NCBI GenBank assembly: GCA_950295325.1 | Contig: OX485808.1 | Coordinates: forward strand, 13,764,501 to 13,828,500 | Reading direction: 5' to 3' | Source: Polytrichum commune | Taxonomy: Eukaryota; Streptophyta; Polytrichopsida; Polytrichales; Polytrichaceae | DNA length: 64,000 nt | In this document: positions 1-64,000 of the stretch, in pieces | How positions within the stretch are numbered: position 1 is the stretch's first letter | Layout of the letters: each line of letters opens with the position of its first letter | The notes under the pieces: model-generated | Seen by the model: only the letters and a program-made list of their open reading frames with translations | The model's database searches: none | Told to the model about the DNA's origin: nothing | Position numbers and translations under genes: made by a program

Positions 1-1890
1 ATGCTGGAGAAGATGAAAAGACAATAAAATAATGCCTTAAGAAGTCTTGACCGGCCGTAGTGTAACCACCTATAGGAGAAGTGTATTGGACAACTTCACC
101 AAGAGGAGAAGTCCACTGGACTACTTCACAAAATGGTCATAGCCAGCCATAGTAGAAAGCTTACCCCCTAAATGACCATTGTATTGATCTTTATAAAAAC
201 TATATTGATCAAATAAATAAAATGTATATGGAAACGTTTTAGAACTTCTTTCATGACAATAATTTATTTGAAAATGTTCCACCTCTATAATACATCCAAA
301 TTAAGGTAAATAAGTAGGTAACATTATCTTCTTATTGAATTTTAAAGAAATCACATGTTGGTATAGTCCAATTTCGTTAATACGACACTTGTTTATACGA
401 CACCCTCAATATTACCACATATTTTTACGAGACCAAACTTTTTAGCTCAAAACTCCCTCTTTTATATGACTACAACACTCGATAATGCAACATATAGAAT
501 CTCCGTTTTGTCATATTAAAGAGGTAGTTTATGCTAGAATTCCTTTCATCTATATAATGTACATCTAAAATACATCCATTTTCACTTGGGAACTTCACTT
601 ATTGCTAGGAACTTAATGGTAATTAGAGTTACTAGGGTAGAATGGACATGGTTAGGGTGAGAGTGGCCTCTTGCCTAGTATGTTGCCTTGTACACGGGTA
701 ATATAATATCACCAGTATCTTGATGTTAAACGTTATGCATCATTGTTGTCTAGTTTCTTACTAGAGAACTCTTTATATTTTGGTGTTAATGAAATTATTA
801 GTTTCCAAAAGTTAGATGGGACTTTAGATAAGATGACAGTTGCTAACTTGGGTAGGCAACACCAAAGAACTTTGGAACCTTATTTTAAGAGTTCTTGAGA
901 ATATTTGTAATTGTTTGGAGTTATAATTTATTATTTCATACCATCTATATTGCTTAAACTTGTTGTATATATTTTTAAGCTCATGTTACTTATGTTTTCG
1001 TATTCCCTCAATAATATGACAACTTTACATCATTTGTCATATTAATGAGAAGACGGCACCTCGATAATATGACAATTTTTGTATTTCCCAAAAATGTCAT
1101 ACTAAAGAGGGAGAACAATAGTGCAAAGATTTCTCTCGGGGCGATCACACCCCCTTACTTTTCATAACCACATGCGATAAAAGTTTGCTACCCTATATTA
1201 TATGCCATATATAATTTTAAAAATGATGATATTTTTCTACATATGCAAAACCATTGATAGTATCTTTTGTATATGTTTTTTTGAAATTTTCAGGCATCTT
1301 AAATTTTTAAAGTAATTTTTTTAGTTCAATTTTGCATCATTCTAGTTAGAAACAATATGTTTTATTAAAAATATAAAATAAGAAACCCGTCAAATTTGGT
1401 TACCTTTTTTTACTATGTGATATTGTGCATATCTACTCATGAAAAACAATTGATAAAATTTTGACCCATTTTGGTGATGCTTTATGTAAAAAGTAGATTT
1501 TCTTTTAATCGCACATGGTGTGTTATTTTGATAATGGAGTGCACCCCCCGAGAGATTTCTCTAAGGAAGGAATATTTTATTGAAGTTGGAGTTCTCTGGT
1601 TTCCAAGTTTCTTGTCCGAGGCTTTGAGGTTGCCCAAGAAACTTGACCTCCGGAGAACTCCCCTTGGAAAAAGTGTGGCCACGTTGCCAACCATGTCATT
1701 TATTCATCCATGTACAAAGTTCTCCACCAAAGGACTCTTGGCCGTAGTGTAAACCACCACCGGACAAGAGTGTCACTCTCGGCCAATCAAATTTCAAAAT
1801 TCCCCTAGAATTCATGACCAGAGGACTTCTCCACCGTAGTGTAAAGCGGCCCTAAATAAGTATGCCTAGCAATTTGGTTCAACACTTTTA
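1..1890. other. Gene-free repeat-rich segment
   Basis: No open frame here resembles a known protein and no spliced gene could be built. The block is AT-rich. It holds short inverted repeats around 1011-1110 and fragments ending in AGTGTAAAGCGGCCCTA near 1838-1854. Those fragments resemble the ends of the GGGCCGTTTTACAC elements seen at 51.6-52.2 kb. A related GGCCGTAGTGTAA string occurs near 52-64 and again near 1740-1752, which suggests an old, rearranged element. Confidence 0.5.
1011..1106. repeat. Two adjacent hairpins sharing AATATGACA
   Basis: AATATGACAA at 1014-1023 is matched by its exact reverse complement TTGTCATATT at 1035-1044, giving a 10-bp stem with an 11-nt loop. Directly after it, ATATGACAATTTTT near 1067-1080 can fold on AAAAATGTCATA near 1091-1103. 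Similar CTCGATAATGC and GTCATATTAAAGAGG pieces lie at 478-525. Most likely these are remnants of a small palindromic repeat. Confidence 0.5.
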
Positions 1891-2765
1891 ATGAGACAAA
1901 ATAAACATAAATATTTGTGCGTTCTCCAATTTTTACAAATTGTGAATGGTCAATGTAGATTAGAATGCACAAGCAAGGATCGGAGTTGGGACCAACTCCC
2001 TCTGAAAGTGATTGAGATCAGATGGGTAGCCGTGGATGATGTTGTCTATGTAAAACATTATTCATTCATCCTTGTTCCTTCCTTCTATGCTTGATTCTGA
2101 ACAACCTTCTAGAAAGACAACAATAAACTTAAGTATTTGTTGCATTCTTCAAATTCTATGATATGTGAATCCTTGACAAAAGATTAGAATGCATGAGCAT
2201 GGATTGGGGTTGGGGGCCTGCCCCCATGACCTTGATCGTGACAAAATGGATGACCGTGGATGATGTTGTTGACATGGTACATATTTCATTCATCCTTGTT
2301 CTTTCAGTGCCGAGTATTGCATACAACAATTTTTGGAGACAAATCAATGTAAAATATAGTAACATCCCTCAAATCATTCTGTGAAATTGTGAGTCCTCCA
2401 TAGAAATCAGAATGCCTAGGTAGGGATTAGGATTGGGACCAACCCCCATGACTGTGACCGTGACTAGATGGGTGACCGTGGACAATGTTGTCTACAGAGA
2501 CAAGCATCCATTCATTGTGCATTTTCCAATTGCGAATCCGCTCGACAGAGCTCACAATGCCTGTCATGCTGGATTGGGGACCAGTTCCCATGACCGTGAC
2601 CGTGGCAGGTGACCGTGGATGGTGTCATCTACAGAGAACATTATTGTTCATTCATCCCTCTTCCTTCCTTCTGCGTCTGGCAATCCGAACAGCATTTTTA
2701 GAGGGACGAAGTAGTAAACTTAAGTATTTGTTGTTGCATTCTCCAAATTCTGCGAGCAACATCGA
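1890..2765. repeat. Degenerate ~220-bp tandem array upstream of cornichon
   Basis: Two landmarks recur. The first is AACTTAAGTATTTGTTGCAT followed by TCTCCAAATT, near 1905, 2126, 2350 (diverged) and 2718. The second is GATGATGTTGTCTA, near 2035, 2258, 2480 and 2617. Intervals are 223, 222 and then a shortened 137 bp. Each unit also carries GATTAGAATGC, a GGGACCA block, ACCGTGACCGTG and a CATTCATCCTTGTTCCTTCC tract. The last unit ends only about 35 bp before the cornichon start codon, so the array forms its proximal promoter or leader. A weak further piece (TTTAGTAAACTTAACTACAA) lies in intron 1 near 2888. Confidence 0.75.
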
Positions 2766-2797
2766 AACGTCGGCAGGAACAGCAGGATTAGGAGGCC

Positions 2798-4917
2798 ATG
2801 GCGTGGGACCTCCTACTCTGGATCTTCTGTTTCTTTGCTGTGGCTTCGCTTCTTGGAATCCTTATTTATCAGGTTTGATGCTTGCATGTTTAGTAAACTT
2901 AACTACAATTTTTGTTGGCAGTATCTTGAGTTGAGCCATCCCTTGTCTGCAAAGAGCAAACAATCATGGGTACCCAGTGAGGTTTTGTTTCGAGAAATTC
3001 TACGTATGTCATGGTACAAGAAATTTGAACGAGTCGTTCTCCATGAGTAGGTCTAATGAGCGTCCTACAATTTCTTACTGCCATTTAGTTCTTCGGAGCT
3101 TGGAGGCGGTTGAGGGAATATTTTTTTGGTGATTCGATGTTATAGACAGACCCTGAGGTTAAGGACCTGAAGAAGTTTCCTCTACGGCGGGGGTGCTGTC
3201 AAGGGTTTTTTTTTTTTTTTTCGGGTCTTGGACTTTGGGAAGACATGAGAAGTTTTCTGGAAAATTAGGGTTATGTCATAAACTCACAGATTCTTGAGGA
3301 ATTGGAGGAACAATCTTTATTATGGAGCTTGAGTTCTTTTGTTCTAATCATCTACTTTCATTTCAGAATCAACTGGGGGGATTTTTCACTTATGATGTTA
3401 TGTCTACTTTTGGTGTTATATTCTGGCCCGAGGCAAATTTTCCAACCTGAATTTAGGGGTTCAGACGGTGGAAGTGCCTGCGGGGTTATTTAGTTCATTC
3501 GAGTCCGAGTTTGATTTACAGTATAGGTTCGGGAAGTTCAAAAGGAGCTGAGAATATGGATTTGTGAGTTGTTGAGCTCGCTGAATCGTATCAGAGATGT
3601 TACCATCTTAATTGTGTCTGGCTCAGGCTCAATCATCCAGAAAATATCATAAGTTTTGGCTTTCTTTATGCAAGGTTTGATGTAGGTTATGTTTCGTAGC
3701 CATTTGGTTTTGTAACGTTGTGCAGTTCTGACCCCTTGTTTTGATTGGCAGTTGATGTGCTTGTCGGACCTTGAATTCGATTACATCAACCCATTTGATT
3801 CCTCGTCTCGCATCAACATATTCGTTCTTCCTGAATTTGCTATACATGGGGCCCTCAGCTGTTTTTTCCTCCTTACAGGCCACTGGCTTTTGTTTTTGCT
3901 GAATGCGCCCCTCATCTATTACCATGGCCGTTTGTAAGCTTTCTCTCCTACCTCTATTTAGTAGTTCGTTTCGAATGTCAATTTTGGGACAATTTCTGAG
4001 CTATGTAGTCATTTCTAGATTTTTTTAAAGAATATACATATCGAGAGGCATTACAATTTAGGGCCACTATACACACAGACCATGAACATGAATTTATTAG
4101 GGCTCTTGAAACTCATCCAAAGGCGGTACTGTAGGAAATTGAAATTCAATTTTGCATGGTCACAGGCCTCAGGTGTGGTGTTAGACATACGTGACCAGGC
4201 TTGCAACCAAATGCTATTTCATTACTATCCTGTGCAAGTGGGCCCTTGCATGCAATAAGTCATAATAAATCAAGGGTTCTGATATTCCGAAGTGTCATGG
4301 TCTACCGGTTTTGTGTTTGACCCACCTCTTTGAGGCAGACTTGACGCAAACTCCAGAAGACCATGATTTTTTTTCTTCCATTTCATGCCAAGTAGGACTC
4401 CATGTACGATTTTTATCCATTCAAACTTCTTTGGTCCTTTAGGCCCTCATGTTTTCCCATTACACCCTGTGTAACTTTTGTGCATTTGGCTCATGGTGGA
4501 TAGGTACATGAGACATCAGCACTTGCTTGACGTTACTGAAATTTTCAATCTGCTGGACCGCGAGAAGAAGTACCGGCTCGTCAAGCTTGCATTCTACCTC
4601 CTCCTTTTCTTCATTGCTGTATATAAGTAATTTTTCTGCACCTTCACCTACATGATTCTTATGCGCTTTCCCCTGTTTGGGACATCTAAAATCCTATATT
4701 GAGGTGGGTACCTGAGACCTTGTAAAACTTTTGAGTGGCTCTTGAAGCCCTCAGGTTCTATCTCATCTCCATGACCAGGTAATATGGTTACTTCCATACT
4801 ATCTGGGATTCATGTGATGGATTATTCATGACGTTGTATCTATAAACTTTGATGTCTGCACATTAAATGCTTGTCACCCGCTTTGACAGGATGTTGATGG
4901 TCGTCATCGTTCTATGA
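2798..4917 (+). CDS. Cornichon family ER cargo receptor
   Basis: Cornichon proteins are small three-span ER membrane proteins that load transmembrane cargo into COPII vesicles. Four exons join in frame: 2798-2872, 3752-3933, 4504-4626 and 4890-4917, giving 135 aa, the usual family length. Residues 1-25 (MAWDLLLWIF...) form the first membrane span. Exon 2 carries the family signature, with CLSDLEFDYINPFDSS at residues 28-43, then PEF and the second span with LLTGHW at 65-70. Exon 3 has LLDVTEIFN (93-101) and the start of span three. All introns are GT-AG. The last exon adds only nine codons; if its donor at 4627 were not used, a TAA at 4628 would end a 127-aa form. ATG 2798 lies in a good context (GGCCATGGC). 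The strict family is clear; the cargo is unknown. Confidence 0.93.
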
Positions 4918-5691
4918 GAATTTACTTGATGGCTGTTTTGGGTGAGCACCTTTGCTCTCTTGTGTGGATATACTGTGAATATCTTAGGCATTTCTAGTAA
5001 ATAATGAATCTCCCTGTACTCGAGAAGACACTACAGATTCGGCAAAGTGTCTTTGCAGCAAGGTATCAAGTAGATGCTTGCAGCTTAGTAGATATATTAC
5101 TTTTTGACAAATATCACCCATTTACTTTCTGGGAGTTTTCTGGCTTATGGCTGCCCAAGTTGAGGCTGAATTGGTGGAGAGTTCTATGTTTGAGTATTGC
5201 AGGTGATTGATTATAATCATCTGATCTTTTCGTTCCATGACCAATCATCTCCTGGTGTTCAGGATATTGTGTGTGATGATGTCTTTGATCCTCAATGTTC
5301 AATTTTGGATTCTGGAACTTCCTTGTGGTAAACCAATAAGATTGAGAGATGCTGGATTTTGTTTAATTTCATGAACACTCATGATGAAGAATGTAATTCT
5401 CAATTCATGGCTTGTTTCTTTAAGATGTCATACTTAGCTGTATGTATGTGGGGGATGTGATGGCAGGTTGGTGGTGGCAGCAGTCTTTTTGATCTTGGAA
5501 CATGAAAATGCAGCTGAGACTGCAAGTGGCTTTACAGGGCTGCACTCGGACATGTGAATTTAGGTCTACCCTTGAATACAGCCCGGTAAGTTGTTCCTTG
5601 ATTAGTGGATATTGTTTTTCTAAACTTTCGTCTTTGTTTTTCAAGGTGATGGTCACTTTGATGAGGGTCCTTTTTTCACAGGAGCATAATA
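4918..5691. other. Cornichon 3' flank, no gene seen
   Basis: This segment presumably holds the 3' UTR of the cornichon gene. An AATAAT-type signal lies near 4999-5004, but the cleavage site cannot be fixed. Open frames here have no recognisable similarity and no plausible splice partners. Confidence 0.4.
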
Positions 5692-6045
5692 GAATTATTC
5701 TTTAATTTGATGGGACTTGTTCATTGGGAGTTTTGTCCCTTGTGATTTTTTATTGGCTATCTTGAATACAATATCAATAATTTCTTTCCACTTGTGGTGC
5801 AAGCTTGGAGGTACTGTTTGAATTTGAATGAAGAGCAACCTAGTTTGATTATTGAGAGCCAAAATGAAGCATCTCTTGGCATGCCAAAATGAGTTTGACC
5901 CTCAATGAACCAATATAGAATGTTTTACATTCAAATCTCTATGCTACCTCCAAGCATCTACCGAAAACTTACCAAACATGGAAGGTGTTGTATGCAGAAC
6001 AACCAACTCCCAACCAAAAGTCATGTTGAGTTAGAGGATAACTCT
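5692..6045. mobile_element. Fold-back MITE family A, copy 1
   Basis: About 354 bp, bounded by diverged GAATTATTCTTTAATTTGATG on the left and its complement-like GTTGAGTTAGAGGATAACTC on the right. The whole element is an imperfect palindrome: GCAAGCTTGGAGGTACTGTTTGAATT near 5801 pairs with the arm ending GCTACCTCCAAGCAT near 5957. The centre reads GGCATGCCAAAATGAG. It shares its terminal and inner segments with copies at 7263 and 20711. It has no coding capacity. Confidence 0.7.
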
Positions 6046-7262
6046 AATAAGTACACCAAAGCTGATTTCTTTGATAGGAAGCATCTAAATTTCTCAGATA
6101 TTATACGAGACCTTGAGAGGCAATGCCACATTATTGCTTGTGGTCCCATTCTATTTATCTTTTTTTTTCTTACCTCAAATGACGCTCCAGAGTTCTACGT
6201 GAGGATGGAGGTGATGGATTCTGCGCTGAAGGATTGAGATGGCGGGTGTCCTATCTCTGTAACAATTGAGTAGCAACGAAATATTGGAATCTGGTTCCGA
6301 CCCCAGTAGGCAGCAGGCAAGTCCTGACATTTTCACTTCCTGCTGTCAGTTTGTTATTTGCTTATAGCACTTCTCAAGATTTTACATTTTCAACCATCTC
6401 ACATGATAAATTAATTGGAGTTTGGGATGGGTTTCAATTTATTCTGTCCTCTTTAAATTTTATTGAGATCTTGCTTCTTTGGGCATGCTTATATTGCTGC
6501 TGTAGTTTTTCAACAATGAAACCAATCTCTCCTCATTGACACTATAGGTGCCTTGGTGCTTGTGCATGCACAGGCATGAAATAAAGGATGATTGTAGCAA
6601 AGTTCTAAAATATCATCTACTGCTTTTTTATGGGATGGAATATTCTTAAGTGCTCTTTAGGCATTGTAATATGTAGCAGAAAGGTGTGAGTACATTCATG
6701 AATCTATTCCTGGATTGGCTGCGTGGGATCTAAGAATCCAGTGTGTGTTTTGCATGGGTGCAGGTAGGGCAATTAATGTTGTTTGAGAGCAACATCAGCA
6801 ATGTTCCTTCCTCTCAACAGCTCTATTCGAAACCATTTCATATAGACTCTTATTCTCCAGAAGGAAGGGATGTTACCTGTAATTTTTGGGAGGACATCCC
6901 AATCTGCTTGCACAGTCTTGTACAGAACAAGTTCACCTTCTTCAGTCAACATGTTAAAACATATGCAGCATGGACTTGTTGTCAAAGCAGGTACAGTAAC
7001 ACAATCATGAATTCATTTTGTTTAGTCACTAGTACTATTTGGAGCTTAATGCTCTCTCTTTACAATTTTTGTGTGTGTGTGAATACAGACCCTCGCTTTC
7101 GCAGACTAGAAAAATAGATGATGCCAACTACTTTATTATACTGAGACGCCACACAAATATATAATCAAATTTTGCACACTATTCTGCTGGCACATTAGGC
7201 TGCCCAGAATAAGCTGAATCCACATTTCAGATAACGTCCAGTTGAATTAGGTGGACAATAGA

Positions 7263-7614
7263 AGTTATCCTCGAACTCAACATGACTTTTGGTCAGGATT
7301 AGATGTTTTGCATGCAGCACTTCTCATGTTTGGTAAGTTCTTTGTGCATACTTGGAGGTAGTGTGGAGGTTTGAACAAAGAACGTTCTATATCAGTTAAT
7401 TGAGGGCCAAACTCATTTTGGCATGTGAAGAGGTGCTAGATTGACTTCAGCCCTCAATGCGGCAAAATAAGTTGCTCTTCGTTGAAATTCAAACAGTCTT
7501 TGAGCATGCACCACAAGTGGAAATAATTTATTAATATTGTATGCAAAACAACCAATGGAAATTCATAGGGGACCGAATCCAGGCAAAAAGTCCCATTGAG
7601 TTGAAGGATAACCC
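7263..7614. mobile_element. Fold-back MITE family A, copy 2
   Basis: It starts AGTTATCCTCGAACTCAACA and TGACTTTTGGTC, and ends AAAAGTCCCATTGAGTT and GAAGGATAACCC, so the terminal inverted repeats exceed 25 bp with few mismatches. Inner arms (CTTGGAGGTAGTGTGGAGG and the complement of the CAAACAGTCTTTGAGCATGC region) continue the palindrome. The central part GGCCAAACTCATTTTGGCA is almost identical to copy 3. Confidence 0.75.
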
Positions 7615-9145
7615 TTAATAACCCTCAATAGGAACTTTGAAAGCTCAAAAACCTCCCTTGGACGTTAGGGTGGGACGAGAGATATTGATGTATCTTTACA
7701 TCCAAGGTGTCTTTGTAATTGAAAGGTGGATAGTTCCTCATATTGGTGCAATCTGTGTGTTCTAGTGTAGAGTTTGTCCAAGAGCAATTGTCTCCTACAA
7801 ACCCTCTCCCATGCTTTGCCCTTCAATTTATTTCTCCCCTGGTGCCACACAGAAACTACAAATAGAATAGGACCAAAGAGAGTAAACCATAACCAAAGTG
7901 ACATAGGATATTCCTCGAGGAAGAATCCCTGTAGTAGGTGTTCATTTTTTTATTTTTCTTTGGGGAGATCGATGGCTATAGATGTAAATCCAACTGTATA
8001 AAGGGAAGGTGTAGTAGGGTACAAATCACCTCAAAAATTTTGAACCATCCATTTTCTTTTTCAATAATTTTTTTTGCATCGAAAGCACCTGTCAGTATCG
8101 AACAACTTGCAGGGTTTCTTGAGATTTTTCTCACCTCATTCCTTGGTATGGCCAGCAACACTCCAAATTTCACGGCAACTTCAACTAAGAAATTTGAGCT
8201 CCACATACTAGCTCCCCTCTCCACTAGAAAAATTTGCAAAAATTACGAAACGCTGTTGTACTCTATGTCATGTGCATAGGGTTGTTGGAAACTACAAATG
8301 GAAGAGCATCTCTTACATAAATTTGGGAGAATTTGTGAAGTGAGAAATATGCAAATCCAAGCGGCCGCAACACAACCCATAGCAAGTGCAACATCAGAAA
8401 AAATTCGAGCCACTTTGAGTGGCTAGATCTTGGGCCAACGAACTCTTGCCACTCGGATGCTAAGAGATTTAGAAACACTATTGTTTTGTGCTGTGACATG
8501 GTATTGCAGGATAGCCTAAAGCCTTCAAGCTTCATAGAAATTACAGTCCAACCTCAAATTTGTTGTTTTTGGTGTCATTGGGTTGATTTCACATATTTGT
8601 ATAATCGCTCTTTATTGAATTTTTCTAGAACAATTGGGCAAATGCCTTCAAATTCGGATTGAAAACAATCAAGGACAGTTTTTGTCCTCCATGTCACTTT
8701 GGAATTAACCACGCCTTGTATGGTACACGATATTAGTCCTATTAGTGTGGATTTAATTAATGTGGGCCATACTATTTTTCCACCCTCACTAATACAACCA
8801 TTTTAGTGTAGTTGTTGATACTTTGAACAATGCATTTATGCGTACATGTTCACAACACCTATCATTCATTGTGGAGGGTGAACACATCATTGTTATCATT
8901 TCATAGCATAGCCCTCATGTCACGTTAATGTGCCAACATACGAGTCCGTGTACATTCTTGACCATGCACCTTACCTTTGATGACTGGGCCAAGACTTCAC
9001 AACATCCTTGAAGGTGAAGACGACGGAAACCTTGAAAAAGCTTGGAGGTTTCCTTTTATAGATGATTTGACCCCCTAAAGTAGCATCGAAGGCCCGGAAT
9101 CATGCTAAGAGCATCAAATTGTGAATGATTCTTTTACAAATGTAT
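7615..9145. other. Gene-free segment
   Basis: I see no gene. Near 8740-8815 a fragment ATTAGTGTGGATT...GTGGGCCATACTATTTTTCCACC belongs to the AGTGTGG repeat family that is longer at 14.5 and 17.3 kb. The rest is AT-rich with no structure I can name. Confidence 0.4.
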
Positions 9146-9148
9146 TAG

Positions 9149-9888
9149 TAAGGAAGATGGGTCTTAAATGGTTCCTTTTTCTTACTAGCCCACTTCTCCT
9201 AGTATATGAAACAAGGGATGAGTACAAGATGTTTTGCAATTTCAAATCAAGGGTGTAGTCACTTTCCTCCATAACATTACTAAGTAGCTAGATTATAGTC
9301 TCTTTCCAAAAAAAAAGAGGTTGTGAAATAAGAATTTTAATACATTATAGCTACTTGTCAAAAACCCTGGGTACAACCATAAATGAGGAATCTTGGAATT
9401 AAAGGAGAATCATACTTTCTCCATACCTAGTTCCATGGAATGCAGCCAAGGAGTTGAGTGATGTTACGTCAAAAATTCTTGGAGCTCATGTGAATATTGT
9501 AGAGGGCTCCCTATTTCATATGTACATGTGTCGGAATGTAGTTTCCATGTGGGATACAAGTGGGTTGTGGCTAATGTGAGCATGACACGTGGCATATGGG
9601 GGGGGGGTTGTTTCGTGTTAGAATAGAGAGCCCTCTACAATATTTTATCATTATCAAAGTGAGTATTTTTGTGCTCAATGAATGGTCATACAAGTCTCCC
9701 CCCCCCCCTTCAAATTATGTTGACTATGTAACCTAGAAAAGTTATTATATTTTGAGCATGCAATCCAATCTCTTATAAAAACACATATCTTTTAGTATCC
9801 GTTCTTGAAGTTATGGCAATCCATATACCACTCAAAAGTAGGTGTTCATTTAAGAAATGTGAAATAGAATAAGGGTTGTTTACTTTAG
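9149..9888. mobile_element. MITE family B copy carrying nested insertions
   Basis: The ends resemble the family B terminus CTAAGGTAGA (left AGTAAGGAAGATGGGTCTTAA, right GGGTTGTTTACTTTAG). Inner blocks shared with other copies include GTAGTCACTTTCCTC, GGAGCTCATGTGAATATT, AGTCTCCCCC, TTATGTTGACTATG and GAGCATGCAATCCAATCTCTT. Other complete copies are ~350-376 bp, whereas this one is 740 bp. The excess is explained by a 140-bp element at 9499-9638 and by a further ~190 bp between about 9276 and 9470 that the other copies lack. Confidence 0.7.
9499..9638. mobile_element. 140-bp MITE nested in family B
   Basis: The left terminus GTAGAGGGCTCCCTATT matches the complement of the right terminus AATAGAGAGCCCTCTAC with one mismatch over 17 bp. 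Both sides are flanked by AATATT (9493-9498 and 9639-9644), a likely 6-bp target-site duplication. Copies of the host repeat near 40.48 kb (CTCATATGAATATTC) and 61.44 kb show the unoccupied site. A 10-G run lies at 9598-9607. It is non-coding. Confidence 0.85.
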
Positions 9889-9979
9889 GGGTTTCATTGG
9901 ACACTTTTACATTCATGACAAATATATGAAGATTGAAGACCCCACTAAGATAAATGTGCATAATTTGGATATTATAGTA

Positions 9980-10115
9980 CGTCTTTTAGATTTATGCTCT
10001 TAGATTCACACCTAACTACATACCTATCACTCAAATATAGGTGTCCAATTATTGCTATCTTGGAATTAGACATGTCTAACTTACCTAATAAGGCTATCAC
10101 ATAGCCTTTCTTCTC
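9980..10115. repeat. Partial family B end
   Basis: CTTAGATTCACACCTAACTA, CATA...CACTCAAATATAGGTGTCCA and GGAATTAGACATG match the right-hand part of family B copies. The left part is missing. Confidence 0.6.
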
Positions 10116-10299
10116 TCAATGAGTTGACGTAAAATGTCACCTCTTTATATCGGACTCCAAATTATGATAACTTATGCATAGTATGCTTATAACCAAGAGA
10201 AATCCTCCCAAGATCCTCATCTCCTTCATGTCTATAATTTTCCATAATCCAAAGTGTCAAGAGTTCCTATGTGCAGAACAAAATTAACGTGTATTTGAA

Positions 10300-10640
10300 T
10301 TACACACTTTACTTTTATTTGATTGTGTGAAAAGTGACCGTACAAAAGCTTAACTCATTTATCAAAATGCATGTTTTTAATTGGTTGAAGTTCTTCATGT
10401 TGTTAAAGACTTGGGTTCAAGTAAACAACATGAGTGGCCTTGGCTGCAAATGCATACTTGATATATTGATCATCAATGTCACATACAACTATGTTTTATT
10501 TCCTCCTGGACATAAGATAATGCACTAGATAAATAAATAAATAATTTGTAAATAAATAACCAGACAAACAAATAAGAATGTTTTTAAGATTTGCTAAGGA
10601 TTTGCATAAATGGTGTAGATAGGTTGCACATTTGGGTCCC
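10300..10640. repeat. Diverged direct repeat pair, copy 1
   Basis: Shared blocks with 13510-13825 include GTTGTTAAAGACTTGGGTT, GGCTGCAAATGCATAC, TTGATCATCAATGTCA and GACATAAGATAATG, in the same order and orientation 3.2 kb apart. It is an unclassified dispersed repeat with no terminal repeats that I can define. Confidence 0.55.
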
Positions 10641-13509
10641 ATAAATGTTTAGTCTTAAATGCTTTTAGCATGTGTTATACCAGTTTTGAATTCTCTCTTT
10701 ATACTAGATAATCTAAAATCATCAAAAAATTTCAACATTATTTATTGTCCATGTGTCAAGAACAATAATTGCACAAGACAACAATCTACCATCATTTATC
10801 AGAACCTCACATCACATTCTACATTCATGTTGTCTAATTTCAAAATACCATAGGTCATGAGAGGCCCAAAATTGGACTCCCAAAACTTTAAGGATTAATA
10901 GATTGTTCTCTTGCAAATGTTATTCTTCTTGACACCCAGACACAAAGTAACTTGGAAAGAGTTTGATGAAGATTACATATCACCTAATATTGAGAGAGAA
11001 TACCCAATTAGCATGCACATGCTAGAATTGTTTTGGGTTAAGGGTATATAGACACATTATGCAATAGAGTTCTTTCTTCTTGTATTGGTACTTGGACTTG
11101 AGAAGGCGGTTTGATGACTTGTTAGTCACATGTTATATCCTTTGACATTGACCCGATGTAGCCTGACCAATATTATTCATTATTGACCAAATGTATGTTG
11201 CAACTACTAGGTGGTAACTAGAGAGGGCGGGCATAGAACTTCATTTAGTGTTGTACGACAAGTCTTGAAGGCCACTCTGATTAACACATCACACCAATTT
11301 TAATGTCATACTAAATGATATTAATTTTGTGATTAGTAGCCTTTGGGTTTCTATCTAGGTATTACACGCTTCATAACATTAACTCAACCATTTAGATATG
11401 TTCTCTTATTAAAATCATTGTGGCATGTTGCATTGCAACTTTGAAACTTTTACATATGTTTACTTTCCAAGCCTCGTCAACTTGCCTTGCTCACCCCCTT
11501 TGTCCATTATTGTATTTCCTAAGTGAATGTTAGGGTTTGTTGTATCCCCATTGAGACTCCTACAATTCGTAACATGTAATTCTACACAAATCTTGGTCTA
11601 TGTTAATCAAATACGTGGCACCACTTAGGCTATTAAGTTCTCAACATGATGGGATGGTATCATAGTTCGATGATGATTGCCTCCCTTTTCACATGTTGTT
11701 GGCATATTCTGGCCATGGCCATCTCACTTGGTGAAATCTTTTGTGTTAGTTTTCTTGAAACATTGAAGCATGGAAACCTTAAATGTCATGACTAACAAGT
11801 TAAGTTATCCAAGATGACTATTGAGCACACATTAAAACATTGAGACCCTAAATTCATAATTATCAGGTTAAGTTATCAAAGATGACCGTTGAACACCTTT
11901 CCCAAACGACCTCAACCTCAACACCAACGGTTTGGGACCTTCCCCCGCCTCATCAACTTGCCTCAACCTTGCCTCAGTGACCCCTAATAATATCTAGGAT
12001 AAAATTACTAGCAACTTCAAGAAGCAAACCAATTTCAGGTTGAAAGAATGAATGTTAATATAACCCCCAATATTTTACTTTAGGATAGTCCTGACCTAGT
12101 TTATGGGAAAAGGAAGAAGTGGAACTAAAGTCTCGGGTCAATTGGGAGATATGAGGAAAACACTGGAATAAAATATAGGGTTCCATATAATCATTGGACT
12201 TACATAATTTTTCTAAAATAGAATAAATAGGGTCTAATACATACATTTAGAGGATATCCATTGAATAAAATGAAACCATGTTTGTAAAATATTTTGAGAA
12301 TATATGTATTAATCATAGCCCCCAACAAGTAGATAAAGTAGATAAAGGTATTCTTCTATTTGCCACACATACCCTTTTGCCGCATGTGGTACATTGTACA
12401 AAATACACATAGTATGCCCCCAAGATTGAAGTAATGTTATGTCTCCTTAGTTGACATTGATTGTTTATTGTTTTGAAGGGTTTTCCGGTGTTGGATTGCC
12501 ATATGTGTTGGTATCATCTAGATACACACATGTAAATCGCATTATGGAACTATGGGACTATGGATTTGTGGCAATCATGTAAGTTGAAGGTGAAAACAAT
12601 AAAAACTCGTCATAGCTTACGAATTATTTCCTTGAGTTTATTTGACTCTAAAAATAGAAATAGAAACCCATTATCAATCTAGTGATATTGGCTTTGGATG
12701 AATGAACCTTAAACTTATAAGGGGCAAGTGTTAACTAGACTTCATTACATGGATGCCATAATTCCCAAACCACACTATGGCATGCCATGCCAAAAACACC
12801 AAATGGTCTAAAAAAAACTTCATTTGGCTAATAGTAGTCACAATTCTACCTCAAATTTTCAAAAGTGAATATTTGGTAACAAATTCTTGGTACTCCATGG
12901 GTAGAATACCCAAATGACTACCCAAAAAGCTATTATGGAGAAATAGAGATGTTTATGGATGAATGCGCGTAATTATCATCTATATTATACAGTTTTCTAA
13001 GGATGAAATTGGCTTCCTCAAACCAAATTGATAGCAGTAGAGCTCCCTTGGGAATTTGCAACCTAAAGTAAATAAGTAAATAAACACCGGACAATATCCT
13101 TCACAATGAAGTATTCTTCATGTCTCAACAGGCTTCCCCTCAATGTAAAGTACTCCTTAATTCTTGGCCCATGCAAAATAATAAAACACACTACTCAGTA
13201 AGATTGAAACCAAGTACATTGTCTTTGGTATACATTGTGGGCCACACTATACACAATGAAGCCAACATTAAAAACATTGGGGATATTATTGTGGATGCAC
13301 ATTATATTCCAACCCACAATATATAATAGTGAAGGTTTACGCTCCAACTAGGCTATGGTTACATGGTCGATTGTTTGATCTAGATGTATGAAGATAGTAT
13401 GCAACACTTTACCCTCTACCAACGGTTCCCTCCATGTTCATTAACCCTTAAATGTTTGAGAGACCCAAATTGGGCCTCTTCATGCGTAAATTAACACATT
13501 TGATCTACA
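10641..13509. other. Gene-free segment
   Basis: No coding sequence or RNA gene was recognised. The DNA is AT-rich with short open frames lacking similarity or splice context. Confidence 0.4.
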
Positions 13510-13825
13510 TACTTTCAATTTTATCTAATTGTGTAAATATGAACCTATATGAAATTAATTCTTTCTTCAGGAACACTGTTCAAATTGGTTGAATACCTTG
13601 ATGTTATTAAAGACTTGAGTTTAAAAAAACGTAGCATGGGCGCCCTTGGATGCAAATACATACGTTGTATTTTGATCACCAATGTCAAGTATGAATATAT
13701 TTGCTTTCTCTTTGACATAAGACAATGTGTAAAATAAGGTTTCAAAACCATAAATATGTAATATATGATTTTTGAACTTGGCAAGGCTTGTGTAAATTAT
13801 GTATTTGGCAGTTACATCCCTTAAG
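13510..13825. repeat. Diverged direct repeat pair, copy 2
   Basis: It matches 10300-10640 through GATGTTATTAAAGACTTGAG, CTTGGATGCAAATACATAC, TTTTGATCACCAATGTCA and GACATAAGACAATG. The upstream GAGAGACCCAAATTGGGC also has a counterpart near 10860, so the original unit was probably longer. Confidence 0.55.
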
Positions 13826-13928
13826 GGTCAACTCATCCATCCAAAATGTGAAAATCCAACAATTTTTTTAAAAATCACATAAATAAAATAATTGACCCAA
13901 AAACTAACACAAAAGATTCTCAAATGGT

Positions 13929-14304
13929 CTAAGGTAGACAACCCTTATTTGGTTATAAGGGCATCTGAATTTGAGTGATATGTGAGTTGGTGTGGTTTTC
14001 AGAATAGATACCAAAAAGACATGTGTTTATAAGAGATTGGATTGCGTGCTCAAATGTGATAACAATTTTCAAACTCGACAGCCAACATGAGGGGAGACCT
14101 ATATGACCATTCTATGAGCACGAGAATCTTCACTTCGACAATGAAGAAGACATTCATGCTAGCTTTGAAAATTGTGAGGAAAGCGGTTGTGGCCTTTGAA
14201 AATTGGATTTGCTAACCATCTTATGCAAATTGTGTGTCTCAAATCCTAGGAGAAGTGGGATCGTCGGAAAAAGTGACCATTAATTCAAAACCCATCTACT
14301 TTAG
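13929..14304. mobile_element. MITE family B, complete copy
   Basis: It begins CTAAGGTAGACAACCC and ends CCCATCTACTTTAG, which is the complement of CTAAAGTAGATGGG, so the ~10-bp termini are inverted. The interior reads in the opposite direction to the 9.1-kb copy, with TTTGAGTGATATGTGAGTTG, GAGATTGGATTGCGTGCTCA, AGACCTATATGACC and GTGAGGAAAGCGG. Length is 376 bp with no coding capacity. Confidence 0.75.
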
Positions 14305-14559
14305 TTGGACCCGAACAAGATGAGTCAAGAATGGATGGGTTTACTCTATACTAGAATGTTTAACTAGTTTGGATGAGAAATTAATACAAATTGAAAGCAA
14401 TTTTGTGGATACTAAATTGTGTAGGTGGCAATATAAAAGCTCACTCCAAGAAAATATTGTCTTCCAGCCATGCGTGTGGAAGATGCATGTTTGTCATGCC
14501 TGATCCACCTTTGTTGGGATTTAGTGTGGGTCCTCTAAAAGCATCATAGTCCACACTAA

Positions 14560-14885
14560 GTGTGGACAAGTCAGCCATTGTGAGGAAGTACACCACATAG
14601 TCCTATTAGTACGGGCCACGGTTATTCGCAAGAGCCCACACTATTATTAGTCAAGAGATGGATGTGGGTGAGTAGTATCTTTTATGCCACTTTTGATGCA
14701 AGATGATTATTTGATTTTATGTGAGATGTTGGTTGGAAGTCTTAAGGAAGAATGAGAGGAGACTTGGGGTCTTGAACTCATTGGACAGTTAGAGTGGCCC
14801 ACGTTGATTACTTCACTGCTAATCTTCCACCCACACTAATAACAATGTTTAGTGTACCTAGAAAAATTAGTGAGATGAGAATTTA
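14560..14885. repeat. AGTGTGG repeat family F, copy 1
   Basis: Blocks such as AGTCCTATTAGTACGGGCCA, AGTCTTAAGGAAGAATGAGA, GGGTCTTGAACTCATTGG, TTCCACCCACACTAATA and TTTAGTGTACCT...TTAGTGAGATGAGAAT recur in the same order at 17335-17625. Repeated AGTGTGG and CCACACT motifs suggest a MITE with palindromic ends, but its borders are not clear. Confidence 0.6.
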
Positions 14886-16467
14886 AATAATAGCACTAGT
14901 TAATAACTACACTATATGTTCGATTCATAGTGACGTCAAAATTGATACCCTGTGTTCATTGGAGTGGCTTGCATGACTTGTCTTGTACATCAAGTGTTTC
15001 GTGTCACTTTCTGTAGTTGCCACCTAGTGATTGCAAGATCATGCACGTGGGTCAATGATGATTAGTGTGGACCACACTAAATCATGTATATAGTGTAGTA
15101 AGCCCAAACTAGTGGCAAACATAGTTTGAGGTAGGCTCCCTCTTGACCATGTAACCCCCATTCTAGATGACAAGACTCTAGTTAAAAGTTGTCTCCTATA
15201 AGTTTGTGGTAAAGTCAGTCCAATTGTGTGTCCATTATTTTAATTTGGGGTCTCCAATGATATTTCCAGGTCAAACCAATTGAAACACATCACATTTGGA
15301 CTACAAAATACCTCGTTGCAATCTTACCTTTTGGATGGATGCATGTAGTTCATCTTTAGTGAGGAAGCACACCTCAATGCCTAGCTAAGTCTATCCACTA
15401 GCTAGCACTAGAGAGATTGATGACACCACCAAAGGGTTGGCTTGACTGATAGACTTTTCACCTTGGGGCACTGAGACCGAGCTCTTATGGAAACCCAACA
15501 CAGGGTTACAGAGCTCGGCTATGGACCAAGTGCTCTTGTCTTTTGTAGAAGGTGGTCTCTTTTGAAACTATATTATACATCTAGAGATTTAGTGTGGTCC
15601 ACACTATTTATCATAGCCATCATAATGTGTTATACAATATCCAAAGACAACATTGTGAACTGTGACAAAACCCTCATTCAATTACCAACAAGACATGATC
15701 ATGACTCAATATATTTAAAGATAATATATAATAGAGAATGTGCTCATATGCTAAAAATGATGATTATAAGTGTAGTTACCATTTCGGAGGAGTTTCCACT
15801 ACACTAAAAAGGATATTTAGTGTTTGATTACATTTAATGTTGTCACCACCCTACCATGCTCAACACTAATTTTCAATTCCTTTATAATTACTCTTATACA
15901 TAAATGTGCCGCTACCTTCAACACTGCCACCTCCCTTATTATATCCTCTTTTACATATCCTTACTAACACTAAATTCAAACATGTAACTTCCATATATTA
16001 GCATAGTTGATATTTAGTGTTTGAGTGTACATTTAATGTTACTTACTTTCATAGGGTTATTGACGTTTAGTGTATGCGTTCGTATTTAGTGTATCAAACA
16101 CCGAATATCATTTTTAGTGTACTAATTATTAATCACATCAACTTGAAAAGATAAAGTTCAGACATTAAAAAAAATTCATTGCATTGTCTCGTTTTGAACA
16201 AGAAAACGGTAGAACCATGAGGCTATGTCCTTTACTATGAAAGACTATAACTGCAGTTGTTCATTTTGCTCATGTCAGTCCATGGCTATTTACAATATCA
16301 AACTTTTCTTGGATTTTGTGCACTTTCTTCTCAAATTCGGGTCAAGGACTGAAGCTATTCATTTATCACCTAAAATTTTAAAAATGAATAACTAACAATT
16401 GCCAAAACAACTATAGTTAACTATTGTAGATTTCTTTCAATACATTTTAAGAAGAAACTATAATTAA

Positions 16468-16504
<37 letters not shown>

Positions 16505-16791
16505 AGTTTACATCCACATTAAATAAACTTGATAAAAAATAGCAAGAACAAGTCATGTCCAAATGTGAAGACAAAGTGGTTAGGAATTTTGCTTTTGAAA
16601 CAAAGAAGTTGATGCATAGTCTCTGTCCTACAGACAAAGCCAATAAATGATTTCACCATAGTAGCATGGCAGCTTCAACGCTTTGCATGTTGATGATTGT
16701 AATTTTCTTTTATGCAACATCAACTTCATCCATCCAATAACCATGCGCCACATGACACTGGTGCTTTAAAAATAAGCTCATTAGAGCTACT
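14886..16791. other. Gene-free segment with (AT)n tract
   Basis: No gene was seen. Short AGTGTGGACCACACTAA palindromes near 15065 and 15589 belong to the same AGTGTGG family. An AT dinucleotide run of about 25 bp lies near 16472-16497. Confidence 0.45.
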
Positions 16792-17166
16792 CTAAGGTAG
16801 ACCTACCTAATTCGGTTACTTCTCTTTAATCGGACACCTACATTTGAGTGATATGTGGTTAGGTGTGGCTCCGAAAATAAACACCCAAAAGACATGTGTT
16901 CAAAAGAGATTGGATTATGTGTTCAAAATATGATAACCATTCTAGGGGACAACAATCAACATAATTGGGGGAGACCTATATGACCATTTAACAAGCATGA
17001 GAATCTTCATCTTGATACTGAATATTATACCCATATGAGCTCTACCTTTCATGAGGAAAGTGGCTACAACATCGATTTGGATTTACTAACCATCGTGTAC
17101 TAATCGCATGCTTAGGAGTAGTGGGCTAGTTGGGAAAAGCAACCACTTAAGACCCATTTACCCTAG
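16792..17166. mobile_element. MITE family B, complete copy
   Basis: 375 bp, in the same orientation as the 13929 copy. It starts CTAAGGTAGACCTACC and ends CCCATTTACCCTAG. Internal blocks are GGACACCTACATTTGAGTGA, GGTTAGGTGTGG, GAGATTGGATTATGTGTTCA, GGGGGAGACCTATATGACCA and GAGGAAAGTGGCTACAAC. A further right-end fragment in the opposite orientation follows at about 17199-17315. Confidence 0.75.
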
Positions 17167-17334
17167 TGGGTAAATTACAATGTGTCAGGAACAACTAAGC
17201 ACATAGTCCAATCTATGTTAAAAACACGTCTTTTGGTGTCCATTTTTAGATCCACACCTAACCACATATCACTCAAATATAGGTGTCCACATTCTTGCTA
17301 TGTTGGAATAACCCTAAATAGTCCTTTTTACAGT

Positions 17335-17625
17335 GGGCCACATTAATTTCCAACCCACGCTAATTTATAGTAGGAAATTTGCACGGACCACACTAATTTA
17401 TCTAGAAAATTATTGTGGATGATTATTTTATTTTGTGCGACTTTTTCCCCTATAACCAATATTCGATATATTGGTCAGAAGTCTTCATGAAGACTTTGGA
17501 AACAACCCAGGGTCTTGGACCCACGGTAATTCCACCTTGACACGGGAATTAGTGTGGCTTATGCTAATTTTCCACCCACGCTAGTAGGACTATTTAGTGT
17601 ACCTTAAACAAGTTAGTGAGATGAG
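17335..17625. repeat. AGTGTGG repeat family F, copy 2
   Basis: It is co-linear with 14560-14885: GTGGGCCACATTAATTTCCA, TCAGAAGTCTTCATGAAG, CAGGGTCTTGGACCCACGG, TTTCCACCCACGCTAGTAGG and TATTTAGTGTACCTT with TTAGTGAGATGAGAAT. It ends just before the CT-rich DNA upstream of the F-box gene. Confidence 0.6.
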
Positions 17626-20119
17626 AATGCACTAACTACTGCAGCAGCAGCCACTTAAGTAAGTTAGCGGCAACTAAGGTAGGTAGTGTCGGTAGAAAGT
17701 CGTTCCAACTTTCCAACAAGGATTCCTTGCCAATGCTCAAATCCTTCAATCCCCCCCCGCGCTCTCTCTCTCCTTTCTCTCTCTCCTCCCTCTCTCTCAG
17801 GAATTTCATCGCACTCACAATTCGGTTTGCAACAAGCAACCTCAACATCTCTGTTCTCTTCTCTTGCCTGGAGTCTCACGCAGTCTTGTTGTTCTCTTAC
17901 AATGGTGTAACTTAAACGCACAAGCAAAACAAGAAACAAGCAAGCAAGCAGGGCCGAGGGTGGGGTGAAGTTTGTGCCACCCGCATCTTCTTGGGGTGCG
18001 TGTCACTCCCAATTCCCACTTTGCCCAAAAGCCTACCGCGGAATTGGACCAGTTTTTCAAGTCTCCGCTTTCTTAAAGCGGCCTTGGGCTTGCTGTTTTG
18101 GGATTTTTTATTTAGTTTTTGGGTGGTTTTGCAAGTTAGATTGCTGTGTGTCTTATCTGTTAGGAAAAGCTGTGGGGGATATGGTGAGTGAATTTGGGTA
18201 CGTGTCAATTCTCGCAGTGAATGTTGAAATTCATATTTACGTACCCTGCCAAGATGCCATCATGATGCCATGAAGCTTTTTCGTCTTGGAGTCTACTGGG
18301 AAATTGGGGTTTGGTGTGTTGGAGTTTTATGAGCCTTATTATCTGCCACAGAGGGGTAGTAAAACCCCTGGAAAAGTCATGTACTGAATGTAGGGCTCTG
18401 TGATCCTCCGTATGATTCTTTTGACTTTGATATTGGGAATTGGTCATCATCGATGTTGGCTAACAACTTCTCCGCCATGAATTGCGTAATTTCGTAATAT
18501 GGTGAGTGAAATTGCGTAGATGTCAACTTTTGCAGTGTATGTTGAATTGCACACTTACATACCCTGCCAAGATGCCATCATGGTGTCATGAAGCTTTTTC
18601 GATTTTATGCCCCCACTGGGAAATTGGGGTTTGTTGTTTTACGTGTCTTATCATCTGCCACCAAGGGGGGGTAAAAATACCTGCAAAGACATTCGGTGAA
18701 TGTTTGGGGTCTGTGAACCTCTGTATGATTCTTTTGACTTTGAAATTGGGCATTCGGTAGTCCTTTGAGATTTAGAATTGGGTGAAGTTGGGAGTTGGGA
18801 GTTGCGCAATTTCGGAAGCGTGTCATGGGGGCGAATGTGGTTTTGGATGGCGGTTTTGGTGCTCCGAAGGGGTTACGCATAAATTTCAGGCAACTGGACA
18901 GGTGTCCTTATTTCTTAGGCTACGTCAGCATGTCCTGCCACCTTTATTCGGGCATTCTAGTGACATTTGCGTTTTTGGGTTCTAAGCTTCTGGCGGTCCA
19001 TTCTAAATTCACCTCCAATTGGGGTGTGGGATTTGTAGTTGTTCCTGGCAATTCCTGTTTTCTGTTTCTCATTTTCTTTTTTCTTTTCTTTGTCTGATGG
19101 GAGAGGTTTTGTGTGTGCAGCGTGAAGGGGGAATAGCGGACTGTAGTGTTTGAGTTTGAGGCTCAATTTGTGGAGAATTTGCGGTCGTTATGGAGATGGA
19201 CGAAGAGGAGGAGGAAGGGCACGAAATTGAGAGAAATCGTTCCTTGAAATTGAGGAGCATTAGGTAGGGTTTGCAAATTTGAGAAGCGGAGACAAATTGT
19301 TAAAGATACTGTTCCTGTACGAGGTGAGTCAAGGATTAAGCTACTTGGCAACGTTTATGGGAGTGGAGCTCTACCGAGTTTGAGTGAAGAAGACACAAGA
19401 GGAGAAGGAAATTTGAGGTAAACTTTTTGAATTTGTAGTTCTTTAAATTCTAGGAGCAGACCTGAATGTCTACTCAAACAGAGATGCATATGCACGATAG
19501 GGATAGCAATTGCGTCCACTGAAAAGATGAGGCAATCTTTTGTGAATTTGCCAATTGAGGGCTTTCCTAAAAAACTATTTTCCACCAAAGTGCGACAACT
19601 TAGCCCACCACGGTAAAACCCTTCTTGTGGTTTTCTTGTGGTTAATTTCAAGCACATCATTGATTTTCTCAGTAGATGGGTCATTTACCATCCAGTACAG
19701 TCATAGTGAACACACACAAAGAAATCTGCAAAAAATGTGAATATGCACTCCTCATGGGTGACGACCCATTGCACTGTTTTATATTGATTCTTGGTTCTAT
19801 AACCATATCTGATGCAAGATGAGTGGATTGTCTGAAGAATTTTCTCAGACATCACAATCGATCAGAAAGAACAAATATTAGCACCACTTGGCTTAGTTCC
19901 TTTGATGGTGTCAAACTAGTTCATTGGTCACGTGGAATTGTCATAGATGTGAAACTCTTCTTAAGTGCACAAAGCAATTATTATTTTCCTTGCAGATCTG
20001 CTGCAGGCTGCTTTGGAACGGTGAAGACTTTCATTTCAGAAAACAAGTGTGTGAAGTAGTCTCTGCCAGGTTTTTATCAGCAGAATTCATTGCTGAATGC
20101 TGCGGCCGAAGTTCTTCTG
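17626..20119 (+). promoter_or_regulatory. Upstream region and probable leader of the F-box gene
   Basis: Base composition changes at about 17640. A CT-rich tract (17751-17810, with an 8-C run at 17751-17758) is followed by less AT-rich DNA, as in many plant leaders. Donor-like ATGGTGAGTG lies at 18180 and again at 18499, and an acceptor-like CCTTGCAG ends at 19996, before the coding exon. A spliced 5' leader is therefore plausible but unproven. Short open frames here overlap on both strands and resemble nothing known. Confidence 0.35.
18175..18755. repeat. ~265-bp tandem duplication upstream of F-box gene
   Basis: Segment 18175-18442 recurs at 18498-18755, offset about 319 bp. Shared blocks, in order, are ATATGGTGAGTGAA, TACCCTGCCAAGATGCCATC, TCATGAAGCTTTTTCG, CTGGGAAATTGGGGTTT, ATCTGCCAC and GTATGATTCTTTTGACTTTG. 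The two copies differ by scattered substitutions and small indels, so the duplication is old. Each copy keeps a GTGAGT donor-like site. Confidence 0.75.
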
Positions 20120-23058
20120 ATGATGGGAGCAATGGGGAACTTTGATGTGCTCCCTGACTCCATAGCTTGTTTGATACTTTCGAAACTTGAAAATGCACAA
20201 ATGGTGGCCCAATGTGGTATGGTATCCAAACGTTGGAAGATGCTCACACAGCTGGTGGACACTCTCACTTTTGAGTCGTTTAAACTGTTTGAAAAGAAGG
20301 TGAGGTCTATCATCTAAATCTAAATCTGAACTGAACCTTGTCGTTTGCATGAGAAAATTTGCTTAGGCAATTGTCTTCTGCTTGACCTTTCAGTGAAGTA
20401 GCAGTTTCATCATCAAGAGTTTCTAATAGAATCCAATAATATTCCATACTACCACTGACATTTCCAATTCTTTTGACCAGGTGGACAAAAACAGCAAGGC
20501 TTCATGTCTGGAGTCAATAGTTACTCATATGTTATTGACCACAAATGGTGTTCGAAACCTAAAGATTTCATATCACCCAGTGGTATGGCCTTGGATTCCG
20601 GACGATTATTTCTCCGAGGAGAAGGTGTAGCTCTCTCTCTCTCTCTCTCTACTAGTTTCCATTCAAAGTATGCAGCATAATTGGGGATCTTACAGTGTGT
20701 AACTAAAAAGAGTTATCCTTCAACTCAACATGACTTTTGGTCGGGAGTCTGTTTTTTTGCAAACAAGACTTCCATGTTTGGTGTTGTCCAGTGCATGCTT
20801 GGAGGTAGTCATGTGGAAGTTTGAAAGAAGAACATCCTATATTGGTTCATTGAGGTCAAACTCATTTTGGGCATGCCAAGAGGTGCTAAAAATCAGTTTG
20901 GTCCTCTATTTACCAAAATAGATTGGTCTTTATTTAAAGTCAAACACTACCTACAAGCATGCATCACAAGCGGAAAGATATATTTGATGTTGCACGCAAC
21001 ACAACCAATGGGGAATTATGAGGGACCAACTCCTGACTAAAAGCCCCATCGAGTTCAGGGATAATCCTATTATCATAGCTGAAAACTGCTGAAATATTAA
21101 AATCTGAAAAGGCATTAGTATAGATCCTGAATTCTTTACTTACCATCATCATCAGAAAATTTCATGTCTTAATGAACTATGCGTGGGTGTTGGGTTACTA
21201 CAGGTTTGTGATTGGTTGCAACACGTAAACACATCATTGGAGCGACTCACTCTCGTTGATCCGAATCGCGTAAATCCACAACCCCAAAAACTCCTCCATC
21301 TCACCGAATGCAAAAAACTACAATGGCTCAATTTATGCTACGGCTCAATCCCGGACGTACCGTCCTCGTGTGCGCGATTTGAACAATTAACAACGCTTTA
21401 CCTTGATTTAATCACAATCAGTGACATAGCCCTCCAAAAACTCGTGGAGCTTTCGCCACTGCTCGAGGACTTAAAAGTGAATTCGTGCAAAGGTTTGCGG
21501 TCACCTCAGTTGACAGCCTTGAATTTGACTTCGTTGGAGTTTGCAATTGAGCTGGATGTGAGTGCAGCCCCAATAACCGTTGTTAATATTAATGCGCCGA
21601 AGCTGAAAAAAGTCTCCCTTTGCCATGTGGAAGAGTTGGTGATGGATGGGTTTGCGTTACTGGACCTCGATTTGTTGTGTCATGTTCGTCCGAGCATTCG
21701 GGAGCTTCCTGTGTTGCGAAGCTTGCATGTAAGTGGAGAGTCTTGGGCTTTGGATTCATTAACCCATTTGATTCGGTTGGGGACGAGTTTGCGCACGTTG
21801 CATATAGATGCCTCGATTGAGCGCAAATACCCAATCCAGCTACAGTCGCTGCTCCGCCACCTGCTCGAACTCGTCTCTATTCACATTGGGGCTGATTTTT
21901 TTGAGGTATGCAATTCATCCTTCTAAGATGAATGGAATAATCAGGGGGAAAGAGTAAATAGAATATTCATGAGAGAATCCACCTTGATTGACCAGACAAG
22001 AACACAAATTTGATGTGGTGGATTTTGAGCAGTAGAGTTTGCATACAGAAGATTACAGGTTTAGTGTCAGAACTTCTTGTCCTCAATATACTTAGTTGAG
22101 TTCATTGTCAAACATGAAATGAATTACACAGAAAGTGAATTGCACATCTTTATGACCTTCCTTTGTACGTAAAGCCTCTAATTAATGAACCTCAAGGTGC
22201 ATTTACACACATCCACCATTTTGGTGGTTGGTGGTTGGTGGTTGTAGTTTACTTTCTTTGAGATAAGGAGGGATAAGGTGCATTGATGACAATCACAATC
22301 ACAACTAGGTTACCTTGCCCAACAACGATACAAGGTGTAGTTAGGAGCAGTTGTCATAGACTACTTTCTTTGGGTCTATTTTGTTTGTAGTTACTATATG
22401 GCACCATTGAGAATTTCAAGGCCAAAGCACGGGAGAGAATTTGTAGGAGGCAAGTACTCTTCGACAAACTTTCCACTCGAATCCATAATTTTTTTTGTCT
22501 CCAAATTACGAATTGCACCAATAGGGGGGATGATCATGGAGGTCAAATCCACTCCGCAACTACAAGAGTAGTTGTGTGTAAATGAAAATCTTGTAGTTGT
22601 GGTTGAAGGTGGACCCCAAACCCAACTCCACCCAGCACGGTGGTTGTGTAAATACACCTTCAAATAAATAAATAAATAGTTGTTTTGTTAACCTGCTCAA
22701 TCAGTAGACTCTTTGTTGTGGTTCATACTGAATATGGGTTTGTGCGTTGTTGCATGGCTGGTGATAAAAGTGCCTACAAGCAGCAAGAGGTGCAGGTGCA
22801 GGGTTTATGCGAATGCATGTAATGAGCCTTCCAAAGCTGGAATCGATAACAGCCGTCATTGTTCGTGGAAACCGTGACTGCATTTCCGTGTTAGGCACAC
22901 TCCTCAAGTGTGCACCTGCATTGCAAGTTCTCAAGGTGGATGCGGAGGACCTAATGAAAAGCATGGACAATATAGCATTCTTCACTTACCTTCTGGGATT
23001 GCAAAGGGACTACCCAAATGTTAAAATTAGTCTTACTTGTCCTCACATACTGGTCTAG
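20120..23058 (+). CDS. F-box / leucine-rich repeat protein
   Basis: A likely substrate adaptor of an SCF-type ubiquitin ligase. Exons 20120-20299, 20481-20624, 21204-21905 and 22771-23058 join in frame to 437 aa. Residues ~8-50 (FDVLPDSIACLILSKL, then CGMVSKRWKML) form the F-box, which binds SKP1 in this family. Most of the rest shows irregular LRR-like units: NTSLERLTLVD, LQWLNLCYG, LEDLKVNSC, LRSLHVSGESW, LRTLHIDAS and LQVLKVDAED. ATG 20120 is followed by in-frame ATGs at 20123 and 20132, and a stop at 20057 closes the frame upstream. Exons 1-3 are well supported. The last acceptor (GATAAAAG at 22763-22770) is weak, but it is the only nearby AG that keeps phase 0 without meeting a stop. The target protein is unknown, and the exact subfamily was not recognised. 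Confidence 0.85.
20632..20650. repeat. (CT)n microsatellite just inside intron 2
   Basis: A run of CT dinucleotides begins 8 bases after the donor of intron 2 of the F-box gene. Confidence 0.85.
20711..21066. mobile_element. Fold-back MITE family A, copy 3, in F-box intron 2
   Basis: It starts AGTTATCCTTCAACTCAACA and TGACTTTTGGTC, and ends GCCCCATCGAGTTCAGGGA and TAATCCT. The arms pair over most of the ~355 bp: GCATGCTTGGAGGTAGT on the left against CACTACCTACAAGCATGC on the right. It lies wholly within intron 2 of the F-box gene, so its long hairpin is probably transcribed with the pre-mRNA. Confidence 0.8.
22195..22659. mobile_element. MITE family H (Harbinger-like), in F-box intron 3
   Basis: The termini are AGGTGCATTTACACA and TGTGTAAATACACCT, nearly perfect inverted repeats. 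Both sides are flanked by TCA (22192-22194 and 22660-22662), a 3-bp target-site duplication of TNA form as known for PIF/Harbinger elements. The interior has TGGTGGTTGG repeats and no coding frame. A relative with matching ends sits at 32265-32714. Confidence 0.8.
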
Positions 23059-25675
23059 TAGTGCACAAAAGTGTAAAGATATACTTCTCCTTGTGCTAGA
23101 AATAACTGCTTCAGGTCTGCATCTCCTCCTGAAGCATTCAAGTGTAAATATTTTTTGTACATTGGAGGTTTGTTGTAAAAAGATAGGCAAGTTTCTCACC
23201 TTGTGAGATAAAATATAGTCTTCATGCTGGTGCAATTGACGGATGTATTCTCACTGCAGCACATCATGGGAGTTTGTACACTACTCAATCAGGTGAAGCC
23301 TGACTGACTCTCTGTATAATCAAATATATAGCACTAGCAAGAAATTTGGCAATATACTCTGGTGGAAGCGTTGTGGTGATTGGGACCTCTTGATGCCGAA
23401 AAGAGATGCTGGGTTTTGGTATCAACTTTTAAATTTAGTGAAGCAATTAGATTTTCTTTTGGTTTATTCGTCCAAGCACTCTTATGGGCTCCACATATCA
23501 GCTGTCGATATGTGATGATGAGCATTGCTAACAAGCCATATAGTATTTTAACTGATAAATGAGAAGCATAAAAGAGTTATCCGGTAATGAGGCCCTACCT
23601 GGTCCCTACTTAGACCCCCTGTCTGGACCCGCGTCCCCTAATCTAAGGAAAAATGTGAATACGAGAGTTTGTGAGTTGACCATCAATTAGGGGGTCTGAC
23701 TGGGGTTTGGGGACCTTGACATGCTGTTTTGAAGGATCGGCTTTTTAATGGCCACAGCTTGTACAGCATTCGTGTCAGTATGGCTGTGGTTCCCCAACCG
23801 GTGCTCAAATTCTAGTGTGCAATCCAAAAACCCAGCTCTTGACCCAGCTTTATGGCAAGAGATCGTTCAGCACCCACTTGGGTGCTCAAATTCTAATTTG
23901 AAATCAAAAACCCAGCTCTTGAGGAAATGAAAAAAACAATGGTTAAGAGGCATAATGGAACTTTGCATCATATGAATGCACGATTTCTACTATTCTATCC
24001 AATTTGCTACAATTCCAGTATCTCTGCACACTGCTTCTTGAAGTCATGATCCGAACTCCTACTTCATGCCTCCAATGTCAGTCAAACTCCAATTTTTACA
24101 CTTGCAGTCAGACTCCGAACCCTCCCACTTCAAACTAAACCCTAAATCTGCAACTTCAGCCCAAATATCACACATCCCAACTTGAACTGAACCTTAAACC
24201 TAGAACTTTGAAACCAACTCATGACCTCAACCTCTAACCTCCAACTTCCAACTTCAACCTCCTTTGACATGAACACCTTCAAAGCCCACTCTTGGAGTCA
24301 CCTTGAGGCACAAATTGCCAATGAGGACCCAAGGAGAGGAAGGTATGTTGCCATGATACCAAGGGGGTGCCCTTTCGCCAAGCTCTAGGGAACAAATTCA
24401 AACAATAGGGTCTTAGGGTTCCCAAAGTTCCCAATGCATTGGACTAATGAGGGAGGGGAGATGTCAGAGTTAGGTGGAACCCATCTCCATGAAGGAAATT
24501 TAGAAGCACTTGCATGAGAGAGGCAAGTACTGAAAATAAAGAACACAATCTCTCTAAATATGACAAGATAAGCATGGTTTCAAAAACAAGAAAAATCCTT
24601 CACATTCCTTTGCTATGATTGGTTGGCTAGGGTGTTAGATATAGGTTGGTGAGGGTATTTAGAGCCAAGTTAGTGTGTAATTAGTTCATGAGGTGTCAAG
24701 TTCCAAGACATATGATGAGTGTGTAAACATAGACTTAGAGGTAACAAGTAGACAAGATTTGATTATATGATAGGAGTTGTTCAAGCTGAAATTGAGACCT
24801 TTTGAAATCTATTATAGCACACTCTAGCCGAATCTTTTTTAAATGATAATTAAATTCAAAATAATTATGGAATTTTTGTGTACAATTCCCTCCGCATGGA
24901 GAAAACATTGCATGCCAAATGCCAATGTACATAAATAATAACAAACGTTCAAGATGCAGTCCTATATAATAGGACAACATACCTTAGAACTTGGTGACCT
25001 CTCAACCTGCAAGGCAATCGGGACCTAACCTAACTACCTAGGGTCCACTCTACAACCACTAGAAAACTACAGATGAGGGAGGAAACACAGTTTAGGAGCA
25101 CTCACCTATCAAAATCAAGTTTTCATATTGTTCTAAAAGTTAATCCTAATAGACGACCCCCTTTGTCACCACTCCGCCACCTAAAACATCTAACTGGCCT
25201 TACTCATACCCCCATAAGATTCATTAATGGATAACTCTAAAGGACCCTAAACTTCATGAAGACCGAATGTTGTATTCATGATGTGGGCAATGCTTAATTT
25301 GACAGCGGAGGTGAAGTCATGTGTCTTTCTCTCTTGCTATGTGAATAACATATTGAAATTCAACAAAGATTATTGCATTCAGCAAAATGAAGGCAATCAT
25401 AGACTCCAGTATCGTAAAGAAGACTTTCTCTTGTTTACGTATTGTGATTGAAAGAATGGTGACTCGGAAGATATCTACTGTGGCTATGGAATAGTATTAT
25501 GTAAGTATATATCTAGGGATCAAGCCGTTCCCTGTAGGCAGTAACTGACTTCGAAGGGTTTATGATCTCATATCAAACACATCTATAGAGATAAATCTTT
25601 GAACTAAGTTAGAATGTAGGAATAGAACACAATCCACTTTGGCGGTTGGTTAAAATGACCTAAGTTGATGTCGAA
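23059..25675. other. F-box 3' flank and gene-free segment
   Basis: The first few hundred bases should contain the F-box 3' UTR. A 43-bp block (GGTGCTCAAATTCTA ... CCCAGCTCTTGA) occurs twice, at 23801 and 23881. Near 24090-24260 the + strand is C-rich and G-poor (AACCTCCAACTTCCAACTTC style), a strong strand asymmetry. No gene was recognised. Confidence 0.45.
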
Positions 25676-26065
25676 CAGCCAGTTCACACAGGGTCCCAAA
25701 TCCTAAGTCCCAAGTCACCGGAGGTCAATTCATGCAATCTCAGCCATTGAGAGCATGGAAGTTGGGACTTACCACTTCACACGGGGTCCCAAGTCCTAAG
25801 TCCCAAGTATGACATGGATGCCTACACGGCAACACATGTTGGAGGTGAGGCTCGAGACTTGTGTTGAGAACTGTGTTGAGCAAAAAGCTAGACCCAACTC
25901 TCAAACCAAGTCCCGCGAATATGTTTGCATAAAATAATCAAGATATGATTTTAATGATAATTAACCGTATCAGATGGTTTCTTGAGGCTCAAAAGTTGGA
26001 CCTTTGTCTCCATGTTGGGACTTGCTAACATGAGTGGGACTTGGGGCCCCACGTGAACCAACCCT
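25676..26065. mobile_element. MITE family E, copy 1 with doubled left end
   Basis: The right end GGGGCCCCACGTGAACCAACC and the left end CCAGTTCACACAGGGTCCCA are inverted. The left terminal block GGTCCCAA..TCCTAAGTCCCAAGT occurs twice, at about 25676-25714 and 25771-25807. The interior GTATGACATGGATGCCTAC, GAGCAAAAAGCTAGACCCAA, TATGTTTGCATAAAATAATC and GGCTCAAAAGTTGG is shared with 54826-55138. Confidence 0.75.
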
Positions 26066-26099
26066 AAGTATGTGGTGGCTAGATGCATCCACTGGTTTT

Positions 26100-26420
26100 G
26101 CCCTATGAGAAGCCTAGGTATGTGGGGGTCTTATGTGGTCACTCTACCTGATTGGACACCAGTATTTGAGTGGTATATGACAAGGTTTGTAGGTAAGAAC
26201 GAGCACCAAAACAACACGTGTTACAATGAGATTGGACTATGTGCTCAAACTATGGACACCATTGTAGGTCCAATGGTGACATGATTGGGAAGGTATGTAT
26301 GATCATCTGAAGAGAAAGAAAACCTTCACTTTCACCTCTTACAACTTCTGCATATGAAGTCCGAATCTTCTGAAACTTGAAATGACAATCAGCATTAACT
26401 GACATTACTAACCAGGCGAA
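26100..26420. repeat. Diverged family B copy
   Basis: GGACACCAGTATTTGAGTGG, CAACACGTGTTACAATGAGA, TTGGACTATGTGCTCAAAC and TATGATCATCTGAAGAG follow the order of complete family B copies, but the ends are degraded. Confidence 0.55.
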
Positions 26421-26919
26421 ATAATCCCCAACCCAATCCAACCTTCAAAAAAAATTGTGGAGTCGAAAATGCGCACAACAAGGCCGCTACATGTCTTGAA
26501 TACCTAGCAGAGTCTCAATGGCAGTATTGCCAAAGGGCAAGTGTCCAAGAGAAAACAGGCTTCCAATGGTCACCTTGCTTGGATTCCTTTCAGAAGAAAA
26601 ACCCTAAAAAAGGGTTGAGTGTGTTGAGGATGATTTCAGTTAGAGGGCGTTACAGTTGCACGCCGAGAAGATGTTCGTGTGAATTTTCATACTTTTGCAC
26701 AGCTTTGAAGCCTTTCCATGTAGAGGATGAGGGGAAACACAAAGATTGACTCTTAAAACCACACTTTTTTGTACGTAAAGTGGATCAGTGCACTTTTCTT
26801 GTCCAACAGCACACCGTACCCGAAAGCTGTGACTTGAATGTGCCTTTTTTTGTAAGGTTGGTAATGCAACTAGAAATAAGGAATTGAAGACTTGCTGTGG
26901 AGCGTTAAAACAATAAAAA
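26421..26919 (+). promoter_or_regulatory. Upstream region of V-ATPase subunit E
   Basis: This is the interval between the degraded MITE and the start codon. I see no clear TATA box. CAATAAAAA immediately precedes the ATG at 26920. Short open frames on the minus strand (for example 26640-26969) only shadow the gene. Confidence 0.35.
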
Positions 26920-29576
26920 ATGAACAAGGAGGAGGTGAGTAAGCAAATCCAACAAATGGTGCACTTCATCCGCCAAGAAGCCGAGGAAAAGACAAACGAG
27001 ATCGCGGTGTCCGCTGAAGAGGTCCTTCCCGAACCTACATAATTAAGTGTGCAAGGTCAATCAGCCGCATGAAATTTCACCACAATTTTCACAACTTTGT
27101 GTTGTGATTAATGGTTTGTGTAGGAGTTCAACATTGAGAAATTGCAAAGGGTGGAAGCAGAGAACAAAAAAACGCGCGAAGATTACGCACACAAAGAGCG
27201 ATTAATCAACATCCGCAAAAGAATGTACACCCTCAAACCCTGATTTCACTCTCTAAACACGCATGGGATTCACATCGAACACTACACACAATCAGTGCAT
27301 TTGCCAAACTCAAACTTCCAGTGCTTAAATTAGGGTAAACTTCCATTCAATATCCCTGCAGACGAATGAATTTTGACTGAGCTGATGATGGCCATTGACC
27401 TTTTTGTCAAATTCAGAAACTTGCCGAGTACAACAATAATCACTCATCAACTCTTCATCAAAGGTTGCACAACTTTCACAGAGTGTGTCATCTCAATGTT
27501 TGTGCACCTATAACCCTAAAATTATTGTGGGAATGGTAATTGTGTTTCTAGAGAGTACTCGACACAATTGAGTACACAAAGATTAAGATACCTCCACGCA
27601 CAAGACGACCTCCTTCGACGGATGCGGGAAGCAGCTGAACGACAACTTGCGACAATCAGCAGTCAGCAGGGACCATATGCCAAATTCATCGAAGCCCTCA
27701 TCGTTCAAGTAGGCTCCTACATCTTCTACCGGACTTGCTTCTTCGCTCTTGTCCCAATTCATGCATGTTTGAGACCAACACCACACCAATGCGTCATTGA
27801 AGTGCTTTCACTTTTGTTCGTCATGCAATGGGATGGAAGGGCAAGTACATGGGAGTCAGCTCCGGGAGTGGACTGAACAACTAAACATCCATGCTTGAGA
27901 ACAACACAACACGCACCTAGTTTCCAGCTTATCATCATTCTTTTGTTAGTAGGTCTTAGTTTTTATGTGAGAGAGAGAGAGAAACTTTACCCTTGATCAA
28001 AGCCACAAACTCAAAAGTCATGCTCCCAGTCGGGATTACGGAGCATGACTTCGAAACAAGATCTACAACCTCCTATCGAGGGTGGTCTTTTTTGACAAAA
28101 CCTTTTGACTGGAATTTAGTGTTCTAATTGGCATTCGGTGTTTGTGGGGTGGTAAGTTTTTTAAGTTGATGGGTTGGTGGGGGATTCTCACCTTGAGGAT
28201 CAGTAGGATGGTTGGTGGGTTGCTTTGGTTTGTTGGACATGACAAGTTGGATTCAAACCCTGAGAGGCCCATGGACATGTTAATTGTGTGAGGGATTCAC
28301 AAGCCCTTGATTGGGACTATTGGTAGGGTCTATCAACTACCTTCGCAACTTTCATGATTTGTTAGCGTGTTGAGGTGTTAATTTATAACAATGTGAGGAG
28401 ATAAGTGTGATGATTATCTTGAGGTATGATTAGGGTTTGTTGAGGATGAGGGAGCCAGCTGTGCAAATCCGATGCCGCAAGGAGGACTTGCATCTTGTGC
28501 AACCAGTGGTGGAGTCAGCTTGTGAGATTTATGCCTCTAAAGCGAAAGTGCCGATGCCGGAAGCTTATGTTGATGAGAAGGTCTTCCTCCCAGGACCCCA
28601 GCAACCCGGCGTTCACCGCTCTAGTTGGTAAACTAACCAACAACCACCTGCATGTAGGGTTTAGTATGACAAACTCATCAACAAGACCATGTGAACTTTG
28701 TATGATAAGTGCATCATGTTGATAGAGACTCCACAATGATTTGACATAACATTCTTAAGCATGCGTACAACAATGTTCTCTTTCTATTCTAACTTCAAGA
28801 ATAAATCCACCAATCAAGGTCCTTGGTTACATGAGCAATGTCATGTGGCAAGCTCTCATTGGTCAACACCTCATTGTTACCTATCTTCAAACAAATTCTT
28901 CTCCCACCCACCAGAGTTCAACTTAAAGAACTTGCCAAAAAGAATCTCACCAAGATGCGTATCTAGGGTGAACACTCGCTACACCACTTAAGAATACTAT
29001 GGAAGCTCCTATATGAGTGGTTTGCATTCTTATTACATTCTTCCTGCCCAATGGAATGAAGGTACAATTGATGTGGGAAAATATTATCTGTTTAGGGTTT
29101 GATGGATGACAAGGCTTCCCTGTGTTTGTGAGTGCAGTTTGGGCGGCATAGTGATGGCCTCCAAGGACGGAAAAATCGTATTGGACAACACACTCGATGC
29201 CCGCATGCAGATCGTGTTCAAACAACAATTGCCTGAGGTACGATGATGCAGTTGGTCTTTACATGCTCCATTGCCAAATTCTTGCACTCAATACTCAAAA
29301 CCCTGAGCACTTATTCAATCAATAGATATGTACAATAGGTACCCCCATTCTGTTTGCATTGTGCAATGTGACAAACAAACAAGCTTGCTCACTATCATGT
29401 AATGTGTGAGCTTGTAATAACTTAACAATGTCTGTATCAGGTTCGTCAACAACCTGTCATCATTTTTCTGTTGCTTTTTTAGGGGTTTCTGCTAACCCTC
29501 CATGTAATCTTTCCTTTTTCATGGCTTCTAGATCCGGAAACGGCTCTTTGGGACAGGATACCGGAGCTCCTTCTAA
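26920..29576 (+). CDS. VHA-E: V-type proton ATPase subunit E
   Basis: Subunit E forms, with G, the peripheral stalks that hold the V1 head of the vacuolar proton pump still while the rotor turns. Six exons, 26920-27021, 27124-27224, 27552-27708, 28434-28627, 29138-29237 and 29532-29576, join to 232 aa; the Arabidopsis protein is about 230. The start MNKEEVSKQIQQMVHFIRQE and the following EFNIEKL are near-invariant. Residues 1-110 are a charged helix. The C-terminal part has VQIRCRKEDL, ASKDGKIVLDNTLDARM and the terminal IRKRLFG. Two codons are split by introns and rebuild the family residue each time (AT|A gives RKRIEYS, TG|T gives SSCLGGIV). Intron 1 uses the less common donor GTCCTT. An AATAAA lies at 29600-29605. 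Very confident. Confidence 0.97.
28849..29005. repeat. Family J repeat in V-ATPase intron 4
   Basis: AAGCTCTCATTGGTCAACAC, CTCATTGTTACCTATCTTC, TTCAACTTAAAGAACTTGCC and CACTCGCTACACCACTTAAG match 33558-33725 in the same window orientation. That second copy lies in intron 5 of the U-box gene. Termini are undefined. Confidence 0.75.
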
Positions 29577-30231
29577 AATCCAAAGCCGCTGTTCTGGTGA
29601 ATAAATCTAAAAATTTCATGTAAATCACAGTCTCTCAGTTCCTCCTATATACATACCTAGTGTAGTTTGAAGAAGCTCACATGTCTGTTTCTCAAAACAC
29701 TACTTGTTGATTGTGATTTAAGTCAGAATACTGTGCAGACTATTTTTCACATGATTCAGATAACCACAATTGCTGGATTGACTCTAATACCTAGTGATTG
29801 AGTGAACCTCAGAGTTTTGAGCTTTGGGAACAAATTGCCCTGCAAAGCTTGTTTGTAGCAGGTTTGTTGCAGCCACGCAGATGTTCGTTGACCTCCAATT
29901 CAATTGTCTTAACCCAACTGAACGAACTAGGTATACCTTAAAACTCAACAAGGAGCTGGCGTTCTTCCTTGCCAGAAGAAGCAAACACAAGCAATAAGAT
30001 TCAGCAGGACAGGAGCAGCTGGAGGCTTATGTGGAGGGCTAGGAGGAGGGGTAAAAAGACAGAAAGATCTTTAAAATTAAAGCCGAAATATCACTCATCC
30101 CTAGATGCTCACCCACTTGCAATAAGAACCAGATTAAAATTAACCAGCTACCTTACTTTTTTGAGTAAATTCATTTGCTTAGTTTCTGGAGTACCCGCCC
30201 CTTCACCCACAGGATTTGGTCTCTCTCATGA

Positions 30232-30793
30232 CCAGGGCTGAAAATATCAGAAGCTCACACAGATCAGAGAACAAAGAAGACATGCAAAACGACGGCAACT
30301 TAAAAAGCTTCCAAAGCACCAACCATCATGTTATCTGCACAATGACATACTCCAAGGCTTGAACCTTCATACGTCAAAAAGAAATTAGGACAAACCTTGT
30401 CAGGGGGATACAAAACAATTAGAAATTAGAAGTAAAAGGAGAGCAATGTAGTATCCAAGAATTTATTTGATACAAAGTTTTAAATTCCACCAGTATGCAA
30501 GCCACCCTCCTTCTCATGACCAAGACTGGAAATAGCAAAAGCTCCCACAAAGATGAGAGAACGAAGAAGACATGCATAGAGGACGGCAAATCAGAAAGAT
30601 TCAAAGCAACAACATAACATTATCTGCACAATGACACCACTCCAAGAATTTAACTTAATACGTCAGAACGCAGTAGGGCAAACCTTCAAGGAAGAAACCT
30701 TGCAATTAGAAGTAAAAAGAAAGAAAGGAGCAATGTAGTATCTGAGAAATTTTTTGATACAAAGTTTTGGTTTCCATCAATCATCAGTATGCA
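30232..30793 (-). repeat. Tandemly duplicated U-box 3' UTR
   Basis: Segments 30232-30496 and about 30519-30793 are co-linear copies offset near 290 bp. Shared blocks are AAGAAGACATGCA, ATTATCTGCACAATGACA, CAATTAGAA(AT)TAGAAGTAAAA-like sequence, GCAATGTAGTATC, TTTGATACAAAGTTTT and CAGTATGC. The stop codon of the U-box gene is at 30800-30802, so the proximal copy is its 3' UTR. Only the distal copy keeps an AATAAA (minus strand, 30462-30467). Confidence 0.75.
30462..30467 (-). terminator. Probable poly(A) signal of the U-box gene
   Basis: AATAAA on the minus strand, about 335 bases after the stop codon, in the distal copy of the duplicated 3' UTR. The matching position of the proximal copy reads TTTTTTGATAC on the + strand and has lost the signal. 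Confidence 0.4.
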
Positions 30794-30799
30794 TTATTA

Positions 30800-33700
30800 T
30801 TAACATTGGTAGAGCGGGAGAGCGACCCTTGTCTTCCAGATAAACGCAAGAGACCCTGAGCGCGACTTCCCAAACTTGCGGCCACTGCCAACCTCTTTCT
30901 TTTCTTCCTTCCGGCCGCTGCCTCCCTTGCCTGTGCCAGTGCTGCCTGCAGCTTTCACTGAAGGAGATTGTTGTTGCACCTGCTGATGATCTGCTTCTTC
31001 CGAGCTTTCGGCACTCGCTGCTGTAGTAGTGCCCATGCACAGAGGGGCAGAGTGTGAAAAAACAGTGTCCTTCTGTCGCTGTTCACGGAAATGTTGTAGT
31101 AGTTTTTGGGCTTTATCTTGGCCACGGGGATTGCCACCTACGGAGAGCGAAACGAGTGCAGGAATGACGCCTTCCCGCAGCACGAGTTGGCTATGTTGAG
31201 AACTATTGGTACACAGAATTAGCAGAGTCGCAGCCGCATGCTCTTTCTCCTTCAAACTGCCCGTCTCCAGAATTTCCGCAAGCACCGCGATGCCACCCTC
31301 GGTTTCCGCAATGGTCGACCGCCCTTCTTCGATGGATGACACATTGTACAACAGGGCCACGATCTTCTCTAACAGGTCCACCTTCCGTAAACTTAGAAGG
31401 TGAACAAGGATGGGAATCGCGCCCGCACGCACCACACGTGGCCGATTACCCGTAAATATGGTAAGATTATACAATGTCGTCAACGCGTCTTTCCGACCCT
31501 GATTTGAGCCGGAGATCAATAGCTGCACTAGGAGAGGTATTGCTCCAGACGAGCCTATACAAGCTTTGTTCTCATTCAAGCAGGAGAGGGTTAAAAGGGC
31601 AGCGACGGCCGCCTCTTTGCAGGCCCGACTTGATCCTGCTTTCAATAACTCCACAAAAAGCGGTACTCCCCCAGCTGCTACCACCGCTGCCTTGTTTCTG
31701 CACACAAACAGGAACCCACATTTAACTAAAGCACTTTGTTGCATTTCAGGCTCATCCACTACTGTAAAATTGTGTGCAGTACATATTTTATGGTATGTCT
31801 AGCAATACCAGGGCCAAGGATTCCTGTCACGCTCAAGTGAGATGAACGTGAAAATGTTGGGAGCTCCTTATAGCTCAGAGATTTTATTTCTTTTCTCAGC
31901 ATATTTGACCCCAGAATTAGCATCCTACTGAGATTAAATTGGGATGACTAAACCATAAACCTATAGGGAGTAGCTTTTTACCAGCTTTGATCACGTACAC
32001 CAAATTGGTCATATACCCCACAGAGGACTACAGGACCTGGAAACACTATAACAGCCTGACTGACACATTTCAAGTCTCGAAGGCTCAAATTAGTATGTGA
32101 CCTAAAGAGTTCCTTCAAACCTAAAAGAGGCATGGTTACAAAGAACCCAAGAGTAGAATAAAGCTGCATGGAAAAACCTCTGGATCCATAATTCTGGGCC
32201 CGGACTAATTACCGCACCCTCTCTTCATACAAGCCTATCTAAACAATCAATGCCCACACACTGAAGGGTCATTTACGCTAGGGGTAGTTGTGGTCATGGT
32301 TGTAGTTGTGGTTACTTTCTTTAGTTCTATTTCCATGGAAAATGCATACTAAATGCTAACCACAACCACAATCACAACCCTACCCCATTAACCCCGCTAC
32401 TCTGCATGGTTAATCACCCTTGGGGTGGTTGTTCATGCCCATGTGGCATCCTTAGAGAGCTTCAAGGACAAGTTCCGGAGAAAGTTGAAGAGGCAACCAT
32501 TTTAAGACCACAATCCAAGGCCAACAAGGACAATGTAATCACTTTGATTCTTCTTGGTCCAAGAGCTAAACCAATGATAGATTGCGATTTGAAAGACTAA
32601 CCCACCATCAACCACAACCACAAGGGCTCACACAAGACAAGTGCGAATGAAAAAAACCATGGTTTTGGTTGATTTTGGTGGCTAACAACAACCACCTTCG
32701 TAGTAAATGACCCTTGAATCACAGGTCACAAAATAAAGGTCTGTAGAAGATATACCTGTCATCACTAATGGCCACATTAAGGAGAGCAAGGGCTCCCACT
32801 TCCTGAGCACCTTGCTCATCAGCTTCCATCGCTGCACGAAGAAGTTCTACCAAAGCAGGAATCGCACCTCCGTCTCCAATCCGCGACCGTACCTTTGCAT
32901 TTGTCCTTGCAAGCACCCGAATCTCCTCCGCCACCAGGCACCGCTGTTGTAACGAGCCTTCCGTAAGGTCGACAACGAGCTCCTCAAATCGGTTCACCCA
33001 TTGGTCTTCGGGAAGCTCGGGTATATCTAACCCTCCTCCTCTTTCAGCACACTGATGATGATGATGATAATGTTGATGATGAGACCCTGACCCAAGTGAG
33101 TCCCCAGTGATCGAAGAAGCATCTTCACAATTTTGTACACCCTCCCTGACAGGGCTGCTACTACTACGGTCATCTTGAGGGGCTTTTCCAGGCTCCTTGT
33201 TGTTGCCACCAGTGGCGGCGGCAGTATTATCAAGGTTTTCATCAGGAAGGTCGTCAACGGGAACCACGCGTGCATCCTTTGACTGCTCCCCACTCCCCAC
33301 TTTCACAAGCTCAGAACCGGAGAAAAGCTCCCATCTCCAAGACGTGACAGGTGAGGGAGGAGGCGACGGTGGGTTTGGAATTGCAATGTTGTGTGACTCA
33401 CACCAACTTGCAATTAGGCCTTTGACGCAATAGTTGGGGGTGATGTTGAGGTGTGCTAACACCTGCCGTGTCTTTGGACACGTTACATGGCCTTCCTGCA
33501 AACCACCAAACAGCCTGTTAATAATAATACCAAGTGACAAGGAGAGTATAGTCAACTGACAAGCTCTCCTCATTAGTCAACACCTCATGCTTACCTATCT
33601 TTGGACAAAGCCTTCTCCCATCTACAAAGATTCAACTTAAAGACCTTGCCAAGGAGAATCTTACCGAGTGTATCCAAGATGCTTATCTAGGAAGAGCACT

Positions 33701-36237
33701 CACTACACCACTTAAGAAATACTATGAGAAATAGTAACAACTCAGTGGTTAACAATAATGAAATTGGATCTCCTTGAAGTGTAGACGTTTAAATTGACCT
33801 CTGGTCATATATTTTCACATACTGCTGCCCTAATCAACCAACCATAGGAATCAAACAGCAGATAAGTCCCTGTGCAAATAGGACTAGTAGCGCTTATATG
33901 GCAAGAAGCTGCAAAAGCTGATTTTTTTTGCTGTGGACAAGCTACATGCACAATTAGCACAAACAAGGAACAAATACACACCTGAAACCACTTCTCGATA
34001 CACACTCTCTCGTATGTTTGGCCAGATGCAACGATGACTGGGTCGGACATGAGCTGGAGTGAAATGGGACACCGAAGCTCCTCAGGGGCAAGAGGAGTTC
34101 GCAACGTCCTTGGAGTGCGAGGGGTTCGTGGGGTTCGTGGAGTTAATGGGGGACTTGACGAGTCTTGATCCTGATCTTGCATCTCTCCTCCTGTCTGGAT
34201 AAATGCGAGCTCAGAGCACCGACACTCTGCACAGTGGAGATGGGTCCTCAGAGACGGCGTTTTTTCCGCCTCCGAATCCCCACCACCAACAGAAAGCTTT
34301 CCAGAGCCCCACCCACGATCGGAAACAGGCCACCGCGAATCGCCCGCCATCTGCATGTCGTTCTCAATGCGAAGGACGTTGTTGAATTTCTTCATGAGCT
34401 GCAGGATGTGCAGAGTGACAGCCTCCTTCCGGCGGTCTTCCTCATACCTCGCTTTCTCAAGCAACCGCTTGAGGGCACGCTTCTCCACCAGGATCGCATC
34501 GGCCGAAATGAGGCCTAACCTCGTCGCCACTTGACTGAATGTTTCTTGTTCTGCTTGGGGATTCTCATACTGAGGGCCCTTTTGCTTCTGGAGTAGCAGG
34601 GAGATGATTTCTGCACCGATTTGTTTCTCGACTGGATCCAGCTGGAAGTGAGTTTGGCTCACTTCTGCTTGAAGCTCTGCAATCTGTACACAAAAAAACA
34701 CATTAAAATTCTCCTCGCATTCCATTCTGTATCTGATATATAGATCAAATAAAGATGAATACAAAAACGGATCATAATACGCTAAGAAGGGGGGATTATC
34801 ATGAAGATTCTCCATAATGTAGTGCCTTTTTCATATTTGAACGAAAAGATTAGGCTCCATTTCAGGAGTCAATGGAATTCCACATCATACAACCCTACCC
34901 CCATTCCCTCTTCTTAGAGAAACTCTCCAGCCCTGATAACACACCTTGCAACCCAACTATGGCCCAGGGTTCGTTACTCTTAGGATATAGGCCTTACAGA
35001 GACAAACCTGCACAGCGACATCCTGTGAAACCAGAATTGCTATTCGACGAAGGCTGGCTTCCAGGCCTTCTTTCACCTCTTCAAACCGTGTGCGCATAGA
35101 CTCTCCTTTGATAGCCTGCACATAAGATCTCCAGAATATCACCAAAATATACACATAGTGGAGCCCCACAATGGATGGAGAGGCATTGAGACTCCTCAGG
35201 CTCGAAATTCACTTAACGCACAAAAGTCCACCTCAAGGAGTGGAGGGCAGGACAAATGTGAAAATAGATTCAACCTAACTTCCAGGAGAATAAGTAATGA
35301 GTCCCAAAAATCAATGAGCACCTTGCCCTAAACCAGTCCTAATAGACATGTATCCCCATTGAATTTTGTTCCCAGAGACCATGACAAAAACTCTGGACAT
35401 TAACACAAGGAAACGAAAACCAAGAAAGAGGAGGGTCAGCATGCCTTGGGCTGCCAAGATGTAAAGAAAACAGAAGAAAAGGACATACCAAATAGAGCTT
35501 GCTGGAATCAGTGCAATAATGCAAGAGCGACCGGGCTTTATCGAGGGCCAGCTGCAATGCACAAAGTGCCTGAATTCCTGGTTTGCGAAATCCAGTCCGT
35601 TCGGAATCCAAGGCAGGTCCAATGGTCTGCATTCGTTTCACCAATGCTGCCAAGGTTGTGCACATTCCCGCATGGAGCTGCATTCATTCATAAGCAGAAG
35701 AGCTTCACATAACTGCAGTTTCAATTATACCCTAAATACGTACGAATCTATGCAACTGAAGATTTCAGTAAAGGTAACCATACAAGTCGGATCGTAAAAG
35801 ACCTTATAAACTTGGAAGTAAGCTGCAGCATTTGTGTACCTGAGGAGGCTTGACATAACCAGGGCTGAAGACAAAACGAGGGCTTTGCACAGAACGAGGG
35901 CTTCCCACCGATCGAGGGCTTTCAATTGACCGGGGACTTTGAATAGGACTTCGTGGAAGAAATGTGTCCATCCTTCCCTCTCGTATCTGCTGCCCTGCTT
36001 TTAATCAAACCAAAGGGTTAGCATTGACTAGCAACCTAAACAATCAAGAATAAGACCTGTAGCAGCTTAAAAGGCCAGCTCCTCTTTCTGTTATTGCCAA
36101 ACAGAAAGATTGTTTGTATTAGCAATTCAGCTCAACTGACGCCAACGTAAATATATTTCAGTACAACTTGTGCCACAATAAATAGTGGGACAACACAGCA
36201 TACAACAACACATTGTGTACATACCAGAATCTGCCAT
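30800..36237 (-). CDS. U-box / armadillo-repeat E3 ubiquitin ligase, PUB45/PUB6 type
   Basis: A cytosolic E3 ligase: the U-box recruits the E2 and the ARM repeats bind substrate. Seven coding exons on the minus strand, 36237-36225, 35994-35840, 35677-35489, 35115-35008, 34683-33982, 33495-32756 and 31697-30800, join in frame to 934 aa. The first exon codes only MADSG in a strong ACCACCATGGC context. Residues ~17-50 are an SPR(S/F)-rich segment. Next comes the family N-terminal domain ([30 protein letters not shown]). A TPR-TPR-type TPRTPRT stretch precedes the U-box at ~355-429 ([20 protein letters not shown], then [25 protein letters not shown]). ARM repeats run ~570-850. The C-terminal WK...YQC end matches PUB45-like proteins. 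It is longer than Arabidopsis PUB45 (~770 aa) because of serine/proline- and histidine-rich linkers. The substrate is unknown. Confidence 0.95.
32265..32714. mobile_element. MITE family H (Harbinger-like), in U-box intron 6
   Basis: The termini are AGGGTCATTTAC and GTAAATGACCCT, perfect inverted repeats of 12 bp followed by looser similarity (GGGGTAGTTGTGG against CAACAACCACC). TGA flanks both ends (32262-32264 and 32715-32717), the expected 3-bp TNA duplication. It ends only 39 bp from the exon 6 donor at 32755. It has no transposase and is related to 22195-22659. Confidence 0.85.
33558..33725. repeat. Family J repeat in U-box intron 5
   Basis: ACAAGCTCTCCTCATTAGTC, AACACCTCATGCTTACCTAT, GATTCAACTTAAAGACCTTG and CACTCACTACACCACTTAAG parallel the V-ATPase intron copy at 28849-29005. 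Relative to its host gene it lies antisense here and sense there. Confidence 0.75.
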
Positions 36238-39200
36238 GGTGGTAGTCAACCACAAAAGTATAGCTTGCTGTCCACAGGCTTCCTGCAACAATAGACACAC
36301 AACTTTCAGGCTTCTCCACCATCATTTGTCATTTACTAAAATGGTTGCAGTCATGAGCTCAGGCAACAGAAAAACTGTGGACGTGTTCAAAACTCGTACC
36401 TCATAGACTGCAACAGCCAACTCATTCCCTGCACAGCTTTGATGATCATCGCCTCCTCTGTCGCGTACATGTAGCCGCCCTGCCCATAGTTTGGCTATGA
36501 GCCCAACAACGCCACTTTCGATGCAACTCTTCAAAAACCTCAAGGATCTTCAAAGTGCTGAAGCAACACACGATTTCCACTGAACAAAAACCAATCTATC
36601 TCTCATCTACATGATCCCCTGCTGGTGATTCGCACTTCCACTACCAGTGAGGGTCGCCCTGCTTTAGCTTTGCCTGCAAGCACTGACATCAGCACCATAC
36701 AGTGAGATCGAAACTCAGAATTATTACAAGAGCATTTTTCCTTTGCTGATCCCTAACTAATCATGGTGTGAGAAAGAATAACCTCCAACACATCATCATA
36801 ATATTCTTGGAACATTCAGGTGAATCATTTGTTGTCTCAAAACAATCTTGTCAAGAGCCAGCCCTATCAGCATAGGACCCTTCTCTTCAAGTCCTCAAAA
36901 AGCAGAAAATGCACCGGTGAAGTGACCAAGAAGTTCAGGAGGTCCAGGCAGATTTCTGCTGAAATGTAAAATGGGTATAACAAAATGGAGAAAGCCACAA
37001 CAAAGATCCTGTACAGCAGGGTATATGCTTTTTAGGGAAAGACCAACCTCACCTACCATAAAGTACGCACAAAAAGACCAAATCACTCTCAAGGACCAAC
37101 TCTAAAATGTAGGGTTTCAGTATTCTCAAGGACCTACACACCTAACTAACATGTCTAGCTTCTTGACAGGTAGGTGAAGTCAAGCGATGTGTAAGCAAAG
37201 TCACATGGACAATACAAGGACAGCATCCCTCCCCTATAGCAGTTGGCCCACATTCACAGGATGGAATTTACTGTTTACCGAAGCATCATAACCCTGTTTG
37301 AATTTCTTGAGGCAAAATTCTCACGAAATATTGTACCCAAAAAATAAACCCCTCCCCCCATAATATTCATAAAACAAACAATCCACAAATGTGTGTTCTA
37401 CCCAGAGAGAGAAATCTGTACCACACCAAGAAACATCATCAATTCGCAAACCTACCACAACCTCTTCTGCCTATGTGTGCCTATAAACTCTTTCAGCTCC
37501 ACAAACTATCTCGAAGGGTGACGTAAAAATACAAACATCATTCCCTGCCCTAGCTCTCCAAAATCGTGAATGGCCAGCAAGAACAGAAGAAAGAAGAGCA
37601 AGCTTTCCTCGGCCTCTCACTCTCAACACATGCAACTGCTCAACATTTTTACGTCATGTGACCGTTGAGAACTGTCTATGATGTCGATGATGATGCAAGT
37701 GGGCAAACTTACATACGGTGTTCATGTAACCTTGGGAAGAAGAAGAAAAAGAAGGAAACAAAACACACAATCCTAACATTGTCTAGCCCAGCACTCTCTA
37801 TTGAGCCAAGACACACATACATGTCATCATCCCTCACGAATAACTCCTCAAGAATAATCATCTGCTCCTTTGTGAACCTACGAAGCACACAAGTGATGCC
37901 TCCCTCCCCTCCTCCTTGCGCGCAAGATTACTTACTTAGAAGCGGTGAAAGAAAGTGAGTGGGTGAAGAGAAAATTAGAAACACTACCACTACCACTTCT
38001 TTGAAAAAGGGAATCACTCAAACCCGGCTACCACTCAAAAAACGTGTTGCCCCTAAAAGTAGCAACAAAGTTGCCACGAGTGTGCGTGGGTGGGTTACCG
38101 TAAAGCCTAACCCCAAAGAAACCCATCACAAACTCACATGTCGATGATGGCGGAACGACAACAAATGTTATCATTCCTTCTCTTTTCCTTCCTTTCCACA
38201 GCGATCCATGGCCAGCCTGGAGGAAAGGCTCGATTCCCGAGAACTCAAACAGCTAAAAAAACCACCGTTGTAACCTGGGACGTTTCACCCTTGCTTCGAT
38301 CTCAGGGTACCAAAAACTCATCGTACAAGAACCAGAAGCAGAGGAAGCAAGAAGAAGAAGAAGAAGCAGCTATCTACCCATGATGCCCGCCATAACTTAC
38401 CACCTTTGCAACAAGAACATCATCATCATCATCTCCATCTCAACAAAGAGCGCCAAATAATCAACATATCATATAATTCTCTTCTTCTTTTTCCTTACTA
38501 CTACTGCTGCCACATACATAACCCACATACATACTTAACTAACTTACTTACTTACACCTACAAACACATAACCCTTCCTTTCCTTTGCTTTGCTTTGCTT
38601 TGCATTCCTTTGCGGCTTCTTGTGATCAAATCAAATCATATCATATCATTCTCTTCTTCACTCTTCGATGATACCCCACAACTCATCACAACTACTCCCA
38701 CATAGTATACATAATTACTTACCCCTACACCACATCACCCTCTCTTCCTTTCCTTTCCTTTGCTTGGCTTTGCTTTGCTTCTTCTTGTGATGCCCACATA
38801 CATAACCTTCGAGCCTGGATGGGACTTCTTCCTTGTGGGTTTATTATTCTGCACCACGCACCAAGTGCGTGCAGCACTCCGAGAACCCCAAAACCAACAA
38901 CCAGAAGAAGAAGAAGAAGAAATGAAATGATAAGCACTCTTGAGCAGTAGTAGTTGACACTTTTTAGGAAGTCGAGGGGCATCAAGCATCACCATCATCA
39001 ACTGCTAAGTTAACTTAACATAACGTATCACCATAAGTAACCTGATTCAACTCTAGGCTGAGTCTGTGATCATCGTCATAAGCGACTTCACCCATTTTTC
39101 AAGTATTGTTTTCTCCGGGCTTCTTGTGGAAGGAATCTTTCAATCTAAGTTACGCATCAGGATCATCACCTGTGTGTGTGTGTGTGTGTGTGTGAAGTTT

Positions 39201-39540
39201 GCAAGTGGTCATTCATCGAGAGATGGATTAACCTTAAAGAGAGGATTGTGATGAGGATGTAAGCTTTGAAGCTACTATGTACTTACAGACTTAAATAGGT
39301 CTCTGAAGCTGGAAGCAATATCAACAAAACCAAAAACCTAAAACCTAAATCCTTGGACATGCTGGTCGAAGCACCTCAAAATAAAATTGCTGTGGAAGCA
39401 AAAACCCAAAATCTATTTTCTCACCACGGAGCTGCGGAGAGTAGAACCCAGACTGAAGGAAGAATCGGCTCAAAACACTGCGAAATTCTTCTTCCAAATG
39501 CTGTCTTTCTCCTCTGAGAGCCCACACTAATTAGCACAGC
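36238..39540 (-). promoter_or_regulatory. Upstream and leader region of the U-box gene
   Basis: On the minus strand, an acceptor TGTTGCAG (just before 36282) opens a segment running into the MADSG start, and a donor-like GAGGTACG sits near 36399, so at least one leader intron is likely. Farther out, 37.7-39.0 kb is rich in GAA/CTT and CCTTTGC runs. Two CCTTTCCTTTG(C/CTTTG) clusters at ~38575-38612 and ~38746-38782 share flanking CTTCTTGTGAT. A GT run of ~22 bp lies at 39172-39193. An open frame at 38138-38383 (+) begins with a signal-peptide-like stretch but matches nothing known. Confidence 0.35.
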
Positions 39541-40320
39541 GAAAATGCAAAATACTGAATAAAAGGGAGGGGTAGTGAAAATTTGGGTCTAAAATTGAGC
39601 TTGATAACCTACTTGAAGGAAAAACCTGGCTTATGCCGCAGGATTCTCGTCTCGGTGCCGGAGGATGGGAGGCAAGAGAGCGCTTGCAGGAGCATTGAAT
39701 CCCAACTACCCACCAAAAATAAACAAAAACCCACAAAAATGGTACATGGAAAAACATATTGTAGAAGAAATAGTTGCGAAATCCGTATTTTTCTTTTTAT
39801 GGCAAAATGCTGTTGAAATTTCTGCGGAGGATAAAACGCTCTGCTCCTGCTGCAATCCCATGATCATCGATCCAAAGCAGAACCTTCCAACACTATTTTA
39901 TTACATAATTATTAATGGTTCTTTGTCTTTGTTTTTTTTTTTTTCGGATCTTCAGAAGTTCTTTCCACCTTCAATTGCTCCACCAGGCTCTTTCCAGTGT
40001 TGTGGAGCGTTTCTGCCAAAGATTTTGGGGTTCAATGATTGACACCAAGTTGAAAAAGAACTATTTACTACTACGACTACTAAAAAAAGCTAAAGCGCTT
40101 CTCAAGTGAAATTCTCCTAGGAAATTGGATGGATGTAATAGTGTTATCGTCCATGTCTGGATGGACGATTTATGCCACCTCCTTATTTATTAGGCACATG
40201 TTTCGTCGACCATTAACTCATATTCCACCATTGAATCACTGCCCTTTCGGAGCCTGGATAAGCTTCTTAACTCCACCTTCAAGAAGCACAATGATCATAA
40301 GCTTCGTTTTGACGCTTAAG
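39541..40320. other. Gene-free segment
   Basis: No gene could be built. Composition is intermediate between the gene cluster and the repeat-rich tail. Several short frames on both strands lack similarity. Confidence 0.35.
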
Positions 40321-40330
40321 GGTCTCAAGC

Positions 40331-40735
40331 TAAGGTAGATAGTGTGTCAATTGGATACTCTTTTTCCTCTCTTCACCCACTTTTCGTAGGATATGCAACA
40401 TGCAGATATTTGCAAGATAAATTACCAAATCCAAATCGTGCACGTAGCCACTTTCCTCATAATTTATGGAGCTCATATGAATATTCTATTCATCTTTAAA
40501 GTGTAGATTTCTAAGTTGTTTACTGATCGTATAGGTCTCCTCTCCCCCCCCCCCTCCCTCCTCCTCATTAATGTTGACTATTGTGTCTAGAATGGTTAGC
40601 ATTTATTGAGCACACAATCCGATCTTTATTCAACACATGTTTTTTGGGTGTCCGTTCTTAGATTCACACCTAACCATGCACCGCTCACATATAAGTGTTT
40701 GTTTGAGATCAAACACTCGATCAAACATATTTTAC
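40331..40735. mobile_element. MITE family B copy
   Basis: The start CTAAGGTAGATAGTG, then CCACTTTCCTCATAATTTA, GGAGCTCATATGAATATTC, GGTCTCCTCTCCCC with an 11-C run at 40544-40554, ATGTTGACTATTGTG, GAGCACACAATCCGATCTTT and CACACCTAACCATGCACC follow the order of the 9.1-kb copy. It shows the empty target of the 140-bp MITE at 9499. The right terminus is eroded. Confidence 0.65.
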
Positions 40736-41501
40736 CCCTGCTACCATTGGGCTAAGGGTTCATGATGTCTATGTAACCATTAGTAAACTCAAAATGCAAA
40801 GATTCATTTCATAGCACGAGCATGACTATTTGAAATTTTGTCTGTAAATTTTGTCTGTACGAGAACCCAAATATATATATTTGAGGTCCATATATATTGA
40901 ATTGGTTGTTAACGTGTAGGGGACTTGTTTTTACTCAAGCCCCTTTATCCATAAGGGATGAGTTTTTACATAGACACCAAGAACACCAAGTCCTATCATT
41001 GCATGGCCTACATGAAGACTTATACAAACCCCTAGCAAGTATTAATCCAATGCTCACTTGACCTGTGACACCCCCCCCCCCCCTTCCTTAATCTATAAAC
41101 CATCTCTACACCCATAAAACACCAACTTCAAAATCACAACAAACAAATTGATTCTCTCAATATTCCCTCACATGCATGTATAAGTCTAACAAGAATGACA
41201 TCATTGATAAAAATAAGTTAGATTTAGATGGGGTCACAATTAGCAGTAATCAATAGAAACAATTCTAAGCCACCTTGAATGCATTGCATTTGTAGGACAC
41301 CTTGTGACCCCAATAATAAATGGGCCTTTGAAATCTTAAAGGGTCGAGCATTTTCCTAAATGTGTGGATATTGCAATTGATGGCTTTGTGTTGGTGGTAA
41401 CTTATAACACACATCACAACAAGGACATCAAGTGTGGATGAATGTTCTATTATCATTATCATCATCATGGAGTTATCACTTGTGGGGGCCCGGGGGGGGG
41501 G

Positions 41502-42058
41502 TCACAAGCTATATGCTTTTGTAAACCATGTGCGGACATGGCTTATTTAACAATGGCTTATTTATTTGAATTTCTTGAGTAGTTGACAACATAAATTCAG
41601 TTTATAAACTCTATTTTGTTTGTAAATTATATCATTTATCAAAATATTGGAATCTTGACTTAAATTGATGTTTTTCCATAACAAAATGACAATAATACAT
41701 TAACAATACATGCAAATAAAATTGAATGGTACATGGTTACAACATTATCTTGAGACTCTTAGTTGACCACCCTGAGCTTACCAACGACCGAATTTGATGA
41801 ATCTAGTTAATTGAGGCAACTTCTCCATCCAATCCAAAGATATTCTTCGTTCCTCCAAATATAACAAATCCTACTTTATTAATAAAAAGCACATACTACC
41901 TATATTTTCACCTACCCTATTCTAGATATAATATAGTACGGGTCATTTCATTCAAGCTATAGTAATTCCAAAATTGTATAAATTATTTTCTCTCTTAAAT
42001 TAAAAGTACCATGTACTTTTTCTCGCGTGGTTCAATAAAAGTTCGACAATGACCTCCC
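41502..42058. repeat. ~560-bp dispersed repeat D, copy 1
   Basis: Co-linear with 47935-48555 in the same orientation. Shared blocks are TCACAAGCTAT, CTCTATTTTGTTTG, ATCATTTATCAAAATATTG, AATACATTAACAATACATGC, CTTGAGACTCTTAG, CATCCAATCCAAAGA, TTCACCTACCCTATT, CAAGCTATAGTAATTCC and CAATGACCTCC. There are no TG..CA termini or matching flanks. Confidence 0.75.
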
Positions 42059-42383
42059 CATGATTTATCGTCTACCATTCGATGAATACTATGTCAGATT
42101 CTTACCTTGATATAGGCTTTTGCATTAGAGAGGGGTTACACATGAACTCTACTTAATAAACAACAACTAAGAGCAAGCCCACTCTCCTTGCATATGCATC
42201 CGCATTCACACTTTAACATCCGCATTGTAGATGCAGATGCAGAGAAGCCGCCCACTCACTGACGTACGTGGTCTTCACGAATGAAATACTATATGCCAGA
42301 AGCCTCGAAATCCCTACATATGTGAGATATGCATGGATTTTTTTTAAACCTTTGACCTACTACTTTCCCTCTAGTATCAGTTA

Positions 42384-42720
42384 GTTACATATGATCTAGA
42401 TGAATTTGAGAAATGACATGTTGAGGTTTGGGACTTGAGGAAAATTACTCGTTATAGATGATCTGGGCGAGGCTGAGAAATAACCGGTTGAGGTTTGAGA
42501 CTTCAAGAAAAATGCTAGTTTCAGATGAACCAGATAGAGTTTGAGAAATAATTGGTTGAGGTTTGAGACTTGAGGAAAAAATACTAGTTACAAATGAATC
42601 AGATGGAGTTTGAGAAATAAGCAGTCGAGGTTTGAGACTTCAGAAAAATTAACCATCATAAATGAACCGGGCGAGTTTGAGAAATAACCGGTCGAAGTTC
42701 ATGACTTCAAAAATTACCGA
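42384..42720. repeat. 67-bp minisatellite, five units
   Basis: Units start at 42384, 42451, 42518, 42587 and 42654, spaced 67, 67, 69 and 67 bp. Each contains AGATGAACCGG (or a variant), GAGTTTGAGAAATAACCGG, TTGAGGTTTGAGACTTC and AAGAAAAATTAC. One isolated relative lies at 59088-59160 (GTTACAGATGGACCGGTTAA, TTTGAGAAATAATTGGTTGA, GACTTCAAGAAAATTACCGA). Confidence 0.85.
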
Positions 42721-43202
42721 CCAATTCAAAGGAAATTCAAAAGTTAGTATTGAAGCAATGCAGGATGAGTGGCAGTTTTGCCTGGGTCTACATTTGCACC
42801 TTGGACGAAGGCCACTTTTCATTCCCAGATGCAAATGTAGATCTAGGAACGACCGGACTCGCTCTTAGACATTAGTTTTGAATGTCACCAAGATATTTCA
42901 TCCAATTTTGGATGAATGTATAGAGTATTGCATAAAGTCTCTCGAAGAGGGACTACAATCGTGAGTTATGGTCCCTCTTTGAGACGCTTTGCTATTTGGA
43001 GAGTTTGACGCTTCACGTGTCAGTATCTAAATTGGTCCTTTGCTTGCAACTTTAGTTGGCCAATTTGTCTTGTGGTCTCAAGTTTGGTCTCCATGTAGGC
43101 AACCATAAATGGATATGCTAACTATCTATGTGTTCTTAATGGTTGCTAACTAAGTTTTAGTCACCTAACATTTCATGTGTGACATCAAAGACCGACTATA
43201 GC

Positions 43203-43374
43203 TAAGGGCCACTTCACACACAAGACTGAAGGCCCGTGACCATTGCAATCTACGAGCTCTCATTGGTCGAAAGGGCGGAGACCGTTCAAGTTCATTTCAC
43301 ACACGAAGGTGAAGGCCTAAAAGTCCAAAGAAGACTTCATGCATGAAAAGTTTACATGGAGTCCCACATGATGG
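43203..43374. repeat. Family C repeat, copy 1
   Basis: TAAGGGCCACTTCACACACA, AGACTGAAGGCCCGTGACCA, GAGCTCTCATTGGTCGAAA, GGCGGAGACCGTTCAAGTTC and TACATGGAGTCCCACATG parallel 51621-51800. It is probably a decayed MITE. Confidence 0.65.
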
Positions 43375-44864
43375 ACTATGGATAAGATTTCACGGTCTCC
43401 TGGAATTTGCGTCAGGCCTGACGCAAGTTAAGGGAGACCATGCCTTTTTTCAATATTTTTTTCCAACATGATATATTTAAGGACACATTGCAAGGCATAT
43501 TCTATAATAGATTCTAGGACATACAAACACCACCAAGTAATTCTTTAAAATTGATAGAGTTTGAGACATATTATATTGAACCGAATCCTCCCCTCTTTTT
43601 CCGCCAACAAAATATGCAATGGTCCCGCAACATGGTCCGTTCTCAGTTCACACTATGCTTCAGGGCCCGTGACTGCATAAAACGACTTTCCCAACACCCA
43701 TGGTACGACCTTTGGATGAGAGTCTAATATGGGAAAGACAAGTTCTGGCTAAACATTATATCTACTTTCTATTTAGGCTCCGAAACCTCGGTGTTATAGG
43801 TTTGATCCTTAGAATTCAAAGGTTCTTTCTCACATACATTTTTCATCGAGTCCTCAACTTGGGCTTGGGGACCATGGCCTCTATGTAAACTCATCCATCA
43901 TGGATGAAGGGGTTCGAGTGAAAAGAAGTCTCTTACATGTTGAGGATCGATTCCGAGTCATTCCGATTAGATAGCTCTAGACTAATTTGGAAATTTGATG
44001 CCATTTTTGAAGTCAATTCATCTTTAAATAATGAACATTTATATGTCACGATATAGTATGATGCGTTTTCACCATCCGAATGGATGAGTTCACAAATCCT
44101 TGTCCCAAGTTTTGGGATGGATGATTCTTCACAGCTATTCTCATCGAGAGACCCGTTCTGAAGATGGATGAATTCATGTTCGGGGTTCGAGGGCACTTGA
44201 GGAGGCACAAATTGACCGAGGTTGTCATCTTTTCATCCAAACCATGGATGAGTCATGGGGGCAAGAAACGGATTCAATGACAGAGTTGGAAGTATCATAC
44301 TCGCGGTTCCGCATTTAAAACCTCAATGAGTGAAAATTTTATGCAAAATTTGGGGTAAGTAGGCTTCTCACTCTTGGATACCTAGCCTCTTAGGGCTGCT
44401 TTGCACTAGGGTCTATGACTAAAGGTATTCCAAAATCAAGTGTTCTTATTAGTCAAGAGCAAAGTTTTGGATCCAATGAATTTACACTAGGCTTCTAATT
44501 CAAGTTTCGAAATTTTAGGTAACACAAATCGTCCAATTCAATCAAACAAATAGAATACATTGTACATTGATACTCTTAGTTAGTGAGGGGGGAGGGCTAA
44601 TAGTGGGCGTTGGGAAATTAGTGACGGTGATACTGGATTTCTTTTTGCTATGAAATCAGTTCAAGGAAGCATTGTTTATCCCGGCATTACTGTAGTACCT
44701 TGACCACTTTGGCATTCATTAAATTATTTTTGAGAATTTGAAATTTTCTTCTTCTGGAAATCACATTTTCAAAATCTCAAAAATTAACATGGAAAGAATA
44801 GCCTAGGCTATTTTTTCTTATATGAAGTTGGTGTGTGTAGCTATACCATTCAAATCAATATACC

Positions 44865-45420
44865 ATGCAAAACCTTCATACCTGTGCGAAATTGCCCTAG
44901 TGTCAATATAATTTAAAATAATATCGACTCAAATAATAACTCAAGTATACAAAGATTCTCTCACGTTGAGACACTTTATTGGTGTTGCAATTTTGTTGCC
45001 AACATGTGAGTTATGTGATACCATGTAGGATGTTAGTTAGTAACATTGTTCATTCACCTATATATTAGTCCTAGATTGGTACTTACCGATGTTGGTATGG
45101 TATCGCCTTCTTTTGATACCATCAGGGTATCTATAATGAGGATCCACATTTTTGGATACCAATATGTCACGAGTATTTGATGCTATTCTTGTTGTCAATG
45201 GCATTCTGGGACTGTATACATACAAGATCCTTCATACATAGGAAAATTTGTCCCACTACCAACATGGTTTAGAATAGTATTGACCCGTGTAAATAACTCG
45301 GGTATACAAAGATTCTCTCACCATGACATATCAATATTTGGCCGGTGTTACAAGACAATTACCCCACATGCAAGGTTACTTGATACCATCGTTGATGTTG
45401 ATTATCAATACCATGAGTTC
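44865..45420. repeat. Family G: duplicated ~190-bp segment
   Basis: 44865-45050 and 45225-45420 share CCTTCATAC, AATTGCCC/TTGTCCCACTA, ACTC(A/G)(A/G)GTATACAAAGATTC, TCTCAC and GTTACTTGATACCA-like pieces in the same order. A third, inverted relative lies near 50080-50260 (GAGAGAATCATTGTATACCC, GGTATCATTTTAGACCATAT). Confidence 0.55.
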
Positions 45421-46957
45421 ACATGTAAGGCAGACATGCCTAACTCCGACACGACTATAATCTAGACACCTACATGTGAGTGGCATGGGGTTGGATGTGG
45501 ATCTAAGAACGGATACCAAAGAGATGTGTGTACAAGAGAGAATTGGATTGCACGCTCAACCAATGCTAACGATTCTAGGTTAATAGTCAACATGATAAGG
45601 GGGAACCTACATGACCACTTAACAAGCATGAGAATCTTTCACTTTGACATCGAATAAGAAATTCACATGAACTTCAAAAATCATCATAGGAATGGCTATG
45701 CACACGATATAGCTTTGCTGATCATTTTGCATTACTTGCGTGCTTTCATCATTATATTCGTTAATTTGAGACTTAGTCTTGTCTCAAATTAATATATGGA
45801 CCACAACAACATGGTCTAATGTTTGGGTCGTCCTACCTAAATCATCTTGATATGAGTTCTTAATTGGGTTCTTGATATGAACACCCGCTTCAAAGTATTT
45901 GCATCTTACAACATTCTCTAATATCTGTGTGATTTTATCCATGTTCTTATATTGTAACTGTCTCAAAATGCCGAAAAAGTCCCAAATTAACGAATATAGT
46001 GATTCATACAAGAAGTGGTTGTGAAGAGAGAAAGTGTCCAAATAACACACCATCTACCTTATACAAGTCCAACAATATTAGTATTTTTGACCAAAATCAG
46101 TCAAAATCCAAGTGTTTCCATGTCCAATCGGTTACATGTTGTGATCCTTCGGGTTTTCTTTATTAATTTTAGGTATATTCCATGGATTCCTTTAAAATGA
46201 TGAGTAATTTTCCCAAAGTCTTGAACTTCAACCATTTATTTTCTTAAACTCAACCGGTTCAATATGTAACTAGCGGTCAATTCTCCCCTTCATTGAAGTG
46301 GTCTTGACTCTTGTATGTTAACTTGAGTAATCAACCATCGGGACCGGATTGTACAATCATCACTATAAGGGCATTATTGTTTTTTATGACACGCTATACT
46401 ACCCCTCAAACCTTGGGATTTAAGACTTGGGTTCCGGGGAAACACTTTAAATGCGTCACTTGCACTCGGTCTACTTAGCCCTAACCTCCCCAAAAACCTA
46501 TTTTTGGTTGATGGATGATTTCTTCCTTGCATCAACTCCCATTAACTCATTCATCTACAATCAAAACAATTATTAGCATCAAGCCAGCATGGATGTCCAC
46601 CCATAGACACAAGAGTTGTGTAGATTGGAGATGATTACAATGTGGGGGGGGGGGGGGATGTCAAAGTAAGAAGTGGTTATGCTTGTCAAAGTATGCCAAG
46701 GAGAGAGGAATCATTGTATCTGAGTGTACCTCTCATCCATCCAACATAAAAATTTGATCCCCCTATAGGTTTGTTGTTGATTCATCTCAAATGACTTCGA
46801 GTAAGGTAGACTAATTTGGGGTCTTTAAAACTACTTCCAATGTCAAATCAACTAAAAAGAAGTAACAACTAGGTTGCATACCGGTATAAGTGTAATGTAA
46901 CTAGAATTATTAAGGAATATTCTAACTACATGTGCCAGTGTGTAAGCAGAAAAAGAT

Positions 46958-47354
46958 GAGAGCTAGACAACTCTCGGTTGAGGATGAATGGAAAGGAGTA
47001 AGACAACTCCAGATTGACAACATGTGCACTGGAGTTAGACAGCTCCGCATTTAGTGCATTGGAACTAGACCATTCCAAGTGAGAACAAGTGCACATGAGT
47101 TAGACAACTCTCGATGAGGTGCACAGGAGTTAGACCACTCCATGGATAAAGCTAGTTGGAATTAGACAGTTCCAACTAGAAGATTGACTAGTTGGAATTA
47201 GACAATTCCAACTAAGAGAAAGGTTGGATGAACCAAGTTGGAATTAGACAGTTCCAACTGGAATGAAGGATGAATGTATTTAGTTGGAATTAGACAGTTC
47301 CAACTAGAAAGAAGAATGGATGAATCCAATTGGAATTAGACAGTTCCAATTGGA
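46958..47354 (+). repeat. Array of eleven short hairpins with constant AGAC loop
   Basis: Each unit is an exact inverted repeat around an 8-nt loop of form NNAGACNN. Loops start at 46963, 46999, 47035, 47065, 47100, 47130, 47162, 47198, 47244, 47290 and 47336. Stems differ but always pair: GAGAG/CTCTC, GGAG/CTCC (three units), TTGGAA/TTCCAA, GAG/CTC, CTAGTTGGAA/TTCCAACTAG, TAGTTGGAA/TTCCAACTA (two units), AGTTGGAA/TTCCAACT and TCCAATTGGAA/TTCCAATTGGA. Centre-to-centre spacing is 36, 36, 30, 35, 30, 32, 36, then 46, 46, 46. Stems lengthen from left to right, from 3-6 bp to 8-11 bp. No other copy was seen in the window. Confidence 0.9.
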
Positions 47355-47448
47355 ATAATGGAATTGAGATAAGAGATGAAAGAAGGTTCTAGAAGAACCA
47401 TAGATAGAAGATTCATAGTAGAACTATGAGATAGAGCTATGAATAGAA

Positions 47449-47484
47449 TACTTTTACTATATATAAATATAGAAAGTAAAAGTA
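47449..47484 (+). promoter_or_regulatory. TATA-like sequence in a hairpin loop
   Basis: TACTTTTACT at 47449-47458 pairs perfectly with AGTAAAAGTA at 47475-47484. The 16-nt loop between them reads ATATATAAATATAGAA and holds a good TATA-box match. Two other hairpins precede it: GGTTCT/AGAACC at 47385-47399 and TCATAG/CTATGA at 47413-47429. Confidence 0.5.
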
Positions 47485-47608
47485 GTGCTTCGGCATAAAA
47501 GGAAGCTCGGGGGAGGAGAGAGGATCTTTTTTGTCTCTCTCCTATGGTCGGGTGGTAGAGCTTCGTTGACCAAACTTTATTTGGTTGCGGTTTGTACTTA
47601 GAGGAAGA

Positions 47609-47614
47609 AATAAA
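47609..47614 (+). terminator. Possible poly(A) signal of the LTR-like unit
   Basis: AATAAA about 140 bases after the TATA-like element, where an LTR would be expected to carry its polyadenylation signal. Confidence 0.35.
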
Positions 47615-47692
47615 ATTGGTGTTGGTTTCAATTCTTTACTTTGAGATTTTGTGGTCAAGACACAAATTGCCAACCGGTGAGAGGTTCGTAAT

Positions 47693-47890
47693 AATAAGGT
47701 ATGCGGGTATTATTTGGTTTCCTTTCTAAATTAGACACCCATATTAGATTGGTGTGTAGTTAGGTGATGATCAAAGAACAAACATCATAAGGACAAATGT
47801 TTGAAAGGGCTCGGACTACATCTTTCAATTATCTACTCCACGCTCACTAATGAACACAGTTGGGAGGACCTATGTATTCAATTAAGGAAT
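47693..47890. repeat. Truncated family B copy
   Basis: It begins TAAGGTATGCGGGTATTATT, followed by AATTAGACACCCATATTAGA, TGTGTAGTTAGGTGATGATC and GGGAGGACCTATGTATTC, matching the left half of the 16.8-kb copy. It abuts the LTR-like segment. Confidence 0.5.
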
Positions 47891-47934
47891 CAATGAACAT
47901 GCACTTTCAACAACCCCAGGGAGATCACAAGCTA

Positions 47935-48555
47935 TGAACTTCTATAACCCACATGCAATCAGGGGTAAATTAAAGGATGAGCTATTTATTGAATAATTGG
48001 TACCCTATTAGTTGATAAAATGGTACTTGGAGGTATTTTTCAAGACTCTACATATAAGTAGAATTTACACCATAAATTTATTTTAAGGACTCTATTTTGT
48101 TTGCAAATTGTACCATTTATCAAAATATTGAAAGTTTGACATAAATCAACATAAATCCATAACAAAACAACAACAATACATTAACGGTACATGCAACTAA
48201 AATTTAATGGCACCTGGTTGCAACACTATCTTGAAACTCTCAGTAACCACCCCAAACTTGCCAACATCTAAGTTGATGATTTTTAATCAATTGGGGAACT
48301 TCTCATCCAATCCAAAGACATTCATTGAACCTCACATAAATTCTTCGTTCTTCCAAATGTAATAGACCGTGCTTTATTAATACAAATTAAAGACCGCCTA
48401 TATTTTCCACCTACCCTATTTTAGATATATTATTGTATGGGTCATTCCATCCAAGCTATAGTAATTCCAAAAAATATATAACTTTTTTCTCTCTTGAATC
48501 AAAGTACCCTATATTTTTCCTTGTGTGATTTAATTAAAATTTTAAAGTGACCTCC
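47935..48555. repeat. ~620-bp dispersed repeat D, copy 2
   Basis: Same order of blocks as 41502-42058: TCACAAGCTATG, GGACTCTATTTTGTTTGC, ACCATTTATCAAAATATTG, AATACATTAACGGTACATGC, TTCCACCTACCCTATTTTAG, CATCCAAGCTATAGTAATTC and AAAGTGACCTCCATG. It is slightly longer through small indels, one of which adds CCTCACATAAATTC. Confidence 0.75.
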
Positions 48556-51500
48556 ATGTACAGGGTTATCACACGTCATACAATAGATTTCTCACTGTGA
48601 CCATAACACAGAGCTTTGCACTTTGACTCTTCTTTCAATCAAATTATTGTTTCCCATGGTTTAGTTCTATGTTGATGATTCACTCCTCACATGAGAATAA
48701 AAAAAATAAAGTGTTTAAATTTTCATGACCATGCACCATGAACAAACCACAATTTGGAGATTATATCTCCAACATGGCTTCTCGCCCCAATTAACTCATT
48801 TGCAAACTATGGTTTTGATCATTTATGAATTCTTTAGCGTTTCTCACCTTGTAGGATTAATTCATGCTATTACATTAATAATAGTCTTGACACAAAACAC
48901 TTATTGAGACAAAATTGACCTTATCGAGAAGAAGTCTATGGGCGATGAAAGCAACTTTTGGCTTCTGGTGAGGCCACGTTGCCTGTGCTTTCTCGACCGT
49001 TGGATTTGACCGATGTAACCCTCCTCCCCTGATCTCCTCCGTTCCTGCCACCACTCATCCACTGCGTTCATTCCATGGTTTCATATCTTGATTACCCAAT
49101 CACAAACTATGGGAATAACATGAGTTTCAACACAAAGTACCCATTTGTGTCTCACGGATCAAACACACGTTCAAGATTATTTGTCAACCCGACCATAATT
49201 TAATAGATTTGGACTCCTCGACCACGGCCTTCACAACTTGGTACTCCCATAAACAACTGTATTAATCGAATTATTTGTTTAATTCATATGCTCTCTCCCT
49301 GAGAGTCAAGACAATGATTTAGACAAATACACCATGCAAACTGAAACAACTGGATATCATTCGTGAAAGAGGTACTTACAAAAGCAAGAGCTTCACACCC
49401 AATTAATTGAATTTGAGTGAGGTTTTTGCACAATTGAACATCAAAATCAAGTCCAATCTCTTCTTGAGAGGGATCTTCTATTTATACAATATCTTTTGAG
49501 TCTCTTTTGACTTCATTTTTCCATGGCCAATGATATTGTATGGGGAGAAGGAGGAGAAAAACTATGGCCACAAAAGATACATCCGTGCACAACTAGATCC
49601 AAAAGGTTCTCCTAATTCTCCACACGTCTATTGTAACCTCACTAAAACTCCTCTTAACCCTTGCCAATGGCCAGTATGTTTGACCTAGTAGATACTAACC
49701 TCTTTTGATTTGTTACTGATTAATTTCAAGACTCCTTGACCAAATTAGCGTTCATATAGAAGATTATAGCTAGCAAATAATTCAAATTCAAAAATTAGCT
49801 ATTCTAGGCGAAAATTTGGATGACACTCCCCATGCAATAACCATACCCAAATCCAAGGAGGTTTTCTCCTCAACCATATTTTTGTTGACGTTTTTATCAT
49901 AAGTTTGCTACTGCAATACAAATTTGAATATATTAATATGGTCAATAGATGATGAGGAAGAAGAAAACTGAGCCACTTAATAGCCATACACCTATAGGTG
50001 AAAGTATATTACCTAACCAACATCAATTATGGTATCCAAGAACTTACCCATGGGTATCAAAATTGTAATACCAATCAAATGTTGCAGACAACGCGTATCT
50101 TAAGCTCACCCATTGATGGGTATCTCAAGTCGAGAGAATCATTGTATACCCAAGCTAGTATATGGGTTGGTATCATTTTAGACCATATTGATTTTAGGGT
50201 GAGTTTACCTGGCTACAAAGGTTTCTACATGGTATAAAAATGGTTCACAAATGTGGATGGCATCAAAATAAAAAATAGCATTAAATACCCATACCCTATT
50301 AGTTTCAAGTAAAAATGTAAAAATCTTGTTATAGAAACTTGAATGGTATAAATAATGATGATGCCAATCCAACACTAGTTATAACCCCATTATTATCATC
50401 AACAACCACAAACTAGTAAGGTGGATGGTGCTAAAATCGCTACCTTTGAGCACTAAGTGTATATGTTGTTGTTGCATCTATTTGTGTTAATACTTGACAC
50501 GTGATTCCAACAAATTAAAAATTTATTTTATTTGAGATCCATATGTAAAAGTTACGAGGAGTCAAAGTTTTATTGGCCTAAATCAATAAGGGAGCATGAC
50601 GCTTAGGTGCCAAATATTCTTAGTTTCAATATGTATTTTTTGTACAAATTTTGAGGGTGTTTGTTTTGGGTGGGTTGCATAGAATATCAAGTTTTTTTTA
50701 TGTTGGATGGATGAAAAGTGTGCTTGTATGCAATAATTCTCTCTCTTCCAAAAGAGGACCTAGACTTGAAGATTGGTTTCTCAAACTAGTGGGGTTTGTT
50801 GAGAAGTAATAGGAATGTGATGCCACAATGGCGCTACTTCAAATTTTCAGACTTTAAACCCACACCCTAGTGTAGACTGCCTATTTCCAACCCTCTACTC
50901 CACACCAACAAGATTGCTTCATCTTGGAGTTTCTTTGGTCTTTGGGCACGTTTACACTATAGGCAATAGGCCATGGCTCTTAGATGACCATGGTACCCTA
51001 AACCCTAAATCCATAAACTAGGACTTGAGCATCAACATATCTTATTCAACATACAAATGCACACAAAATGGTTAACTCAATGGCACCCAAAAGTGATCCC
51101 ATGTGGTGTGAAGCATGACCTATCCGCCCAATCATTGCATCTGGCTTATCAATACATTCTTTTCAGGCCATCACTTTTACAGTCAACCATCTGGATCCAC
51201 ACAAGAATTATTCTACTCCTAGTCTAGTGCACTAGTAATGGTCATTCACATTTGTTTTGTTTCTTTACCTTAATGACTTCCTCGTAAACATGCCTTTAAG
51301 AAGTGCCAACTCACCATCATTCACATTGGATTACAAAGGGCTAGGGTTTGGTGTGTGTTTGTTGTTTTTAGTTTTTTTTGGAGGGATATGATGACCTGGC
51401 ATTTTTCATTTAAGACAATAGGAGTACCATTAAATAGGTGGACCAGGCCTACTTGTCCCAGCCCTATACTTGTCTATCTTCAATTCGGCTCTAATTTAGC

Positions 51501-51620
51501 CGGCCATGCAATTTCCCGATGTGTCCAAATTTTTGTGACGGGGTGGGGTCACTAACAACATGCAAATATGCAACCACAATCGTGACTCGATGTAGATATT
51601 TGTGAAGTGAGTTTGCCACC

Positions 51621-51800
51621 TAAGGGCCGTATTACACACAAGACTGAGTGCCCGTGACCATTGCAATTCAAGCACTCTCATTGGTGGAAAAGGCGGAGCC
51701 GGTCCAAGTTCACTTCACACTACGCTTGAGGGACCAACGGAGTATGTGAATGCGAGATGTATGTAAAGTCTACATGGATTCCTACATGGCATCAAATGGA
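51621..51800. repeat. Family C repeat, copy 2
   Basis: TAAGGGCCGTATTACACACA, AGACTGAGTGCCCGTGACCA, CACTCTCATTGGTGGAAAAG, GGTCCAAGTTCACTTCACAC and CTACATGGATTCCTACATGG follow copy 1 at 43203. Confidence 0.65.
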
Positions 51801-52110
51801 TCATGTTTCATGGTTACTTGGATTATTTTCAAAAACCACCTCTTGGAGGCACACAAAATCCGGAGACCATGGCACTTTGAACGCTCACAATCGTCGATTT
51901 ATTCTATTTTATCATCTGTGAGGATGTGTGTGAATAGAAATTTATTGAAATAACATTTGGTTGAGGGCCCGGTCACGTATGGCTTCACATTACACTTGAG
52001 TATCCGTGACCACACTACATGATTTTGGAGGTGTCTTGGGACGGCCTTTGGACGCTTTCTTTTGAGCTCTCACAATTTTATGGTCACGGCTCTTGGCTTG
52101 TGTGTGAAGT

Positions 52111-52242
52111 CCTAAGGGCCGTTTTACACATGTGACCAAGGGCCGTGTAGGAAAAATGGTCGGCGGTCCGAAGACCAAGACCAAGAGAAATCTAGATCAC
52201 TTTTAAAAAAAGCTTTGGTCACGGGTCATAGTGTAAAGACTA
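52111..52242. mobile_element. Short family C-like MITE
   Basis: CCTAAGGGCCGTTTTACACA with TGTGACCAAG on the left is loosely inverted on the right (CTTTGGTCACGGGTCATAGT, GTAAAGACTAGG). It is about 130 bp and non-coding. Confidence 0.5.
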
Positions 52243-54825
52243 GGACATGATGGTTTCAACATTATGTAAAATTACATCATTCTGAATGGTATATAGGTTA
52301 CTAAACTGTGCTTTTTTTTGTACACACGGTCACCTTCATTTTTTGCTAAGACAACCTTTTTGGGTTCTCTCATCGCAAAATCCATCAAACATAATCCATT
52401 TTTTGACATGTAGGATTTCAAGTCACTTTCATGCCATGTTCTCATCCATTCTCTGACATGGTTAGTTTTATTTTTGATGACCTTGTGTAAAACAAAGCGG
52501 GATCTCTACTTGCTTCTCGACCAATGAGAGAATTTAGAAGATGCGCTCATGGTCATTGCTCTCTAGTGTAAACAAACCCTAATGTATATGATCACCAAGA
52601 AAATTGAGTCGAGTCAAAACGGAAACACTCGGATTCTAAGTTGAGTCTTAATGCAAAGACTTCACATTTATAGTTCAAGTTAACCCTTGAGGCTCAAAGC
52701 TAAAGGGTGCTTTTGAGAGGACTTCAAATATGAAAAAAAGATAATTTTGATGCTCAAATGATGTTTTCGCTAAAGACAAATTTGTTGCAAACCACTTAAC
52801 AATTACACATATATAGATGAAATCTAAATTTTAACATCTTGACATGCCAAAGACCAAAAAAGCCATTTGTAAATATTCATTGGAAAATTCATTGCAAGGT
52901 AAATGCCTATAGTGTTGTCTCCAATGCTCAAAATCATCTTATGCACATTAAAGCTTGAAAGATAGGAACGTCTATACAATTGTGGGCATACATGGTGACT
53001 AAAAAGTATTAGATATACACAAAACTATATGTGGAATCCTTTGCACACTTGACTGCATGTTTACCCTAATCTCAACTCATTGTTTCAATCGGAGAATATC
53101 ATTATTATAAACATGAAGCTATTGACAAATGGGTTGCTTATGTAGATAAGATTAAAGATGGAGTTATGTATAAGGGGACACTCAACTTTCTTGTCTCCAA
53201 GCTAAGGTACCCTTTTTTTGTAAGAGGCGTAGACATACATGACTAGTTGCAATGTATGTGGGAAGTGTCACACATACCACATGGAGCAAAGTTCCATTCT
53301 AAGCTTTGCCATGTGGCCGCAAGGCCCGAAGTGGGGAAGGCAATAAGGTAGAGGGTGCTATAACCAACATCTCATCCAAAAACTAACACTTATGTACTTC
53401 TCCTAATATAATCTTGTACTTAGAACACACTTTAAGGCATCCAAATGTCTCCAACGCATAACGAAGCGGACTTGGGTGACAAGTGGACGGTGCTGAGAGA
53501 AAGGTGGGGTTTGTGTTTCAAGGGAAAGTGAGATTGGATTTGGGCAATTGACAAAACGTAGCTAGAGGTGGGTTATTTATGTGTAGTTATCAAGATCCTG
53601 CAGGCAATAGTTATAAGGGCTCATTTTATTATTATTATTATTGGGTGGAGTGTTGGTTTCAATGTAGAAACGATTTGAGCAAAAGGTGGGGATGGTTTAA
53701 AAAGAAAGTAGGCTTGGTTTTGGGCGAGCCTGGGATGGTTTTGGGAGTTGTTTCTACTAGAAAAGTTCCCTAGCCGTTTCTCCTAAATTTCTCCCGTTTC
53801 TACTATGTCTAAGCCAATTTGCTAAGCCAATCATGGATTTTATTTAGTGATAATCATAACTAAATCAAGGAAAGTTTGATTTTCAATCTGGTTTTTACAA
53901 ATGTTTCAATATAGATTTGCTAATGCAACATGAGTTTTCTTTTTAGTTTTTCTTTTTCTCTTGGGTGTAAATCTAATTGGTAGAAGTCGGAGAACATGAA
54001 AAATGAACCAAATAACACCCACGTACCTTAGTTTAGAGATGAATGGTAGATTCAAGTGGACGATACGATCCCATCTTGGGAAAGACCTACCTAACTTCGT
54101 GCCATAGTGTGGAAGTGTAGGGATTCGGGACAAAGGCACAAGAATGTCATAGCTAGTTATAGGATATGTCATAACTAGTTATAGGATTTGTCATAACTAT
54201 ATGTACGTTGTGTAAGGCCACGGATCCGTTACTTTGGCATTTGAAGGCAATTTCAAGGGATGTCCTTTGCACAAAATGCCGTTTAATTAGGCATGTGCAG
54301 TCAAGGTGGGTCTACATTAGGGTCCAAGACCAAAGAAACTCCAAAATCAAGCAATCCCCGAGTGATCCTATTGGACGAGAGCTAAAATTTGAACCCAAAG
54401 ATGTCACACTAGGATTTGGGTCCAAGTTTTATAAAGCATGAAGTGGCACTAATGTGTTTCCATCACTTTTTCCGCCAAATCTTGATTGCCTACACTTAAG
54501 AATATATTCCTCCTAGTTTGAGAAACCTATCTTCGAGCATGAGTGCAATCTTGAGTATGAAAGTAAGGTCCATGTAGGGGTGTTTGAGACTCCAAGTTTC
54601 TTTGGTCCAGGAGCCTACTATTTTAAATGTACTTGTAGTTAGCAAATGGACCTTTAAACATGAAAATTTTGTAACTACCTTTTACAACATAAACCAATTT
54701 GGTGAGAGAATTTAAGAAAAGAAGTTCCACTTTACAAGCAACCTCGTAAGGATTCCAACATTCTTGATTCTTTTTGTGATTTCATTCTCATATTTTGAGC
54801 ATAACATTATTCAACTTCAAATCAA

Positions 54826-55138
54826 GGCCGGTTCACATGGGTCCCAAGTCCTATGTCCCAAGTATGACATGGATGCCTACATGGCAACACTTTATGGAGG
54901 TGAGGTGAGGCTTGGGACTTGTGTTGCAAGTTGGGTCGAGCAAAAAGCTAGACCCAACTCTCAACGCACAAGCCCCATGAATATGTTTGCATAAAATAAT
55001 CAAGATCCATCTAACTTTAATGAAAACTAACCATATTTTAATAGTTTCTTGAGGCTCAAAAGTTGGGGCTTTGCCTCCATGTTGGGACTTGGCTAACATG
55101 AGTGGGACTTAGGACTTGGGACCCCATGTGAACCGGCC
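54826..55138. mobile_element. MITE family E, complete copy
   Basis: It starts GGCCGGTTCACATGGG and TCCCAAGTCCTATGTCCCA, and ends TGGGACTTAGGACTTGGGA and CCCCATGTGAACCGGCC. Terminal inverted repeats of about 35 bp differ by only a couple of bases. The 313-bp body has no open frame. Flanks show no clear target duplication. The relative is 25676-26065. Confidence 0.85.
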
Positions 55139-58100
55139 CTCACACTCCATGATACCGAATTTCAAGTCATATATGGTGAAGGTGCTTCCGATGCAACATC
55201 ACTAATAAGACCCTAGAAGATGAACCCTTGATGAATAAAGGAGTGGTTATGAAAAATCGCAATACATAGCTTGGGAACTCTATCGGGTCCCTCATCTTGC
55301 TCAATACTCAACATGGGTATTGTAAAGAAGTAGAGAAACCCGCAAATAGAGGAGGCATTATCCATTATGGATTCCCAACCACGTAGAGCATAAGCCGCCA
55401 CTTGAATAATGCTATGGATTTCATCACTTTTAAAGTGAAGTTGTGGGGTTTATACAACTTCTAACCAATGTGGCATCTACATGTGGCAAATTCCAAGAAA
55501 GAATTCGTTTCTTAAAAGTGCGGCATACCTTATACACATTGCGGACTTGTCAACCCCATGCACCGTGGACTTGTATAAGCAACACATGAGACAATTGTGG
55601 AGTGCCGGTGAATGTTGAACCTCTTAGCTTGATTTGAGATATGACTTCAAAAAAATTGGTAGAAAAAAACAAGAGACAATAATATTATGTAGGTGGCACA
55701 TATTTGGGTATGCAAAAAGTGTTTTGTTTTATTTAACATATATATTAAAAAAAACTGTCAATGATAAGAAGAAGAAAAAAGAACATTGGCTTCGTGAGCA
55801 AGCATATCCACATGCTAGTGTCATCTTTCGGTTGAAGATTTTTATGATCGATCGCTTGCCTTGAGTTTACATTTACATTGATATTAGGTTGCACAATTTA
55901 ATGTGATTGTGTGATGGTTAAAGAGGCACCGTGACATTATAAGGTGATGCTTTGGAAGGATTGTTTAGTTGTTTGTTAGTTTTTTCTTTTGGGAGGTGAT
56001 TGTCCGGAGTTATAGTGCCCTAAAGTAGATGGTGCGAAACATTCAATGTTATCTATGTATTATTATTGTATTTAACACGTTGAAAATGATTCTCATGAAG
56101 AGTTGACAGGGAACTCAAAGACACCAAAGTATGTGTTATTTGAATTATGTTTGCAAATGTTGTAAAGATTCACAACTTTTATTGGTAGTTGATCTATAAC
56201 CAATATGGAAACTTGGTGTGGAGGTGGTGGACATTCTCAAAATTAAGATGTACTTATTGTGCAAGATTTTGGGGTGTTAATTTTGGGGTGTTAATTTTGG
56301 GTGAGGTGTTAGTTTTAGCACCTTCTACCTTACGAGACCTCTCAAAACCAACACCCCACCCAAAACTCGAAAGAATCATGACAAGAAGCATGAATGATCG
56401 ACACAATCTAGAGTTATCTACAAAGGCTCTCAAAGAGGGACGAACTAGTGGGTTTGATCCTTCTTTGAGAAACTTTCCAAGTGAATGTTAGCTCGTCGTG
56501 TATCATAACCTATTTAGAATGTTGGATGAAACTTTGGGGACTTCCCCTTTGCACCTCTCAAACTTTGAGAGAGTCGAGGAGAGAGTCTAAGATCTAACAT
56601 AGGCTATGTGTATGGGACTTGATGTACATAATCGAAGATCGACCTATGCAAGGCTAGCTTGGCCCACCCATCCTAGTAGGACAAGTTAGGAAACTAGTTG
56701 TTAATAGTATGACACCACTCTTTATATATGGTAATATGAGCATTAAGAGAACTTGGATGACTTTGTGTTGATCCTCATAAACTCAAGGTTTGGGATTAAA
56801 GCCATGGTTTCATTTGCTTTACTTTACAAATAACTATTCTATTTGAGCCAATTTTGACCCAAGCAAGGGAGCATCCTTCGAGTTCCTTGTAGGCTCAAGG
56901 TTTTTTTGGCTTTTGAAATGGTTAAGAGAGGAGGTTCTTTTCCCAAGATGGGATCAGACAATATAATGGTGTTTGTTTCAAGTACACGAATTGTGCAATT
57001 AGGTTGACCCACACTAACATATTGTCATTCTATACTGCTTTGAATTTTTTTTAATACGGTAGTAGCAAAACGCATCAACTAAATATTGTGGATATTATAC
57101 ATGTGAATAAAAAAATTATATTTTTGTGACATGGTTTTGACCCAAGGTGATATGCATGGGTAAAGAGTCAACCTACTTACAAGTTGAGGGAAGCTAAGAC
57201 ATGAGTGATGAGCGGTAACATGTGAGCAATGCAATTAATTCTAGTGCAAGTCCACGGTCATAAGGTACATGATCTGAATTGGCTCCCATTTTATAATAGA
57301 TTTTCAAGTTTAAAGTACCAACATTTTCAAAGAACTAGAGTGAAGGGGGACTATTACCATGGATACTTCAAAATACCATTAGACCTTGTTGCTAATTATA
57401 AGAATCCATTGATTCCACCAATTAGATTGATATTGAGCTTAGAGTGGTTAGCACATATTGAACATGTAGTCCAATCCTTTTTAAACACATGTCTTTTAAA
57501 TATTTGTTCTTAGATCCACACCTAACCACATACCACTCAAAGAGTCAAGTATAGGTGTCCATATTTTTGCTGCATTTGATATAGACATGCTTGCCTTAGT
57601 AATGCATAGAAAGTCTCTATCCCTTGATCAAGACCATGGATATGTCCTACTAACAAATACCTTTGCAACTCTCAAGTTTCCTTGTGTTTTTGTGTAGTAA
57701 GATTTGCACTATGTTTGATAAACAATGTTGTGGAGTCAAATTTTTTGATTTTGTGCTCCAATGAGAAAAAAATGTAAAAAATGATCAAAAGAAACTAGAA
57801 GATTGATTAATACGTGTCAAAATTCAGGACGTAGCCTAGAAGATAGAGAAAGGAGAATTTTGAAAGATTATAGTATGATTGGAAGGGTTGTAGCCCTAAG
57901 AACATAAAAAGTGAGATGGTAGAAAAGAGTAGGTGTCTTAAGAGAGATCCAAAGACAATATTCTTTTAACTTTGGCCAAGAGGGAAAATGTCTTATAATG
58001 TATCAAGGATAAGGGATTGACCCTTGTTTATATCGATTTACCCTAGTTGAGAGAACTAGTGATTATGTTCGTTGTCATTAGAAGTGATTCTTTAGGCTAT

Positions 58101-59289
58101 CGTTTGCATAAAGGGCTTTGTATCAATTAATGACGTTACTTGAAAGTAAAGTAATGCTTGTTAATATCTATGGTTGAGACTATGGTTTGTGTGACAATCA
58201 ATAAAAGTCTATAAGCTAGGAGAGGAAATTCATTGTAAGTGATTTAGTCCTACACTCTTGTGGACTCTTTTTACTTTTAGTGGATTGACCTAATTCAATT
58301 GTGAAGCTCAATAGCTTGGCAAGTGGTCAATGGCTATTTGTCAGGTGAAAGTCCGGGGTAATGTCTTTTGATTAACCGCACAATCTTGAAAATGCCATGA
58401 ACTGAACTTGCAATATTCTCAAATTAAGTATTTTTTTAATCAACTTACGTCCATCATATTTGTCGTTGAATAACCGTAGTCACCACCTTCATCTTCAAGT
58501 ATTTGGCGACTTGTCTCAAGCAATCATCCACAAGTTAATATGAATTCCATACATCAACAACTATGCTACGTCCTTTATTTAAAGCTATAGTACGTTGGGA
58601 TCTAAAAATGACTTGTATTTGGTGAGGTCTTACTCCAATAAAATAATTTCTCCTTCCTCTAGACATATTGTCCTTGCAGTCTATAGCCTGCTTCTAACCT
58701 CCAATGTCTTGCACATAGACGATCAACCTTTCTCTCTCTGTAAAACACTCTTACTTTTCTCGACTAATATCCTTGTGGGGCTGAGACACATGTCAGGGCT
58801 ATAGCCTACCAAATGCTTCTCCTTCCCAAGAGTAATTTCCAATATGTATTATTGTAGTATAATTGTAGATTATAAGTGTTTCTCGCATATGGAGCCCCTT
58901 TAAGATAATAATAAAATGTTAATAATCTTTAAGAGGCCAAGAGGTACTCATGAGAGAGCGTATGGTAAGATATTAACAAGGGACTTGGATCAATCGCATA
59001 GCATTCAAATATAGGTGCCCTAATAAGAAAGTAACTAATTAAGGGTTGTCTACCTTAATAGCAATGAATGAAGAGAACTGACCGCTAGTTACAGATGGAC
59101 CGGTTAAATTTGAGAAATAATTGGTTGAAGAGCACGACTTCAAGAAAATTACCGATCATTTAAGAGGAATCTATTGAATGCACCTCAAATTAAAAAAAAA
59201 CATAAAAGATGACAATGTGTAACCAGTTGGATTTGGAAACACTTGGAATTTACGTGAGTATGTCCAAAACCCTCTCCGGACACTACTTA
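55139..59289. other. Gene-free repeat-rich segment
   Basis: No gene was recognised. Near 56271-56372 GGGTGTTAATTTTGGGTGAG and the complement of CCAACACCCCACCCAAAAC form a local fold-back. A partial family B copy lies at about 57435-57600 and a family B end at 58985-59063. The isolated 67-bp satellite unit is at 59088-59160. Confidence 0.45.
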
Positions 59290-60850
59290 GTAAGCATTTA
59301 GAATGTCGAACCTTCAAATTATCTCAAGGTACCACATTAAGCAGTTGCAACCTACTTACCACAGTCCGCGGGGTCCCTATTCCTTGTGGTTGTTCTCTCC
59401 AAATTTATCTACCAAAAGTGGATCCATAGTTTGGCACCACATTACTCAATCGTGGAAGGTGATGGCAAGAATGGCTGCATACCTTTCTCCATCAATTTCA
59501 TAGGATATTCTGTAACTCAATCTTTGGTGGGGGATGGAATATCTAGGTCTTAATTTTGGCATTGTTGTGAGTAGGGCCTTTACCTTGTATAGAAAATGAT
59601 TGAAATACTTCTGGGATATTTGGGACCTCGGAAGATATAAATACATGAATTGAGAGGTTGCCAGAGTTAAATTCTCCCTTGAAGAGATTTACCATGACTT
59701 TTGGTTTAAACTTTTGGAACTCTATGGACCTTTCTGAGATAGGATGCTCAACCATCAAAGTGCTCAGCTCACTTCACAAGAATGGGTGTTGAGGATGCTT
59801 TGTCAAAATGGGTGGTTAGCTTTGGCTACCTCAAGGAATTTAGCCTTGGTCCAATTAAATTTAGCGTTGAGTTCTTGAGTACTTTTTCTAAATCTACGGT
59901 TGGTTTGCAATACTTCACCCTAACGGACATGATACCAAGCACTAAGAATGCGATACCACCAATGAGCTTCTCATGATGGATGGCACGAGTTAGGGTGGAT
60001 AGCCTTACAAGAGGAAGCAATCAAACTCAATTCAATTTGTTCTTTGGAAAATTTGATCAATTATTCTTTGACCATGCCCGCTGGTGGTGGCTAGAGGTTA
60101 CTCCTTTCTTTGCCTATTTGGCCAAGGAGGAAAGGAAATGGATTACTAAACAAGAGGCCCTCAAGAAGTCGATTCCACGTGAATGGCGGAATGAAATTCC
60201 CCCCTCCACTTCCCCTAAGTGGAATATCATCTAGCACAAAAGGTTGCCTTTCTTTGGTCGGTCATCCATATAAGGTTGTGGCTGTTGATGAGTGGCATGG
60301 TAAAATCTCAACTAAGATTGACAAAAGTTGCCCCCACTGCGGCCCACAGTGGGCAGAATCGTTGGAACATAGGTTCTTCAATTGTCCACTCACTCAACAA
60401 GGGTGGCGGTATGTTGTTAATATCATATGGCAATTCTTTGCCAAAAGAGGGAACCTTGGCCCACGGAAATCATTTTCTACGATGCAATGCCTCTTTGATC
60501 AACCTTTGTGCAAGATATTAAAACGGTTCAACCACATTTGGTTTTTTTTAAGGAGTGTTCTTATGTGGATTATTTGGAGCCAGCATAATGATCTGGTGTT
60601 TAATGCGTTGCAGTGGCCTATTGAGAAAACACATAAAGTCATTTGGGACGCTTGGCAAGGTTATAGTAGGATTGAGTGGTAGCGGACTCTTGCAAATTTG
60701 GAAAAGGTCCCGGACATTGCTTACCAAGATGTTCTTAACAAATTTGATTCGACCTTTGGTGGGAGGGGGGGGGGGGATCAAAGGTCTTATTGTGACATGG
60801 AGCAACTTAGTTGTCACTCGGAAGATTGGACTCTAGATGGGCATTATTTC
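59290..60850 (+). pseudogene. LINE-type reverse transcriptase remnant (C-terminal, zf-RVT)
   Basis: Translation shows the tail of a plant non-LTR retrotransposon ORF2. The clearest part (60110-60682) has CPHCG, then EHRFFNCPLTQQGWRYV, a CCHC-like RT zinc-binding motif, followed by WFFLRS and WIIWSQHNDLVFNALQWP. Similarity continues upstream through other frames (WWWL near 60085, KVAFLWSVIH near 60239) and downstream past a TAG at 60680-60682. The frame then shifts at a 12-G run (60765-60776) and meets another TAG near 60832. Weaker similarity (LWWGMEYLGLNFG) reaches back to about 59520. No RT core or endonuclease is present. It is a dead fragment. Confidence 0.75.
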
Positions 60851-61319
60851 TTACTTCCCTCTCAGATCGCGTTAATTCTCCCGAGGTGGTTGTGTTTTGG
60901 TTCCTTTCTTACAATTGATTTTTCAATTTGTGCCATTATAGAAAAAGAAAAGAAAAAAGTAAGCACTTAGAATTTGTGTTGAGTGTGTTGAGGAAAGGGG
61001 AAGGCAATGATGGAGTGTGATAATTGGGACACAAGTGGGGAGGTTATGTTGTGGAGGCTTTACTTTTGGGGAGAATCCCGTATTCTATCGCCTTTTGAGC
61101 TTTCGAGTAACCCACTCATGCTAAAGCATGTATGTACCTCGTCCGAAGGGACATTTGTTCCTTCATGCAAATCTTCGTATTTGGTACATGTGCCAGGACT
61201 TATCGTTTATAGAATCATGTGTAATATCATGTAATGATTATTTACAGTATTTTCATGCAGCAAATATCTTCAATGCCATAACGACCAAGGCGATGGCGGC
61301 ACAAAACTCTTCTAAAGTA
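60851..61319. other. Gene-free segment after the LINE remnant
   Basis: An A-rich stretch near 60941-60958 might be the decayed LINE tail. Nothing else was recognised. Confidence 0.3.
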
Positions 61320-61682
61320 ACTAAGACGGGTCCTTAATGGCTCACTTAAGGTAGATAGGATATGAAACACGCGATTAGTATGAGATGGCTAACAAATCCG
61401 AATCGAGGTTGTAGTCACTTTCCTCATAATTTTTTAGGTTCGTATGAATTTATCTTCCTCATCATCCAAGTGATGATTTCCATGTTCATTAAGCGGTCAC
61501 ATAGGTCTCCCTCAATTATACTGACTATTGAGCCTAAACCGGTTCTCATATTTTCAGCATGTAGTCCAATCCCTTTTAAAAGACATGTTTTTTTACTATC
61601 CATTTTTGGAGCCACATCAAACCACGTACCACTCAAATGAGGGTGTCCTAGTAAGAAAATGTAAGTAGGGTTGTTTACCTTA
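61320..61682. mobile_element. MITE family B, near-complete copy
   Basis: It begins ACTAAGACGGGTCCTTAATG and ends AGGGTTGTTTACCTTAT, with AGTATGAGATGGCTAACAAA, GTAGTCACTTTCCTCATAAT, TTCGTATGAATTTATCTTCC, CATAGGTCTCCCTCAATTAT and CATGTAGTCCAATCCCTTT between. It is a second empty site for the 140-bp MITE at 9499. Confidence 0.7.
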
Positions 61683-64000
61683 TAGTTACATTGTTTTTCT
61701 AATGCTCATCATGGTTGTGACCATGTTGTTACCTTGGTGTGACATATTAAAGGTATCTTTAATAGGATGGGAGCAACAAACTGGTGTTTGGAGTTGCATC
61801 TTGTATTTGGAGTGTTAGCCAAGAAGCTCTCTAGTTCAAACAAATACTCCTAATATAGACATATCAAACCCGATGGTCTCGTTGCTCCCACGAGTTCCCA
61901 AGCTTGACTTACATGTTCCCAAGAGAAATTACTTAAACTCATGATCAAAACTTGGTCAATTTGAGAATAGGAGGATTAACTCTTTGAGCATGTGTTCTAT
62001 GTAGATCATAACATGGGAGAGGCAAGCTATACAAGAATGGAACCCCCTATGAAAGCTAGGATTTTTTTCTTTCTTTCTTGTGTTTCACTCTCTATATGAC
62101 CTTTTAATAATAACTCTAATTTGACTTTAAAATTAACTTGGATCATGTGACCAAGCTAAGTTCATAATAGAATGGTACCTCTCATTGATCCAACATCAAA
62201 ACTATGAAATATATGCATCCCAATTTTCTCTATTTATAGTTCATGAACACTAGAATAAGCTTTAAAGATCCCAAATTACTCTAGTCCCGAGTCAATTGAG
62301 ATGAACCAACCACACATAATGTAACTCCTTGGTTGTGAACTGTGGAACCAAGTATTGATTGTAGACCAAGTACCACAATGGAAATGCCCAATGGTGTGTT
62401 ATTATTGAAAACTTAACAACTTAGTGTATTTGGACAAACCACTTGTCCAAAAATACTAAGGGATGTGCACTTGCAAGGACAAAAAGTCAATCAATAACAT
62501 AACAAGCACAACTTCAAATATTTGTATTCCACGTTCACCAACCACCACATTTGTGTAGTTTTGCAATCTCATGAACATCATATTGGCGGGTGAAAATGCC
62601 CAAATTTCATCCCAATATACTTACATCCTAGTTGAAACACATAAATTTATACAGGCAAGGACTTGCTAGAATTTCTAACCATTAGTCTAGGGCATGGAGA
62701 GAGGGAAATCGCTCAAAGGTGCAACTACCTTAGCTTGATCATAGGTACGTGGCATTTCCTTTCACAATTAACTTTAGATTACATGAATGAGCATTTCAAA
62801 CTTATACCACACATCTAAAGAAGTTCCTTATCATAAACAAACTACCAAACATATGCACAACCTTGTACAAAAGAATGGGACTATGTTCTAAAGTTAGACA
62901 TTCTCATCATGTTTGATAGATAGATGATTAGATGGATATGAATGTCGACTAGCACAAGAACGAGCATGAATGAAGAGCCTCTAAAGGTTGTTGACAAACA
63001 TTATATATATATATATATATGGGTTGCGGCTTTGGAAATGACTTAGCCATCTCTTCACCTTTATGAAGCTAAACGCCAAATAGTATGGCAACCCTCAAAA
63101 TACTCCCAATAGGCGAGCTTAGCATTCATATTGATATTGGAGGTTGGGGAAGGCTCGTTCCTAAGCAAAATGGGGACGACACTTTCAACCTTTTTAAGGC
63201 TTATAGGGTTCCGGGAATGGACATTGTCACGGACATGGGCCGTCTCCTCTTGTATCAAAAAAGATAAGGTGGATGATTTTTTAAAAGCATAAGATGATAT
63301 TTCAATGTTCATCCATATAGTCTCCTTGCAACTCTCGACAATTTCATTGATTTGTCAACTCTTTGGCCCGGATTTATCAACAAACAATGTTGAACTACGT
63401 TTTTATAGCTTTGAGCACTTTTTGTGTCTTTGTTGTTAGGCAAATTTTCGGTATCGTCCGTTGTCATGCATGCAAAATTATGTATGTCTTTCTTTAAAAC
63501 ATGGGAATATTTGTGTATGGAAAAGGTCTTTGAAGTATACTAAGATATTATGCATTTATTATGTTTTCAATGCCCAAGTACGATTCGGGACTAAAGGGAA
63601 ATGACCCAGTCCTCTCAAACTCAACATTAAACAAGCAATCAATAGCAATAGGTACCTCGCAAAATTTTGAGTTGCCGATTTGTTGTCATATAAACCGACA
63701 CCAAAGTTGCAGCCTTTGATCCATTCAACCCTAACCCCAAAATGAGTTCAATTTTTGAGTCACTTCACTCAAATTCATGAGCAATTGAATTTCCTCACAC
63801 ACCTTGGGGGATCTTGTGGGGCACTTCCAACTCTAGAGACAATTTTGGCCGTTGGATCAAGTTGGAAACTATCTCATTTGGTTAGCAGTTGTATATCGTA
63901 TATCACATGTATTGTTTTTTCAAGTTTGAAGATTGAAGTTTAGATGCAATAGTTATAAGAGGTCATAGTGATTTTTTTTTTAATTTTCTTTCAGTCATTG
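61683..64000. other. Gene-free segment to window end
   Basis: No gene was recognised. An AT dinucleotide run lies near 63001-63020. The open frames have no similarity. Confidence 0.4.

Follow-up and report, generated by a model that had tools for sequence, protein, structure and literature searches.

Arrays of palindromic motifs are known from the LTRs of Sireviruses, which belong to the Ty1/copia elements: each element carries at least 8 such repeated motifs (RM boxes), with 3-14 in the 3' LTR (PMC2829016). According to the account given there, most RM boxes are found in the upper LTR half, a short distance 5' of a conserved TATA box, have a CGG-CCG core (except in Tnd-1) with a short gap or none, are located in CpG islands, and vary between elements in a way that retains their symmetry; the authors describe them as specific to Sireviruses when compared to classic Ty1/copia elements (PMC2829016). 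In maize Sireviruses small RNAs pile up on the palindrome clusters (PMC10760457, citing Bousios et al. 2016), and for Sire elements U3 inverted repeats that pair outside the LTR are described (PMC3601003), an arrangement different from the one reported here. The LTR of ONSEN, also Ty1/copia, contains a heat-response element (nTTCnnGAAn) that was tested in the plant, and it has no CG sites (PMC3907296). LORE1 (PMC2832683) and Del (PMC4029996) are, like the element reported here, Ty3/gypsy plant chromoviruses, and have a regulatory U3; a key-word check of the main text of both papers for palindrom-, inverted repeat and tandem repeat returned no match. Tnt1 box I and the tandem cis-elements of plant LTRs are named in PMC2829016. 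As symmetric or tandem transcriptional activators within an LTR, these resemble what we propose for the present array. We take them to be present in few copies and to be unrelated to it in sequence.

The array analysed here lies in a window of 64,000 nucleotides from Polytrichum commune. Judged by comparison with these systems, it is a variant palindrome array of the Sirevirus-like kind, which is built on another core and belongs to another type of element. As with the RM boxes, many dyad units (eleven) lie in an LTR upstream of a TATA-like, loosely conserved stretch (compare PMC2829016), and as in the maize clusters the palindromes of the LTR control region are able to fold into hairpins (PMC10760457). 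Unlike in the Sireviruses, however, the host element is Ty3/gypsy, with RT preceding integrase and a chromodomain present; the arms are GGAR/YTCC around NNAGACNN, with the core AGAC instead of CGG-CCG; and the array is no CpG island, containing 3 CpG in 397 bp (observed/expected 0.19). For these three reasons we regard it as comparable to the Sirevirus boxes yet not as a member of their class. The maize Sirevirus motif also differs, being CACCGGACNNNGTCCGGTG, and small-RNA data exist for the Sireviruses (PMC10760457). With ONSEN the element shares a heat-shock element in the LTR (GAAnnTTCnnGAA at 47382), here as a sequence match only, but it differs from ONSEN (PMC3907296) in being Ty3/gypsy and in having 10 CpG in the LTR. 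In the literature searched, judged by title and start of abstract, we found no published account of the array; a match to the motif string in one plant paper is an SSR primer. The features of the locus are:

46886..46890, no strand: left target-site duplication, ATAAG
46891..47693, + strand: solo LTR of a Ty3/gypsy chromovirus, 803 bp, TG...TA termini, 99.5% identity to both LTRs of the complete copy L009
46958..47354, + strand: array of eleven AGAC-centred dyad units, placed in U3 from the LTR ends and the TATA-like stretch
46958..46975, + strand: unit 1, GAGAG-CTAGACAA-CTCTC; relatives with GGGAG/CTCCC
46995..47010, + strand: unit 2, GGAG-TAAGACAA-CTCC
47031..47046, + strand: unit 3, GGAG-TTAGACAG-CTCC
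47059..47078, + strand: unit 4, TTGGAA-CTAGACCA-TTCCAA
47097..47110, + strand: unit 5, GAG-TTAGACAA-CTC, 3-bp stem only
47126..47141, + strand: unit 6, GGAG-TTAGACCA-CTCC
47152..47179, + strand: unit 7, 10-bp stem CTAGTTGGAA/TTCCAACTAG; many relatives have a GGAG-type unit here
47189..47214, + strand: unit 8, 9-bp stem
47236..47259, + strand: unit 9, 8-bp stem
47281..47306, + strand: unit 10, 9-bp stem
47325..47354, + strand: unit 11, 11-bp stem TCCAATTGGAA/TTCCAATTGGA
47382..47394, + strand: heat-shock-element-like site GAAGGTTCTAGAA (GAAnnTTCnnGAA); the window has no other three-module site of this kind
47458..47471, + strand: TATA-like stretch TATATATAAATATA, candidate core promoter, read from the sequence
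47694..47698, no strand: right target-site duplication, ATAAG

All eleven AGAC sites (46965, 47001, 47037, 47067, 47102, 47132, 47164, 47200, 47246, 47292 and 47338) are on the + strand, and no AGAC is found on the - strand within 46901-47420. In ten of the eleven units an 8-nt loop is closed by a perfect stem of 4 bp or more (5, 4, 4, 6, 4, 10, 9, 8, 9 and 11 bp), while unit 5 (47102) pairs over 3 bp only, GAG/CTC. The sequence-only reading, which had spoken of eleven perfect inverted repeats, thus slightly overstated their number, but the regular spacing it described, ending in three intervals of exactly 46, is exact. Its constant AGAC loop holds for all 11 units of the window and not for every relative, since in 6 of 37 aligned rows unit 6 has TTGGACCG or TTGGACCA instead. 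In units with the loop TTAGACAA, inspection suggests that two further pairs are possible, leaving a tetraloop. The array is far above the chance level: in 2000 dinucleotide shuffles of 46901-47420 we obtained a mean of 0.022 AGAC hairpins with a stem of at least 4 bp (maximum 2), compared to 10 observed, and in the whole window, on both strands, only 2 of the 382 remaining AGAC sites have such a stem. Tandem Repeats Finder detects the array with periods of 46, 65 and 92. Elsewhere in the window, and separate from this array, a 67-bp unit is repeated in tandem ~4.9 times (42382-42710) and a 287-bp unit ~1.9 times (30224-30768).

Several simple explanations of the units were considered and set aside. 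An origin from a tRNA or small gene is rejected, as an ARAGORN run on the window found no tRNA within the array and none of the listed ORFs of at least 80 aa lies inside the LTR; the one tRNA-like gene of the window (32847-32940, - strand), to which ARAGORN gave no type, is possibly a chance match. Helical phasing is likewise rejected, because the weighted R is alike (0.42-0.50) over periods of 9.5-11.5, so that only inherited spacing is left; distinct unit spacings give R of 0.10-0.14 (0.10 at 10.5 bp, M = 28). The units themselves do not qualify as heat-shock-factor sites, by the reasoning that their GAA and TTC are 8 bp apart and thus outside the 5-bp phase. TGTCT, which the units show on the - strand, is the auxin-response motif, but it is absent from units 4 and 6 of the window.

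While the array itself was seen correctly in the sequence-only reading, its retrotransposon context was missed. Searching the genome (408 Mb, 64 contigs) with the array stretch, we obtained at least 40 matches of 90-100% identity (40 scored among 611 candidates), which often occur in pairs ~5.3 kb apart. One such pair belongs to L009 (G000:C7:29246500-29253300), a complete LTR retrotransposon with a 5-bp target-site duplication (ATCGG) and LTRs that show no difference across 804 aligned bases (803 by boundaries). Its internal region encodes, in Ty3/gypsy order and in three separate pieces by Pfam, Retrotrans_gag and RVP_2; RVT_1 and RT_RNaseH; and Integrase_H2C2 and rve, the rve match falling below the curated cut-off. 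A chromodomain is found at the integrase C-terminus (PF00385 Chromo, 31 bits against a cut-off of 25.1). Directly after the 5' LTR follows the primer-binding site TGGTATCAGAGC, which we take to be that for tRNA-iMet, and the 3' LTR is preceded by the polypurine tract GGAAGGGGGAGAT. The identical LTRs, together with one long open frame, indicate that the family was active recently. All 20 detected units of L009 are in its LTRs (10 each), with none in the internal region. The window copy matches L009 over the LTR only, at 99.5%, and is flanked by ATAAG on both sides, and is therefore a solo LTR; no match to the L009 internal region exists within 44001-50000 of the window. The sense strand of the element is the + strand of the window. 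As to termini, the TG...TA ends are found in the window subfamily (also in L001, L003, L004, L007 and L008), and the canonical TG...CA in the relatives L041, L071-L074 and L076-L078. LTR matches in opposite orientation lie close together at G000 C2:10222553-10224108 and C5:8470234-8471232, which suggests nested or inverted insertions.

The TATA-like stretch, a candidate core promoter, begins 104 bp from the end of unit 11 and is loosely conserved in relatives: TATATGTRAA occupies its position in 13 of the 18 relatives printed, and of 34 rows only 5 have a plain TATAAA or TATATA 3' of the array. Given its position before this stretch and the boundaries of the LTR, the array most likely represents U3, ahead of the transcription start. 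The heat-shock-like site at 47382 is intact in 37 of 54 A/B rows (the group closest to the window copy, defined below), while a three-module site anywhere is present in only 25 of 81 loci. The site, which lies between the array and the TATA-like stretch, suggests a possible heat or stress responsiveness as in ONSEN.

A whole-genome motif search, as proposed in the sequence-only reading, gave 904 sites (413 + 491) for TTGGAANNAGACNNTTCCAA and 309 sites (164 + 145) for GGAGTTAGACAACTCC, with 0 matches for either reversed-pattern control. For comparing units among copies, L011-L070 were picked for matching one or the other of two perfect patterns, so that paired units are over-represented and counts among loci show the form of the units and not their prevalence; L091-L150 were picked by whole-array similarity. 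The copies of the window's own subfamily (L001-L010) were excluded from every unit count, and L019 and L070, whose arrays are mostly unrelated or missing sequence, from the A/B counts. L017, L020, L026, L040, L044, L054, L064, L084 and L088 are outside both alignment groups.

Of 141 loci, 134 contain one or more AGAC hairpins with a 5-bp stem, and across the 141 loci, each turned to its unit-richer strand, such hairpins number 353 on that strand and 6 on the other, a ratio that is partly built in; when the 55 A/B rows are oriented by the LTR instead, the counts are 207 sense and 1 opposite. AGAC is by far the most frequent loop tetramer (219 hairpins in 81 loci; runner-up 21, median 0). In 322 of the 353 hairpins the 5-bp arm is TGGAA (215), TGGAG (80) or GGGAG (27), and the three bases preceding the loop are purines in 352 of 353. 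The number of units differs among copies. At unit 7 the orthologue reads ATTGGAG...CTCTCAAT (12 rows) or CTCTTAAT (6 rows), where full-length pairing needs one bulged base; these variants are seen in the relatives L013, L015, L022, L023, L030, L042, L046, L063 and others. A one-base bulge of this kind is easier for an RNA hairpin to accommodate than for a rigid DNA dyad.

Our strongest result concerns when the units are allowed to change. Changes were counted by parsimony on a tree made from non-stem columns, with internal branches standing for replication and terminal branches mostly for the time after insertion. In the 55 rows of the A/B group, made up of LTRs whose match to the window copy begins near the LTR start, the internal changes per column are 0.19 for stems, 0.23 for AGAC, 0.55 for the loop flanks and 0.82 for spacers, compared to 1.42, 2.05, 1.07 and 1.50, respectively, on terminal branches. 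Stems and AGAC thus change ~4x slower than spacers on internal branches, with no slowing on terminal ones (Fisher tests of internal versus terminal changes against spacers: stems p = 1.6e-9, AGAC 4e-7, loop flanks 0.89). The 35-row A/B alignment gives 0.23, 0.23, 0.40 and 0.58 on internal branches and 0.93, 1.18, 0.75 and 0.90 on terminal branches, in the same order of columns. In the A/B group, therefore, the arms and AGAC are held while the element is replicating and released after insertion. In the diverged group the internal rates for 35 rows run in the same direction (stem 0.93, AGAC 0.75, loop flanks 1.17, spacers 1.34), and in a realignment of 75 rows, which contains just 7 units and 16 usable pairs, only stems are slower (1.34, 2.07, 2.35 and 2.01); both alignments of this group are poor.

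These rates bear directly on the idea that the array is a passive tandem repeat without function, symmetric only because its founder unit happened to be a palindrome. Tandem duplication is indeed evident, stems equal spacers in terminal-branch rate, and the 75-row diverged set partly removes the difference on internal branches. A passive repeat, however, does not account for the slower internal change of stems and AGAC in the A/B group, nor for the persistence of units where the LTR is barely alignable (L017 gives no LTR match, L044 a single 52-bp match). We disfavour this explanation and consider it very unlikely.

We also asked whether the two arms of a stem change together. On the internal branches of the 55 A/B rows 5 both-arm changes are found, all from one Watson-Crick pair to another, compared to 0.18 when partners are shuffled (reached in 0/500); on terminal branches there are 8 (5 pair-to-pair) compared to 2.84 (1/500). 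The ratio of pair-to-pair changes to one-sided breaks is 5:6 for internal branches, compared to 5:132 for terminal ones (Fisher 2e-4). For the 35 A/B rows the internal count is 5 versus 0.28 (0/1000) and the terminal count 3 versus 1.68 (229/1000), and with the stricter within-unit partner shuffles, over all branches, 8 changes are observed versus 4.10 (reached in 26/1000). The clearest orthologous paired change is at unit 1, with GAGAG/CTCTC in the window's group and GGGAG/CTCCC in its sister group. Units 7 and 11, two of the three units with internal changes, may have undergone whole-unit replacement by a neighbour; without them 1 internal both-arm change is left versus 0.07 (68/1000; 35 A/B rows). 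In the diverged group the internal and terminal counts are 9 (4 pair-to-pair) versus 2.09 (0/1000) and 18 versus 7.16 (2/1000) for 35 rows, and 3 (1 pair-to-pair) versus 1.14 (45/500) and 14 versus 5.22 (0/500) for the 75 realigned rows. Coordinated change of the arms is thus supported, resting on few events. The compensated stem changes reported in the sequence-only reading accordingly stand insofar as they exceed partner shuffles in the A/B group; they are few, become weaker under stricter controls, and depend on the alignment in the diverged group. One-sided changes in other copies, which that reading had held would speak against it, are common, yet they fall mostly on terminal branches.

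Both-arm changes exceed shuffles on terminal branches as well, in three of the four data sets (absent in the 35 A/B rows), which leaves room for arm copying or unit exchange. A bias in copying, through template switching on the hairpin during reverse transcription, correction of one arm by the other or exchange of units, could keep the arms alike with little selection on structure; a hairpin-copying mechanism had already been raised from the sequence. It would fit the terminal excess in the 55 A/B rows and in both diverged sets, the varying number of units among copies, and the possible replacement of units 7 and 11 by neighbours, after whose removal the single internal event (versus 0.07) remains. 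Copying bias alone, however, does not predict that stems and the unpaired AGAC change more slowly on internal branches of the A/B group; the unit 1 change sits within otherwise alignable flanks; and one-sided decay dominates the terminal branches, with 132 one-sided breaks versus 5 pair-to-pair changes (A/B). As an account of the array, copying bias therefore seems improbable to us, though less so than a passive repeat.

Whether the units are read as DNA or as RNA can be approached through the kind of mispair that is tolerated: under selection for a sense RNA fold G.U should be tolerated over A.C, while for reading as double-stranded DNA both are equivalent. Among 399 distinct units, which were selected on the basis of a single purine or pyrimidine arm and have some chance sites among them, stem positions 1-3 show 67 G.T and 63 A.C. 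When the pooled units are counted at positions 4-5 of the stem, G.T and T.G together amount to 102 versus 50 for A.C and C.A, with inherited variants counted many times. Internal one-sided breaks to G.U and A.C number 4 and 5 (35 rows) and 3 and 1 (55 rows) in the A/B group, and 19 and 9 (35 rows) and 9 and 14 (75 rows) in the diverged group; the terminal ratios are 41/33 (35 A/B rows), 55/47 (55 A/B rows), 43/42 (diverged, 35) and 32/31 (diverged, 75). With the low power of these comparisons in mind, a consistent excess of G.U over A.C among one-sided breaks was not found in the A/B and diverged groups, so RNA folding is not specifically supported. The G.U lean at stem positions 4-5 and in the 35-row diverged group points slightly towards RNA. 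Both strands fold far better than shuffled sequences (sense z = -9.7, opposite strand z = -8.8), as any array of palindromes must. In 46800-47800 no Rfam family reaches its gathering score, and since the three matches seen are all sub-threshold, we rejected a known RNA family. The restriction of the arms to a few purine-rich sequences favours recognition of sequence over pairing alone, with the caveat that the mutations are mostly transitions.

The main rival to recognition as DNA is that the units are RNA hairpins. The U3 of the 3' LTR should occur near the 3' end of the genomic RNA, where it would form a row of AGAC stem-loops that could be bound by Gag or a host RNA-binding protein, or give rise to small RNAs. 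Such a structure classically shows stems that change together around a constant loop; the sense strand folds at z = -9.7, hairpins in the 55 A/B rows are 207 sense to 1 opposite, both-arm changes exceed shuffles, pairs at stem positions 4-5 lean to G.U, and small RNAs are found on the maize Sirevirus palindrome clusters (PMC10760457, citing Bousios et al. 2016). On the other hand, the opposite strand folds about equally (z = -8.8), tandem duplication also yields a shared orientation, the core pairs show no consistent excess of G.U over A.C, the arms are confined to few purine-rich sequences, and no Rfam family is found at gathering score in 46800-47800. We consider RNA hairpins possible but unlikely. 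Of the readings offered from the sequence alone, selection on a folded RNA thus finds agreement in the both-arm changes but no consistent signal in G.U versus A.C, and the alternative of sites for a dimeric factor is favoured here by the restricted arms and the lack of a consistent wobble preference.

At a probability of about one half, we read the array as an enhancer in the U3 of a Ty3/gypsy chromovirus LTR, made up of protein-binding sites with two-fold symmetry. This reading draws on the position of the array in the LTR, the abundance of its unit types in the genome, the slow internal change of arms and AGAC in the A/B group, the restricted arms, the lack of a wobble preference at the core pairs, and the Sirevirus precedent. 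Each unit, approximately GGAR-NNAGACNN-YTCC with outer TT/AA extensions, would be a candidate two-fold symmetric site for a host factor that recognises double-stranded DNA and contacts the core as well as the two arms, and some eleven such sites in tandem would lead to more LTR transcription. Units may be created and homogenised through tandem duplication and unequal exchange, and this would account for their regular spacing, their common orientation and some of the paired changes. Several points speak against protein-binding sites of this kind: a plain dimer site predicts neither the joint change of the arms nor an asymmetric AGAC as conserved as the arms, and we could name no candidate factor for an AGAC-centred site; the spacing shows no helical phasing other than what is inherited; stem positions 4-5 and the 35-row diverged alignment lean slightly to RNA; AGAC and the loop flanks are no slower than spacers in the realigned diverged group; and conservation of the TATA-like stretch is loose. 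It is rather unlikely, though somewhat less so than copying bias, that true hairpins form in the 3' RNA or single-stranded cDNA of the element, with AGAC loops shown to Gag or a host protein and pairing itself under selection. If this were the case, the U3 of a plant chromovirus would contain a multi-hairpin recognition array for packaging, dimerisation or evasion of silencing.

With enhancer sites as the preferred reading, the finding that a Ty3/gypsy lineage has a comparable palindrome array, built on another core, suggests an ability of these arrays to originate independently, and hints at a recurring need of plant retrotransposons, either for strong binding of host factors or for some use of the fold. 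As the copies of the family are numerous and differ in age, the selection acting while the element replicates can be set directly against the decay that follows insertion.
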